Shown: piece after piece, positions 1 through 41,624 of the stretch
Layout of the letters: every line of letters starts with the position of its first letter
Numbering within the stretch: the stretch's first letter is position 1
IMG/VR virus record: IMGVR_UViG_3300044546_001398
Span: 1-41,624 of that record
From: a virus
Strand: one strand, 5' to 3'
Length of the DNA stretch: 41,624 nucleotides
Made by a program: the position numbers and the translations under genes
Notes under the pieces: model-generated
Databases searched by the model: none
The model's input: the letters and a program-made list of their open reading frames with translations, nothing else
What the model was told of the DNA's origin: nothing

Positions 1-273
1 AGGATGATTAACTAATGTGCCTGAATCGTTGGCGATTTGATAAATTACTGATGCACCACGCGCCCAATTAGCCCCAATAGAAGGTGATGCGAGATAAGTA
101 AATTGTGTTACCTCGTTGTAGTTGGCTTGTAGCTCAATCTCACCCGTGACAAATACACCCTCAGAGCCTAATTCATTTTGAGTTAATGAAATTCCAGTCC
201 CCTTGACATTACCTGTACGGTCAATGCCGTTAATCGTGAGAGAAAATGGTCTAGAGCTTAGATTGACGGTCAT
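1..273 (-). CDS. Phage structural protein, N-terminal part (runs off the window)
   Basis: The minus frame opens with ATG at 273-271 and stays open to the window edge, giving 91 residues that begin MTVNLSSRPFSLTINGIDRT. The start overlaps the TGA of the upstream gene as ATGA, which implies translational coupling. The composition (Thr, Ser, Asn and Gly rich, beta-prone, no charged coiled coil, no signal peptide) is that of a virion surface or tail-tip protein. I do not recognise a named family. Its partner at 270-1001 and the tail genes further along the same strand support a structural role. The C-terminus is missing because the window ends. Confidence 0.7.
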   Translation of the reverse strand, partial: MTVNLSSRPFSLTINGIDRTGNVKGTGISLTQNELGSEGVFVTGEIELQANYNEVTQFTYLASPSIGANWARGASVIYQIANDSGTLVNHP

Positions 274-1001
274 ATTTTAACCCCCGTTTCCTGCAACTCA
301 ACAATCGCGGTAACGTTACCTACACCCGTATCGACTCCAAAAGTAGGCTCTGTAGGCATATAGACTTGAAGTTTTGGATAGTAATTAACACCGCCGTTTT
401 GTTGAGTAACAGTACCTACGGATGATCTGGTTTTAGTCGCTGATGTTTTGCCCTCTTCAAAGTACAGAGTAATCTCATCAGTAAGTTCCATATATGGCGA
501 TCCTGTTACTGTCTGCAATTCGCGACGCATCTTGTCAGCAGTTGACCACATCGCTTTCAGCTTGAGATGATCAGCAATCGATACTTTGCTTTGAATATTG
601 TACGTTTGTGGATCTTCAAAGCTAATACCTGAAATCTGGAAAGCACCATTTACGCTAAAACTCCCATTACCTGATAGTCGAGAGCTTTCCCGTGGCGGTC
701 TGTCTTCGATGAACCTGCGAAATACAACAGACATCACAACGCGGATCGAGTGCGTACCACTGCCCCCGCTTAAGCTTATTGCGCTCCCCCCCTGTGTAGC
801 TGACACGGTAATCGTTGCGCCTACACCGACCACATAATAGCTAGTATTTAGTGCTAGTCCAGTTGGCAACGTGCCTGTGGTAGTAAAGCGCACGATATCA
901 TCAACTGCAAAAACTTGAGTTGATGGAGTTATGGCGCTACCTGAAAAAGTGAAGGTATAGGAGCGCCCAAAATATACGAGTGTGAGATCGCCGATCGCCA
1001 T
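270..1001 (-). CDS. Phage structural protein with fibre-type beta module
   Basis: Encodes 243 residues starting at ATG 1001. Residues about 32-87 form a Gly/Thr/Ser-rich module (VRFTTTGTLPTGL, then TSYYVVGVGATITVSATQGG) of a kind that recurs in phage fibre and baseplate proteins, where it marks beta-sandwich repeats. The rest is mixed and soluble, and the C-terminus ends in GVKI. The gene overlaps the next gene by four bases. There is no signal peptide and no membrane segment, as expected for a virion protein assembled in the cytoplasm. The exact role (fibre, baseplate or tail-tip) cannot be told from sequence alone. Confidence 0.65.
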   Translation of the reverse strand: MAIGDLTLVYFGRSYTFTFSGSAITPSTQVFAVDDIVRFTTTGTLPTGLALNTSYYVVGVGATITVSATQGGSAISLSGGSGTHSIRVVMSVVFRRFIEDRPPRESSRLSGNGSFSVNGAFQISGISFEDPQTYNIQSKVSIADHLKLKAMWSTADKMRRELQTVTGSPYMELTDEITLYFEEGKTSATKTRSSVGTVTQQNGGVNYYPKLQVYMPTEPTFGVDTGVGNVTAIVELQETGVKI

Positions 1002-1148
1002 TGTAAGTCAAGGGATTTTGCTTAATTATCGCACATCAATCTATGCTACATTTTGATTGCGTTAAATTTCGACTGACCTAGATTCCAAGGAGAACCGAAA
1101 AGCCGATTGTTTTGATTTGTGGATTTGTAATGATTTTTTGAGAATTAC

Positions 1149-1175
1149 AAGGCGATCGCGAGGTCGTCTTTTTTG
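1149..1175 (+). terminator. Possible terminator with HIP1 in its loop
   Basis: AAGGCGA pairs with TCGTCTT (one G-U pair) around a loop holding part of a HIP1 site, followed by a run of six T. It resembles the terminator at 40801-40829. No plus-strand gene ends just upstream, so it may end a short transcript or be fortuitous. Confidence 0.35.
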
Positions 1176-1197
1176 TTGGGTAAAATTATTTTTCACT

Positions 1198-1395
1198 TTA
1201 TTTTAAAAAATCCTGAATACTCTTTTTCGCTTCGGTGAGTGTATACCCCATATATTCACCGTTTTCATCGTAAGAGCGCGGAGTATCAGGAAATATATAC
1301 CATCCTTTGCGCGGTATATATTTAGCTTGCCAGTCATAATGAATTGGCTTTTTTATTTGATTTATTAGCTCGTTTAATTGTTCTGTTTGAGTCAT
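1198..1395 (-). CDS. Small hypothetical protein
   Basis: Reading from ATG 1395 gives 65 residues beginning MTQTEQLNELINQIKKPIH. In-frame upstream codons exist, but the Met at 1395 gives a plain soluble protein. Trp/Tyr-rich middle (YIPRKGWYIFPDTPRSYDE), then a short helical tail. It is divergent from the zinc-ribbon gene starting at 1426, with only 30 bases between the two starts. Family not recognised. Confidence 0.5.
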   Translation of the reverse strand: MTQTEQLNELINQIKKPIHYDWQAKYIPRKGWYIFPDTPRSYDENGEYMGYTLTEAKKSIQDFLK

Positions 1396-1425
1396 AGTCT
1401 TGATTTGAATAATTGTCATAATTTT

Positions 1426-1734
1426 ATGCCTAAACCTAACCCCGCAAATCCCTATCATAGCGATCGCCATTTCTGTATCAAGTGTTGGGCGATCGCTGTG
1501 ATGCTGATGCCTGTAAACCTTAAATACGCAATCCGGGTTTTAGCTAACCTCTTGTATTTAAGACGCAATGGTAAACAAGCCAAATCAGGAGCAGTGCAAT
1601 ATCGCTGTAAATGTGGCTTTACTTGTACCGATGGCGATCGCCCCGCGCATCGTCCCCTATTGGGTGATGAACCTTTGACGCAATTTGAGCGCAGTCGTAG
1701 GTATAGAGCTAAGTTGAAAGCTAATTTAAATTAG
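1426..1734 (+). CDS. Zinc-ribbon protein, divergent paralog of the genes at 26868 and 27807
   Basis: 102 residues starting MPKPNPANP. The C-terminal half (GAVQYRCKCGF, then DRPAHRPLLGDEPLT and RSRRYRAK) closely matches two other proteins in this window: Cys pairs, a GA-x-YRC stretch, a GRP/HRP-type basic turn and a terminal RYR helix. Here the first Cys pair (CIKC) is separated from the second by an extra hydrophobic stretch of about 35 residues bounded by HIP1 sites, so the ribbon looks disrupted or expanded. The YRCKCG motif resembles the zinc ribbon of IS1-type InsA transposases. A DNA-binding role is inferred. The function is unknown. Confidence 0.6.
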   Translation: MPKPNPANPYHSDRHFCIKCWAIAVMLMPVNLKYAIRVLANLLYLRRNGKQAKSGAVQYRCKCGFTCTDGDRPAHRPLLGDEPLTQFERSRRYRAKLKANLN

Positions 1735-1747
1735 TTGTAAATAGTAG

Positions 1748-1776
1748 TTGACAACTAGGGATATTCGATCAATAAT
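1748..1776 (+). promoter_or_regulatory. Sigma70-type promoter of the gene at 1811
   Basis: TTGACA (1748-1753), a 17-base spacer, then AATAAT (1771-1776), 63 bases from -35 to the start codon. The sequence TAGTTGACAA and the leader AAGGCAAAAG recur upstream of the gene at 23228, so it belongs to the phage promoter set. Confidence 0.6.
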
Positions 1777-1810
1777 AGATCATTGAGTTAAACAAGCAAG
1801 GCAAAAGACA

Positions 1811-2101
1811 ATGAAAACATTACAGGTTGAATATCGCTTCCAAAAAAACGGTCATTTCATTTATGTATCTACTGGTGCTACACCTCAAGAGCATGACGAA
1901 ACATTAACAGCATTCTCTTTCACCCCAGACAGCAAGCTCATTGGAGTAGGTAGAAGTTTTCGCGATGAGTCTGGCAAGGTTGTAGCTAGAACTTATAGAG
2001 CTTTGAAAAGACTACTAAAAATTACTGATTGCAGCCCCGCAGCTAATTTACTAATTACTGAAATCGCAAAGAGCGCTAAATATGCACAAATCTCTGCTTA
2101 A
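1811..2101 (+). CDS. Hypothetical protein
   Basis: 96 residues starting MKTLQVEYRFQKNGHFIYVS. First gene after the promoter at 1748, with a weak AAGG element upstream. Predicted small alpha/beta fold: beta strands in the first half, a basic patch (RTYRALKRLLK) and a C-terminal helix. No Cys pairs, signal or membrane segment. Overlaps the next gene by 20 bases, so both are likely co-transcribed. Family not recognised. Confidence 0.6.
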   Translation: MKTLQVEYRFQKNGHFIYVSTGATPQEHDETLTAFSFTPDSKLIGVGRSFRDESGKVVARTYRALKRLLKITDCSPAANLLITEIAKSAKYAQISA

Positions 2102-2300
2102 AGTTTTAAACAATCTGCTTTTAATGAGAATAAAAGCAGATTGCGCCCCTTGTTCTAGCGATCAGCATTGGTGTGATGCTATTACGGAATTAACCAAATT
2201 AATTCCTGAGTATAAAACCGACAACCCAGAATTTATTTCTGAGTTGGAATATGTAGAAATCAATCAAAAACTTTTGCATGGGCAAAGTAAAAATGACTAA
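2082..2300 (+). CDS. Hypothetical protein
   Basis: 72 residues from ATG 2082. A start at ATG 2124 (MRIKADCAPC) would remove most of the overlap with the upstream gene and is equally possible. Contains a CAPCSSDQHWCDAI stretch with three Cys and a His, which could bind metal but is too irregular to call. Overlaps the next gene by eight bases. Family not recognised. Confidence 0.5.
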   Translation: MHKSLLKVLNNLLLMRIKADCAPCSSDQHWCDAITELTKLIPEYKTDNPEFISELEYVEINQKLLHGQSKND

Positions 2301-2508
2301 AACCCGCGCAGACATAGATCGCGCCGCATATCTAAAGCGTACAGCAGACAAGCCACGCTACTACTGTACGCAATGCGATCGCCAACTCAGATCAGATTCA
2401 CCTCTCACTATTTGCCGCGCATGTTGGCTTAAAACGGATGATGGCAAGCTATACATGCGACTGAAGCAAGCGGAGTCAAGAGCTAAGTTAAAAGCTGAAA
2501 AATGCTAA
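2293..2508 (+). CDS. Small zinc-ribbon protein (CWLKTDDG family), paralog of 23512-23727
   Basis: 71 residues from ATG 2293. Two CxxC pairs (CTQC about residues 29-32 and CRAC about 48-51) form a four-Cys ribbon, followed by the signature CWLKTDDG and a basic helix ending in RAKLKAEK. The same layout and signature occur in the protein at 23512, and a broken piece lies at 25360-25410. The protein is probably a small cytoplasmic nucleic-acid-binding factor. That is inferred from the ribbon and basic tail. Last gene of the 1811-2508 cluster. Confidence 0.65.
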   Translation: MTKTRADIDRAAYLKRTADKPRYYCTQCDRQLRSDSPLTICRACWLKTDDGKLYMRLKQAESRAKLKAEKC

Positions 2509-2575
2509 AATATTTGTGGCTTCGCGATGTTGACAGCATCCAAGCCCCTATCCACTAAACACCAGTGCAACAGCA

Positions 2576-3373
2576 ATGTCTAATCTTATCAAGAATTGGA
2601 ATGATCGCGCTATCCGTATTCGCAGCGATCGCTATGTTTCGTTAACCGATATGGCGCAAGCCAGTGGTAAATTGTTTGGTCATTGGAATAACCTCAAGTC
2701 CACAAAGTCTTATTTAAAAGCTCTTGAAAGCGTTATCCAGATCAAGATAACGGACTTGGTGCAAGTCATTCAAGGTGGCGACTCACAAAATCAAGGCACA
2801 TGGGGACACCCTAAAGTAGCGATCCGTTTTGCTCAATGGTGTAGTGATGAGTTTGCGGTACAAGTAGATATTTGGACTGATGAACTCATGACGACTGGTA
2901 AAGTCGAGTTAGTTCCATCGCAACCCGCACTACCTCAAACATTTTCTGAGGCATTGAGGCTTTTGGCTTCTGAGATAGAAGCTAAGGAAGCGCTCAAAGA
3001 AGAGATCAAAGTCTTGCAACCTAAAGCCGATGTGTATGATACCGTCATGGACTCCGAGACTTGGCTAGATGTGCGTGAGTTGTTTAAATGTCTCGCAATT
3101 CCCAAATATAAAGAGAAGGATTTTAGAAAGTTTCTTTGCAGTCAAGATGTCAAGATTCTTAGCAAGGATACTAATCAACCCTATGCGGATTTTGTGCAAC
3201 GTGGCTTTGCAAAACTAACGCCTGTGACATTGCCTAATGGCGCGGTATATCAGAAGCCCGTGTTTAGTTGGAAAGGTTGCGAACGCATTATCAAGGCATT
3301 GCGAGGTCATGGTGTGATCATGGATGGTCATCAGATCGATCTCAATCTTGGCTATAAAGTTGTGAAGGTGTAG
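2576..3373 (+). CDS. KilA-N domain antirepressor-like protein
   Basis: 265 residues. The N-terminal ~110 residues are a KilA-N DNA-binding domain: YVSLTDMAQ near residue 21, a GG-x-GTWGHPKVAIRFAQWC stretch near residues 67-90, typical of phage and poxvirus KilA-N. A short linker rich in Glu and Lys (about 120-145) leads to a C-terminal module (about 150-265) almost identical in order to that of the minus-strand BRO protein at 31556: DTVMDS-x-TWLD, CLAIPKY, LTPVTLP, KGCE-x-II, ALRGHGVIM. Such proteins usually act as antirepressors or regulators during phage development. A third KilA-N protein (38276) shares only the N-domain. Start chosen at ATG 2576. Confidence 0.85.
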   Translation: MSNLIKNWNDRAIRIRSDRYVSLTDMAQASGKLFGHWNNLKSTKSYLKALESVIQIKITDLVQVIQGGDSQNQGTWGHPKVAIRFAQWCSDEFAVQVDIWTDELMTTGKVELVPSQPALPQTFSEALRLLASEIEAKEALKEEIKVLQPKADVYDTVMDSETWLDVRELFKCLAIPKYKEKDFRKFLCSQDVKILSKDTNQPYADFVQRGFAKLTPVTLPNGAVYQKPVFSWKGCERIIKALRGHGVIMDGHQIDLNLGYKVVKV

Positions 3374-3385
3374 GAGAAAAAAAAG

Positions 3386-4021
3386 ATGTTTGACAAAGTT
3401 TATACAACTGAAGAGCTAACTAAAATTCTAGAAATAGAGAGAATGGCTTGCGTCAATGGTGAGCGCACATTCCCTATGCCTGATAATGCCGAAGAAATCG
3501 CAAAGCAAACACCACTAGGCTCTATTTTGGGAGCGCAAAGATTATTTGAGGTTGGCTGTTATCATGAGTTTCGGGATCAAGTTCAGGAATATCAACTCAC
3601 AAATAACATCTCTGGGCTTGAAATTAAAGTTTGTATTATTGGTGACAAGCTCTATAGATTCCCTATCCCTGTCTGCCAATTAGAGCTAACTAAGGATGAT
3701 TACCAAGTCCTGAAACTGGCTAAAGACGCTGTAGTTGACGCATTCCTTAGTGCTGTTGATGAGCTTACCTATTTGAGCTTTAGTCATGAGGACAAGTCCC
3801 ATGCACAATTTGACATCGAAACAACTATCGGGTATGTCAGGCACTTTGCGGATTTTTGTGATTGGGCTGAAATTGTTACAGCAGACGATCTTGAAACCAC
3901 AATAAATCTTGGCTATGGTGATTACCATGCATCTGTTTTTATTGCTTCAGTCTCAGAAGCTGCAAAATATTCTGATTCAGTTTGGTTTTCTTCAGCTAAA
4001 GCTTGCAAAATTAACGGGTAA
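3386..4021 (+). CDS. Hypothetical protein next to KilA-N gene
   Basis: 211 residues with a strong purine-rich ribosome site (AGGAG, 11 bases upstream) and 12 bases after the KilA-N stop, so it is co-transcribed with it. Acidic, soluble, no signal peptide, no Cys clusters. Contains a helix-rich N-terminus (TTEELTKILEIERMAC) and an Asp/Glu-rich C-terminal half. I do not recognise the family. Confidence 0.65.
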   Translation: MFDKVYTTEELTKILEIERMACVNGERTFPMPDNAEEIAKQTPLGSILGAQRLFEVGCYHEFRDQVQEYQLTNNISGLEIKVCIIGDKLYRFPIPVCQLELTKDDYQVLKLAKDAVVDAFLSAVDELTYLSFSHEDKSHAQFDIETTIGYVRHFADFCDWAEIVTADDLETTINLGYGDYHASVFIASVSEAAKYSDSVWFSSAKACKING

Positions 4022-4025
4022 ACCA

Positions 4026-4472
4026 ATGTCTATCAAAATCAAATTCTCATTCGACGAATTGCGCCGCCGCGCCGCTAAAATGCTCGATGTTTCGCCTATG
4101 GATATTGATAACGTATGCCCGTCTGAGGGTGGTACAAAGTTCTATGTGACTTACCGAGCTTGGAAAATCAGAGGCTACGGTTTGCATGGTGCAACATTCA
4201 CAATTTGGCAATTCGTCGAGGCGTTGCCAGTTGAAAATATGACGGGTAGCGTTGAGACTTTCTGGGATAAAGGGATTGATTCTGTTCTTGCTGTTTTGGG
4301 CTTGGATAAGTTCCCAAATAGTGAGAGGGAAATTAAATCTGCTTACCGCAAACAGGCGAAATTACATCACCCTGATACGGGCGGCGATCCTAACAAATTT
4401 CGTGAGGTGCAAATGGCTTACGAAACTGCGATCAATTTGTTGCCTGAATTGAGAAGAGCATATGGAAAATGA
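4026..4472 (+). CDS. J-domain (DnaJ-like) protein
   Basis: 148 residues from ATG 4026, four bases after the previous stop. The C-terminal ~60 residues form a J domain: VLGLDKFPNSEREIKSAYRK then the invariant HPD in KLHHPDTGGD, and a closing helix KFREVQMAYETA. J domains stimulate Hsp70 ATPase; phages use them to recruit host DnaK for replication or assembly. The N-terminal ~85 residues (FDELRRRAAKMLDVSP, WKIRGYGLHG) are not recognised and may be the substrate or regulator part. The next small gene overlaps its end by 11 bases. Confidence 0.8.
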   Translation: MSIKIKFSFDELRRRAAKMLDVSPMDIDNVCPSEGGTKFYVTYRAWKIRGYGLHGATFTIWQFVEALPVENMTGSVETFWDKGIDSVLAVLGLDKFPNSEREIKSAYRKQAKLHHPDTGGDPNKFREVQMAYETAINLLPELRRAYGK

Positions 4473-4617
4473 GCAATTCGATATCACCAAGGTGCTACCA
4501 AGGGCAAGCCCAAAGCCCAAAGTACACAACCCGTTCCCCATCGATACGAGCGCATTAACCAAGCGCTTGATTCGGGAATATTATCCTGAGTTGGAACATC
4601 GGTTGAATGGGGATTAA
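4462..4617 (+). CDS. Small hypothetical protein (51 aa)
   Basis: ATG 4462 lies inside the end of the J-domain gene in another frame, giving 51 residues beginning MENEQFDITKVLPRASPKPK and ending LNGD before TAA. The overlap, the good continuous frame and the terminator 55 bases later make this a plausible last gene of the operon. Pro/Lys-rich N-terminal half, helical C-terminal half. No family recognised. Confidence 0.45.
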   Translation: MENEQFDITKVLPRASPKPKVHNPFPIDTSALTKRLIREYYPELEHRLNGD

Positions 4618-4671
4618 GCTAAAATAGCCATGCAAGGTTAAACCCTATTCCTTAGCGGTGAGTCACCCCTT

Positions 4672-4721
4672 GCAACAAAAAGACCATTTTCCCGATGACA
4701 GGAAAATGGTCTTTTTGTTGC
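4672..4721. terminator. Strong bidirectional terminator
   Basis: Perfect 21-bp inverted repeat (4672-4692 with 4701-4721) around an 8-base loop, with A-run and T-run at the outer stem (GCAACAAAAAGACC / GGTCTTTTTGTTGC). It separates the plus-strand J-domain operon from minus-strand transcription arriving through the CRISPR array. Confidence 0.85.
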
Positions 4722-4742
4722 GTTTAATCAATCGTTTAGATA

Positions 4743-4802
4743 TCACTTCATCTTTGCGATCGCCTCTAGCAATGCATCAATCATCTTGTCTTTGCGCCGC
4801 AT
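4743..4802 (-). pseudogene. C-terminal coding remnant just beyond the last CRISPR repeat
   Basis: On the minus strand, directly after the distal repeat, a frame reads MRRKDKMIDALLEAIAKMK and then TGA. The frame is open back to TTG inside the repeat (LEDQ before the Met). Nineteen amphipathic, Lys/Glu-rich residues ending cleanly look like the C-terminal helix of a larger protein rather than random sequence. It is followed by the bidirectional terminator. I infer that a minus-strand gene, possibly a tail gene downstream of the tape measure, lost its body when the nuclease-array cassette arrived. A genuine 19-residue peptide is the alternative. Confidence 0.35.
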
Positions 4803-4807
4803 TTGGT

Positions 4808-5279
4808 CTTCCAATCAGCCGATCGCTTAACCACTAGTTTCACCGTCTAAAAGCTCCAATGGATTTTATGAATATTCACTTCCAATCAGCCGATCGCTTA
4901 ACCAGAAGCTTCACCTCAATGATTGGCAATGGCTCTATGATGCTTTCTGCCTTCCAATCAGCCGATCGCTTAACCAGAAGCTTCACCTAATTCTCTCAAT
5001 AGTATATTGTCGATGTCGGTCTCTTCCAATCAGCCGATCGCTTAACCAGAAGCTTCACCTGCTATTCACATCAGGGATCGGGATACCATCAAACTTCCAA
5101 TCAGCCGATCGCTTAACCAGAAGCTTCACCTTGGACTAATGCCTCTCTCTCTGACTCTGATATCCCTTCCAATCAGCCGATCGCTTAACCAGAAGCTTCA
5201 CCCACTGGTTAGCCATTTAAAAAGCTTTGCGGGCGCTTTGCGCTTCCAATCAGCCGATCGCTTAACCAGAAGCTTCACC
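4808..5279 (-). CRISPR. CRISPR array, 7 repeats of 37 bp, 6 spacers
   Basis: Seven 37-bp repeats start at 4808, 4879, 4951, 5023, 5094, 5166 and 5243. Plus-strand form begins CTTCCAATCAGCC, carries a HIP1-like GATCGC core and ends AGAAGCTTCACC. Repeats 2-7 are identical. The copy at 4808 has three changes near its plus-strand 3' end, marking it as the old (trailer) end. Spacers are 34, 35, 35, 34, 35 and 40 bp and share no sequence with each other. Read on the minus strand, each repeat ends GATTGGAAG, similar to the ATTGAAAC/G ends common in CRISPR repeats. That orientation matches the degenerate trailer and the adjacent nuclease gene. The leader-proximal repeat overlaps the nuclease stop codon. 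No cas1/cas2 nearby. Confidence 0.95.
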
Positions 5280-6938
5280 AGACAGATCCCAAAAACCAAG
5301 CTGAGCGCCAATATTAGGATCGATTTGCGCGGATCGCTTACGAGATTGCAATTTAGAGTTGGCTTTAGATAGTGATTTTAAATCTTGCCATAGCTCAAAG
5401 TCTTGTGGTGATTGGTTTTCAGGGTTTGCGCGAGTGGTTAGACTATTTACAGCCCCGCTTTCGCGGTTGATTGCGGTAGATGTTTCTCCTACCGATCCTT
5501 TCTTACTCTTGCGAGTCTTACTCGGTTGGCGCTTCTTCCCATGCGTTGCATGATCCACGCCCTTAAATTCCCCCGATGAAGCGGGGTATGGTTTCAAAAC
5601 CAAGCCTTTAAAAGCAACATTACGGATAACGGTTGAGGCGTTGCTATCTGCGTTGTCACCATGACCACAATTCAAGCATTTAAAAACAGCTTGAGATGGT
5701 CGAAACTCTTCGGAATAGTAGCCACACTGAGAGCAACCTTGAGAAGTGTGCGGTGCGGGTACTTTCACAAATATTCTTTCTGATGCTTTAGATTTAGTCT
5801 CTAGCATCGTTTTTGTTTTGCCGATCGCCACATCAAGAAGCGCTTTATTTAAGCCAGCTTTTGCAGCCGCGCCATTAGGTAGAAACGCGCCATTTTCACC
5901 AGCTTTCGCCTTTGGTGCGCGTACCATATTTTTAACCTTGGTATCCTCAATGGCAATGCTTTGATATTCACTCACATACTTGGATGTGAGCTTATGAATA
6001 AAGCGATCGCGTTGCCTAGCGATTTTAAGATGCACTTTAGCTAGTTTAGAGCGTTTAGCTTTTAGACGGTTAGAGCCATCTTTTGAGCGTGAGATAGAGC
6101 GCTGAATACGAGCTAATTTCTTAGCTTGCAATTTGGCATAGCGTTTTGATTTATGCAATCTTCCATCACTATCAGCAATAGGAGCGACTACACCAAAATC
6201 TAAGCCTACTTCTTGCTTTTTTGCTGGTTTAACGGGCTTTACGTCTACCGTGCTAGTGAATTGCACATAATAGCCGTCAGCCTTTTTGACGATGCGTACA
6301 ATTGTATGATTACCAGCATAGCGACGGTAGAATCCCTTGCATTTGATTGACCCTAGCTTTGGATAGTCAATTAATGCATTGTCATTACCCAAGGGCGAAA
6401 TATTAACGTATATCCGACCATTGCCGTTAGAAAAGCTTTCTAATTTATCAGCTTTCTTTTTGTAACGTGGTCTGCCTTTTTTCCCCTTGCGGTACTGAGT
6501 CCATGCATCAATTAGGTTATCCACAACAGATCGCCGTGATTCGCTATCGATAGGGTGCAAAAAATCAGGACATCGCATATTAGCGATAAAGCGATAATTT
6601 TTAACGTGCTTAAATGGCTCTTCAATATCCCGATGTTTGCGGATGTCGCATTTATCAGGATAGTAAGCACAGCAAAGCCCGTATTGATTATCAGGATTTA
6701 CATACTCAATCCCGTCGATTTTGCATGATTTTCGCCATTGCCATACTTCAGGACTATACTCTGCCCATTCTTGTTTTGCCCTCCAATAACGTTGCTGATC
6801 TTCCTCAAGCAGACTTAAACCAACATTCCATACCCATTTAAGTTGAGTAAGCCACATATCAATTTGTGCGCTTTGCTCAATCGTGGGAGACAACTTAAAT
6901 TCAGCTATCTTTTTAGTAGTGGCTTCATTGCTAGTCAT
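5262..6938 (-). CDS. TnpB/Cas12-like RuvC nuclease fused to a CRISPR array
   Basis: 558 residues. N-terminal ~230 residues are the TnpB/OrfB helical and beta region (LKWVWNVGLSLL near 33, YRKGKKGRPRYKKK near 149). The split RuvC is complete: Asp247 in GLDFG, Glu331 in IAIEDTKV, Asp431 in NADSNAS, so cleavage is expected. A zinc ribbon sits between motifs II and III (Cys402, 405, 421, 424). After motif III there is a ~115-residue basic tail ending SGEASG, whose last codons and TAA stop lie in the first CRISPR repeat. TnpB usually has about 350-450 residues, so the protein is long for TnpB and in the range of small type V (V-U/Cas12f-like) effectors. No TnpA, Tn7 genes or adaptation genes. Divergent XRE regulator upstream suggests repression. 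Plain IS605-family TnpB remains the alternative. Confidence 0.85.
   Translation of the reverse strand: MTSNEATTKKIAEFKLSPTIEQSAQIDMWLTQLKWVWNVGLSLLEEDQQRYWRAKQEWAEYSPEVWQWRKSCKIDGIEYVNPDNQYGLCCAYYPDKCDIRKHRDIEEPFKHVKNYRFIANMRCPDFLHPIDSESRRSVVDNLIDAWTQYRKGKKGRPRYKKKADKLESFSNGNGRIYVNISPLGNDNALIDYPKLGSIKCKGFYRRYAGNHTIVRIVKKADGYYVQFTSTVDVKPVKPAKKQEVGLDFGVVAPIADSDGRLHKSKRYAKLQAKKLARIQRSISRSKDGSNRLKAKRSKLAKVHLKIARQRDRFIHKLTSKYVSEYQSIAIEDTKVKNMVRAPKAKAGENGAFLPNGAAAKAGLNKALLDVAIGKTKTMLETKSKASERIFVKVPAPHTSQGCSQCGYYSEEFRPSQAVFKCLNCGHGDNADSNASTVIRNVAFKGLVLKPYPASSGEFKGVDHATHGKKRQPSKTRKSKKGSVGETSTAINRESGAVNSLTTRANPENQSPQDFELWQDLKSLSKANSKLQSRKRSAQIDPNIGAQLGFWDLSGEASG
5455..5586 (-). ncRNA. Candidate structured guide scaffold overlapping the nuclease 3' coding end
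   Basis: Read on the minus strand, four hairpins follow one another: CCCCG/CGGGG (5571-5586), ACTC-GCAA-GAGT (5505-5516), CGGTAG/CTACCG (5474-5494) and CCGC-GAAA-GCGG (5455-5466). Two are capped by GNRA tetraloops. They lie in the low-complexity C-terminal tail of the nuclease gene, upstream of and in the same direction as the first repeat. TnpB omegaRNAs are known to overlap the 3' end of tnpB and to be followed directly by the guide. By analogy this may be an omegaRNA- or tracr-like scaffold. Boundaries are guesses. Confidence 0.5.
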
Positions 6939-7002
6939 ATACTGATAGTATCATAGTATTGATACTATTGACAAGCTTTTAATACAAGCTTTTAATTGTG
7001 AT
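6939..7002. promoter_or_regulatory. Divergent promoter-operator between nuclease and XRE regulator
   Basis: Minus strand: TTGTCA, 18 bases, TACTAT leading to the nuclease gene. Plus strand: TTGACA (6968-6973), 17 bases, TTTAAT (6991-6996) leading to the XRE gene at 7003, so its leader would be nearly absent. The region holds interleaved inverted copies of ATAGTAT (about 6947-6968) and a 12-base direct repeat CAAGCTTTTAAT at 6972-6983 and 6985-6996 (13-base period). These look like operators controlling both genes. Confidence 0.6.
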
Positions 7003-7212
7003 ATGGCTTTAAGAAATATAGTTAAAGAATTTCTGGAAGAAAGAAAAATAACCGCTTATCAGTTCGTCAAAGAAACGGGGATAAGCGGTACAACTGGCTA
7101 TGAGTTAGCGCGTAACCCTTGGCATATACCATCTACAGGCTCAATCGCTAAAATCTGCGATGCCTACAAGATTCAGCCATCTAAAATTATTGTTTGGGTA
7201 GAGAATGAATAA
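7003..7212 (+). CDS. Small XRE/Cro-type regulator
   Basis: 69 residues forming one helix-turn-helix domain: VKEFLEERKITAYQFVKETG (helices 1-2), GISGTTGYELARN as recognition region, then SIAKICDAYKIQPSKII (helices 4-5). The pattern, residue spacing and size match minimal Cro/C1-type repressors. It is transcribed away from the TnpB/Cas12-like gene across a shared operator region, so it probably represses the nuclease and itself. It converges with the tape measure gene, whose stop is 30 bases beyond. Confidence 0.75.
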   Translation: MALRNIVKEFLEERKITAYQFVKETGISGTTGYELARNPWHIPSTGSIAKICDAYKIQPSKIIVWVENE

Positions 7213-7241
7213 CGATCGCTTAATCCAAACTTTTAGTTATT

Positions 7242-10200
7242 CTACATACTCAGCGCCGCCGATCGTGCCATCTCTCTCTGTATCTGTAAAGCGATCTCTG
7301 TAGCATTACCACTGCCAGTGGTTACATTTACGTTATAGGTTTTATTGCCGCCCGAATTATTAAGCACGTTCTTGGTTTGGTTTGCTGGTAGCACGTTAGA
7401 GCCTCTAGGCAATGTCACCAGCTCAGCACCTTTTTCCCCAACCAATGCCGCACCCCCGACAAAGTTTGTAACGCCACGCGCAAACTTAGGTAAAGTGCTA
7501 GCTCCTAACGCCGCCCTATTTACTTCATCCTGATTATTTAGAGCTTTAGCATCTCCTTTAGGACTAGTGCCAATACCAGCTACAGCCCCAAACTTAGAAT
7601 CACCTTTAGCTAACGTGAGAGCGCTGATAATTTGCTGTGCAGACTTACCAAGGATTTGTTGAATCTCTATGGCAGATGCTTTATCTAAGGCTCTCTGAGA
7701 TTCCTTAAATGCTCTCTCACGTTCAATTTTCTGATCCTCAAAGGCGCGATCAAGTGCTAGTTCTTTCTCTTTTTGAGCGAGCTTAATCGTCTCTAACTCA
7801 GCATCAGCAGCTTTCTTAGCTGCTAAGTCCTCGTTAGTTTGCTGAAGTTTTAAAGCCCTCTCATCGGCTGCTTGTTGTGTTTTCAGCGCTGCAAGTTCGC
7901 CACGCTCAAAGGCTAATTTACTCGCTTGTAATTCAGCTTCGATCTTTTGCTTTTCAGGTTTGAGAACAGTGTTTTCAAAGTTAAGCTTGGCAGTGTTTTG
8001 CTCAGCATCAAAGGCAAGCTTAGCAGCATTTTGTTCAGCTTCAAAAACTTTGTCACTAGCTTGTTTTTCTTCAGTGCGCTTTGCAACTTCAGCCTTATCA
8101 ATTTCAGCTTGCTTAGCTTTGTTCGCTTTATCAAGTTCAGCAATAGCAAACTCTACTTTTTTCTGTTCCTCACCGTTGGCAATCGCAGATATTTGGGCGA
8201 TTTGCTTAGCCTTAGCTACTAATTGTTCTTGGGATTCAGTACCACCAGCTACGCCTTGAGTAGCAGCTTGTGCTCTAATGCGTTCTTCTTCTTCGATTTG
8301 CGCCGCAATCTTGGCGCGATCTTCTGGTTTAGCAGTGGCGATCGCACCCTCATTACTGATTAGCTGCTTAGCACCTGATAGAGCCTCACTTGCTTGTTTG
8401 TCACGTTGAGCGCGTTGCGCTGCAAATGCCTCATCGTCCTTACGTTGTTTCTCTGCTCTCTGTTCTTTAAGCGCGTTTTGCTTATCGTCAAATGCCTGTT
8501 TGAGTGCGTTGAGTTTCTCCTCATTCGCCCGCTTCTTAGCATCAAGAGCATCTTCAAGTTGTAGCTTTTTGGCGTTCTGAGTATCATCAAATGCCCTTTG
8601 CTTGTCTTGTAGAGCTAGGGTTTGCTTTTCCTTCAGCGCTTCAGTTTCTAGCGCTTGTCTGCGATCTAGCTCACCTTTTGCGAGTGCGTTTTTCTCTTCG
8701 ATAGCCTTGATAGCATCAGCATTTTCGCGATCGCGCTTGGTTTTGCCATCGTCAAAGGAGCGCTTGATTGATTTTTCTGCGTCTTGGTTTTGGTTTTCTC
8801 GTAGCTGTTTAGCTCTATCCCTTTCAGCATCAGATACAGCCTTAACCGCTTCCTCTTCCTTTTTGAGTACAGCAATTTTTTGATCCGATTGGGCGATCAA
8901 TGTTTTCCGAGAATCAATCTCTAATTTGTTAGCAGCTTGGTCTACTCCTTTCTGCTTACCGATAGCCTCTAGATCGGATACTTCTTGCTTTAATCGTTCG
9001 CTGGTAGCAGCTAGTTGTTTTTGGTATTCCTTGTTTTCTTTAATTGACAACTGAGTTGCGCGACGTTCAAAGTCAATGCCAGTGCCATATTTACCGATAA
9101 GATTGACGGCTGGCTGAAAACCAGAGCTAAGTGTTGTAATCGCGTTACTATAAGCGATCGCAGTCTTTTGCGCCTCTAATTGTTGTTGAGTAATAAAGCC
9201 AAATTGCGAACCAAATTTAGAAGCCCCTGACTCAGCACCGATTAAAGCATTGCTTAAATTGGTGATTGCAAGCGCCGCCCCTTGTATTGGATTCTCTACC
9301 TTATCAAATCCACCTGCTAGCTTATCGGTAAACGATTGTGAAGTAGCAGTCGCTTGTTTTAATTTCGCATCTACAGCCGTACTTTTGTTTAGAATTTTGT
9401 CGAATGCATCCTCAGCTTTATTGCTGTTAATTTCGCCAAATAAGTTAGCTGTATTTCGGACAGATTCAAAGGCTAAATAGACAACCCCTAAAGTTGCCAC
9501 TAATGGAGCCATAGCCACAACTATAGACGCAATAGCTTTAACAGCAACCACAGCAAAAGTACCAGCCAGAATCGTGCCTTTAGCTAACAATGCTCCAACA
9601 GATACCAAAGCGCCTGTCACTGTGGTAGTAGCTGTAGTTGCGAACGTCACAAACCCAGCCGCCGCCGCTTTGGTTGCTACTCCTAAGCCTACAAACGATG
9701 TGGCGGTTACGGTGTTAGCAGTGGCTAGCCCTGTAGTCGCCACGGTAGAAGCCGCCGCCTGAATGCCAAATAATTTTAGTCCACCAATAAAAGCAGGGGC
9801 AGCCGCGCCGATCGCAGTGAGAGCCGCGCCCAATGTGGCGACACCTCCAACTAATCCAATAACGCCGCCTATAACTGTTTGCAATGGTGCGGGTAATTGG
9901 TTGAATACGTCAACAGCCGCGCCTACAGCCGCTACTAATGGCGCAAAAGCTACCTGTGCGCCGCGCCCTAAATTGACTAAAGCTTCATTGATTTTGTTGA
10001 TTGCTGCTGTAATTTGACCTTCAGCAGATTTAGCGACAATATCAAAGCCTTGCTGTGCTTTTCCTGATGCATTGCCAACAGCTACTAGATTTGCATTAAA
10101 GTTCTTAAGGTCGTCGTTAAGTAAAGGGACAACAGCAGTTAAACCATCAATATCTGTAAAGATTTTAGATAGCTGACTACTGGTGTTTAAGCCAGCCGCT

Positions 10201-12158
10201 TTTAATCGATTGAGTACACCTGTTAATCCTTCAGTTTTAAGCGTTGTAGCAGCGTTAGTGATCCCAATAGCCTCCAACACTTTTTGTGCGGATTGCGTGG
10301 GCTTGACCAAGTTGACAATCGCCTGTCTAATACCACTAACCGCAGTCTCGGTTTTAACGCCTTTAATCGTAACGCTTGCTATGGCAGCGTTTAACTCGTT
10401 TAGTGTTACGCCCGCACTTGCAGCAATTGGCGCAACTTTACCAAGCTGACCAGCAAATAGCCCGATCGTTGTTTTACCTTTATCCTGCACAACTGCTAAT
10501 TGGTCTACCACATTAGCAGCATCGCTAGCAGCTAAACCATAGGCATTCAAAATTGAGGTAGTTGCATCAGCTACCGTAGCTGTGTCAGTAAAACCAGCTT
10601 TAGCACCTAATACCGATACTCTGGCAATCTCTGATGCATCAGCAGCATTAATAAATCCACTAGATAGAATTTCATATTGTGCTGTTAATATTTCGGTGCT
10701 GGTTACTTGATTGTTTAAATCCTTTGATAGCTTGATAGCTGTATTAGCAAAAGCGTTGGATTGAGTAGATAATGTCGCTACTTTAGTTTTGGCAGTATCA
10801 AAGCCTAAAAATGCCTGATTCGCAGCGCTAGAAACTTGGTTAAAAGTAGTTCCAATCCGTTCTAATGTCTGTGATGTATTTTGTAGTTGCTCAGCTAAAT
10901 CTCGCGCTTTCTCAGTAGTAGCGCCAATGAACTGATTAAAAGTTACAGGACTCGCATCGTCAAATCCTTTCTTGATTTTGTCAAGATTGAGTTTATTAAT
11001 TTCACTCGCTAGAGCTTTAGCGTTAGCAATATCCGCAGGGTTGAAAATCTTTGCGTCAATCGCGGCAATTTGCTGCTTATATCTAAGTGTTTCTTGTGCA
11101 ATTCGGGCGGATTCTTTGTCAGCGCCATCAGATACTCGTACAGTGCTAGCAGCTTTTTGTTTTTCTAGTTGAGCAATTACTGCATCAGAATTGCTTTTTG
11201 ATTGTGGTTTTGTTGATGATTTTTCAGCGTCAGAGATCGCTTTAGCTGCTCTTGCTGACTCTGTTCTTGCTAGCGCTTCTGACTCTTTTCTTTGCCTATC
11301 TAATCTTGCTTTTTCTGCTATTTCCAGTTTAGTAGCAGATGCAATTTTAGCAGCTTCAATCTTGGCATTAGAAGCTAATTCCGCCGCTTCTAATTTTGCG
11401 ATTGCCGCACTGTCAGCAGCCGTTATTTTGGCAGTTGTGGCAAGTTTAGCAGCTTCGATTTTACTTTCATTACTTAGTTCCGCAGTACGCAATTTAACAG
11501 CATTAGAGTCTTTATTTGCAGCTAATTTTGCATCGCTAGCAATCTTTATTGATTCAATCTTAGTAACTGCTGCCACTTCATTAGCGATCGCTTTTGCTGA
11601 CAAATTTAATCGCAATGCTTCAATCTTGGCATTGGAAGCTATTTGAGCCGCTTCTAGCTTTGCAATTGTTGAGGCTTCTACAGCACTAACCTTAGTGGCA
11701 GATGCAATCCTAGCGGCTTCTAATTTGGCGATCGTTGATATTTCTGCATTACTGATTTTTGTAGCAGATGCTATTCTCGCAGCTTCTAATCTAGATTGCG
11801 CTGCTATTTCAGCGTTAACGACTTTGGTAGCATTGCCATCTTTAGCAGCTAAAACTTTAGCGTTAGCTGCTATTTGAGCCGACTCTAATTTAGCGATCGC
11901 GCCAACTTCTAACGCTGAGACTTTTGAAGCTCCTGTTAATCTAGCTGCGTCAACTTTAGCTTGTGACGCAATTTGAGCAGCTTCTACTCTTGCGACGGAT
12001 GCAATCTGAGTTTTTTCAATGCCAGTAAATTTACTTAAATCGATATTAAGTGCAGGTAATTTGATATTGCCGATCGCAGATTGCAGTAATTTGATGTCAC
12101 CGATCGCCTTGTCGATGCCATCAAAACTAACTCTAATTGCATAATTCTCATCAGCCAT
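7242..12158 (-). CDS. Tail tape measure protein
   Basis: About 1638 residues from ATG 12158 (MADENYAIRVSF); a GTG nine bases earlier is the alternative. Residues about 45-330 are a long Ala/Lys/Ser repeat region with units such as AKLEAARIASATK, predicted continuous coiled coil. Then a TP901-type tape measure domain (about 440-650: TSTEILTAQYEILSSG, TTSILNAYGLAASDAANVVD), a hydrophobic Ala/Gly/Val segment (about 740-900), a highly charged coiled coil (about 1130-1520) and a C-terminal LVGEKGAELVTLPRGSNVLP motif usual near tape measure ends. It sets siphovirus tail length; at roughly 0.15 nm per residue this predicts a tail near 240 nm. It follows the G/T chaperone genes directly. Confidence 0.92.
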   Translation of the reverse strand: MADENYAIRVSFDGIDKAIGDIKLLQSAIGNIKLPALNIDLSKFTGIEKTQIASVARVEAAQIASQAKVDAARLTGASKVSALEVGAIAKLESAQIAANAKVLAAKDGNATKVVNAEIAAQSRLEAARIASATKISNAEISTIAKLEAARIASATKVSAVEASTIAKLEAAQIASNAKIEALRLNLSAKAIANEVAAVTKIESIKIASDAKLAANKDSNAVKLRTAELSNESKIEAAKLATTAKITAADSAAIAKLEAAELASNAKIEAAKIASATKLEIAEKARLDRQRKESEALARTESARAAKAISDAEKSSTKPQSKSNSDAVIAQLEKQKAASTVRVSDGADKESARIAQETLRYKQQIAAIDAKIFNPADIANAKALASEINKLNLDKIKKGFDDASPVTFNQFIGATTEKARDLAEQLQNTSQTLERIGTTFNQVSSAANQAFLGFDTAKTKVATLSTQSNAFANTAIKLSKDLNNQVTSTEILTAQYEILSSGFINAADASEIARVSVLGAKAGFTDTATVADATTSILNAYGLAASDAANVVDQLAVVQDKGKTTIGLFAGQLGKVAPIAASAGVTLNELNAAIASVTIKGVKTETAVSGIRQAIVNLVKPTQSAQKVLEAIGITNAATTLKTEGLTGVLNRLKAAGLNTSSQLSKIFTDIDGLTAVVPLLNDDLKNFNANLVAVGNASGKAQQGFDIVAKSAEGQITAAINKINEALVNLGRGAQVAFAPLVAAVGAAVDVFNQLPAPLQTVIGGVIGLVGGVATLGAALTAIGAAAPAFIGGLKLFGIQAAASTVATTGLATANTVTATSFVGLGVATKAAAAGFVTFATTATTTVTGALVSVGALLAKGTILAGTFAVVAVKAIASIVVAMAPLVATLGVVYLAFESVRNTANLFGEINSNKAEDAFDKILNKSTAVDAKLKQATATSQSFTDKLAGGFDKVENPIQGAALAITNLSNALIGAESGASKFGSQFGFITQQQLEAQKTAIAYSNAITTLSSGFQPAVNLIGKYGTGIDFERRATQLSIKENKEYQKQLAATSERLKQEVSDLEAIGKQKGVDQAANKLEIDSRKTLIAQSDQKIAVLKKEEEAVKAVSDAERDRAKQLRENQNQDAEKSIKRSFDDGKTKRDRENADAIKAIEEKNALAKGELDRRQALETEALKEKQTLALQDKQRAFDDTQNAKKLQLEDALDAKKRANEEKLNALKQAFDDKQNALKEQRAEKQRKDDEAFAAQRAQRDKQASEALSGAKQLISNEGAIATAKPEDRAKIAAQIEEEERIRAQAATQGVAGGTESQEQLVAKAKQIAQISAIANGEEQKKVEFAIAELDKANKAKQAEIDKAEVAKRTEEKQASDKVFEAEQNAAKLAFDAEQNTAKLNFENTVLKPEKQKIEAELQASKLAFERGELAALKTQQAADERALKLQQTNEDLAAKKAADAELETIKLAQKEKELALDRAFEDQKIERERAFKESQRALDKASAIEIQQILGKSAQQIISALTLAKGDSKFGAVAGIGTSPKGDAKALNNQDEVNRAALGASTLPKFARGVTNFVGGAALVGEKGAELVTLPRGSNVLPANQTKNVLNNSGGNKTYNVNVTTGSGNATEIALQIQREMARSAALSM

Positions 12159-12159
12159 A

Positions 12160-12908
12160 TCAATCACCCGCTAATAATTCAATCGTCTCGTAATCGCAAA
12201 TTTCAACTACCCAATTCGGTATTTTGCCTTCCTTAAATAGCTTCGCAAATTTCTTAGCAAACCTAACGCTCATCTGCTTTTTGGCTTGCATTCTCCGCAA
12301 TGCCTGCAATGATGGTGTCAAAGATCGGAAAGCTTTCTCACGGTCTTTAAAATCACCAGTAGCCAACGTATTTCGCGCCGCAATAACCTCTAGCTCAGCC
12401 GATCGCTGTAACTCTTGCTCATTGATATAAGCAAGATGCGATCTGATTACGCTTATTCGTTGCTGTCCAAATCCATCTCTGAATTTTGGAGCAAAGCAAC
12501 TTGATGTGAGTTTGAGGTAGATTTGATTCCACTCTTCTTCGATGTCTTTAACGGTACGGTTGGATCGTCTTCCTTTCCCTCCGTCACTGGTTCATCGAGT
12601 TCATAGCTTTCTGTAATGCCCTCACGTTCTGAGACAAAAGTTAACCATAGCGCCTCGATCAAAGGCATTGATTTTTTGAGTTGCGCTGTAATTTCTTCAC
12701 GGCTTACAGATAATCGCACTGATAACCATGCAGATACCTGAACGATTTTCCATTCAGTATTGGCACTGGTTGAGCTAAGGTCGGTAGCGATCGCCTTATC
12801 GACTGCGATCGTTTCATTAACAGTTAGTTCCCCTAGCAATGGGATTTCAACACCAAAAACGGTTTTAGATTTAAAGGTAGGCTTTTGCTCAATCTCAAAA
12901 ATTAGCAT
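12160..12908 (-). CDS. Tail assembly chaperone GT fusion made by -1 frameshift
   Basis: A second frame, open and coding-like but without a start codon of its own, overlaps the end of the G-like gene and runs to TGA at 12160. A slippery heptamer G GGA AAG lies at 12579-12573 in the G frame (codons 111-112), the same heptamer used by phage lambda G/T. A -1 slip there joins 112 G residues to 137 T residues (GRRSNRTVKDIEEEWNQIY, later SHLAYINEQELQRSAELEV), a 249-residue product. Lambda-type GT fusions bind tape measure and tail tube protein during tail assembly, and this one ends two bases before the tape measure start. Confidence 0.8.
12453..12908 (-). CDS. Tail assembly chaperone, G-like short product
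   Basis: 151 residues from ATG 12908. Beta-rich N-terminal half (KTVFGVEIPLLGELTVNET) and helical middle (ALWLTFVSERE), then an acidic, disordered tail (DEPVTEGKEDDP) holding the frameshift site. Size and place between tail tube and tape measure match gpG-type chaperones. Termination at 12453 gives this product; slippage at 12579-12573 gives the longer GT form. Confidence 0.75.
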   Translation of the reverse strand: MLIFEIEQKPTFKSKTVFGVEIPLLGELTVNETIAVDKAIATDLSSTSANTEWKIVQVSAWLSVRLSVSREEITAQLKKSMPLIEALWLTFVSEREGITESYELDEPVTEGKEDDPTVPLKTSKKSGIKSTSNSHQVALLQNSEMDLDSNE

Positions 12909-13114
12909 ATTTGCAAAGTGATATTTTGATGTGTATTAATGTCTATTTTAGGGATTAATACAGTGGCAACCAAAACGCGATCGCCACTGTATAGATCCAC
13001 TCTCGTATCTTGCATAAACTCTTCTTTCAGATAAAGCATTTCGGCAATAAGCTGCTTGCCGTTTATGGTGCAGCTTATTGCGTAGGCTTTAGGAGAGATT
13101 AGATATTCATGCAT
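12902..13114 (-). CDS. Small tail-operon protein
   Basis: 70 residues starting MHEYLISPKAYAISCTINGK. Its ATG overlaps the tail tube stop (TAATG), and its end overlaps the G-like gene by seven bases, so all are coupled. Predicted all-beta with alternating hydrophobic residues, no signal peptide. The position suggests a tail or head-tail joining role. Family not recognised. Confidence 0.6.
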   Translation of the reverse strand: MHEYLISPKAYAISCTINGKQLIAEMLYLKEEFMQDTRVDLYSGDRVLVATVLIPKIDINTHQNITLQIC

Positions 13115-13893
13115 TAGGTGACAACAGCGGGATCTGTGTATACAGTGCCATTAACCTTGAAAGGTAGGCTTTGCTTGGAAATTGCGCCAGCCTGTACGTC
13201 AATAGTCTGGTCTGTGCAATAGCAGATACCACGGCGAACCAGTCCTGAAGTGTAGCCAGTAGCAGGGGGAGGAGTAGTGACAACGACCCACATGTAACTC
13301 CCTGGAGTCGATATTACAGTTGTTCCATCGATCGCAGTAGCGCCGATCGTTAAGTTCGCAACAGTAGTTAGTCCAGCATCGATAGAACTAAAAGCCCCAT
13401 CGCAGCTAAATTCACCCGCGCCGCTAACGATTTGACCTTGATCGAACAGGGTACTATCAAAGGTACGTAACTGCTCATCAGAAAGCGTTACTGTACCAGT
13501 AGCAGTGCTTCTTGCTCCAAGGGGAATAAAGTTAGAGCTAGTGCTGTTGATTGGGATTGCTAGATGATTCGCATCTAATGAAATCGAGCCAGTCGCTGTA
13601 TATGGACCGCTTCCTGTTGAAAGCGCCGTACTAACAGCAGTTGTAACCGTTGCGCTAACTACGTTTCCAGTCAGAGGATCGGTAAATGGTAGGCAAGTTC
13701 CAGCAGGGATTTTAATTGTTTGTCCAGAAGTTGCAACGCTATAAGATACTGCGACAGAAGTGGCATTCTTAATAGCAGCCGTGGTAACGGTAATCGTAAT
13801 GCGCTTAGGGTAATCGGTATCGCCTTTACCTAAAGGCACGATCTCAACCTTAGCGCCGTTACCCGTCTCAAATGTCGTGAGTTTCTCACCCAT
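13114..13893 (-). CDS. Major tail tube protein candidate
   Basis: 259 residues starting MGEKLTTFETGNGAKVEIVP. Thr/Ser/Gly/Val-rich, beta-sheet composition without long helices. An early segment of about 100 residues (TTAAIKNATSVAVSYSVA) resembles an inserted Ig-like beta module. A position just upstream of the chaperone pair and tape measure is where siphoviruses place the tail tube gene, and it is the first gene of this minus-strand operon. Identification rests on order and composition rather than a recognised motif. Confidence 0.65.
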   Translation of the reverse strand: MGEKLTTFETGNGAKVEIVPLGKGDTDYPKRITITVTTAAIKNATSVAVSYSVATSGQTIKIPAGTCLPFTDPLTGNVVSATVTTAVSTALSTGSGPYTATGSISLDANHLAIPINSTSSNFIPLGARSTATGTVTLSDEQLRTFDSTLFDQGQIVSGAGEFSCDGAFSSIDAGLTTVANLTIGATAIDGTTVISTPGSYMWVVVTTPPPATGYTSGLVRRGICYCTDQTIDVQAGAISKQSLPFKVNGTVYTDPAVVT

Positions 13894-13944
13894 GATGATT
13901 TAATCCTAGATACTTTATCCCCTAGAATCGCATCAATAAATGGC

Positions 13945-13986
13945 TATAATATTGAGTACGGACTGAACACGGACTAACTACGGACT
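13945..13986 (+). promoter_or_regulatory. TATAAT promoter with three phased ACGGACT repeats
   Basis: A perfect TATAAT (13945-13950) is followed by three ACGGACT heptamers at 13958, 13969 and 13980, exactly 11 bases apart, ending nine bases before the ATG at 13995. There is no good -35 box. The repeats lie at and after the expected transcription start, one helical turn apart, which suggests a repressor site or an RNA-level control element. Confidence 0.55.
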
Positions 13987-13994
13987 TAAGTTTT

Positions 13995-14525
13995 ATGAGT
14001 GAAAATAAGACAAGTTTTTATAAAGTAAAAGACGATGTGCAGCAAGCTTTTTTGTTTCGCGATCAAGTAAAGAATTTACTTTATGAAAACACTGGAGTAG
14101 ATGTCGCAACAGTGCCAGATGAACTGGCGATCAAGTCGTTGCGATACGTTTTAGACTCATTGCAAATCCATGAAGATAATCGCCTAAATACTTTGGTGGA
14201 TAAAGCGACTGGCGCTATGACATTTCGAGATCAAGTTATGGCGGCGCTTGGCAATCCTGATGATGCGATCTCAGAGATTGAGCGTTTGCAGCAAAGCCAA
14301 AACTATGTATACACAACCGAGCATCAAACGTTAGATATGTTTTGGCAGAAAATACAAGTCTTGTTTGGCGACAAAGATATGAGCTATAACGATGCGTTAT
14401 TCAAGATTAGAGAGCTGATACATAATCCTAAAAAAGAATTTGATTGTTTACTTGAAGAAGTGACCAAACTTAAAAGCGATCTTCGCGTTGCCAACAAAGT
14501 GATCGCCCGTCTAATTGGTGAATAA
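13995..14525 (+). CDS. Hypothetical helical protein with internal repeat
   Basis: 176 residues, almost all helical. FRDQV occurs twice (about residues 22 and 77), each followed by a similar amphipathic helix, so part of the protein may be duplicated. The C-terminus (LLEEVTKLKSDLRVANKVIARL) is a likely coiled coil. Controlled by the ACGGACT repeat region. Followed two bases later by a small basic gene. Family not recognised. Confidence 0.6.
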   Translation: MSENKTSFYKVKDDVQQAFLFRDQVKNLLYENTGVDVATVPDELAIKSLRYVLDSLQIHEDNRLNTLVDKATGAMTFRDQVMAALGNPDDAISEIERLQQSQNYVYTTEHQTLDMFWQKIQVLFGDKDMSYNDALFKIRELIHNPKKEFDCLLEEVTKLKSDLRVANKVIARLIGE

Positions 14526-14527
14526 GC

Positions 14528-14740
14528 ATGGATGATAAATCAATAGAGATAAAAATTGTCATCACCCCTAGCAAGCTTGCAGAGCTAATTAAGCTTATGC
14601 CAGATCACGCAAAGGGTAGAGGCGAAAGAACAAGGGTGATCTATTGGTTTATCGATGAAGGCATGAGGGCAACTCTAACCAAATCACAGCAAGAGCCGCG
14701 CCCGAATCATAGTAATCGAGATTATTTAAGGAGAAACTAA
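14528..14740 (+). CDS. Small protein, possible ribbon-helix-helix
   Basis: 70 residues. A beta-like start (IEIKIVITPSKLAELI) followed by helices with RTRVIYWFIDEGMRA gives a pattern compatible with a ribbon-helix-helix DNA-binding fold, but no motif is decisive. Basic C-terminal tail (RPNHSNRDYLRRN). Co-transcribed with the gene at 13995 and followed by the terminator at 14797. Confidence 0.5.
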   Translation: MDDKSIEIKIVITPSKLAELIKLMPDHAKGRGERTRVIYWFIDEGMRATLTKSQQEPRPNHSNRDYLRRN

Positions 14741-14796
14741 ATGGCTAACTTATACCTATGAGATATGGGCTAGCTCCCTAATTATCGATATGTAAT

Positions 14797-14826
14797 AAAA
14801 AAGCCGATCAAATGATCGGCTTTTTT
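14797..14826. terminator. Intrinsic terminator
   Basis: GCCGATCA / TGATCGGC 8-bp stem with a 2-base centre, flanked by six A and six T, so it can work for both strands. It lies between the plus pair at 13995-14740 and the end of the minus operon. Confidence 0.85.
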
Positions 14827-14852
14827 GTGGCTATTACAAAAAAGTAGGCAAA

Positions 14853-15140
14853 TTATACAACTAATATCGAGTTTTGATTTACCATGCAGTATCCTTGCTG
14901 TCCACTGGCAAGCCCTAAAGGAGTCATTAGCGATCGTAGAAAATTACGGGTATGCTGCTTAGATTTAGAGCCTGTAACTTGCATCACCTCTGAGGCTGTA
15001 TGCCATTTACCATCTTTGAGTAATTTGTAAATAGCGAGTACATGACGCTCACCACTTGTTAGCGATCGCCTTGGGGCTTTGTAGCCATTAGAAGTAAACT
15101 CAGCGCCAAAGCGAGTGTAATGTTCGTATTGATTTAGCAT
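14853..15140 (-). CDS. Winged-helix-like hypothetical protein
   Basis: 95 residues. The segment SLTSGERHVLAIYKLLKDGK then WHTASEVMQVTG and NFLRSLMTPLGL reads as a winged helix (helix, turn, recognition helix). Last gene of the minus-strand operon, overlapping its upstream neighbour by seven bases. A DNA-binding role is plausible but unproven. Confidence 0.5.
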   Translation of the reverse strand: MLNQYEHYTRFGAEFTSNGYKAPRRSLTSGERHVLAIYKLLKDGKWHTASEVMQVTGSKSKQHTRNFLRSLMTPLGLASGQQGYCMVNQNSILVV

Positions 15141-15451
15141 TTAATTAAATCGCCATCAAAATGACGCGCTTGATACCTTGAAAAACAACCTTCAATTCGA
15201 TCTAAATCATCATATTTTAAAATCCATGCAAGGAAAGCTTCAAAAGACATTTCTTTTTCAATAATGTGGCAAGAGATAGATTTTAAAAAATGCTCACAAT
15301 CTTGGTAAGTTGGCTCAAGATCTTTTTCCTGTGCAAAATCCATAGCGGATTGAATTTCTGACTCAGTAAAATCTACGGCTTTTACACCTTCATTAAAACG
15401 CCCGTTAAAATTTGCAACCCATTTCATAACTTTCTTTTCGGTAGCGCTCAT
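15134..15451 (-). CDS. Hypothetical protein
   Basis: 105 residues, mixed helix, acidic (FTESEIQSAMDFAQEKDLEP), with Cys and His scattered rather than paired. Coupled to the next gene by a seven-base overlap. A 17-base palindrome (AATCCC-TATTA-GGGATT, 15480-15496) lies just upstream of its start and may be an operator or RNA hairpin. Family not recognised. Confidence 0.55.
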   Translation of the reverse strand: MSATEKKVMKWVANFNGRFNEGVKAVDFTESEIQSAMDFAQEKDLEPTYQDCEHFLKSISCHIIEKEMSFEAFLAWILKYDDLDRIEGCFSRYQARHFDGDLIKC

Positions 15452-15509
15452 CTCGCAAGAGCTTGATAAATTTAGCGAGAATCCCTATTAGGGATTAATT
15501 GAGATTAGA

Positions 15510-15812
15510 TTAATACAAATCTGTGCCAAACCAAGTATCCAAAGCAATCTTTGCTTCGTCAATCTTTTTAGCTTTTTTGGGGGATTCAAGATCTTTGAAC
15601 TGACGAGCAAAACCGCAAGCGGCTTTTTTCATTTCGCTGGTCGAAAAATACTTACCAGCGCAAATCCACATATCTGCTGAGTTAGAAATTTTTTTAATCG
15701 CTTCAAGCACGGCGGGTAAGGTTTCGCGCTTGATTTGAAACTGCGATTGAAAAGTAAAGCAGATTTCGTTTTTTAGCGCGGTTCTTGGGTTGATTGCTGT
15801 TGCGGTAGTCAT
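15510..15812 (-). CDS. Hypothetical protein with its own promoter
   Basis: 100 residues starting MTTATAINPRTALKNEICF. Preceded by GAGGAC and by a promoter module (15841-15895) that is duplicated at 30233-30286, including spacing to the start and the first codons ATGACTACCGC. C-terminal half is Lys-rich (KKAACGFARQFKDL, PKKAKKIDEAK). Family not recognised. Confidence 0.6.
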   Translation of the reverse strand: MTTATAINPRTALKNEICFTFQSQFQIKRETLPAVLEAIKKISNSADMWICAGKYFSTSEMKKAACGFARQFKDLESPKKAKKIDEAKIALDTWFGTDLY

Positions 15813-15839
15813 TTGCTTGTCCTCTTGTTTGGTATGTAC

Positions 15840-16298
15840 CTAATATAACAGGCTAGTACTATACTGCCTAGTACTTTGTAATATTTCTTTACAATTTAAG
15901 TGTATAGACTGCATTTCACGGTTGTATTTAGGCAATTTATAGGCTTTAAAATGCCCTTCACTACCACTAAACTTGCCACGTTTCCCTTTTAAATCAAGGT
16001 GTAATTCTTGCTTATCCCAGCGCTTTACATATTGCGAAATTTGCTGATGATTTTCAATGTAATGAGGAGAGCTTACCGCCCAATACCATTCACCATTTAG
16101 CATCTTTCGGGCGATCGGCATCTCACCAAAGATCAAGGGTAAATTCTTTTCAGCGTCAGCCGCCGTTGGGTTAGGCGTGATTAACCCTAATCGATCTAGC
16201 AACTGATACTCAATCAGAGCATCAAAGCTAGGCGACCAATCATCATAGGCAACAAGCGGCGTTGCCATGTGTGCAATTATTTGGAGATTGGTTAGCAT
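15840..16298 (-). CDS. Csf3/Cas5-like RAMP protein, apparently truncated
   Basis: 152 residues. Layout resembles type IV Csf3 (Cas5-like): early IIAHMATPLVAYDD and SFDALIEYQLL strands (about 7-33), EWYWAVSSPHYI (about 70-81), then KGKRGKFSGSEGHFKAYKLP (about 104-123). Csf3 proteins are normally longer and end in a Gly-rich IGKKRxxGxG segment; here the frame leaves the family-like sequence near residue 134, where the promoter module begins, and ends at TAA 15840. I recognise this by pattern only. It overlaps the T5orf172 gene by seven bases. Alternatively it is an unrelated phage protein with a similar fold. Confidence 0.45.
   Translation of the reverse strand: MLTNLQIIAHMATPLVAYDDWSPSFDALIEYQLLDRLGLITPNPTAADAEKNLPLIFGEMPIARKMLNGEWYWAVSSPHYIENHQQISQYVKRWDKQELHLDLKGKRGKFSGSEGHFKAYKLPKYNREMQSIHLNCKEILQSTRQYSTSLLY
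15841..15895 (-). promoter_or_regulatory. Promoter module, copy A
   Basis: Minus strand: ATTGTAAAGAAATATTACAA, then an inverted GTACTAG/TAGTAC element, then TATATT (-10). The module is 83 bases from its first base to the ATG at 15812. The copy at 30233 has exactly the same 83-base distance. It lies wholly inside the 3' end of the upstream Csf3-like gene. Confidence 0.6.
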
Positions 16299-17122
16299 GG
16301 TGTTAATACATCCCAGTTAAAAGCGTCTTCATTGCCGTATTCTTCTTGTTCTTCTTGCTGATGCAGTTGATATATTCGCACCCGTTTTTTATTGATGGTT
16401 TTTTGCTTAGATGTTCTAGCTAAGCCAAGCCATGTCAGCATGGCTCCAATGTATGAAGTTAAGTTTGACTCATACCCACAGGTTAAATGAATACCAAGCT
16501 CTGTCAATTCGCCGCCTTTTCGCAAATCTTTGAGTTTCTGAGCAAAAGTGATCACTTCGGGCGTGCCATTAATAGCGCCATTCTCTTCAACAATGTGCCA
16601 TGTGTTGCCAGATAAAACAAAGTCTAGGAACTCATGCAATCCAATTTGCTCTAATGCCTTTTTATTTGCATTCTCTTTGGTAGCATTCAAAAAGTTTTTC
16701 TGATTTTCGTTTTGAGCATCTTTCATTAATTCATCTAAATACTCCAGATGTTTTTGAAAAGACCAAGAACTATTGTAAGTACACCAGCTACTTACGCTAA
16801 ATTGATTGTCACACCATTTGGATATATATCTTTTTACGTCATGCTCTAACGTAAAAATTTCCCTTCCTTTTGATTGAACCCGAAAAGAAGTTAAAAGGTT
16901 GTGAATCAATTTTTCTGCTTTGCGATCACAGTAAACAAACCCTATCAATTCAGGTTTAGCAACCCATCTTGAACACTCTTCAAACCTCTTCTCAAAATTA
17001 GCAAAATTTGAAGCGCTGCCAATTTTCACAAGCCATTCATCTACTTTAATAAAATAAACAATGTTGCTAAAACTGTCACCAATCAAATTTTCGATTTGAT
17101 ACGCTAAGCCAATATTATCCAT
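16292..17122 (-). CDS. T5orf172 / GIY-YIG-superfamily protein
   Basis: 276 residues. Residues about 18-105 fit the T5orf172 (MUG113-like) domain: NIVYFIKVDEWLVKIG, then FEKRFEE, AEKLIHNLLTSFR and GREIFTLEHDVKRYI. This fold is related to GIY-YIG nucleases, but whether it cuts DNA here is unclear. The C-terminal part (about 130-276) is helical, with a possible winged-helix segment ending in a basic stretch (KQKTINKKRVRIYQL). It sits between the two Csf-like genes and overlaps both starts and stops by seven or eight bases. Confidence 0.65.
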   Translation of the reverse strand: MDNIGLAYQIENLIGDSFSNIVYFIKVDEWLVKIGSASNFANFEKRFEECSRWVAKPELIGFVYCDRKAEKLIHNLLTSFRVQSKGREIFTLEHDVKRYISKWCDNQFSVSSWCTYNSSWSFQKHLEYLDELMKDAQNENQKNFLNATKENANKKALEQIGLHEFLDFVLSGNTWHIVEENGAINGTPEVITFAQKLKDLRKGGELTELGIHLTCGYESNLTSYIGAMLTWLGLARTSKQKTINKKRVRIYQLHQQEEQEEYGNEDAFNWDVLTPC

Positions 17123-17594
17123 TTAGCAAACTCCTAATATCGCTCTTAGAATCCGCGAGAAAGCCTTTGTAATCTTCAAGATATTGCTTATATCTTGCAT
17201 GAGATTCAGAGGCGCGATCGCTTAACTTTTGAGCGTGTGGAGTAATCTGCATAAACTCACCGCGATCGCCGTCCGCAGTCTCAAACCAGAATTGCATAGA
17301 GCATAGTCCGCACCCTGTCCCAGATTGACCGCCTAGGTATGGCGATTCAGCAAACTTGAGTAAAGCATCAGCAATAAATCCTTCTTCGATTCTGGTTACG
17401 TTTGCGCTCCAATAGGAATACAAAGTTGCGCCTGTTTGAAGTAGCCAGTTACCCATGATCATCTGTTGGCTTTGAAGGAGTAAGCGCAATGCGCTCGTAT
17501 TGATTTGAGTACATATTTCGATGTAGCGGAGGGAGTAAGAGCCGCGATGGGCATCGAAAAAGCCGATGAGTTTGGCTCGTTCAATTTCTTGCAT
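17115..17594 (-). CDS. Csf2/Cas7-like RAMP fragment candidate
   Basis: 159 residues. A strand-helix-loop pattern LLQTGATLYSYWSANVT, then IADALLKFAESPYLGGQSGT and GCG (Gly88 to Gly96) resembles the C-terminal half of type IV Csf2/Cas7 proteins, where a helix (AL-x-FA-x-P) precedes a Gly-rich LGG-loop. Full Csf2 is roughly twice this length, so an N-terminal half is missing or the protein is a minimal version. A helical Lys/Glu tail follows. Neighbour of the Csf3-like gene, with the T5orf172 gene between. No type IV array, Csf1 or DinG is seen. The call is a hypothesis. Confidence 0.4.
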   Translation of the reverse strand: MQEIERAKLIGFFDAHRGSYSLRYIEICTQINTSALRLLLQSQQMIMGNWLLQTGATLYSYWSANVTRIEEGFIADALLKFAESPYLGGQSGTGCGLCSMQFWFETADGDRGEFMQITPHAQKLSDRASESHARYKQYLEDYKGFLADSKSDIRSLLNG

Positions 17595-17605
17595 TAATCA
17601 TGCTC

Positions 17606-17893
17606 TCAATCATCATCAATAATCGCAACCTGAGGCGGCGCGATCGGAGTGGGGTTTATTTTTAATAGCAGATTACAAAGCGCGAGTGCGGGTGTTTCCC
17701 CAAATGCATTACGATGATCGTACCCTTCGTTAACAAGGCTGTAAGCATCACAATCCTTACCTATATTCCAATCTAAATCCAAACGATCAAACACCTTGAC
17801 AATCGCATCCAAGCTCTCGGCATAATTTGGAATTTCAATATCTGTGCATCCCGCGATTGCTGCAACTGCGAGGTTAATTTCTTCATTAGTCAT
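17606..17893 (-). CDS. Small phage protein of a common unnamed type
   Basis: 95 residues starting MTNEEINLAVAAIAGCTDIE, with PNYAESLDAIVKVFD and a C-terminal ALALCNLLLKI helix. This start-ESLDAI-helix layout is common among short phage proteins beside nucleotide-metabolism genes, but no function is established. Overlaps the next gene's end by four bases (ATGA type). Confidence 0.6.
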   Translation of the reverse strand: MTNEEINLAVAAIAGCTDIEIPNYAESLDAIVKVFDRLDLDWNIGKDCDAYSLVNEGYDHRNAFGETPALALCNLLLKINPTPIAPPQVAIIDDD

Positions 17894-18141
17894 AATTTTG
17901 CGATCGCCTCTAATATTAAATATCCAATTAAATCAAGTTTTGCATCTTCTAGATCGTCACCTTGAGCGCTCTTGATGCGAGAAAGCTTGTCATCCATCCT
18001 TACCGCGATTTGCTCCAATGGTTCAGCTTTGCTAAATACACGAATTGGGCTTAGTGCTGAGTTGCCATATTTGCGGTTTTTATCAAGCAACATTTTGCGA
18101 ATTGAATCTAGTACAGCATCTAGTTTTTGCTCAAAGTTCAT
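17890..18141 (-). CDS. DUF1599-like (nucleotide modification associated) protein
   Basis: 83 residues from ATG 18141 (MNFEQKLDAVLDSIRKMLL). Contains KNRKYGNSALSPIRVFSK, then VRMDDKLSRIKSAQGDDLED and AKLDLIGYLILE, which is the DUF1599/Nmad1 pattern. The family is related to all-alpha NTP pyrophosphohydrolases and often lies with nucleotide metabolism or DNA modification genes in phages. It neighbours dCTP deaminase here, which fits. An upstream ATG at 18156 would add five residues. Confidence 0.75.
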   Translation of the reverse strand: MNFEQKLDAVLDSIRKMLLDKNRKYGNSALSPIRVFSKAEPLEQIAVRMDDKLSRIKSAQGDDLEDAKLDLIGYLILEAIAKL

Positions 18142-18316
18142 TAGTTTCACCAGCATTACTTAGCAAAATCTTCAAAGCACCCCGCAAAATTGGGAGGCGC
18201 TCACTGTCTGGACAACGCAAACTATTAGCATATTTAATCTGCCTCGCAATCTCATCTAGGAATTTGCGGTATTCAGTAGGCGGAATTGAGTTGTAATCGT
18301 TAATGTTTTTAGTCAT
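18131..18316 (-). CDS. Small hypothetical protein
   Basis: 61 residues starting MTKNINDYNSIPPTEYRKFL, mostly helical. Its ATG overlaps the dCTP deaminase stop and its end overlaps the DUF1599-like gene, so it is embedded in a tightly coupled operon. Family not recognised. Confidence 0.55.
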   Translation of the reverse strand: MTKNINDYNSIPPTEYRKFLDEIARQIKYANSLRCPDSERLPILRGALKILLSNAGETNEL

Positions 18317-18843
18317 TATCCTTTACTCTCCGTTGTATCTAAATCACCGTTATACCGTCCAGTCTTTGAGTAATCATGCCTAGGACAAGCCGTCTCAGCA
18401 AAAACAATCTGTCCGATCCTCATAAGTGGATAGATAGGTTGCCAAGCCCAAAGACGATGATTAAGCAACTCCAAAGTCAGCTTTGAATTATTAAATCCAC
18501 CATCAATCCAAACAGCAAGTACATGACCCCATCCTGATCGCCCTCTACTTGACTTAAGCCTAAATTCCGCTGAGTAATTAGGCGGCATGTTAAACGTCTC
18601 ATAAGTGCAGGTCAGTATAAAGCTTAGTGGCGATACCCAAAACGGGTTTGATTCTGAGTATTTGGTCAAGTCATGAGTCGTAAACTCTTGACCTGTCAAC
18701 CATCGCTTAAGCCAGTTATTTTCAGTTTTGAGCGTGTAGCCTATCCGCACATCGAGGGATTGTGGGTTAAGCATTGCTTTGTCAAAAGGCACAATAACGC
18801 CACGACTGCAAAGCTTTTCAATTTCCCAATCAACTAGCGTCAT
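18316..18843 (-). CDS. dcd: dCTP deaminase
   Basis: 175 residues, normal length for the family. Matches the trimeric dUTPase/Dcd fold: NPQSLDVRIGYTL (about 27-39), EFRLKSSRGRSGWGHVLAVW (about 93-112), IDGGFNNSKLTLELLN with the catalytic-type Glu, YPLMRIGQIVF, and C-terminal YSKTGRYNGDLD that closes over the nucleotide. It converts dCTP to dUTP in the cytosol, feeding dTMP synthesis during phage replication. Whether it also has dUTPase activity cannot be told. Overlaps the XRE gene upstream (ATGA) and the small gene downstream. Confidence 0.88.
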   Translation of the reverse strand: MTLVDWEIEKLCSRGVIVPFDKAMLNPQSLDVRIGYTLKTENNWLKRWLTGQEFTTHDLTKYSESNPFWVSPLSFILTCTYETFNMPPNYSAEFRLKSSRGRSGWGHVLAVWIDGGFNNSKLTLELLNHRLWAWQPIYPLMRIGQIVFAETACPRHDYSKTGRYNGDLDTTESKG

Positions 18844-19040
18844 ATTCTTTCCACCTTAATCAAATCACCAACCTTGCAGTAAAGCACTGCACATAGAGCG
18901 TCAATCAAATCACGCTCTAAATACTCAAACCGATCTTGCTCAAGCCTTGATATCTTCTGAGTCGAAGTATTGCAAAGCTCTGCTAGCTGTTTTTGAGTTA
19001 ACGATTGCTTCCTGCGTAAACTTTTAAGATCTAATTTCAT
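18840..19040 (-). CDS. XRE-family repressor
   Basis: 66 residues, a single helix-turn-helix: LKSLRRKQSLTQKQLAELCN, then TSTQKISRLEQDRFEYLERD and a C-terminal helix pair. It leads the minus-strand operon with dcd and is divergent from the gene at 19208 across an operator-rich region (19041-19175). A Cro/C1-like switch role is likely. Confidence 0.8.
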   Translation of the reverse strand: MKLDLKSLRRKQSLTQKQLAELCNTSTQKISRLEQDRFEYLERDLIDALCAVLYCKVGDLIKVERI

Positions 19041-19175
19041 AACCCTCTTGAGTAACTAATCATTATCATACTACCTACTAGTCATTTATTGACTAGCTTT
19101 TACTTATATAAAATGACTAAAAGTACTGATAATACTAATCATTGGTATATTGACTAATCATTTAATGAGTAGTAA
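19041..19175. promoter_or_regulatory. Divergent operator region with repeated ACTAATCAT-like sites
   Basis: At least five related sites lie between the XRE gene and the plus gene: AACTAATCAT, TACTAGTCAT, TACTAATCAT, GACTAATCAT and inverted or partial forms (TGACTAG, ATGACTAA, ATGAGTAGT). A plus promoter candidate is TTGACT with TGTATA near 19150-19175. The repeated sites are likely bound by the XRE repressor at 18840. Confidence 0.6.
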
Positions 19176-19207
19176 TGTATATACAGATAAGCAAAGGAGC
19201 TAAACAA

Positions 19208-19369
19208 ATGACCGCTACATACTCAGTCCGTGAACAAGAATCAAACGTCAACCCCGCACATAAAAGCGAAGTGGTTACTATTTTCAAAACCTACGAAGCT
19301 GCTACTGATTTTGTAGCTGCTAACTACAGGAAGAATGGCTACGGTCGTCTTTATGTTTCCGAAGATTAA
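19208..19369 (+). CDS. Small hypothetical protein
   Basis: 53 residues from ATG 19208, chosen because AAAGGAG lies eight bases upstream. Starts MTATYSVREQESNVNPAHKS and ends NGYGRLYVSED. First gene to the right of the operator region, so in the place of a Cro-side early gene. Beta-alpha-beta pattern, no family recognised. Confidence 0.6.
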   Translation: MTATYSVREQESNVNPAHKSEVVTIFKTYEAATDFVAANYRKNGYGRLYVSED

Positions 19370-19427
19370 CCACTAAGCAGCTAAAGACGCATTGCCTATT
19401 TATTAAATATTACGAGAGTAAGCAATC

Positions 19428-19655
19428 ATGACATCACATCAAATCTCAGTACAAGATTTCCAAGAATTTCAAGCAGCGACAATGCTGGCAAGTGCTAGCA
19501 CAAAGCGTTTATGGATGGTCGCCAATCCAATTACCAAGGATGTGTATTTTGTGGTTTGCGATCGCAATCGTGGCGATTTACTAGAAGTCAAAAGCGGCTC
19601 TAATGTGCTTTATGATTTTCACGCTGCAATCGATTTGTATAACTCAATCAGGTAA
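19428..19655 (+). CDS. Small hypothetical protein
   Basis: 75 residues starting MTSHQISVQDFQEFQAATML. Alternating helices and strands (TKRLWMVANPITKDVYFVV), soluble. Shares the upstream AGTAAGCAATC leader with the next gene. Family not recognised. Confidence 0.55.
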   Translation: MTSHQISVQDFQEFQAATMLASASTKRLWMVANPITKDVYFVVCDRNRGDLLEVKSGSNVLYDFHAAIDLYNSIR

Positions 19656-19661
19656 GCAATC

Positions 19662-19847
19662 ATGACACAAACAAAATATTGGGAATACACCGTTAATGAC
19701 GTATACGGATGGCGTGAGTCTGTCAACGCACCAACTCAAGATCAAGCTTTAAAATTAGCTTTCGCTAAAAACAAAGGAGCTAGGATTTATCCAGTAGGCG
19801 GTAAATGGGGGGTAGAAATCGTACCGCAATCTATCGCGATTGATTAA
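19662..19847 (+). CDS. Small hypothetical protein
   Basis: 61 residues starting MTQTKYWEYTVNDVYGWRES. Beta-helix-beta pattern with APTQDQALKLAFAK helix and a short C-terminal strand pair. Six bases after the previous stop and followed by a terminator at 19870. Family not recognised. Confidence 0.55.
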   Translation: MTQTKYWEYTVNDVYGWRESVNAPTQDQALKLAFAKNKGARIYPVGGKWGVEIVPQSIAID

Positions 19848-19869
19848 GTAAACATCCAACAAACAAAAA

Positions 19870-19904
19870 AGAGAGAGCGATCGCATTGATCGCTCTCTCT
19901 TTTG
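19870..19904. terminator. Intrinsic terminator
   Basis: Perfect 13-bp stem AGAGAGAGCGATC / GATCGCTCTCTCT around a five-base loop, followed by TTTT. Ends the 19208-19847 transcript. The stem carries most of a HIP1 site. Confidence 0.85.
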
Positions 19905-20043
19905 CTTACTTATAAGGCTTAGGCTTAGGCTTACCTTTTGGCTTGGGCGGTTTCATCTTCATGGCAGTGGTTCTATGTGGTTTTGCACTTTTATTATTGC
20001 AGTATATGCAAAATAGATTGATAATAAAATAAATCAAGCTTTG

Positions 20044-20164
20044 ACAGTTCGCTACTGTCCTGTGAGAGGCTATCTCGAAAGGATATCTGTACTTACGGAT
20101 TAATGAAATAAAGCATAAAAGTAAAGCCCCCTCTACCGAAATCAGTAGAGGGGGCTTTACTTTT
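20044..20164 (+). ncRNA. Possible small RNA ending in a strong terminator
   Basis: The 424-base gap 19848-20271 has no convincing gene. It holds a GACAG/CTGTC hairpin (20044-20060), a GAGA/TCTC hairpin close after, and then a perfect 20-bp terminator stem (20117-20136 with 20145-20164, CCCCCTCTAC / GTAGAGGGGG). A terminator with no gene upstream on either side suggests a short noncoding transcript. No clear promoter is seen, so the 5' end is uncertain. Confidence 0.35.
20117..20164. terminator. Strong bidirectional terminator
   Basis: 20-bp perfect inverted repeat AAAAGTAAAGCCCCCTCTAC and its complement around an eight-base loop, with A and T runs outside. It insulates the gene at 20272 from transcription on the left. 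Confidence 0.85.
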
Positions 20165-20271
20165 TAATCTTGAGGGGCTAAAAACTGATAAAATATTAGT
20201 GTGCTTAAAGTGAAATCACGACAAATCACCCTAAGCACTGCTACCTACTATTACTAGGCAACAATTTAATT

Positions 20272-20838
20272 ATGACACGAACTAAACCACGGGAATCATA
20301 CGATCCTAAATGGGAACCGCCCAAAACTTCATCAGAATTTAAAGCTAAGAAGATTCTGGAAGATCACGGCTTTTCAGTAATTCATAACCAATGCTTATAT
20401 GGTTACTATCCCGATCTTAGGATTGCTGGCACAAAGGTACTAATTGAAATTGATGGCGGTTACCATTCATCTCGCAACCAAAAAACCAAAGACGCAAAGC
20501 GCACCAAGAATTTAGAGAGCTATGGCTTTATCGTTTTGCGATTCACCAATGCACAGGTTAAGCATCCAGATCTACTCATTACCAAAGTTCGGGCGGCGCT
20601 GAATATTCGTGAAATCAAGAAACCTCAAATCGTTGCGATCGTTGCGGATGCTTCAGATTTAAAAAAGATGGTAGACAAGAAAACCAAGGATAATACTTTT
20701 CACTTGATAGCCAAGAAAGCCGCTAAGACTGCAATTAGACAAGAACGTAATGGCAATCGCAAAGCTGAGCGCAACGGGCTTAAAGCTGAAAACGCTAGGC
20801 TAAGGAAAGAACTTAAGGAGTTAAAAGCTTCTTTATAA
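20272..20838 (+). CDS. DUF559/Vsr-like PD-(D/E)XK endonuclease
   Basis: 188 residues. Residues about 19-110 fit the short-patch-repair-like nuclease fold: EFKAKKILEDHGF, YYPDLRIAG with the PD, VLIEIDGGYHSS with the E-x-D pair, and ESYGFIVLRFTNAQV. Catalysis of DNA nicking or cutting is expected from the family (DUF559/Vsr/MutH-related). The C-terminal ~75 residues are a basic, Lys/Arg-rich coiled coil (RNGNRKAERNGLKAENARLR). Possible roles are DNA repair, a homing-like function or host DNA degradation. Confidence 0.75.
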   Translation: MTRTKPRESYDPKWEPPKTSSEFKAKKILEDHGFSVIHNQCLYGYYPDLRIAGTKVLIEIDGGYHSSRNQKTKDAKRTKNLESYGFIVLRFTNAQVKHPDLLITKVRAALNIREIKKPQIVAIVADASDLKKMVDKKTKDNTFHLIAKKAAKTAIRQERNGNRKAERNGLKAENARLRKELKELKASL

Positions 20839-20908
20839 AATACTTGCGACAGATTGTTTTCATCTTTTCCTGAGTGGTAAAATCTCATACAAGCAAAGGA
20901 GTTAAACA

Positions 20909-21310
20909 ATGAGAAAACAACCACTAACAGGCGCTTGCAGATGTAAAACTATGCGGATGGTCAAAGGGCGCAAAGATTATGAATGCTGTGAATGTAACGC
21001 GATACTTAGCAAAGGTACAGTGCATCAATTCGTACAAGGAATTTGGGGTAACTCAAGTTTAGAATTTCGCACCTGTGAAGATTGCTTAAACCGATGGGAA
21101 CAATTAATAGCTGATTACCCAGATTTTAATTTAACCCCATTCAACCATGGCGATCTCAATGAGGCGATCGCATACAACGAATTGCAGCAAGCTTTTAAAA
21201 TTGGTGATTTAGATCTAGTCAGCGCTGCGATCAAAAACTTTGAGCCGTATGCCTACGGAGAATTTAAGCAATCATTGCAACAGATAAAAGCTGAGCTGGT
21301 AGCTGCTTAA
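20909..21310 (+). CDS. Zinc-finger protein, partly duplicated at 24921
   Basis: 133 residues. Cys-rich N-terminal half: CRC (residues 10-12), CCEC (about 26-29) and CEDC (about 56-59), likely one or two zinc sites. C-terminal half is helical (DLNEAIAYNELQQAF). Good RBS AAAGGAG nine bases upstream, with TTGTTT/TAAAAT promoter-like boxes about 40 bases further. The first third of the gene is repeated as a fragment beside the tRNA at 24847. Function unknown. Confidence 0.65.
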   Translation: MRKQPLTGACRCKTMRMVKGRKDYECCECNAILSKGTVHQFVQGIWGNSSLEFRTCEDCLNRWEQLIADYPDFNLTPFNHGDLNEAIAYNELQQAFKIGDLDLVSAAIKNFEPYAYGEFKQSLQQIKAELVAA

Positions 21311-21311
21311 T

Positions 21312-21343
21312 AAAAAAGCCCGATCATTTGATCGGGCTTTTTT
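21312..21343. terminator. Intrinsic terminator
   Basis: Stem AAAAAAGCCCGATCA / TGATCGGGCTTTTTT, 15 bp with a two-base centre, right after the stop of the zinc-finger gene. Nearly the same design as the terminator at 14797. Confidence 0.9.
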
Positions 21344-21439
21344 ATGTTAATATAACTTCACTGCTGGTTATTTAATGTTCTCAGGCATTAAGTAACTTAC
21401 TTGTAAAAGCGCAGGATATCCAACTGTTACCGCAGTCGA

Positions 21440-22441
21440 ATGACACAATCTTACCATAACTACACGACAATATACACAGCATTTAGCCAAAGTGATAAAT
21501 TACCTCACTTGGTTAAATTGCTGTATTTGTTTGTGCGCTCTTATGATAGGCAGTCATTTGTAAAGCGTGGCAAGTCTGGAGAAAAAGGGAAAGGTGCTGG
21601 CATTGTAGTTTTAGACATCCCGACGATCGCAACTACCTTAAAGCGCAAAGAATCCACAATTAAAAAGAATTTACGCTTAGCTCTAAAGTTAGGTGTTTTC
21701 TGGATGCTTGAGATTAAAGGTAATTGTGTGAGGCTTGTCTATTCTGCTTTAACTAAGCTTTGCTCTGAGCTTGGTATATCTAATTTAGGCGCTATACACG
21801 AAGAGAAAGCTACTGAGCTTGATAATATTCGGACGCATAACATTAGAGCCACTGCTGCTCAAAAGCAACGCAATGCACAGCAAGGAGCTTTACGCAAAAC
21901 CAAGGAGGAGAATGAATTAAACCAAGGAAAGAAAATAACCAGACGGGTAGTTAAACCATCCAAGATTTTTAAAAACGTGTCAATTCTAAGCGATCGCAAT
22001 CTCCCTAAAGAAAAGGTAGAGAAAGCATCAGGCATCAAGGCTTTTAGAAAGGTACTTGGAACTAGGTTTTTACTGGTTAACCGTCAATTCGTGCCTTATG
22101 GCGTTTCTCAAGAGACTATAGCTAATTTAGTTAATCGGACACCTCAAACGATTAGAAAGCACCTTAAGGCAATTAAGGACTTACCATCTATTGAGTGTGT
22201 ACAAATTTGCTACCCAAGCAACGATGCAATAAGAACTCCTGAATTTTGGCTAGAACATAATTTAGGCGAAAAGCATTATTTGCGTTTTAAAGGCGATCGC
22301 GAATTGTACCAAGTCCACACTAATATCTATAACCTTGAAGAAGACGCTAAGCAGCTACTAGGATGCACTGGATTGAGACGACGTATTAGCAAGGCTACCC
22401 GAAAATCTCAGCATTGCGCCCCTGCGGTATTGCAAGCTTAA
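21440..22441 (+). CDS. Putative replication or DNA-binding protein with two HTH segments
   Basis: 333 residues. Two winged-helix-like segments: IPTIATTLKRKESTIKKNLR (about 64-85) and VSQETIANLVNRTPQTIRKH (about 220-240), separated by a basic, low-complexity linker (about 140-175, Gln/Lys/Arg). Paired helix-turn-helix domains with a basic linker are usual in phage and plasmid replication initiators, but no ATPase or nuclease motif is present. Stands alone between a terminator and a minus-strand gene. Transcription regulator is the alternative. Confidence 0.5.
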   Translation: MTQSYHNYTTIYTAFSQSDKLPHLVKLLYLFVRSYDRQSFVKRGKSGEKGKGAGIVVLDIPTIATTLKRKESTIKKNLRLALKLGVFWMLEIKGNCVRLVYSALTKLCSELGISNLGAIHEEKATELDNIRTHNIRATAAQKQRNAQQGALRKTKEENELNQGKKITRRVVKPSKIFKNVSILSDRNLPKEKVEKASGIKAFRKVLGTRFLLVNRQFVPYGVSQETIANLVNRTPQTIRKHLKAIKDLPSIECVQICYPSNDAIRTPEFWLEHNLGEKHYLRFKGDRELYQVHTNIYNLEEDAKQLLGCTGLRRRISKATRKSQHCAPAVLQA

Positions 22442-22511
22442 GTAGAGATTACTTTTCATCCCTCACTCATCAGATCGCTGTCATAGGCGATCGCTTTGCT
22501 GTGTTTATGGT

Positions 22512-22784
22512 TTAAATACTATTTATCACCATTTCTAACATGGACTTAACCGCAGGCGTGAGTTGTTCCCACCTAGTCAACCGAAACCAAGCTAAGGGCT
22601 TTTTATATTTCAAAGACAAAGAGACATGATCATCTTTTATTTGGGCATAAATGCAGTAATTTAGGCACAAAGCAAAAAATTGATTTTCATCATTACCATC
22701 CATAGTAAAGCCAAGCCTTTCTAATTCCTCCCTAAAATAAAAGTCAATTTCATCAGACATTTTTACCGTAGTTTGATTACTCAT
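22512..22784 (-). CDS. Hypothetical protein
   Basis: 90 residues from ATG 22784 (MSNQTTVKMSDEIDFYFREE). Mixed alpha/beta, with FYFREELERLGF and WFRLTRWEQLTPAV. A lone minus-strand gene among plus-strand genes. Five more residues are possible from an upstream start at 22799. Family not recognised. Confidence 0.55.
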   Translation of the reverse strand: MSNQTTVKMSDEIDFYFREELERLGFTMDGNDENQFFALCLNYCIYAQIKDDHVSLSLKYKKPLAWFRLTRWEQLTPAVKSMLEMVINSI

Positions 22785-22810
22785 ATTTATTACCGTCAAA
22801 TAAGGTTTAC

Positions 22811-22981
22811 ATGAAAATAGGTGATCGCGTTGTATGGCTACATACTGTAGTTACTCCCGCACTTAAAGGCGGTGTATGGATTATAGAAGAATTAGTAGGA
22901 GACGTTGCAACTATCCGCAGATTAGATAAAATCGTACCTAATCAAAATGTGCAAATAAAAAACCTTGTAGGAGCAATATGA
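22811..22981 (+). CDS. Small hypothetical protein (56 aa)
   Basis: ATG 22811 gives 56 residues starting MKIGDRVVWLHTVVTPALKG and ending NLVGAI. The IGDRVVW...GGVWIIEEL...VATIRR pattern is a small beta barrel (SH3-like) fold seen in many tiny phage proteins. The stop overlaps the next start (ATGA), so the two are coupled. Confidence 0.55.
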   Translation: MKIGDRVVWLHTVVTPALKGGVWIIEELVGDVATIRRLDKIVPNQNVQIKNLVGAI

Positions 22982-23136
22982 AAGTATCACTTGAGTATCT
23001 ATATCATTTCTGCTGCAATCGTTGTAGGAAGTGGTGGACTTGCGCTGACATTAAAACGCCTATAGGTACTAAAGTGTATTGCCCTCGTTGCCAACATCTT
23101 AATACGGTTGAAAGCGTAGAGACTGAAAAAGGTTGA
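22978..23136 (+). CDS. Small zinc-ribbon protein (52 aa)
   Basis: 52 residues starting MKVSLEYLYHFCCNRCRKWW. Cys pairs CCNRC (12-16) and CPRC (35-38) define a zinc ribbon. Coupled to the upstream gene by ATGA. Probably a nucleic-acid- or protein-binding adaptor. No family name. Confidence 0.55.
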   Translation: MKVSLEYLYHFCCNRCRKWWTCADIKTPIGTKVYCPRCQHLNTVESVETEKG

Positions 23137-23165
23137 ACTTGATTAAATAATCTTGTATAAAGTAG

Positions 23166-23194
23166 TTGACAAGGTAGCTAATGATCTATATACT
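23166..23194 (+). promoter_or_regulatory. Sigma70-type promoter of the gene at 23228
   Basis: TTGACA (23166-23171), 17-base spacer, TATACT (23189-23194). The surrounding TAGTTGACAA and the leader AAAGGCAAAAGCAATG match those of the promoter at 1748. Its place rules out a start at 23153 for the downstream gene. Confidence 0.7.
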
Positions 23195-23227
23195 TGGATC
23201 AAGACAAGTAAAACAAAGGCAAAAGCA

Positions 23228-23512
23228 ATGAAAAGCGATAAATTAGCAGCTAAGTTTCCAAGATTAAAATTTTTATCAATCACTGAAGGAACACCAGCAC
23301 AAATTGAATGGGCTAACAAATTAGCTACTGGTTTTCTAAAATATGAAACAAGACGCTTGACTGATGAAGAACTCGCAACTATCTTCAGTTCTTTTGGCAA
23401 TGACGCTTTGTTCTGGATTAACAATAGAACTACAGCTAAAGGATCTATGGGACTTACCATAGCGATTATGAGAAATCTTGGCTATGACGACAATTTTTCT
23501 AAGGTTGCTTAA
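23228..23512 (+). CDS. Hypothetical protein
   Basis: 94 residues from ATG 23228 (MKSDKLAAKFPRLKFLSITE), the first start after the promoter. Sequence such as GTPAQIEWANKLATGFLKYE and RTTAKGSMGLTIAI is soluble and helical, similar in style to small phage proteins that handle single-strand DNA, but no family is certain. TAATG overlap with the next gene. Confidence 0.6.
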   Translation: MKSDKLAAKFPRLKFLSITEGTPAQIEWANKLATGFLKYETRRLTDEELATIFSSFGNDALFWINNRTTAKGSMGLTIAIMRNLGYDDNFSKVA

Positions 23513-23727
23513 TGACTAAAAACAGCAATGAATATGATCGCAAATACTACGCCAAACGCACAGCACACATAGAGCGGCGTATTTGCCCTCTATGCGGTAA
23601 ACGAGTCTATTCCAAGCAGCGAGATATATGTCAAGCTTGCTGGCTTAAGACTGATGACGGTAGGGAGTATTTGAGATTGAAGAAGATTGAAAGTAGGAGT
23701 AAGAGAAATCATGAGCAACGACACTAA
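23512..23727 (+). CDS. Small zinc-ribbon protein (CWLKTDDG family)
   Basis: 71 residues. CPLC (about 25-28) and CQAC (about 41-44) form the ribbon, followed by CWLKTDDGREYLRLKKIESR. Same family as 2293-2508. Part of its 3' end is copied as the broken fragment at 25360-25410. Overlaps the next gene by 17 bases. Confidence 0.65.
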   Translation: MTKNSNEYDRKYYAKRTAHIERRICPLCGKRVYSKQRDICQACWLKTDDGREYLRLKKIESRSKRNHEQRH

Positions 23728-23920
23728 CAAGTTGACAGAAGTACATGAAGAGTTTTGGGACTTAGCCGATGAATGGGGGCTAAGTCTTTTGACAATAAGT
23801 CAAGTGACACGCGCCCCAATCAAAGTATTACTAAATTGGCGAGACAACGGAACTACTCCAGAATCCGCGCTAAACGATTTAAAAAAGTTTTTAGACAAAG
23901 CGAGTTCATACAATGAATAA
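23711..23920 (+). CDS. Small HTH-like protein
   Basis: 69 residues from ATG 23711 (MSNDTNKLTEVHEEFWDLAD). WGLSLLTISQVTRAPIKVLL then NWRDNGTTPESALNDLKKFL has the spacing of a helix-turn-helix followed by a wing-like loop. DNA binding is plausible. Overlaps neighbours on both sides. Confidence 0.5.
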   Translation: MSNDTNKLTEVHEEFWDLADEWGLSLLTISQVTRAPIKVLLNWRDNGTTPESALNDLKKFLDKASSYNE

Positions 23921-24203
23921 CACTAACGAATATTACCTATACAAGGGCAATGTATACCACTGCTCTGAATGCACGACAGAAGCCGAACTGTATGGCGCTG
24001 ATTGCTTTTATGGCTATGGCAAAACGCTCTTGTTCTTGGATGAACTAGAGGGCGGTAATTATGTCAATGCTGATGATTGCGTAAAGGTTAAAGCACCTGA
24101 CCCTGACCTTACTATCTGGCAACGCTTACTGATTTGGTTCTATGAGGTAAAGCAAAAGATTCAAGATTTGCGCCGCCCCAAATATGATGATTGCGAGTTT
24201 TAA
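23913..24203 (+). CDS. Hypothetical protein
   Basis: 96 residues starting MNNTNEYYLYKGNVYHCSEC. One Cys pair (CSEC), a Tyr/Gly-rich middle and a C-terminal amphipathic helix (WQRLLIWFYEVKQKIQDLRR) that could touch membrane. Family not recognised. Confidence 0.55.
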   Translation: MNNTNEYYLYKGNVYHCSECTTEAELYGADCFYGYGKTLLFLDELEGGNYVNADDCVKVKAPDPDLTIWQRLLIWFYEVKQKIQDLRRPKYDDCEF

Positions 24204-24250
24204 GACTATGACTAATGCAATGACTGTAACTGAATACGCAGGATACTTGA

Positions 24251-24844
24251 ATGCTAATCCAATACATCATTGATGAACCGCCCAAAAACACAAGTAACGG
24301 GCGTGGCAACTGGATACTACACCTTAAAGAAAAGCAATCACTTAAGCAAGGCGGCGCGATTGAGTCTGCTTTTGATTGGGATACTAAATCACAGTTACGC
24401 ATTCACTTCCATCGCTTTGCGGCTGCTAATAGACCAATGGATGATGACGGCTTAGCGATCGCATTTAAGCCTGTGAGAGATGGCTTGATTGATAGCTTAT
24501 CTCAGTACTTTGGACAAAAATTTGATGACGGCAATCAGGATTTATTTCATTTTGTTTACTCGCAATGCAAAGCGCCTGAACCTGTTTTTGCGGATACTAT
24601 TGTGATTACGATTGATTTAATGGCTCAATCATCGCTATATAGCAGCGTCGTAATGCGATGGGGTTATGAACCATACTTAATCGACAAAGCCTCACTCATC
24701 GCCACACTTGGCGAACATCGCGCCGCTAGGATTGCTGATATTGTTGCCGAGCTTAAGTGGTCAAAGGCTGGGACTAAGAAAGTGGATAAGCTTAAGAAGG
24801 AGTTAGCCAAGACTCAGAAAGCGATCGCGCATTGTGTGGCTTAA
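24251..24844 (+). CDS. RusA-like Holliday junction resolvase candidate
   Basis: 197 residues. The core (about 50-125) has the RusA layout: a strand, then RPMDDDGLAIAFKPVRDGLI and DGNQDLFHFVYSQ, where Asp residues (MDDD, FDDGNQD) match the metal-binding acids of RusA. The C-terminal ~60 residues are a basic helical extension (KAGTKKVDKLKKELAKTQKA) not usual in RusA. RusA enzymes resolve branched DNA before packaging. Good but motif-level evidence only. Confidence 0.65.
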   Translation: MLIQYIIDEPPKNTSNGRGNWILHLKEKQSLKQGGAIESAFDWDTKSQLRIHFHRFAAANRPMDDDGLAIAFKPVRDGLIDSLSQYFGQKFDDGNQDLFHFVYSQCKAPEPVFADTIVITIDLMAQSSLYSSVVMRWGYEPYLIDKASLIATLGEHRAARIADIVAELKWSKAGTKKVDKLKKELAKTQKAIAHCVA

Positions 24845-24846
24845 TA

Positions 24847-24918
24847 TGGCGGTGACTGGAATCGAACCAGTGTTCTTGGGATTATGAGACCCACGAGATG
24901 CCACTTCTCCACACCGCT
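24847..24918 (-). tRNA. tRNA-Met(CAU) (or tRNA-Ile2 with CAU)
   Basis: 72 bases. All arms fold: acceptor AGCGGTG/CACCGCC with an A-C mismatch at 1-72, D stem GAGA/TCTC, anticodon loop CTCATAA (anticodon CAT), five-base variable loop, T stem ACTGG/CCAGT with loop TTCGATT. No encoded CCA. CAU could be elongator Met or Ile decoding AUA after lysidine modification. Confidence 0.8.
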
Positions 24919-24920
24919 AA

Positions 24921-25018
24921 AAGGCGCTTGCAGATGCAAAACCATGCGGATGGTTAAAGGGCGCAAAGATTATGAATGCTGTGAATGTAACGCGATACTT
25001 GGTAAAGGTACAGTATAA
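24921..25018 (+). pseudogene. Duplicated fragment of the zinc-finger gene at 20909
   Basis: About 92 bases match the gene at 20909 (its codons for ACRCKTMRMVKGRKDYECCE and beyond) with five substitutions, then break into an early TAA. There is no start codon. The copy abuts the 5' end of the tRNA-Met gene, so it probably came with recombination at that tRNA. Confidence 0.75.
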
Positions 25019-25063
25019 CGATAAATAATTCCGTAGTGCTTAAAAGAAGGTATTTCGATAATC

Positions 25064-25324
25064 ATGTTTAGTTGCTTAAAGAAGGTTGAAGTTAAAAAAG
25101 CTTTAAAGAAGAGGGAAATAAACAAGTTGATTAAACTTGCTGAAAGCCAAGCCTCGATAAACGGGTTAACGTCTAGCCATAAATATTCTATTGTTAAAAA
25201 TGCTATTCAACAATTAAAAGAACAAGGGGTTGAACCAACAATAAAATTAAAAAAGGCGTTGTTGTCATCATCAAAAGCTTGGCTTAGTGATTGTATTGAA
25301 TACAAAAAGAGGCAAATCAAATGA
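25064..25324 (+). CDS. Lys-rich hypothetical protein
   Basis: 86 residues, very basic and helical (KKVEVKKALKKREINKLIKL, then IKLKKALLSSSKAW). Ends in YKKRQIK. A nucleic-acid-binding role is possible from charge alone. Located after the duplicated fragment and before the broken paralog. Family not recognised. Confidence 0.5.
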   Translation: MFSCLKKVEVKKALKKREINKLIKLAESQASINGLTSSHKYSIVKNAIQQLKEQGVEPTIKLKKALLSSSKAWLSDCIEYKKRQIK

Positions 25325-25359
25325 ATACAAAAAAGTCATCCCAGATCAACGAGCATATC

Positions 25360-25410
25360 CTGATGGTAGGGAGTATTTGAAGCTGATGAAGATTAAAAGT
25401 AGGAGTAAAC
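25360..25410 (+). pseudogene. Fragment of a CWLKTDDG-family gene
   Basis: Reads DGREYLKLMKIKSRSKQD, which matches the end of the protein at 23512 (DGREYLRLKKIESRSK); the DNA is also close, with a three-base deletion at GAT-GAC-GGT. The N-terminal ribbon is missing. A decayed paralog. Confidence 0.65.
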
Positions 25411-25415
25411 AAGAC

Positions 25416-25482
25416 AGAGCATGGTTGAACCTACTGACTCCCCAGATCAACTCTGGGTGCATTACCACTTTGCTACTCTCGG
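25416..25482 (-). pseudogene. Decayed tRNA, Gln-like (TTG)
   Basis: Minus strand: GAGAGTAGCAAAGTGGTA resembles the 5' half of the tRNA-like gene at 29682. An intact 5-bp anticodon stem CCCAG/CTGGG holds loop AGTTGAT (TTG), but position 33 is G not T, the T arm lacks two bases and no longer pairs, and only part of the acceptor stem forms. Not expected to be functional. Confidence 0.5.
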
Positions 25483-25593
25483 TTAATGCGATCGCTTTAT
25501 CCACTGCCATCAACAATCTACACGGTGCGTAAATCTCAGGCTTAGGAGCGATCGCGTTTACAATATTAGCACAAAGCTTTATCGGTTGCCATC

Positions 25594-26106
25594 GTGAAAA
25601 CACCGCTTGAAATCAGAACAGCCATACTCGCTGCTATTCCCGATCTGCTTGGTATTCGCTATTTCGGGGCGACAGTGCAGCCAAGTATTTTAATGCTGCC
25701 AGATCCCGCACTGGAAGACGCTGGACTTTCATTCCCCTCAATAATTAACGGCAGTCCAGTACTGTATCAAGGCGTTGAGATCGTGATTTATCGACATAGG
25801 GTACTTGATAGCTTCGCACCTATGCTTAACTCAGAAGTAGATTTTCGGGCTAAGTCATGGGTATTGCTTAAGGATCATGGCAATATCGACAATTTTACTT
25901 TGGCGCAAATCAATGCTTTTAGATCGGTTGCTGGTTTGACTGCGATTACTGAAGAAAATCTATCAGAGGGTTTGTCACTAGCAGCGGCGAAAGTATCCAA
26001 GCTATTGAGTCTATACAAGCAATTACCACCGCCATCGACAAAGCCAGAACAAGCGCCGCTACTGGATAGCATTATTTTTGAGTTTGATTATGCGGGTTAT
26101 TTGTAG
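25594..26106 (+). CDS. Possible head-tail connector or structural protein
   Basis: 170 residues with GTG start (25594). Starts KTPLEIRTAILAAIPDLLGI, includes FPSIINGSPVLYQGVEIVIY and FEFDYAGYL at the end. The layout (short helix, strand-rich middle, helical middle section) and the size suit a neck or minor structural protein, and two other connector candidates follow at 28670 and 29271. Family not recognised. The upstream 270 bases hold only the tRNA and gene remnants, with no promoter seen. Confidence 0.45.
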   Translation: MKTPLEIRTAILAAIPDLLGIRYFGATVQPSILMLPDPALEDAGLSFPSIINGSPVLYQGVEIVIYRHRVLDSFAPMLNSEVDFRAKSWVLLKDHGNIDNFTLAQINAFRSVAGLTAITEENLSEGLSLAAAKVSKLLSLYKQLPPPSTKPEQAPLLDSIIFEFDYAGYL

Positions 26107-26140
26107 TTTGTAACGAAATGTAAATAGTTTGCTTACCCTG

Positions 26141-26170
26141 TTGACATCTTTCGTTTAGTGATGATATCTT
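26141..26170 (+). promoter_or_regulatory. Phage promoter P1 with conserved spacer
   Basis: TTGACA (26141-26146), 18-base spacer containing CTTTCGTTTAGTGATGA, TATCTT (26165-26170). The spacer is nearly identical to that at 27170. Drives the gene at 26208. Confidence 0.75.
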
Positions 26171-26207
26171 TAGTACAGAAAGCAAGCAACAAAGGAGCGA
26201 CAAGGCA

Positions 26208-26582
26208 ATGACTTACACAGTAGCAATGTTAAACAACGGATCAGTATTCCTTGGTTCTGATAATTTTGAATTTTTCAAAATGTGGATTATGGCTGAAGAG
26301 GATAACCGCGATTCTGCAAGAGATGGATATCGCCGAAGAATTACTGAAATTAGAGAATACAACTCTTATGATGAGTATGCGTCAGGTGTAGAACCTTTGA
26401 GAGTCAAAGAGACGACATGGGCAAAAACACAATGCCCAATGGTTCGTGAGTCCCTGCGAATGATTGGTAGAGAAAAAATGGAAAAGCAGATCGAAAAATC
26501 AAGAGGCGAAAAAGCGAGAAAAGCAAGGAATAAAATCGCAGCGGCGCAGACTAGAGCGAGAATGGCTTCAAAAGTTTCTTAA
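26208..26582 (+). CDS. Hypothetical protein
   Basis: 124 residues with a strong RBS (AAAGGAG). N-terminal mixed half (MTYTVAMLNNGSVFLGSDNF) and a strongly basic C-terminal helix (EKMEKQIEKSRGEKARKARN). Basic tail suggests nucleic-acid binding. A hairpin AGGGGC/GCCCCT lies just after it. Family not recognised. Confidence 0.6.
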   Translation: MTYTVAMLNNGSVFLGSDNFEFFKMWIMAEEDNRDSARDGYRRRITEIREYNSYDEYASGVEPLRVKETTWAKTQCPMVRESLRMIGREKMEKQIEKSRGEKARKARNKIAAAQTRARMASKVS

Positions 26583-26647
26583 ACACCACACACATCATAG
26601 GGGCTTAACCGCCCCTCTCTCAATCAACATTCACAAAGGTAACGACG

Positions 26648-26875
26648 ATGCAAAAATTATTCATGATCCAAGCGTTCCTACAACGCTATGCCGAGCTATA
26701 CCCTGATAAGGTTGATGGCAAGATCGGCGAAGAGTACATTTTTGATTTGTGGGAAGACGACATTTTATCTGTACGCATGACTGATCAGGGGTACGAGTAC
26801 TCATGGCAGTCTGAAGGTATTTGGCACGCATTGGAAACAGTAAGCGAGTTAAAGGAATTACTAAACCATGAGTAA
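26648..26875 (+). CDS. Small acidic hypothetical protein
   Basis: 75 residues starting MQKLFMIQAFLQRYAELYPD, very acidic (FDLWEDDILSVRM). AAAGG upstream. Overlaps the zinc-ribbon gene by eight bases, so the two are coupled. Family not recognised. Confidence 0.55.
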   Translation: MQKLFMIQAFLQRYAELYPDKVDGKIGEEYIFDLWEDDILSVRMTDQGYEYSWQSEGIWHALETVSELKELLNHE

Positions 26876-27137
26876 CCGTCCAGACTGCCCCTACTGCCAT
26901 AAACCGATGTGCTTTAACGGTGAAAAACCATCAGGGGCGCGACAATATCGCTGTAGGCGTGGTTGTCTCACACCTGAAGGGAAAACCGTAACCATGACTG
27001 ACAGCGATCGCAAACGTGGCGGTCAAACGATAGGTACTGAGCCTATGAGCCAAGCTGAGTATGATTTGCGGTATCGCTTGGCACATCCTGAAAAATATAA
27101 GGAAGTGCATGGGTATAAGCCAAAAACTAAAGGATAA
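26868..27137 (+). CDS. Zinc-ribbon protein, paralog of 27807 and 1426
   Basis: 89 residues. CPYC and C (about residues 6-9 and 12), then GARQYRCRRGC with the second Cys pair, then DSDRKRGGQTIGTEPMSQAE and RYR ending in HPEKYKEV. The ribbon resembles IS1 InsA-type ribbons; the GG(R)xxIG turn is AT-hook-like. Likely nucleic-acid binding. Best-preserved relative is 27807-28088. Confidence 0.65.
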   Translation: MSNRPDCPYCHKPMCFNGEKPSGARQYRCRRGCLTPEGKTVTMTDSDRKRGGQTIGTEPMSQAEYDLRYRLAHPEKYKEVHGYKPKTKG

Positions 27138-27144
27138 ATAGCTA

Positions 27145-27199
27145 ATTGTAAACAAATATTACGAATATCTTGACACCTTTCGTCTAGTGATGGTATATT
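27145..27199 (+). promoter_or_regulatory. Phage promoter P2 with conserved upstream element
   Basis: ATTGTAAACAAATATTAC (27145-27162), TTGACA (27170-27175), an 18-base spacer with CTTTCGTCTAGTGATGG, TATATT (27194-27199). The upstream element is identical to that at 30233, and the spacer nearly matches P1. Drives the gene at 27233. Confidence 0.75.
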
Positions 27200-27232
27200 A
27201 CTCATATAGACAAAACAAAGGAGTAAACGACA

Positions 27233-27529
27233 ATGCAAACACAAATTAACTGCTACTTTAACCACGCATGGGACTCAGAAACTCACCCCGATCTAGCTGA
27301 CAAGAAAGCGGCGATCGCACTGGCTAGAAGCTTATCTCCCAATGTCAAAAGTTTTGAGTACTCAGGCAGCCAAGCAGATGGCTTTGAGTTCTACTTCACA
27401 GAGATTGTGACCGTGACTGTAGACTTTGAAGATGGTGACTGCATTAGCTATTTTGATGAAGTGCAGAATGCTAAGCCACTTATCACAGGTGGCGAAATGA
27501 CAACGGCTCGTAGAGTGAGAGGTAGATAA
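27233..27529 (+). CDS. Hypothetical protein
   Basis: 98 residues starting MQTQINCYFNHAWDSETHPD, RBS AAAGGAG nine bases upstream. Acidic alpha/beta protein (FYFTEIVTVTVDFEDGDCIS) ending in TTARRVRGR. First gene of a three-gene unit (27233, 27532, 27807). Family not recognised. Confidence 0.6.
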   Translation: MQTQINCYFNHAWDSETHPDLADKKAAIALARSLSPNVKSFEYSGSQADGFEFYFTEIVTVTVDFEDGDCISYFDEVQNAKPLITGGEMTTARRVRGR

Positions 27530-27531
27530 AA

Positions 27532-27804
27532 ATGAAGAATAATGAATCGATGATTGGCGACGATCCTAAAGTAAAAGTAGCAATCCAAAGCGCCTATAAG
27601 GAAAACAGTAAATTTATTGCTAACGTTGGGCTAGGGATGATTGATGGCACTGTCTGCTGGTTTGAGTGCGTATGGATGCCATCGTTTCCAGTTAATGTGG
27701 CGACTGGTCGGCATTCGATTTCATCAATATCCGAAATTGCATTATTAAAAGAATTTATCAAAAGCAATGCAATCGCCATTAGAGAGTTTGCGGAGTCGCT
27801 TTAG
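27532..27804 (+). CDS. Hypothetical protein
   Basis: 90 residues, two bases after the previous stop. Starts MKNNESMIGDDPKVKVAIQS. Beta-rich middle (GLGMIDGTVCWFECVWMPSF) and a C-terminal helix. No Cys pair, no signal peptide. Family not recognised. Confidence 0.55.
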   Translation: MKNNESMIGDDPKVKVAIQSAYKENSKFIANVGLGMIDGTVCWFECVWMPSFPVNVATGRHSISSISEIALLKEFIKSNAIAIREFAESL

Positions 27805-27806
27805 CT

Positions 27807-28088
27807 ATGCCAGTACCTAATCCACTAAATCCAATCTGTGAAACGTGCGGAGCATTTACCACGTTTAACCAAACCCTGCCGTCAGGGGCACGTGAGTACA
27901 GGTGCAGACGGCATAAACCCAACTACGTCTGCAATGACAGCGATCGCCCCGTTGGTCGTCCTGCGATTGGCGATCGCGCTATGACTAGAGCCGAAATTGA
28001 CAAGCGGTATCGTGAGAATAATCCTGAAAAGTACCGCGAAACGCAAAGGAATAAGCCCAAGAAGAGTAGGAAGAAAAAAGTTAAGTGA
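27807..28088 (+). CDS. Zinc-ribbon protein, paralog of 26868 and 1426
   Basis: 93 residues starting MPVPNPLNPICETCGAFTTF. CETC, then GAREYRCRRH and YVCNDSDRPVGRPAIGDRAM, ending in RYR, NNPEKYRETQRNKPKK. Same plan as the protein at 26868 and the C-terminal half of that at 1426. The GRP turn and Lys-rich tail suggest minor-groove DNA binding. Function unknown. Confidence 0.65.
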   Translation: MPVPNPLNPICETCGAFTTFNQTLPSGAREYRCRRHKPNYVCNDSDRPVGRPAIGDRAMTRAEIDKRYRENNPEKYRETQRNKPKKSRKKKVK

Positions 28089-28093
28089 ATGTA

Positions 28094-28123
28094 TTGACAG
28101 ATGTTTTGTAGTGGTGCTATATT
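28094..28123 (+). promoter_or_regulatory. Phage promoter P3
   Basis: TTGACA (28094-28099), 18-base spacer ending TAGTGGTGC, TATATT (28118-28123). The TAGTG-x-TG stretch before the -10 box is shared with P1 and P2. Drives the gene at 28161. Confidence 0.7.
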
Positions 28124-28160
28124 ACATATATACCAAATAAAGCAACGGAACGGCAAGGCG

Positions 28161-28364
28161 ATGACTACTACACAAGAAAGACTAAAAAAACTTACCGAGT
28201 CAACTGAAACCGCCAACTATATTGTTTGCTACAACGAAAGTAAAAAAGAATGGGAACTAAGAGGCAAGATGGGGAATAAAACTTATTTCATGAAATCTTG
28301 CCAGTTTCAAACTCCATTGATTGCTAAACAAAACGAGCTAGAAGCAAAAAAGTCCAACAGATAA
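28161..28364 (+). CDS. Small hypothetical protein
   Basis: 67 residues from ATG 28161 (MTTTQERLKKLTESTETANY), the first start after promoter P3. Lys-rich, with a strand pair in the middle (IVCYNESKKEWELRGKMG). A GAGAGGG/CCCTCTC hairpin lies in the gap to the next gene. Family not recognised. Confidence 0.55.
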   Translation: MTTTQERLKKLTESTETANYIVCYNESKKEWELRGKMGNKTYFMKSCQFQTPLIAKQNELEAKKSNR

Positions 28365-28435
28365 CCACCACCCCGCGCAAACGAGAGGGAGTAGCGCCCC
28401 TCTCATGGATTTAGTAAACAAAAGAAAGTAACACG

Positions 28436-28618
28436 ATGGAAACCGCAAACTCTGCACCTAAAATGATTACCGTAATAGCAACGACAGCTAACCCATTAAA
28501 CAACCAGCTTAAAGAGCTGACTGGCGACGGATGGAACGTTTTTGACTGGGATGGAAATCTGATGGAATCGAATATTATTAAGCATATAAAAACAGGGCTG
28601 CTCGTACAAGTCCTGTAG
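28436..28618 (+). CDS. Small hypothetical protein
   Basis: 60 residues starting METANSAPKMITVIATTANP. The strand-helix-strand plan (GDGWNVFDWDGNLMES) has no known match. Its 5' neighbour is a hairpin and its 3' neighbour the terminator at 28627, so it ends the P3 unit. Confidence 0.5.
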   Translation: METANSAPKMITVIATTANPLNNQLKELTGDGWNVFDWDGNLMESNIIKHIKTGLLVQVL

Positions 28619-28626
28619 CCCAAAGC

Positions 28627-28660
28627 AAAAAGCGCTTACAATACCCGTAAGCGCTTTTTT
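28627..28660. terminator. Intrinsic terminator
   Basis: AAAAAGCGCTTAC pairs with GTAAGCGCTTTTT around a seven-base loop, followed by more T. It ends only nine bases before the ATG at 28670, so that gene needs readthrough or a hidden promoter. Confidence 0.85.
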
Positions 28661-28669
28661 GTTGCCATC

Positions 28670-29086
28670 ATGCTCAAATTCACCCAACCCAACACACCGA
28701 TCGCCGCTAAGCTCCTATCCAAGCTGCAAAACATAGAGCCTGTGATAAAGACTGTCAGCGCGGATCATGTGGTTGCACTACAGGACAACATCATCCGTGA
28801 GGGTGGCGATCCTGATACGGGCGCGGCATGGAAAACACTCTCTAGTAAGTACATTGCCCATAAGAAGATGATCGGGGCATTCCTTACGATTTTGCGTCGT
28901 ACTGATGCGATGCGTAAGGGTATCAGCGTAATATCGAGCGATGGTCGGAGCTATCGGATCAGCGTTGTGGGAGACGCTAAAAAGTACTTTGCATACGCGA
29001 ATGAGGCTAGGCGGTTTTTGGGGATGAGTCCAGAGACGAAAGAACGTGCTAAAATTGAGTTAAGCAAGCATTTGAAGGGTAAGTAA
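28670..29086 (+). CDS. Phage virion morphogenesis (gpG-like) protein
   Basis: 138 residues. GGDPDTGAAWKTLSSKYIAH, then a helical ILRRTDAMRKGISV and VGDAKKYFAYANEARRFLGM follow the Mu gpG / virion morphogenesis pattern (conserved P-x-W-x-x-L-S, then TG/DAMRK and a YA-x-x-x-ARRF end). These proteins complete or stabilise the tail-head joint. No promoter is visible after the terminator just upstream. Confidence 0.7.
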   Translation: MLKFTQPNTPIAAKLLSKLQNIEPVIKTVSADHVVALQDNIIREGGDPDTGAAWKTLSSKYIAHKKMIGAFLTILRRTDAMRKGISVISSDGRSYRISVVGDAKKYFAYANEARRFLGMSPETKERAKIELSKHLKGK

Positions 29087-29089
29087 CAT

Positions 29090-29284
29090 ATGGGTAAAAT
29101 GACACCTGATCAGTTAGAGTTTTACAATCATTTGCGAGACACTCAGTCTAAATTTATGAGTCGTCATCCCTCAACTTTTCCAGAATTAGCGCACCTAACA
29201 ACACCTGCTGAACGGTATCGGAATTTGTGCGAAAGCTACGAGCCTCCAAGATTTAAGAAAGAGAGATATCATGCCACTCCCTAA
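29090..29284 (+). CDS. Small protein between connector genes
   Basis: 64 residues starting MGKMTPDQLEFYNHLRDTQS, helical, with many His and Arg. Overlaps the next gene by 14 bases. Probably co-expressed with the connector proteins. Family not recognised. Confidence 0.5.
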   Translation: MGKMTPDQLEFYNHLRDTQSKFMSRHPSTFPELAHLTTPAERYRNLCESYEPPRFKKERYHATP

Positions 29285-29681
29285 CCTCATCCCCCCATTT
29301 GCGCCCAAAAACACCGATGGTAGTTACCAATTTAACTGCACGTTTTGGGTACGGAATAGCGTAGATACAGGCACGGTTAACGCGCTAGGCAATCCGATTA
29401 TTGACAGCGATACAACGATGATAGAGGGCTGGGCAGTGCGTGAAAGCAATCCTCAACTACTTGAAACGATCGGCGCTAGTGTAGAGGAAACACCGATCAA
29501 AATCTGGATTCAAGCTCCCAAATGTTTACCCGCTAATTTCGCGTCGTTTAATAATGTGCGCTGTGAGTTAGATTTGGGCGGTAAGCGTGTTGGACTTTTG
29601 CGCGCTGTACCGATGGCGCATCCGTTTGTGCCTAGTAATTTTCAATTTGTAATCGGAGCTTTCAAAGGAGTGAATGCATAA
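29271..29681 (+). CDS. Head-tail joining protein candidate
   Basis: 136 residues starting MPLPNLIPPFAPKNTDGSYQ. Beta-rich, with NPIIDSDTTMIEGWAVRESN, and NNVRCELDLGGKRVGLLRAV near the C-terminus, typical of small phage neck or tail-completion proteins. Position right after the gpG-like gene supports this. No family motif is decisive. Confidence 0.55.
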   Translation: MPLPNLIPPFAPKNTDGSYQFNCTFWVRNSVDTGTVNALGNPIIDSDTTMIEGWAVRESNPQLLETIGASVEETPIKIWIQAPKCLPANFASFNNVRCELDLGGKRVGLLRAVPMAHPFVPSNFQFVIGAFKGVNA

Positions 29682-29779
29682 TTCAAGAGGTAGGAATCGA
29701 ACCTACGTCATCCGCCTAATATGTACACTGGTCGGTTTTACCCTACAGTACGGCTGCGATACCACTTCGCTACTCTCGA
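29682..29779 (-). tRNA. tRNA-like gene with expanded anticodon/variable region
   Basis: 98 bases. Acceptor TCGAGAG/CTCTTGA (one G-U), D stem GCGA/TCGC and T arm GTAGG-TTCGATT-CCTAC all pair. The stretch between D and T arms is 48 bases instead of about 22. A long hairpin (GTACTG paired with CAGTGTAC) sits inside a GCC/GGC clamp, so no ordinary anticodon arm forms. CTGTA could give anticodon GTA (Tyr). It may be a type II tRNA with an odd arm, an interrupted tRNA or a decayed one. Confidence 0.5.
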
Positions 29780-29833
29780 TAATTGTATGCAATATCTAAA
29801 AAAACATTGCTTAATTAATTTATCATAAACCCA

Positions 29834-30119
29834 TGAAAAAATACCTACTACTCCCCCTACTACTTTTTGCCATCCCATCCCCCCCGTGATCGCAAACGAG
29901 CCGATTAACTATCCAGCTAACTTTATCGAATGGCGCGGCGTTGTCTACAATCTCAATCACTTAGCTGGTACAGGTGTTCAGCAAATCATCGCAGTGCAAG
30001 AGCAAAAGCCTGTGGAGAAACAAACGGAATCGCGTGAAGTGCGAGATAATAGGCGGCGTGTGAATTTTGAGAATGCTCGTAATTTGATTTTGATTGAGAG
30101 ATTGCGAAATATGCGATAA
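29834..30119 (+). pseudogene. Secreted small protein split by a C7 homopolymer frameshift
   Basis: ATG 29834 opens a signal peptide (MKKYLLLPLLLFAIPSP) that hits TGA 57 bases later. The frame that continues (VIANEPINYPANFIEW, and so on to 30119) is one base off. Removing one C from the run of seven C (29879-29885) joins them and gives a cleavage site VIA-NE, as expected for an exported protein of about 94 residues. The C-terminal half is a basic helix (NRRRVNFENARNLILIERLR). Either a sequencing error, a phase-variable tract or a real pseudogene. Confidence 0.6.
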
Positions 30120-30232
30120 TCACAGGGTAGATCCGCTTGGTCGTGTTTACTCCTTTACTTATTTGTCTTGAATGCGATCGCTGTCCTGAGTTTCAGATGG
30201 ATGGCGATCGCTTTTTTTGCTGCTTATCTATA

Positions 30233-30286
30233 ATTGTAAACAAATATTACAAACCACTAGACACTCTAGTACTATACTGCTATATT
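30233..30286 (+). promoter_or_regulatory. Promoter module, copy B
   Basis: ATTGTAAACAAATATTAC, then ACTAG-ACACT-CTAGT inverted repeat (30256-30270), then TATATT (30281-30286). Same order and same 83-base distance to ATG as copy A at 15841-15895. The ATTGTAAA element is also in P2. Confidence 0.65.
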
Positions 30287-30315
30287 TAAGAGGTAAAGCA
30301 AACGAAGGCAAGCAA

Positions 30316-30451
30316 ATGACTACCGCAAACACCACTGCACAAATCGCAACTTTCTTAAAGGTATCTCCTAATCAAATCAAGAGCGTAAGCTGCTAAGCGT
30401 GGTAATCGCTTGCTAGATTTGGTTAGCTATGTTGTAAAAGTATCAGAGTAA
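30316..30451 (+). pseudogene. Small gene with a one-base frameshift
   Basis: ATG 30316 reads MTTANTTAQIATFLKVSPNQ, IKSVSC and stops. Dropping one A in GCGTAAGC (30384-30390) joins it to a frame reading AAKRGNRLLDLVSYVVKVSE and then TAA (30449). The joined 44-residue product looks like a coherent small regulator. The start copies the first codons of the gene at 15812. Either decayed or a sequencing error. Confidence 0.5.
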
Positions 30452-30470
30452 GATATGGCAGACAGTAACT

Positions 30471-31181
30471 ATGAAAAATTGTATATTTTGCAAGAAAGAA
30501 TTTGAAGCCAAAACAAAACGGCTTTGCTGTACTAGATCATGTGCAGCAAAGTTTTCTACGGAGAAAAAAGGCGGATCAGCATGGAAACAAGAAGAGATCG
30601 AATATCTTGAAAATAATCTTGGTGTTTTACCTTTTCCTGTATTGGTTAAATCCTTTAAGAAATGGTCTAAAAAACAAGGCTACCCAGAACGGACAGATAC
30701 TGCGATAGAAGTTCAAATCCATCGCATGACATCTAATTCCCCCTTAAGCCGCAAATGCACTGAAGATAATTTTACTGTGTACGAACTTTCGAGAGGGTTA
30801 GGCGTACCATTGGACAGAATACGCTTATTTGTTCGCAGCGGCAAATTACAATTCCGCAAAATTGCCCACAATCAGAACGCAGTTAAACGTAAAGACGCGA
30901 TCGCCTTAGTCCTGAATAATCCCTCGCATTTTGCTAACTGCGATCGTGATAACTTGTTCTGGCTTCTAGAAGATGAAAACTTAGTACAGCAAGTCAAAAA
31001 CTCAGAGCCATCAACTAGAGGTTTTCGCCGTGCTGTGCGTTGTTACGCCCCTGATGGTATTAGAGTTTATTCTGGCGTAAAGGAAGCTGCTAGGGCTAAT
31101 TTTGTTGCACATCGTTGTATATCTCAAGCGATCGCTAGAGGCGGTAAAAGTGCTGGAATGAAATGGGAATGGGTGGAGTAA
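30471..31181 (+). CDS. Zinc/HTH protein with NUMOD1-like C-terminus
   Basis: 236 residues. N-terminal Cys cluster (CIFC, CCTRSC, about 4-24) is a zinc site. A SANT-like helical part follows (EEIEYLENNLGVLPFPVLVK), then a MerR-like HTH (ELSRGLGVPLDRIRLFVRSG, about 105-125). The last ~55 residues (RCYAPDGIRVYSGVKEAARA, then GGKSAGMKWEW) match the NUMOD1 DNA-binding motif found beside homing endonucleases. No HNH or GIY nuclease core is present, so it is a binding protein or a degenerate homing gene. Confidence 0.6.
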   Translation: MKNCIFCKKEFEAKTKRLCCTRSCAAKFSTEKKGGSAWKQEEIEYLENNLGVLPFPVLVKSFKKWSKKQGYPERTDTAIEVQIHRMTSNSPLSRKCTEDNFTVYELSRGLGVPLDRIRLFVRSGKLQFRKIAHNQNAVKRKDAIALVLNNPSHFANCDRDNLFWLLEDENLVQQVKNSEPSTRGFRRAVRCYAPDGIRVYSGVKEAARANFVAHRCISQAIARGGKSAGMKWEWVE

Positions 31182-31230
31182 AAGTATTTCACTTTTGGTA
31201 AACTATTAGCAAAATTACACTCACAAAATT

Positions 31231-31566
31231 ATGGCAGCTAAGAAAGATCCTCGCCTTGCTAAAGCTGGAGTAGAAGGCTATAACAAACCAAAGCGCACTC
31301 CTAAGCATCCTACTAAGTCCCATGTAGTTGTTGCAAAAGAAGGCGACAAAGTTAAGTTGATCAGATTTGGTGAACAAGGTGCGGATACAGCAGGTAAATA
31401 TAAAAAAGGCGAACCCGAATCGGTTACTCAGCAACGCAAAGACTTTAAAACCCGTCACGCTAAGAATATCGCTAAGGGTAAATTGTCTGCGGCTTGGTGG
31501 TCAAATAAAATTAAATGGATGTGGATAATCAGCTTAACCACATCCATTTTTGGGCTTAACTCTTAA
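31231..31566 (+). CDS. Widespread small phage protein (DUF6321-like)
   Basis: 111 residues starting MAAKKDPRLAKAGVEGYNKP. The block KSHVVVAKEGDKVKLIRFGE, QGADTAGK and RHAKNIAKGKLSAAWW is a highly conserved protein of many phages and some hosts; function unknown. Relatives usually end close to a KVKW motif. Here, after NKIKW, the frame runs on through a terminator hairpin and adds about 14 residues (MWIISLTTSIFGLNS). The stop has probably been lost. Confidence 0.7.
   Translation: MAAKKDPRLAKAGVEGYNKPKRTPKHPTKSHVVVAKEGDKVKLIRFGEQGADTAGKYKKGEPESVTQQRKDFKTRHAKNIAKGKLSAAWWSNKIKWMWIISLTTSIFGLNS
31513..31549. terminator. Bidirectional terminator inside the end of a reading frame
   Basis: AAATGGATGTGG pairs with CCACATCCATTT (12 bp, 13-base loop). 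T runs on the plus side, and T-rich sequence on the minus side, make it work for both the plus gene at 31231 and the convergent BRO gene. Confidence 0.8.
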
Positions 31567-32383
31567 CAACCTTAAACCCAAGATTCAGATCGATTTGGTG
31601 ATTACTCATGATCACGCCATGACCTCGCAAAGCATTGATTATTTTCTCGCATCCCTTCCAGCTAAATACGGGTTTATGGTAAATGTTGCCAGTCGGTAGA
31701 GTCACAGGCGTTAGTTTAGCCAATCCGCCATGAATCCAAGTGCTATAAGGTTGACTGGTTTCCTTACTCAAAATCTTGACATCTTTGTGACATAGGAAAG
31801 CGCGGAAATCCTTCTCTCTATATTTGGGAATTGCAAGGCACTTGTGAAGCTCTCGAATATCGAGCCATGTGTCAGAATCCATCACGGTGTCATAGATGAT
31901 CGCTTTCGGCTCCAAAACTTGGATCTCATCTTGCAATGTTTGGTTAGCTTCTAAGAGCTTTTGTTTCTGATCCTCAAGATCGGCGGCGAACCGCAAAGCC
32001 TCTGATAAGGTTTGAGGGATTGCGGGTTGAGTAGGAGCAATTTCATATTTGCCAGTCTTGCGGATTGTGGGCAAAATCTCTTCACATACCCAATCCTGAA
32101 AAGGTTCGGCTTGAGGTTTACGAGACTTCATGGTCAAGCGATACAAGCCAGATTCGGAAACTGCTAAAAGCCTTGTGGTGTCTGGATCATCACTTGAAGT
32201 TATACCCATCTCGTACAAGTTCAAAACTTGCTTTTCGCGATCTTTGAGAGGGTTGCAAGCTTTGCTAACATTCCTTATATCTAAAATCTCACATACATCT
32301 GTAGCTACAAACCAAGGCTCGTTATTAATTGAAACGATGCGAACCTGTTGAGAATTGAATGCAAATTGAGTTAAACTTGTCAT
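31556..32383 (-). CDS. BRO-N antirepressor with shared C-terminal module
   Basis: 275 residues from ATG 32383 (MTSLTQFAFNSQQVRIVSIN). The N-terminal ~100 residues are a BRO domain: EPWFVATDVCEILDIRNVSK, TRLLAVSESGLYRLTMKSRK and FQDWVCEEILPTIRKTG. A coiled linker (about 118-145) joins a C-terminal module (about 160-275) that is over three quarters identical by eye to the C-terminus of the KilA-N protein at 2576 (DTVMDSDTWLDIRELHKCLA, ALRGHGVIM). BRO proteins act as antirepressors in phages. Convergent with the gene at 31231. Confidence 0.87.
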   Translation of the reverse strand: MTSLTQFAFNSQQVRIVSINNEPWFVATDVCEILDIRNVSKACNPLKDREKQVLNLYEMGITSSDDPDTTRLLAVSESGLYRLTMKSRKPQAEPFQDWVCEEILPTIRKTGKYEIAPTQPAIPQTLSEALRFAADLEDQKQKLLEANQTLQDEIQVLEPKAIIYDTVMDSDTWLDIRELHKCLAIPKYREKDFRAFLCHKDVKILSKETSQPYSTWIHGGLAKLTPVTLPTGNIYHKPVFSWKGCEKIINALRGHGVIMSNHQIDLNLGFKVVKS

Positions 32384-32544
32384 ATTGACCTGCGTTGTTA
32401 AGTATAAGGTTGATCGGCGGTCGGTAGTGGAATACGCGATCGCCATTAATATTTTATCACTTTTTAATATCAGTAATCTAGCGATATCGCCATCAAGGGG
32501 CGCGTTGATGCTAGAATCGCTGTAAATTCGTTTATATAGAATAT

Positions 32545-33159
32545 GTGCCTAAACCAACAAAACCAAAGCCAATAAATTGGGTAGCTATACGAGCCGAATA
32601 TGAAGCGGGGGGCGTTACTTTACAGCAATTAGCTAATAGATTAGGGGTAAGCCTAAAGACAGTCGCAAGACGCTCTAGTAAAGAATCATGGCGCGATGGT
32701 GTCCAAAGGGTGTCCAAAGAAGTGTCTAATGAGGTGTCCAAAAAAGTTAGGGACAATATTGTTAGTAAACGGGTTGAAAAAGCGCTTTCTGATTTGGATA
32801 TGATTAACAATGTAATCAGCCTTACTTACAGCGCAATCATTGAAAATCCTGACAACTTTAAAACAACAGGTGAGGCGATCGCGTCGTTGGATAGGATGCA
32901 AAAAATTAAACTTGAGTACAGTCAAGAGCGTATAGAGAAATGGTTGTATGACAGAGGATACGTTGCAGTGCCAATACCCGAACTTGCGTCAACAATCGAA
33001 GATAACGATAGCGAGGGAAGGGAAAAAGGAGACGCAATCCCATTTGATTCCGTCATGGCAGGAGTTGCAGAAATCAAACCAACCATTATTCCTACCGCCA
33101 CCCGAAATCTTGAAGATATCCTTGCTGCCAAAACAAGCGATCGCGTTCAAGACTCTTGA
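32545..33159 (+). CDS. Terminase small subunit candidate
   Basis: 204 residues with GTG start. N-terminal HTH (INWVAIRAEYEAGGVTLQQL then ANRLGVSLKTVARRSS), followed by a long coiled-coil helical section (about 65-140) and an acidic, disordered tail. Layout and place just before the large subunit fit TerS, which recognises phage DNA and feeds it to TerL. The last ~70 codons overlap TerL in another frame. Confidence 0.75.
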   Translation: MPKPTKPKPINWVAIRAEYEAGGVTLQQLANRLGVSLKTVARRSSKESWRDGVQRVSKEVSNEVSKKVRDNIVSKRVEKALSDLDMINNVISLTYSAIIENPDNFKTTGEAIASLDRMQKIKLEYSQERIEKWLYDRGYVAVPIPELASTIEDNDSEGREKGDAIPFDSVMAGVAEIKPTIIPTATRNLEDILAAKTSDRVQDS

Positions 33160-34378
33160 CGTTCCTTATGTTGGTGTTGTTAGTGGTTACGGGGGCGGCA
33201 AAACCTACCTACTTGCGAGAAAAGGTTTGCTTCATGCATATATCAATGCAATCCCCACTAAAAAGGGCTGTGCATTGGCATTGTACGAGCCTGTAGATGA
33301 GATGATCGAGAAGCTCTTAGTACCAGAGCTAGACGAGATTCTTGATGCATCAGGGCTTAAATATACGCTTAGAGCGTCAGCACCCCGCAAATATACGATC
33401 GACTTCCCACATGGTCGGGCGGTAATTTATCTCAACAGCTTCGAGAATTGGCGACGTATTGTAGGCGGTAACTATTGCTTTGCGGGTGTTGATGAGATTG
33501 ATACTGTGCAGCGCAAAATATTAGATCTCAGTTGGAAGAAACTTGTCGGGCGGGTTCGCGTTGGTCATTGCAATCAAATATTTTGCACTACTACTCCTGA
33601 GGGCTTTAACTTTGCCTACGATTTTTTTGGTTCGCCAGAATCAATTAATAAAAGCGATCGCGTATTAATAAATCTCAGTACATTAGAAAATCCATTTACG
33701 ACTGATGACTATATCCGATCTTTGTATGAGAATTATCCAGCCGAATTAATTGATGCTTATGTGTTGGGTCTATTTGTAAATCTCACAGCTAAAACTGCTT
33801 ATCACTCGTTTAATCGCCATCGCAATAACTCAAATGAAACGGTACAGCCTAACGAGAGATTGCATATAGGTCAAGATTTTAACGTAGGCAAAATGGCAAG
33901 CGTGGTATATGTCCAAAGGGGACAAAACTATCACGCTGTCGATGAACTTTGGGGGATGCATGATACATCACACACGATTGAGACAATTAATAATAAATAT
34001 CAAAATCACAGTAAATATTTATATCCTGACGTATCAGGCAATCAGCGCCATACATCAGCATCACAAACAGATTTAAGCTTATTTGGACAGGCTGGTTATC
34101 AGATTGTTAGAGGCACGACAAATCCTGCAATCAAGGATCGTGTTAATGCCATGAATACAGGTTTTTTAAATGGGTTAGGGGAGTCGCATTTATTTGTAAA
34201 TGTAAAGCGATGCCCTAACCTTACAAGATGTTTGGAGCAACAACCTTTAGGCGATGATGGCAAGCCAGAAAAGAAAAACGATCTTGATCACTTACCAGAG
34301 GCGGCGGGTTATGCTGCTTATAGATTATTACCAATTAGAGCAGGATCAGGATTCGGTACTAGTCGGGCGCGTGGGTAG
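32948..34378 (+). CDS. Terminase large subunit
   Basis: 476 residues. Walker A SGYGGGKT (79-86), Walker B FAGVDEID (near 175), coupling CTTTPEG (near 215), then a RNase H-like nuclease with Asp in GQDFNVGKM (near 312), VYPDVSGN-type mid motif, and a last acid at NDLDHLPEAAGYAAY. It packages DNA into the prohead using ATP and cuts concatemers. ATG 32948 is the only Met before Walker A, so the 212-base overlap with TerS appears real, though a non-ATG start further in is possible. Confidence 0.93.
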   Translation: MTEDTLQCQYPNLRQQSKITIAREGKKETQSHLIPSWQELQKSNQPLFLPPPEILKISLLPKQAIAFKTLDVPYVGVVSGYGGGKTYLLARKGLLHAYINAIPTKKGCALALYEPVDEMIEKLLVPELDEILDASGLKYTLRASAPRKYTIDFPHGRAVIYLNSFENWRRIVGGNYCFAGVDEIDTVQRKILDLSWKKLVGRVRVGHCNQIFCTTTPEGFNFAYDFFGSPESINKSDRVLINLSTLENPFTTDDYIRSLYENYPAELIDAYVLGLFVNLTAKTAYHSFNRHRNNSNETVQPNERLHIGQDFNVGKMASVVYVQRGQNYHAVDELWGMHDTSHTIETINNKYQNHSKYLYPDVSGNQRHTSASQTDLSLFGQAGYQIVRGTTNPAIKDRVNAMNTGFLNGLGESHLFVNVKRCPNLTRCLEQQPLGDDGKPEKKNDLDHLPEAAGYAAYRLLPIRAGSGFGTSRARG

Positions 34379-34552
34379 TGTATCTGTTGCTTTAGTCACC
34401 GTATCTCTACTAATCGTAATCGACTCAAGCGCAACACGCGATCGCGAATCTTTGGGGACAACAACGCCTAACTTCTTAAGATTAGCTCTAATCTCAGCTA
34501 CTTTGCCACTATTAGCATGTGAAATAATTGCTAAATGTTTTTTCGGTGACAT
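34346..34552 (-). CDS. Small antisense hypothetical protein
   Basis: 68 residues from ATG 34552 (MSPKKHLAIISHANSGKVAE), then RANLKKLGVVVPKDSRSRVA and a Thr/Ser-rich tail. It fills the otherwise empty 200 bases between terminase and portal on the opposite strand and overlaps the last 33 bases of terminase. No clear RBS. Could be a short gene or just a chance frame. Confidence 0.4.
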   Translation of the reverse strand: MSPKKHLAIISHANSGKVAEIRANLKKLGVVVPKDSRSRVALESITISRDTVTKATDTLPTRPTSTES

Positions 34553-34582
34553 ATAATCAAAACAAATCAATACTTATAGATT

Positions 34583-36145
34583 ATGTCAGATATTGAAATC
34601 ATTCAACCTAATGAAGCGTTTACATGGCGCTCCAATAAATTAGGTGAGAATAATAAAGCTAGCCCAAACTATAAACACCCTGATTATATTGAATATCAAT
34701 ATGATGTAGAGCGTTGCGAAGACTTCTATGAGGGGCGTAGAGCGTGGATATCAGGACGTTATTACAGCAATTTTGACACAATTAAGCTACAGGAATATCT
34801 ACCTAAGAACCCTGCTGAAGAAACCGAAGAGTATTTTGATCGGGCGCGGCAAACTCTGTTTCATAACTTTTTCCGTCCATCGGTTGACATGTTTGCTGCA
34901 TTGATAAGCAAATTTGACCTTACAGACAATGTAAGTGAATCAATACTTATCAATCAAAGCAATATTGACCTTAAGGGATCTGACTTAATCAGCTTCAAAA
35001 CTGATGCAGATACGTGGGCATTACGTGATGGCTTTGCGGTAATAGTCGTCAGCTATCCAGAGAATGCGATCGCTAATCCTAGACCATACTTAAACTTAAT
35101 TGAACGTGATGACCTGATTAATTGGGATTTCACCTATGACGAAAGCGGCGCTGAAAAGATGACGCTAGCTGTTATTAAGCGTGAAGAAACCGAAAAGATT
35201 AATCAGTTTGCAAGTGAAGAAATTGAGATACGTTGGGTTTATTCTCTTGATGAAAACGGCTTTGTAACTACTGAGAAGTATTACAAAAGCATTGAGAAAT
35301 CAAAGCCTAGTCGTGGTAAAAAGACTCAAGAGTTAGAACTTTGGATTAGCTACGATCCGCCCCTGATCTTACGCGATGCAAATCAGCAGCCATTGACCGA
35401 GATTCCGATTGTGATTTACTCAGTAAGCGATCGCGATGCTATCTGCTCAGCACCGCCTCTATTAGATTTACTAGAAAAAGTTAAGTGCCATTACCAGAAT
35501 TACTCTAGCTACCAACGCACAATCTATAAGTTACAGCCAACCTATAAACGCAAATGGGCTGACTTTATCCCAGATAATCCGCCCTCACTGGTGATTGGTG
35601 GGAGCTTAGCAATCGAATGCTCTAACGGCTCTGATGTTGGCGTTTTGCAGATTGACCCGTCCGCAGTAGAACCTATGCGCCAAATGCTTTCAGATTTACG
35701 TGCAGAAATCAAAGCGGAGGCTTTATCCTTCTTGGGACAAGGATCGGTGCAGCAAACTGATGACGAAATTGCTCTCAAGATGGCGCAGGGCAAAGCATCG
35801 TTACGCAAGTTTGCTTTAAGGCAAAAGAGCTTATGGCAAACGGTATTTAGTTTCTGGGATAGGTGGACAGGAGTAGAACCTACTGATGCGAGTATTGACG
35901 TGGATATCAATGTACTTGATAAGCCAGTCACTCCTCAAGAAGTGCAAGTGGTACTTGATGCTGTAGCCACTGGTACTATGGACGCTGACACGGGATCGGC
36001 TAAACTAAATCAGTTGCGATGGTTGCCTGAAGGGCTGAAGCTTAGTGCGATCGCGCTGCCGCAAAGTATTCCTCAAACTAATAAAGTGATGATTAATAAG
36101 GTTGACGATTCAGAAGATGATAATGATGATGAGGTGCAATCATGA
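34583..36145 (+). CDS. Portal protein
   Basis: 520 residues. The DUF4055-type portal pattern: YDVERCEDFYEGRRAWISGR, FFRPSVDMFAALISKFDLTD near the start, DTWALRDGFAVIVVSYPE in the middle, and SFLGQGSVQQTDDEIALKMA with a long helical C-terminal part. Acidic tail (DDSEDDNDDEVQS). It forms the dodecameric ring through which DNA enters the head. Directly follows TerL and overlaps the next gene by four bases. Confidence 0.9.
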   Translation: MSDIEIIQPNEAFTWRSNKLGENNKASPNYKHPDYIEYQYDVERCEDFYEGRRAWISGRYYSNFDTIKLQEYLPKNPAEETEEYFDRARQTLFHNFFRPSVDMFAALISKFDLTDNVSESILINQSNIDLKGSDLISFKTDADTWALRDGFAVIVVSYPENAIANPRPYLNLIERDDLINWDFTYDESGAEKMTLAVIKREETEKINQFASEEIEIRWVYSLDENGFVTTEKYYKSIEKSKPSRGKKTQELELWISYDPPLILRDANQQPLTEIPIVIYSVSDRDAICSAPPLLDLLEKVKCHYQNYSSYQRTIYKLQPTYKRKWADFIPDNPPSLVIGGSLAIECSNGSDVGVLQIDPSAVEPMRQMLSDLRAEIKAEALSFLGQGSVQQTDDEIALKMAQGKASLRKFALRQKSLWQTVFSFWDRWTGVEPTDASIDVDINVLDKPVTPQEVQVVLDAVATGTMDADTGSAKLNQLRWLPEGLKLSAIALPQSIPQTNKVMINKVDDSEDDNDDEVQS

Positions 36146-36513
36146 GTACATGGACAGCAACCGACGTAACCAACATCAAAACAATATTCAACCTTGAATA
36201 TAAATATGTGCGGAGAATTGAAGAAGCTCTTACAGATTTTGAAAATCAATATGGTGCAACTGCGATTGATGACATTCAAGCCAAAATCAATGAGGCGATC
36301 GCCCTGAAAGCAGCCATCGCAGGAATAGAGCAAAGTGCAGACTTTGGAGTTACGAGTCAATCAGTCCCATCCTTTTACTCAATCACTCGCAAGGATGGCA
36401 CTGAGGTAAGCGGCTATCGTAATGCTTATGACAGCCTCAAGCAAACGATAAGCAACGAGCTTAGATTGCAAGACGTTGCCAGAATTAACACAACTAGAAT
36501 TATTAGAGCTTAG
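36142..36513 (+). CDS. Head gene of unknown role between portal and scaffold
   Basis: 123 residues starting MSTWTATDVTNIKTIFNLEY, coupled to the portal gene (ATGA). Helical, with RRIEEALTDFENQYGATAID and INEAIALKAAIAGIEQSADF, then a YR-rich end. Could be a small head protein or portal partner. No family recognised. Confidence 0.55.
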   Translation: MSTWTATDVTNIKTIFNLEYKYVRRIEEALTDFENQYGATAIDDIQAKINEAIALKAAIAGIEQSADFGVTSQSVPSFYSITRKDGTEVSGYRNAYDSLKQTISNELRLQDVARINTTRIIRA

Positions 36514-36518
36514 AATTT

Positions 36519-37283
36519 ATGCGTTTCAATTTTTACTCATACCAGAATGATGAACCCGAAAACACAGGCGGGGGTGCTGATAATCCATTGGGCCCAAAGG
36601 GAGAAAAAGCTTTAGAAGCAACCAAACAGAAAGCGCGTGAACTCGAAAAACAACTTGCGGAAGAGCGTGAGAAAAATAAAAGATTTGAGGGTATCGACCT
36701 AGCCAAAGTTGAGGAGGCTCTCAAATTCCAGCAAGAGGCGGCGATTCGTGAAGCTGAAGCTAAAGCCAATACAGAAGAAGCCCGCAAACTTGAAAGAGAA
36801 CAAGCGGCTGCTGAGAAGAAACGTTTGCAAGCCGAAAAAGAGCAAGCTGAAAAGGAGAAACTAGCAGCAAGGCAAGAATTAACTGAAACACGTATCGATG
36901 CAGCGATCGCTCTTAACTTGGCTAACACTGGTATCAAACCTCAGTACACTGGCTTACTATCCAAGGATCAGGAGTTTCGTGGTCAGCTAGCCTATATGAC
37001 CAAAGCCGCCGATGGTGTAGATAACGACGGGATCTATGTTGTCGATAAGTCTGGCGATCCTCGCTATCATCCAGATGATCGCAATAAGTATCTACCCATT
37101 GACCTTTGGATTGAAACTGAGATTGCCAAGAAATATCCTGACATGTTTGTTGCGCGTGTCGGGACTGGTGATGGCTTAAGCGGTAGACGTGGCAAGCGTG
37201 GCGGCGGTCTAGATATTGAAGCACTTGGCAAAATGAGTCCAACACAACGAGCCGAAGAGGCAAGACGAATGAATTTAAGATAA
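36519..37283 (+). CDS. Scaffold-like protein
   Basis: 254 residues. A Gly/Pro-rich start, then a very long charged coiled coil (about 30-130, KQLAEEREKNKRFEGIDLAK and AEAKANTEEARKLEREQAAA), a globular middle (TRIDAAIALNLANTGIKPQY) and an Arg/Gly-rich tail (RRGKRGGGLDIEALGKMSP). Charge, coiled coil and place before the capsid gene match assembly scaffolds, which shape the prohead and are then removed. Confidence 0.75.
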   Translation: MRFNFYSYQNDEPENTGGGADNPLGPKGEKALEATKQKARELEKQLAEEREKNKRFEGIDLAKVEEALKFQQEAAIREAEAKANTEEARKLEREQAAAEKKRLQAEKEQAEKEKLAARQELTETRIDAAIALNLANTGIKPQYTGLLSKDQEFRGQLAYMTKAADGVDNDGIYVVDKSGDPRYHPDDRNKYLPIDLWIETEIAKKYPDMFVARVGTGDGLSGRRGKRGGGLDIEALGKMSPTQRAEEARRMNLR

Positions 37284-37286
37284 TCA

Positions 37287-37318
37287 ACAAAAAAGGAGCT
37301 GTTACGCTCCTTTTTTGT
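37287..37318. terminator. Intrinsic terminator
   Basis: ACAAAAAAGGAGC pairs with GCTCCTTTTTTGT (13 bp, six-base loop), with T runs. Between the scaffold gene and the convergent methyltransferase. Confidence 0.88.
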
Positions 37319-37323
37319 TTGGC

Positions 37324-38166
37324 TCAAAATAATGTTAGCTGCCCTTTTGGCGCGGGTTTTGGCTTTTTGGTTTTTACAGGTGCGTTGGGGTCGTGATTCT
37401 CAATCCTATTACGCATTACCTCGAAATAATGTTCATCCTTTTCAATGCAAATGTAATTTCTGTTTGTGTTGATGGCGGCGATCGCTAATGTGCCACTGCC
37501 TGCGGTGTTGTCTAAGATTAGTTCGCCTTCTTGGGTGTAGGTTTTGATTAGGTATTCGATAAGTTGGGTAGGTTTCTGTGTGGGATGGGTTAATCCGCTA
37601 TTATGTTTTGGCTTATTGAACTTAACAATCGTTTTGGGATACCTGAATGTTGTTAGGTTTTGACTTGAGCTTTTTACGAATCTACTGCCAGATGTCCCTA
37701 AAACAGAATTTTTCCCTTGTGTATTGGAAACAAAACCAGCGTCCCACATTTCAGGGTTATACGTTGTCCTTCCTTCGCAAAATACCGAAATATTCTCATG
37801 GTATTTTAACGGCTGGACTTTAGCTAATGCAGGATTACTCATGGCATCCTTCTCCCAAATCCACTCATACTTAAACCACTTAGGATTACTCATCACAAGC
37901 GCACTGGTAAAGGGTTGCGAACCAAACAAGGCAATAGCGCCATTAGGTTTAATGATTCGCTTGTATTGTTCCCACAACAGATCAAAGGGAATAACAGAAT
38001 CCCAATGACAAGCAGTGATGCTCAACCGTAGGGGAGATCACAAATAATACAGTCGATACTTTTATCTGGAATAAGCTGCATAGCCTCCAGACAGTCGGCA
38101 TTGACGATACTATTAGGCGCGATCGCCCCTACTTCAAGACCCTCTATATTTGCGATTACATTCAAA
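37324..38166 (-). pseudogene. DNA methyltransferase broken by a one-base frameshift
   Basis: The upstream frame from TTG 38166 reads NVIANIEGLEVGAIAPNSIV, then DCLEAMQLIPDKSIDCIICD and the catalytic LPYG, then meets TGA (38024-38022). The body of the enzyme is in the next frame from 38025 (LSITACHWDSVIPFDLLWEQ, HPTQKPTQLIEYL, AGSGTLAIAA near the end). One missing base in GGTTGAGC (38027-38020) would join them into a ~280-residue beta-class enzyme (motif IV before the SAM motif). The target site is unknown. The split could be decay or a sequencing error. Confidence 0.75.
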
Positions 38167-38275
38167 GTAGAAACTCACTCAATCCCTTTATTGTAAAGCG
38201 TTTTGCGATATAATATAGAAATACCCCGCGATGCTGAAACATCCGAGGCGTGATCAACCTGATATATAGGCTAAT

Positions 38276-38992
38276 ATGACTAATCTTATCAAACATTCGT
38301 ACAACGGCGCGATTATCTCCCAAGAATCCGATGGCTATGTTTCGCTTACTGATATGGCGAAAACTCACAATAGATTGGTTGCTGATTATCTGAGAACTGA
38401 TACCACTAAAGCTTATTTACAAGCGCTTTCTTTGGATATGGGAATTCCCATATCGGCTCTAGTCAACACTTTCAAGGGCGGTAAAGGGAAACAAGGGACA
38501 TGGGCACATCCTGACATTGCGATCGATTTCGCTCAATGGTGCAGCCCCACTTTCAAGGTTTGGGCTAATCGTGTTTTGCGTGGAGTGATTACTCAAGAAA
38601 AACCAGAACCCAAAAAAGCGATCGCCTATTACTCTGATCGCTGTGCAGACATCCGAAAGAATTTGGTAAAGACAAAAGGTCATTGGTGTGTCATTGAGAA
38701 ATGCAATCACCTTTTGCTGGAAGTTGAAAAAGCTGGTTATCCCATTGATAGGTACGATTTGTTGGATAGCAGCATTGGCAAGAGGTATGCACAATACCGC
38801 CGTGAGATTGGCTACTCAGAGCCTACGCAGTCAGCGCACTATCAGCTACCACATTGCCCTCATCCTGTAACGATCGCTTGCTATCCAAGCAGTGAGCTTG
38901 GTATTTTCTCTGATTGGCTTGAAGGTATTTATGAAGAGCGATATCTCAATAAATATCTGCAAGATAAGTACGGGAAACTGGCAAAAGTTTAA
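38276..38992 (+). CDS. KilA-N domain protein, second C-terminal type
   Basis: 238 residues. Residues about 1-110 are KilA-N: GYVSLTDMAKTHNRLVADYL and KGKQGTWAHPDIAIDFAQWC are very close to the protein at 2576. The C-terminal half (about 120-238) is different: RCADIRKNLVKTKGHWCVIE, a helical section and a Cys/His-rich YQLPHCPHPVTIACYP before the closing helices. It matches no other protein here. DNA-binding regulator, perhaps an antirepressor. Located between head genes, so it may be a recent insertion. Confidence 0.8.
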   Translation: MTNLIKHSYNGAIISQESDGYVSLTDMAKTHNRLVADYLRTDTTKAYLQALSLDMGIPISALVNTFKGGKGKQGTWAHPDIAIDFAQWCSPTFKVWANRVLRGVITQEKPEPKKAIAYYSDRCADIRKNLVKTKGHWCVIEKCNHLLLEVEKAGYPIDRYDLLDSSIGKRYAQYRREIGYSEPTQSAHYQLPHCPHPVTIACYPSSELGIFSDWLEGIYEERYLNKYLQDKYGKLAKV

Positions 38993-39022
38993 ATCTGTGC
39001 TATTTTAGTAATCAACTGACTC

Positions 39023-39060
39023 AATAACTTTTGCTTATCGCAATGTTCGCAAAAGTTATT
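39023..39060 (+). promoter_or_regulatory. Hairpin upstream of the capsid gene
   Basis: Perfect 12-bp stem AATAACTTTTGC / GCAAAAGTTATT with a 14-base loop (39023-39034, 39049-39060), followed by TTTAGTACTA rather than a T run. Could end the KilA-N transcript weakly or stabilise or regulate the capsid mRNA. Confidence 0.5.
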
Positions 39061-39159
39061 TAGTACTAATAGAAGATTTTCGCAATGAATCTCTTTGATT
39101 TAGTGAGGCGCAATGCCAGCAGAAGGTATTGCAAATCATTAGATATAAAGAGAAAAAAG

Positions 39160-40092
39160 ATGGCATTAACCCTTACAGAAGCCGCAAAGATTGCGCTTAA
39201 TGAAGGCAAAGTATTTGAATCGGCAATTATTGAGCAGTTCGCTAGCTCTAGCGGAATCCTCGAAAATATTCCCTTTGTGGATATCGCAGGTAATGCATAT
39301 AGCTACAACAGAGAAGAAGCGCTTCCTGGTATCGGTTTTCGCGGTGTAAACGAAGGGTATGACGAGTCCGTTGGTGTTGTTAACCCTGTAACTGAGACTT
39401 TAAGCATCCTTGGCGGTGACTTAGATGTCGATAAATTTGTAATCGACACAATGGGCGTAGGTGTTCGCTCTCAGCACGAAATGATGAAGGTAAGGGCATT
39501 GGCTTTGGCGTGGACAAAAGAATTTATCCAAGGCGATACAGCTACCAATATTAAAGCCTATGACGGATTGCGTAAGCGCTTGACTGGTACTCAGTTAATC
39601 GACAATGGCGCTACTTCTGGTGGTGATGTACTTAGCCTTGAACGCTTGGATGCAACCATTGATGAGGTTACGAATCCTACTCACATCATCATGAATAAGA
39701 CCATGCGACGGGTGCTGACTAGCGCTGCTCGTAATACGTCTGTGGGTGGTTACATCACTTATGAACTCGATAGTTTTGGTCGTAAAATTGCGTTTTATAA
39801 CGATCTTCCTATCATCGTCTTGGATCAAGATGGCTCTAAATCTCAGATCTTGCCCTTCACTGAGGCGGCGGCTTCTGGTACAGCTCAAACCACTTCTATC
39901 TACGTTGTTTCGTTTGACACTATGGGAGTACATGGTTTACAAAATGGCGGTATGCAAATTCGCGATTTAGGTGAGCTAGATACTAAACCCGTATTTCGTA
40001 CCCGTGTTGAGCATTACCAATCGATCGCCATTAAGGACGGTCAGGCTGCTGCTCGTTTGCGTTACATCAAGTCTGGCGCTGCTGTCGCTTAA
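39160..40092 (+). CDS. Major capsid protein
   Basis: 310 residues from ATG 39160 (MALTLTEAAKIALNEGKVFE); an in-frame ATG 75 bases earlier would add a basic leader and is less likely, as the region next to 39160 has a purine-rich ribosome site. AIIEQFASSSGILENIPFVD, the NREEALPGIGFRGVNEGYDE arm, TLSILGGDLDVDKFVI and the C-terminal TRVEHYQSIAIKDGQAAARL are the pattern of HK97-fold capsid proteins of this kind. It builds the icosahedral shell, with the scaffold gene two places upstream. Confidence 0.85.
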   Translation: MALTLTEAAKIALNEGKVFESAIIEQFASSSGILENIPFVDIAGNAYSYNREEALPGIGFRGVNEGYDESVGVVNPVTETLSILGGDLDVDKFVIDTMGVGVRSQHEMMKVRALALAWTKEFIQGDTATNIKAYDGLRKRLTGTQLIDNGATSGGDVLSLERLDATIDEVTNPTHIIMNKTMRRVLTSAARNTSVGGYITYELDSFGRKIAFYNDLPIIVLDQDGSKSQILPFTEAAASGTAQTTSIYVVSFDTMGVHGLQNGGMQIRDLGELDTKPVFRTRVEHYQSIAIKDGQAAARLRYIKSGAAVA

Positions 40093-40093
40093 T

Positions 40094-40119
40094 TTAATCA
40101 GGGGATATCCCCTGATTAA
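40094..40119. terminator. Hairpin after the capsid gene
   Basis: TTAATCAGGGG pairs with CCCCTGATTAA (11 bp, four-base loop) right after the stop. No T run, so more likely a partial terminator or mRNA-stabilising hairpin that sets the capsid to decoration protein ratio. Confidence 0.55.
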
Positions 40120-40163
40120 TAATTCACAATGCTTTCAAGTATTTTTAAACAGGTAAAAACCTA

Positions 40164-40595
40164 ATGGCTACAACTTTTTCAACTATTGCAGATCGGCGCG
40201 TTCGTGGTACTTACGACGCAGCGCTAGCCCTTCGCACCCCTGAAGCAGCGGCGCTATCTGCTACTACTTCCACAACTCGACTAGCCTTTGCTGTCCGCAA
40301 AATTGAAGCTTTTAAGGTGTGCTTTGATATTGAGGCATACACCAGCTACAGCGCTGGTACTGCTGAATGGACGATCGCTGTTGACGTATCTGCTACCGTA
40401 GGCGGCTCTAGTACCGTAATCGGTACTATTCTCCCTGCTCAATTAGCTGGTGCTGCTGGCGAACTAGAGATCGTATTTGGCGGCGCTGAAATTGCTGCTA
40501 AATTGGCGACTGCTGAAGCGATCGGCTTGGTTTGCACCAAGACTGGCTCCCCAGGAAACTTGACCCTATCCGCTTGGATTGTACCTGTTCAGTAA
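40164..40595 (+). CDS. Capsid-associated or decoration protein candidate
   Basis: 143 residues starting MATTFSTIADRRVRGTYDAA. Ala/Thr/Ser-rich, beta-prone (AEWTIAVDVSATVGGSSTVI, then LTLSAWIVPVQ), no coiled coil. A small beta protein right after the capsid gene is typical of decoration or auxiliary head proteins. Family not recognised. Confidence 0.55.
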   Translation: MATTFSTIADRRVRGTYDAALALRTPEAAALSATTSTTRLAFAVRKIEAFKVCFDIEAYTSYSAGTAEWTIAVDVSATVGGSSTVIGTILPAQLAGAAGELEIVFGGAEIAAKLATAEAIGLVCTKTGSPGNLTLSAWIVPVQ

Positions 40596-40597
40596 TC

Positions 40598-40792
40598 ATG
40601 AATTACCCACAAAACCCCGTCACCGTCGCTAAAGGTAGCCACATCGTAAAAGATGTGTACCTCTCTGATTTGGAATCATGGCAATCTGAAGGATACGAAA
40701 TTTACGATCTTACAGCACCTGTCGCCACTGAAGAACCAGCAGTGATCGCACCAAAGAAAAAAGCAAAATCTACACCTGTAGAACCTGAATAA
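40598..40792 (+). CDS. Small hypothetical head-region protein
   Basis: 64 residues from ATG 40598 (MNYPQNPVTVAKGSHIVKDV), two bases after the previous stop. Folded N-terminal half, Pro/Glu/Lys-rich tail (PVATEEPAVIAPKKKAK). Similar short acidic-basic proteins sit after capsid genes in other phages. Family not recognised. Confidence 0.55.
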   Translation: MNYPQNPVTVAKGSHIVKDVYLSDLESWQSEGYEIYDLTAPVATEEPAVIAPKKKAKSTPVEPE

Positions 40793-40800
40793 CTAAACGG

Positions 40801-40829
40801 AATAGGCGATCGCAAGGTCGCCTATTTTA
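40801..40829 (+). terminator. Terminator containing HIP1
   Basis: AATAGGCGA pairs with TCGCCTATT around an eight-base loop with part of GCGATCGC, followed by TTTTAATAAAA. Similar to that at 1149. Confidence 0.75.
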
Positions 40830-40835
40830 ATAAAA

Positions 40836-41624
40836 ATGACAGTACAAACTGATTTACAAACAAATTTAGACGCTTACATACAAGCTAATTTCTCTGGTAG
40901 TTTAGCTGAAGTTTCGGCTAGCAAAAAACCGTTAGAGGATTTGCTAGACATACAGCAATCACTAAGCAGTGGCGGCGGTTCTGGTGGCGTTGCTGACACG
41001 ACTGCAACAGGTACAATTACCACTGAAAATCTAGTTCCCGCTGGCGTTGCAACGGCTGGCTCCGCTGTATCTATAGACCTTGATAGCAAAGGTACAGTTA
41101 CGATTCAAGTAACTGGAACTTATACAGGCGCTCTATCAGCGCAAATCACGACCGATGGGACTAATTGGATTACTCCAGCAAATGCCGTATTTAAAAACAT
41201 GGTCACAGGTGCGAATAGTGTTACTATTCCAAGCGCATCTGTGGGGATTTGGCAGATTGAAGTTATCGGTCATGCAAAGTTCAGATTGAGCGCTCTTGCA
41301 GCCGTCACGGGTACAGCTACTATTGCTCTAAGAGCAGCGGCAAATACTTCACAGGTAAGCGTTGCGGGTGTATCTACAGCAGCGAATCAAACAACTGGAA
41401 ATGCTTCTCTAACGAGTTTGGTCGCAGCGGCGATCCCTGCGTTTACCAATAGCCCAACAAACCTAGGAGCTGAAAACCAAGCCGTGCTCAAGGCTAGTGC
41501 TGGGGCGGTTTATAAAATATACTGTTACAACAAAAATGCAGCAACGAGATTTTTCCAAATCCACAATAAAGCAACTGCTCCAGTAAACACCGATGTCCCC
41601 CTTGAAGTTATTCCAGAAGCAGCT
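40836..41624 (+). CDS. Structural/fibre-like protein (runs off the window)
   Basis: 263 residues so far from ATG 40836 (MTVQTDLQTNLDAYIQANFS). After a Gly-rich linker (SSGGGSGGVAD) the protein is beta-rich with Thr/Val alternation (VSIDLDSKGTVTIQVTGTYT, then a WQIEVIGHAKFRLSALAAVT strand set), as in carbohydrate-binding or fibre domains. No stop before the window edge. Probably a virion surface protein. Terminator and AT-rich leader just upstream suggest it starts a new unit. Confidence 0.6.
   Translation, partial: MTVQTDLQTNLDAYIQANFSGSLAEVSASKKPLEDLLDIQQSLSSGGGSGGVADTTATGTITTENLVPAGVATAGSAVSIDLDSKGTVTIQVTGTYTGALSAQITTDGTNWITPANAVFKNMVTGANSVTIPSASVGIWQIEVIGHAKFRLSALAAVTGTATIALRAAANTSQVSVAGVSTAANQTTGNASLTSLVAAAIPAFTNSPTNLGAENQAVLKASAGAVYKIYCYNKNAATRFFQIHNKATAPVNTDVPLEVIPEAA

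What the first reader, a model, noticed from the sequence alone, without database searches (positions are those of the whole stretch)
4808..6938. Phage-borne TnpB/Cas12-like nuclease joined to its own CRISPR array, with no adaptation genes
Seen: seven 37-bp repeats lie directly downstream of, and in the same direction as, a 558-residue RuvC nuclease with all three catalytic acids (Asp247, Glu331, Asp431) and a four-Cys ribbon. Known: type V-U/Cas12 effectors evolved from TnpB, but most known miniature effectors sit in bacterial genomes, and cyanobacterial Cas12k is inactive and Tn7-linked. Here the residues are intact, no tns or cas1/2 genes are present, and the locus sits in a phage. Inference: a self-contained RNA-guided defence or inter-phage competition system.
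Basis: partly seen in the sequence, partly recalled or inferred. Interest (0 to 1): 0.92.

Follow-up and report, generated by a model that had tools for sequence, protein, structure and literature searches.

The report
Cyanophage mini-CRISPR, type V-U2
A virus of cyanobacteria carries a tiny CRISPR system of a known but little-explored kind, and comparison with about sixty relatives suggests that the guide-RNA scaffold lies inside the nuclease gene itself and that some of these viruses aim the system at rival viruses.

Summary
In detail: seven 37-bp repeats (4808-5279) follow a 558-residue RuvC nuclease gene (5262-6938, minus strand), and the first repeat contains the gene's stop codon. The kind is known: the protein is a deep-branching type V-U2 (C2c8) effector, and a phage-borne V-U2 locus was published in 2018 (cyanophage CL131).
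New here, from 60 viral V-U2 loci (59 with an adjacent array):
(1) The coding region after the Zn ribbon encodes a structured, covarying RNA. In groups d, f and part of e it holds long anti-repeats, like a translated tracrRNA. In the window's group only a 6-bp core is seen.
(2) Protospacers of group-c arrays carry 5' GTT/GTC (14 of 16). The other groups do not show it clearly (1 of 3).
(3) Five phage-borne spacers match other V-U2 phages, one inside a rival's effector gene.
(4) Shared spacers lie gene-distally in 11 of 15 array pairs, although 21 phage records show no Cas1. For group c, host type I-D adaptation proteins may act in trans.
The window's own six spacers match nothing in the collections searched. 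Its targets, PAM and activity are inferred from relatives. Verdict: a new, deep variant of a known kind.

The parts
5262..6938 (-). V-U2 (C2c8-like) effector gene, 558 aa, RuvC D247/E331/D431 and four-Cys Zn ribbon
5243..5279 (-). repeat 1 (gene-proximal); overlaps the last 18 nt of the ORF including the TAA stop
5166..5202 (-). repeat 2
5094..5130 (-). repeat 3
5023..5059 (-). repeat 4
4951..4987 (-). repeat 5
4879..4915 (-). repeat 6
4808..4844 (-). repeat 7, gene-distal, 3 mismatches
4845..5242 (-). six spacers (5203-5242, 5131-5165, 5060-5093, 4988-5022, 4916-4950, 4845-4878) between the repeats; no protospacer found
5440..5599 (-). structured RNA region inside the 3' part of the ORF (putative tracrRNA/omegaRNA scaffold), aligned with 12 relatives
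   Evidence: covariation; synonymous-codon shuffles; helices 3-5 largely not kept in the window
5475..5493 (-). hairpin-1 (helix 6), fully paired in the window; one pair changed on both sides in L008/L009 (U-A to G-C) although the encoded residues change
5468..5473 (-). short anti-repeat core complementary to 6 nt near the 3' end of the repeat
   Evidence: weak taken alone: the whole-repeat test is not met
4672..4721 (-). perfect 21-bp inverted repeat with a T run, possible terminator after the array
   Evidence: not listed by the terminator scan
5283..5303 (-). codons of the C-terminal QLGFWDL motif (family Q-[LM]-x-[LIFM]-[WF]), beta-clamp-like
   Evidence: 24 of 31 V-U2 rows, 0 of 14 TnpB rows; the meaning of the motif is recalled, not tested
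7003..7212 (+). divergent Cro/C1-type regulator (HTH_26), also next to the effector in L008

Best explanation
A phage-encoded type V-U2 CRISPR system. Effector gene and array are probably one transcription unit that ends at the inverted repeat 4672-4721. The part of the mRNA that codes for the probably disordered tail after the Zn ribbon also serves as scaffold (tracrRNA), a remnant of the TnpB omegaRNA, which overlaps the 3' end of tnpB. Its short anti-repeat pairs with the 3' part of each repeat, so that the effector is loaded with a 34-40 nt guide. The effector then cuts DNA beside a short 5' motif (GTY in group c; unknown for the window's group), mainly in phages that compete for the same cyanobacterium. 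Spacers are added at the gene-proximal repeat by adaptation proteins of the host, in group c probably those of type I-D. Shown by computation: family membership, architecture, covarying RNA in the coding region, the group-c motif, phage-on-phage spacers, polarity of array change. Inferred: RNA processing, cleavage, adaptation in trans, and the whole targeting side for this particular phage.
For: Family: top PADLOC model Cas12u2, E 6.7e-107; 31 V-U2 rows including the window separate from 14 TnpB rows, support 100/97. Architecture: 59 of 60 viral V-U2 loci have at least 2 repeats by the gene end; in the 60th (L030) the contig ends first. RNA: 14 of 33 pairs change on both sides, 0 of 500 shuffles reach this, slid structures reach 1-6; long anti-repeats in groups d, e (L034) and f, duplex -43.0, -33.3 and -41.3 kcal/mol, 0 of 300 shuffled repeats each. 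Motif: GTY before 15 of 19 protospacers, 14 of 16 for group c, background 0.027; shuffled spacers give 1 match in 413. Phage-on-phage spacers: L014 sp15, L040 sp2, L026 sp1, L023 sp1, L058 sp1. Turnover: L008, whose effector is 96% identical in the alignment (92% in tblastn), shares no spacer with the window; polarity in 11 of 15 array pairs. Purifying selection: 44 synonymous against 16 non-synonymous codon changes, window against L008, codons 1-440. Adaptation: Cas1 in 0 of 21 phage records; the type I-D repeat of Microcystis (PMC11855584, table passage) differs at 3 of 37 bases from the V-U2 repeat of Microcystis LSC13-02 and at 7 from the main phage group-c repeat; type I-D PAM GTN, GTH in Microcystis (PMC10212523, passages).
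Against: The window's six spacers match nothing. In its group a and in group b the whole-repeat anti-repeat test fails: as good or better with 233 of 300 shuffles for the window, 118 for L008, 210 and 248 for two group-b loci; there only the 6-7 nt core remains, and the cores were chosen by eye. The GTY motif rests mostly on two Microcystis arrays (14 of the 19 spacers); outside group c it stands before 1 of 3 protospacers (L026 GTT, L023 TGG, L058 AAT with four perfect targets), and it could reflect adaptation rather than the effector. The window's repeat is unlike the type I-D repeat (20 of 37 bases differ), so host type I-D adaptation is not supported for it. The searched targets were the fetched loci, mostly V-U2 phages, so 'the targets are V-U2 phages' is partly built in. 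An intact RuvC triad does not prove cutting: four of eight Cas12m variants chosen in PMC11013384 have a typical D-E-D triad (passage), while its abstract says Cas12m protects by binding. NCBIfam C2c8 score 303 is below its cut-off of 350, and the general guided-TnpB model passes its own (192.5 against 100). No Cas1 was found in the draft Microcystis genome with the 55-repeat array.
Confidence: 0.57

Rival explanations
1. The effector binds but works mainly as an RNA-guided silencer or regulator of phage or host genes, as proposed for CL131 and as shown for Cas12m, rather than as a cutter.
For: Small effector; the CL131 authors suggest a gene-regulatory role; Cas12m protects by binding (start of abstract), and four of the eight Cas12m variants chosen there have a typical D-E-D triad, so an intact triad is no proof of cutting.
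Against: The RuvC acids are kept across the phage groups; the protospacers lie in or across ORFs in 14 of the 15 cases inspected, with helicase-like, tape-measure-like and effector genes among them (labels by eye except the effector), not at evident promoters.
Confidence: 0.18
2. Counter-defence: the phage uses the system against host genes or against resident prophages and satellites, not against rival phages.
For: One CL131 spacer partly matches a DNA primase pseudogene in Nostoc piscinale; phage-encoded CRISPR-Cas with such a role exists (Seed et al. 2013, as cited).
Against: The window's array gave only weak hits (E 9e-4 to 1e-2) in 7 of 386 cyanobacterial genomes; of these seven places only one reached 24 identities with any spacer (25 of 34). 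The matches found in the family are in phage DNA, though the target set was phage-biased.
Confidence: 0.18
3. The array is a passenger: an ordinary TnpB gene with an unrelated or decaying CRISPR array beside it, with no joint function.
For: No targets for the window's spacers; weak anti-repeat in group a; one repeat degenerate; the general guided-TnpB model fits.
Against: 59 of 60 relatives keep the pairing, at nearly constant spacing within each repeat group (exceptions L037, L039, L066); separate from 14 TnpB rows; cognate anti-repeats in groups d, e, f; purifying selection; no TnpA.
Confidence: 0.07

Closest known systems
Type V-U2 CRISPR-Cas of cyanophage vB_AphaS-CL131 (MG209611)
   Same: Phage-borne C2c8 effector, array downstream in the same direction, no other cas genes around it; effector 40% identical in the alignment, 36% in tblastn
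   Different: Different repeat; array 256 nt after the ORF, whose tail ends early compared with L034, against repeat 1 overlapping the stop here. The authors found no tracrRNA and left the direction open; here a scaffold and a direction are proposed, and CL131 aligns with them
C2c8 of Microcystis aeruginosa NIES-2481 plasmid p1 (23 repeats)
   Same: V-U2 effector with adjacent array; C-terminal QLTIWD motif
   Different: On a host plasmid; repeat of the type I-D-like group c; effector 36% identical
IS200/IS605 TnpB (ISDra2, ISFba1)
   Same: Best Foldseek matches of the model; guide RNA overlapping the 3' end of the gene (recalled)
   Different: No TnpA found, a real CRISPR array, separate from 14 phage TnpBs in the tree
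Cas12p, LaTranC and Cas12f (V-F)
   Same: Next folds after TnpB. LaTranC is described as a TnpB-CRISPR intermediate (recalled); V-U2 to V-U4 have been assigned to V-F (passage in PMC11013384)
   Different: Different lineages; in the phage V-U2 groups the scaffold appears to be still translated
Cas12k (V-K)
   Same: GTN PAM (table row), as the GTY of group c
   Different: Cas12k is catalytically dead, RuvC residues are present here; no tns search was run

Membership tests
Type V-U2 (C2c8) | Best match to C2c8/Cas12u2 models | tested here: met
   PADLOC Cas12u2 356.7 bits, top of 18, closely followed by a Cas12f model with 353.2
Type V-U2 (C2c8) | NCBIfam C2c8 curated cut-off (350 bits) | tested here: not met
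   303.4 bits; an annotation threshold rather than a biological definition, and a sign that the window lineage is divergent
Type V-U2 (C2c8) | Groups with V-U2 effectors and not with TnpB | tested here: met
   31 rows against 14 TnpB, 100/97; V-U3, V-U4 and other Cas12 were not in the tree, and long branches are present
Type V-U2 (C2c8) | Adjacent CRISPR array | tested here: met
Type V-U2 (C2c8) | No own adaptation genes | tested here: met
   Cas1 and Cas2 not found in the window and in the 69.6-kb relative, both possibly fragments
Type V-U2 (C2c8) | crRNA-guided interference | not testable with these tools
   needs experiment
TnpB superfamily (guided TnpB) | NCBIfam guided_TnpB cut-off 100; Pfam OrfB_IS605 and TNB domains | tested here: met
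   192.5 bits; Pfam 67.2 and 50.4 bits, both over cut-off. V-U2 effectors are TnpB-derived, so this does not exclude V-U2
IS200/IS605 transposon TnpB | NCBIfam IS200 TnpB cut-off 425 | tested here: not met
   165.2 bits
IS200/IS605 transposon TnpB | TnpA (Y1) partner in the record | tested here: not met
   PF01797 in 0 of 2 records; many TnpB elements lack TnpA (recalled), so this alone is weak
Cas12k / V-K CAST | Inactivated RuvC | tested here: not met
   D247, E331, D431 present
Cas12k / V-K CAST | tns transposition genes nearby | not tested
   no search was run

The most novel reading that the evidence does not exclude
V-U2 is a living intermediate between TnpB and Cas12: the omegaRNA scaffold is still translated as the effector's tail, the repeat is a copy of the scaffold's 3' edge (in repeat groups a, b and d it still spans the stop codon), and cyanophages run it as a weapon against rival phages, topped up with spacers by host adaptation proteins and perhaps tethered to replication forks by a C-terminal beta-clamp motif.
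Probability: 0.32. Interest if true: 0.88.

Novelty: new variant of a known kind. Interest (0 to 1): 0.6.

Why it matters
In a 2024 review the V-U2 row gives no PAM and, as I read columns whose headings were not shown, no tracrRNA (PMC11641405); the published phage case was left without guide scaffold, direction or mode of action (PMC6293099). The comparison gives these testable values: a GTY motif for group c, a scaffold inside the gene's 3' end, a leader side at the gene, and rival phages as targets. It offers a concrete view of how a transposon guide RNA can become tracrRNA plus CRISPR array, and it suggests that arrays without adaptation genes are kept up to date from outside. The effector rows compared are 466-624 aa long, small enough to interest genome engineering.

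Tried and rejected
Spacer targets for the window: phages and plasmids by blastn with short words (best E 2), 40 V-U2 phage records (only the arrays of the three group-a records and four matches of 14-18 nt), 386 cyanobacterial genomes (7 weak hits, looked at again), IMG/VR with one exact 18-20-mer of each of the six spacers. The 22 hits outside the phage's own twin record agree beyond the seed only at chance level. One exact seed per spacer cannot see mismatched seeds.

A long anti-repeat for the window: a scan of both strands of the whole window found matches driven by the HIP1-like GCGATCGC; rejected. Whole-repeat duplex for groups a and b: not better than shuffled repeats.

Folding window 5243-5590 as one strand gave z -0.96, not significant. 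Synonymous shuffles show excess structure 420-240 nt before the stop in 5 of 7 genes (z -2.3 to -4.5; L043 0.1, L042 -1.4), but some windows elsewhere score as high (window at -1470, z -3.8; L008 at -1050, z -4.2); supportive only. In one search four of five covariation measures are reached by 0 of 500 shuffles, the fifth (further pair types) by 8; the structure came from the same alignment.

Protospacer count: 20 of 413 spacers had a full-length match. I first dropped two. On re-check one of them (L058 sp1, listed as L121 sp1) is a true spacer between perfect repeats with four perfect targets and 5' AAT, and is counted now; the other (L060 sp4) is the common trailer sequence behind group-d arrays and stays out. 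Hence 15 of 19, not 15 of 18.

Array pairs: 16 found, L090/L096 dropped (same record twice); the 15 left are not independent, and L060's last 'spacer' in two of them is the trailer. L104 was left out of the tree because my script found no ORF. The anti-repeat cores were chosen by eye; its L020 entry is not in the sequence, L036 is mis-anchored, group d is not in it; its p of 9e-5 is optimistic. The 'after insertion' codon comparison is out of register and not used. The first genome-contig scan found no relative; the second gave 4 loci. One search timed out and was rerun smaller.
Full report
WHAT IS THERE. The window is a 41,624-bp linear IMG/VR record. It carries phage tape-measure, terminase, portal, major head and scaffold genes. 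HIP1 octamers occur 51 times against 0.3 expected, which points to a cyanobacterial host. A 69.6-kb record (G001) is nearly the same phage (99.99% over 11.7 kb, 99.95% over 20 kb, 97.7% over 3 kb) and has the same array. The array is as described: seven 37-bp repeats and six spacers on the minus strand, directly after a 558-aa RuvC gene. The first repeat overlaps the last 18 nt of that gene, stop codon included.

WHAT THE PROTEIN IS. Best profiles are Cas12u2 (PADLOC, 356.7 bits, with a Cas12f model close behind at 353.2) and V_cas_c2c8 (NCBIfam, 303.4 bits, below its cut-off of 350). The general guided-TnpB model passes its cut-off (192.5 against 100); the IS200 TnpB model does not (165 against 425). 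In an IQ-TREE tree the 31 V-U2 rows, window included, are split from 14 TnpB rows with support 100/97. The tree holds 22 of the 60 viral V-U2 loci; other Cas12 families were not in it. Window and L008 sit alone on a long branch (1.14 changes per column). An AlphaFold2 model is of modest quality (pLDDT 60.4, pTM 0.52; residues 447-558 under 50). Its best structural matches are TnpB, then Cas12p, LaTranC and Cas12f.

RELATIVES. A profile scan of IMG/VR gave 79 loci, the best 80 of 105 relatives. I class 60 as V-U2 and 19 as TnpB-like, by score and repeats. Of the 60, 59 have at least two repeats at the end of the effector gene and 57 at least three; in the exception, L030, the contig ends first. 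There are six repeat groups, a to f. In cells V-U2 is rare: 4 of 386 cyanobacterial genomes matched at E 1e-70 or better, 3 over the family cut-off, and one of the four was the chosen centre. The published precedent is cyanophage CL131 (PMC6293099; abstract, passages and the whole CRISPR section read). Its authors found no tracrRNA and left the direction open. Viral V-U-type and TnpB-like effectors beside arrays are also reported from landfills (PMC12607003, passages), and competition between viruses through CRISPR is a known idea (PMC11656645, passages).

GUIDE SCAFFOLD INSIDE THE GENE. Aligning about 160 nt from after the Zn ribbon in 13 loci (groups a, b, e) gives a consensus fold of 33 pairs, 14 with changes on both sides. 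With identical rows merged, 92.5% of cells are paired; 0 of 500 shuffles reach four of the five measures, 8 reach the fifth; slid structures give 1-6 double-changed pairs. The structure was derived from the same alignment, which favours it. The last hairpin (helix 6) is fully paired in the window; one of its pairs is U-A in the window and G-C in L008/L009, although the encoded residues differ. Helices 3 to 5 are largely not kept in the window and L008. In groups d, e (L034) and f a long anti-repeat follows: -43.0, -33.3 and -41.3 kcal/mol, none of 300 shuffled repeats as good. Group c and the other e members are intermediate (13, 57 and 71 of 300; 57 and 21 of 300). Groups a and b fail (window 233 of 300, L008 118, two b loci 210 and 248). 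In a and b a 6-7 nt core directly after that hairpin fits the cognate repeat. Over eight representatives cognate cores pair at 3.62 of 4 variable positions, non-cognate at 1.88; the cores were picked by eye. My reading is that the effector's tail is translated scaffold RNA, the state expected if the TnpB guide RNA was split into scaffold and array.

TARGETS AND MOTIF. Of 413 unique spacers from V-U2 arrays, 20 have a full-length match with at most 7 mismatches in 1.6 Mb of fetched DNA. One is trailer sequence (L060 sp4). Of the 19 left, 15 are preceded by GTT or GTC (background 0.027, p 1e-20): 14 of 16 for group c, 1 of 3 outside it. Shuffled spacers give 1 match. Nine of the 19 come from one Microcystis genome, five from a Microcystis plasmid, five from phages (three of these five with GTY). 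The phage cases: L014 sp15 on a group-d phage; L040 sp2 inside the group-d effector gene, beside its anti-repeat; L026 sp1 and L023 sp1 on L031's phage; L058 sp1 (group d) with perfect matches in four other phage records, 5' AAT, in a tape-measure-like gene (label by eye). The searched DNA was mostly V-U2 phages, so other targets were hardly visible. The window's own spacers match nothing.

ADAPTATION. No Cas1 in 21 phage records, window included. Yet L008, with a 96% identical effector, has none of the window's spacers. Where arrays share only some spacers, the shared ones lie at the gene-distal end in 11 of 15 pairs (pairs not independent); L015/L019/L021 and L032/L035 are clear cases. The Microcystis type I-D repeat in PMC11855584 (table passage) differs at 3 of 37 bases from the Microcystis V-U2 repeat, at 7 from the main phage group-c repeat, but at 20 from the window's and 23 from group b's. 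Type I-D uses GTN, GTH in Microcystis (PMC10212523, passages). For group c, host type I-D adaptation proteins acting in trans explain both repeat and motif, and the GTY may then come from adaptation rather than from the effector. For the window's group the source of spacers is open. No Cas1 was found in the draft genome with the 55-repeat array; 5 of 6 V-U2-bearing genomes do have Cas1, one of them only a weak 24.3-bit match.

C-TERMINAL MOTIF AND REGULATION. Q[LM]x[LIFM][WF] stands in the last 40 residues of 24 of 31 V-U2 rows and 0 of 14 TnpB rows; shuffled tails 0.06%. It looks like the bacterial clamp-binding motif (recalled). A divergent Cro/C1-type regulator sits beside the effector here and in L008. 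Promoter-like sites are not more common than chance.

LIMITS. Nothing here shows RNA processing, cleavage or interference. An intact RuvC triad is no proof of cutting: four of eight chosen Cas12m variants have one, yet the paper's abstract says they protect by binding. Literature statements rest on my searches in an open-access library without most subscription journals; the work on LaTranC is known to me only by recall and by structure titles.

Noticed in passing
L013 3998-5506 (Chroococcidiopsis plasmid pCHRO.01): An annotated C2c8 with the first RuvC Asp replaced, no Zn ribbon aligned and no repeats found nearby: possibly a dead, regulator-like derivative.
   Followed up: partly
L016 and L017: Two V-U2-type arrays of different repeat groups (c and d) within about 4 kb of one phage record.
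   Followed up: partly
L060-L062, behind the group-d array: The trailer of the group-d array is followed by a group-c repeat: a mosaic junction between two array types.
   Followed up: no
L011 (CL131) about 4390: The CL131 effector ends early relative to L034, yet the codons for the QLTLW end are still present downstream.
   Followed up: partly
window 1-41624: HIP1 octamer GCGATCGC 51 times against 0.3 expected: the phage shares this cyanobacterial motif.
   Followed up: yes
window 2576-3373, 31556-32446, 38276-38992: Antirepressor-like genes: the first two match PHROGs regulator/anti-repressor families; the third looks similar by eye only.
   Followed up: partly
window 20272-20838: DUF559 endonuclease-like gene.
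   Followed up: no
window 18316-18843: dCTP deaminase-like gene.
   Followed up: no
window 29682-29779: A tRNA found by Rfam (46.6 bits) but not by ARAGORN, besides tRNA-Met at 24846-24919.
   Followed up: no
L037 6347-6700: A deletion seems to join the scaffold region almost directly to the repeats, removing the end of the effector ORF.
   Followed up: no
L008 about 6497-6567: 69-nt extra in-frame stretch in the tail region compared with the window, holding GATTGGAAG as at the repeat's 3' end.
   Followed up: partly

Follow-up and report, generated by a model that had tools for sequence, protein, structure and literature searches.

Type IV-B CRISPR systems have been described as lacking both an array and Cas6, and their function is unknown (PMC8175902, PMC7937560, PMC11656645). 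In the solved complex from Mycobacterium, Csf2 and Cas11 form a filament on heterogeneous RNA (PMC7937560). That the role of these systems is unsettled is partly due to the lack of an array and of a crRNA-processing enzyme. Type IV-B is already known from viruses, i.e. the archaeal ‘Fuxiviridae’, which encode Csf1, Csf2, Csf3, Cas11 and CysH (PMC10848311), and type IV systems are known from prophages (PMC11656645). Cyanophages are known to carry a V-U2 system with an array, as in Aphanizomenon phage CL131 (PMC6293099). In the open-access literature, we found no account of type IV-B in cyanophages, nor of Cas6 being among its regular components. Here, we analysed a stretch of viral DNA of 41,624 nucleotides, an IMG/VR virus record (the window), together with related phage contigs. 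The intact operons of these relatives are a new cyanophage clade within the already known virus-borne type IV-B systems, and the window is a broken member of this clade. We suggest that its locus is, in all likelihood, what is left of a type IV-B CRISPR operon carried by a phage and wrecked recently.

The window contains 51 copies of GCGATCGC, while 0.6 are expected. This sequence is the HIP1 octamer, a cyanobacterial signature, pointing to a cyanobacterium as the probable host of the phage. The locus is a run of overlapping genes on the minus strand, read from 17594 to 15840, in which a fusion ORF is followed by a T5orf172 gene and a truncated csf3 (Table 1). The first-pass annotation had seen here a possible remnant or minimal type IV module, and the motifs and coordinates that it quoted all agree letter for letter with the minus strand, i.e. 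LGGQSGTGCG in the 159-aa ORF (17115-17594) and SFDALIEYQLL, EWYWAVSSPHYI and EGHFKAYKLP in the 152-aa ORF (15840-16298). The T5orf172 gene is also where it had been placed, between the two ORFs (16292-17122; Pfam PF10544, 28.4 bits with a cut-off of 20). Moreover, both proteins are indeed shorter than usual, with 119 of 392 Csf2 residues and ~135 of 228 Csf3 residues left.

Table 1. Features of the broken type IV-B locus and its surroundings in the window.
Feature	Position	Strand	Remarks
Fusion ORF, 159 aa	17115..17594	-	Residues 1-40 from upstream phage gene; residues 41-159 are the C-terminal 119 of Csf2 (Cas7)
csf2 (cas7) 3' fragment	17118..17474	-	Protein 97% identical to residues 274-392 of the intact L007 Csf2
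Upstream gene, first 40 codons (donor of fusion start)	17475..17594	-	Intact 113-aa copy in L012, 8265-8606
T5orf172-domain (GIY-YIG-type nuclease) gene, 276 aa	16292..17122	-	Pfam PF10544; DNA junctions
Truncated csf3 (cas5), 152 aa	15840..16298	-	~135 native residues; tail from intergenic DNA
Deletion joint 1	17474..17475		1,617 bp of L012 missing; DNA alignment
Deletion joint 2	15899..15900		894 bp of L007 missing; DNA alignment
Three small downstream genes	14840..15812	-	15510-15812, 15134-15451, 14853-15140; in L007 between methyltransferase-like gene and csf1

The proposed Csf2- and Csf3-like identity of the two ORFs is supported by profiles, by full-length orthologues in the same order in related phages and, less strongly, by fold. 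The 159-aa ORF matches the PADLOC Csf2 profile at positions 211-319 of 329 (8.5e-11) and the 152-aa ORF the PADLOC Csf3 profile at positions 4-130 of 222 (1.1e-10). Because these matches are partial, each ORF represents part of a gene, i.e. the 3' end of csf2 or the 5' end of csf3. Using family profiles built from the relatives alone, with the window left out, the Csf2 fragment scored 158.0 bits and the Csf3 fragment 158.1 bits, the best shuffled copies scored 8.7 and 7.3 bits, respectively, and neither fragment matched the profile of the other. The glycines of LGG..G.G are invariant in Csf2 of the phages, of a Gloeobacter plasmid and of a Rhodovastum plasmid. It could be argued that both ORFs are non-Cas proteins with a chance likeness, as Pfam and PHROGs searches of both gave weak and unrelated matches only. 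However, scores of 158 bits versus at most 9 in shuffled copies and the synteny with full-length genes in the relatives leave this explanation with a negligible probability, and on these sequence comparisons we regard it as already refuted. A protein search with Csf2 gave no match in an annotated phage collection. The structural check suggested in the first-pass annotation was made with AlphaFold models of moderate confidence (pLDDT about 70), and the top PDB matches of the two predicted structures are type IV-A Csf3 (7xg1_B, 3.3e-4) and Csf2 (8s36_L, 9.9e-3). For the Csf2 fragment, Foldseek returned nothing under 0.001, yet the top three matches are all type IV-A complexes. The model-based matches to type IV-A complexes are thus support for, and not proof of, the Csf identity.

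When viral contigs were scanned with the csf2 fragment, the csf3 fragment and a Csf2 profile, 23, 20 and 71 loci were obtained, respectively. In ~38 related phage contigs, the operon is largely whole, with the order Cas11-Csf2-Csf3-CysH, usually with Csf1 and often with Cas6, and the Gloeobacter plasmid carries the same gene set. Within the 38 loci of this cyanophage-type clade, Csf2 (378-426 aa) and Csf3 (225-242 aa) are full length unless cut by a contig end, CysH is present in 32 and Cas6 in 21 (for instance in L012; PF09559, 7.4e-33). Csf1 lies within the fetched locus in 21 of the 38, and in G006 and G008 csf1 is elsewhere on the contig. Csf1, Csf2, Csf3, Cas11 and CysH are all present in, e.g., L003, L011, L023, L094 and L096. 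The first-pass annotation had proposed to look for Csf1, Cas6 or DinG in relatives; as to DinG, neither the window nor the contigs of eight relatives matched its profiles (TIGR03117, PF13307). In L007, the gene order is Cas11 (173 aa), Csf2 (392 aa), Csf3 (228 aa), a methyltransferase-like gene, three small genes and Csf1, the last assigned to its family through a homologue in L040. In most other relatives, Csf3 is followed by CysH and then often by a cupin gene and Cas6. The L007 gene directly after csf3, where the others have CysH, is DNA-methyltransferase-like (11027-11641). In the virus contig L102 (3387-8665), csf3, cysH and csf1 occur in more than one tandem copy beside a single csf2.

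As judged from gene content, the presence of CysH and Cas11 marks the relatives’ operons as type IV-B (PMC8175902), i.e. as putative type IV-B or a Cas6-bearing variant of type IV-B. They have the five-gene set and no array, as expected for this subtype, and they have Cas6, which is not expected. As in the system on the plasmid of Mycobacterium sp. JS623 (PMC7937560, PMC8175902), Cas11, Csf2, Csf3, CysH and usually Csf1 are present, while an array beside the operon and DinG are absent. By contrast, Cas6, which type IV-B is said to lack, is present in 21 of the 38 clade loci, L007 has a methyltransferase-like gene instead of CysH, and the window retains only parts of csf2 and csf3. The ‘Fuxiviridae’ (PMC10848311) virus has Bathyarchaeia as host and possesses a mini-array, whereas the hosts here are probably cyanobacteria, the operons have no adjoining array, Cas6 is common in the clade and the window copy is broken. 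With type IV-A, the locus shares the Csf2/Csf3 folds, the best predicted fold matches of the fragments being type IV-A subunits, but DinG (Csf4) is absent from the window and from the eight relatives’ contigs, and the relatives have Cas11 and CysH; the absence of DinG argues that these systems are not type IV-A. In type IV-C, a Cas10-like large subunit with an HD nuclease would be expected; what we found in the relatives is Csf1 and CysH. In a Csf2 tree, the clade (36 rows) stands apart from the other type IV-B loci of viruses and bacteria, and this separation has full SH-aLRT support, although this deep split is provisional given the quick method and the long branches; none of these other loci has Cas6.

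Alignment of the DNA to the relatives places two deletion joints at base level (17474/17475 and 15899/15900). At the first, the csf2 tail continues the reading frame of the upstream gene after its first 40 codons; in comparison to L012, this joint removes 1,617 bp comprising the rest of the upstream gene, all of cas11 and the first part of csf2. At the second joint, 894 bp are lost in comparison to L007, i.e. the end of csf3 and the methyltransferase-like gene, and the csf3 frame runs on through intergenic DNA. Because the DNA after this joint matches L007, the ancestor most likely had the methyltransferase-like gene of L007. Apart from one divergent stretch, the similarity to L007 extends across the three small genes; it ends at 14840 just inside csf1, which is lost from the window. 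G001, a contig of 69.6 kb from the same phage that is 99.97% identical to the window over 38,189 bp, has the same lesions. In neither the window nor G001 did we find a match for Csf1 (TIGR03114 and a clade-built profile) or, in profile searches, a significant match for Cas11 or CysH, or Cas6. A weak Cas6-like score in the window (E 0.007, ORF 8360-8590) was rejected because it lies inside the large ORF 7242-12167. As far as type IV-B membership is concerned, the window has residues 274-392 of the 392 of Csf2 and about residues 1-135 of the 228 of Csf3 instead of full-length proteins, and has lost Csf1, Cas11 and CysH. The truncations could also be misjoins in a metagenome contig: the window has not been curated, and related phages have the DNA in which the joints are located. 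However, the same joints recur in G001, which has 11 mismatches to the window in 38 kb and is 97.8% identical elsewhere. Although the two contigs may not be fully independent of each other, the shared lesions make an assembly error highly improbable.

Of the two alternatives in the first-pass annotation, a remnant fits these data, as both genes are truncated at mappable deletion joints. In the wreck that we propose, the ancestral operon would have encoded Cas11, Cas7 (Csf2), Cas5 (Csf3), a CysH-like enzyme or, as in the arrangement closest to that of the window, a DNA-methyltransferase-like protein and, further on, Csf1. Two deletions took cas11, the first ~70% of csf2, and the end of csf3 together with the next gene, and csf1 has been lost as well. 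Because Csf2 lacks its N-terminal two thirds and the Cas11 partner is missing, the stumps would not be able to do the ancestral job. In support of a wreck, the only short forms of Csf2 or Csf3 in the 38 clade loci are those cut by contig ends. Against it, the reading frames of the two stumps are still open, and that of csf2 is fused in frame to a start. Also, dN/dS between fragment and intact genes is 0.03-0.055 for csf2 (median among intact genes 0.031) and 0.05-0.16 for csf3 (median 0.093). Relaxed selection in the fragments is thus not visible from dN/dS, which is no higher than among intact genes, and the values would fit a recent break as well as stumps that are still constrained. As the nearest intact genes differ by ~10% in DNA, the low dN/dS is mostly due to selection that acted earlier than the break.

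Phage proteins that resemble Cas subunits can function as anti-CRISPRs. The fragments might, therefore, be kept as functional, dominant-negative mimics that jam the CRISPR system of the host or the type IV-B complex of another phage, in line with the open frames, the in-frame fusion with a start codon, the dN/dS values and a solo full-length Csf3 (g60) in the cultured phage Cr-LKS4. However, the substitutions behind the low dN/dS are mostly older than the break, csf3 past residue ~135 comes from intergenic DNA, a fusion is in frame by chance in one of three cases, and this form is seen in one phage species only. Hence, we consider such a function unlikely. With 273 of the 392 Csf2 residues and Cas11 missing, and a csf3 tail of intergenic origin, wreckage appears to be the better explanation.

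The first-pass annotation had also linked the type IV genes to the array at 4808. This array (4808-5279) has seven 37-nt repeats with spacers of 34-40 nt and is abutted by a 558-aa ORF (5262-6938, minus strand) that is Cas12u2/V-U2-like (6.7e-107) and in which RuvC-type D, E and D residues are readable. The spacers of G001 are the same as those of the window, and G008 has a related array with different spacers. Because the window spacers have no match among the available loci outside of the same array, no target can be named. The arrangement at 4808-6938, an array beside a TnpB-like V-U2 effector, is that of phage CL131 (PMC6293099) and is a system apart from the type IV finding. The link to the type IV genes is not supported, as the array has its own V-U2-like gene, the relatives’ operons are array-less and the window kept the array; the 4808 array belongs to a separate V-U2/Cas12-like system. 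Alongside the relatives’ operons, no array of at least three repeats was found, and the arrays in the window and G001, G008, G014 and L124 are all near TnpB/Cas12-like genes. G002 and G006 have a type IV-B operon but neither a V-U2 gene nor an array of at least three repeats, and G008 combines the two systems, its type IV-B operon being intact and its V-U2-like gene accompanied by an array. The array in the window outlives the loss of type IV-B, and in G002 and G006 type IV-B occurs with no such array. The two systems are thus separable, and we rejected the idea that type IV-B depends on the V-U2 array, as each occurs without the other.

These observations also bear on the second alternative, a minimal working module in which the short Csf2 and Csf3 bind crRNA from the 4808 array. 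It could appeal to the presence of an array in the same phage and to the combination of both systems in G008. Yet, the array abuts its own Cas12u2/V-U2-like gene, G002 and G006 are array-less, Csf2 is without 273 of its 392 residues, both genes are truncated, and Cas11, Csf1, CysH and Cas6 are all absent from the window and G001, making a working module very improbable. A 2-repeat ‘array’ in L118 was dropped as simple-repeat DNA. In two type IV-B phages, a short array lies at or near a TnpB/Cas12-like gene (L124, 15535-15746 and 15798-17120; L059, 17193-17496).

The T5orf172 gene fits precisely between the stop of csf2 and the start of csf3, with overlapping stop and start kept on both sides, and breaks the reading frame of neither fragment. 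The csf2/csf3 boundary appears as a repeated landing site in the relatives, often with the overlapping start/stop kept. The same site is occupied by a different T5orf172 gene in L004 (10175-10735), a GIY-YIG gene in L010 (10353-10730), unrelated ORFs in L003 (10360-11437) and L023 (10354-10917), and cas6 in L040 and L091 (1155-1763).

By analogy with the Mycobacterium type IV-B complex, Cas7 and Cas11 of the ancestor may have built a filament on RNA, joined by Cas5 and Csf1. Such a complex could serve the phage via small RNAs, either by capturing crRNAs of the host or by guiding the silencing of elements of the host or of rivals, and CysH or the methyltransferase could be an accessory effector. 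The Cas6 genes in the clade point to processing of crRNA-like RNA, at least in this branch, and, because no array is found beside the operons, the processed RNA is perhaps that of the host. We speculate that this array-less, Cas6-bearing branch is a distinct one that captures and trims host crRNAs for counter-defence and that the stumps in the window are dominant-negative against this system or its host counterpart, a combination that we regard as quite unlikely. Cas6 beside Cas11, Cas7, Cas5 and CysH makes crRNA capture directly testable, and the methyltransferase-like gene that replaces CysH in L007 is a hint that nucleic acid may be modified in the CysH step. The window, for its part, is a natural knock-out, in which the same phage lineage is without type IV-B while the V-U2 system is still there. 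More generally, dozens of phages with intact, array-less type IV-B operons, often with Cas6, go against the textbook definition.

A single type IV subunit occurs in the cultured Cylindrospermopsis phage Cr-LKS4 (OQ625504.1; L140, L141), in which g60 (50611-51324), annotated as hypothetical, encodes the full-length Csf3-like protein. This phage also carries a Cas12u2-like gene annotated as a transposase (g64, 54613-56619) and two CRISPR arrays (87526-88160 and 88835-89093), and a profile search did not find csf2, cas11, csf1, cysH or cas6. The solo Csf3 indicates that single type IV subunits can persist in cyanophages.
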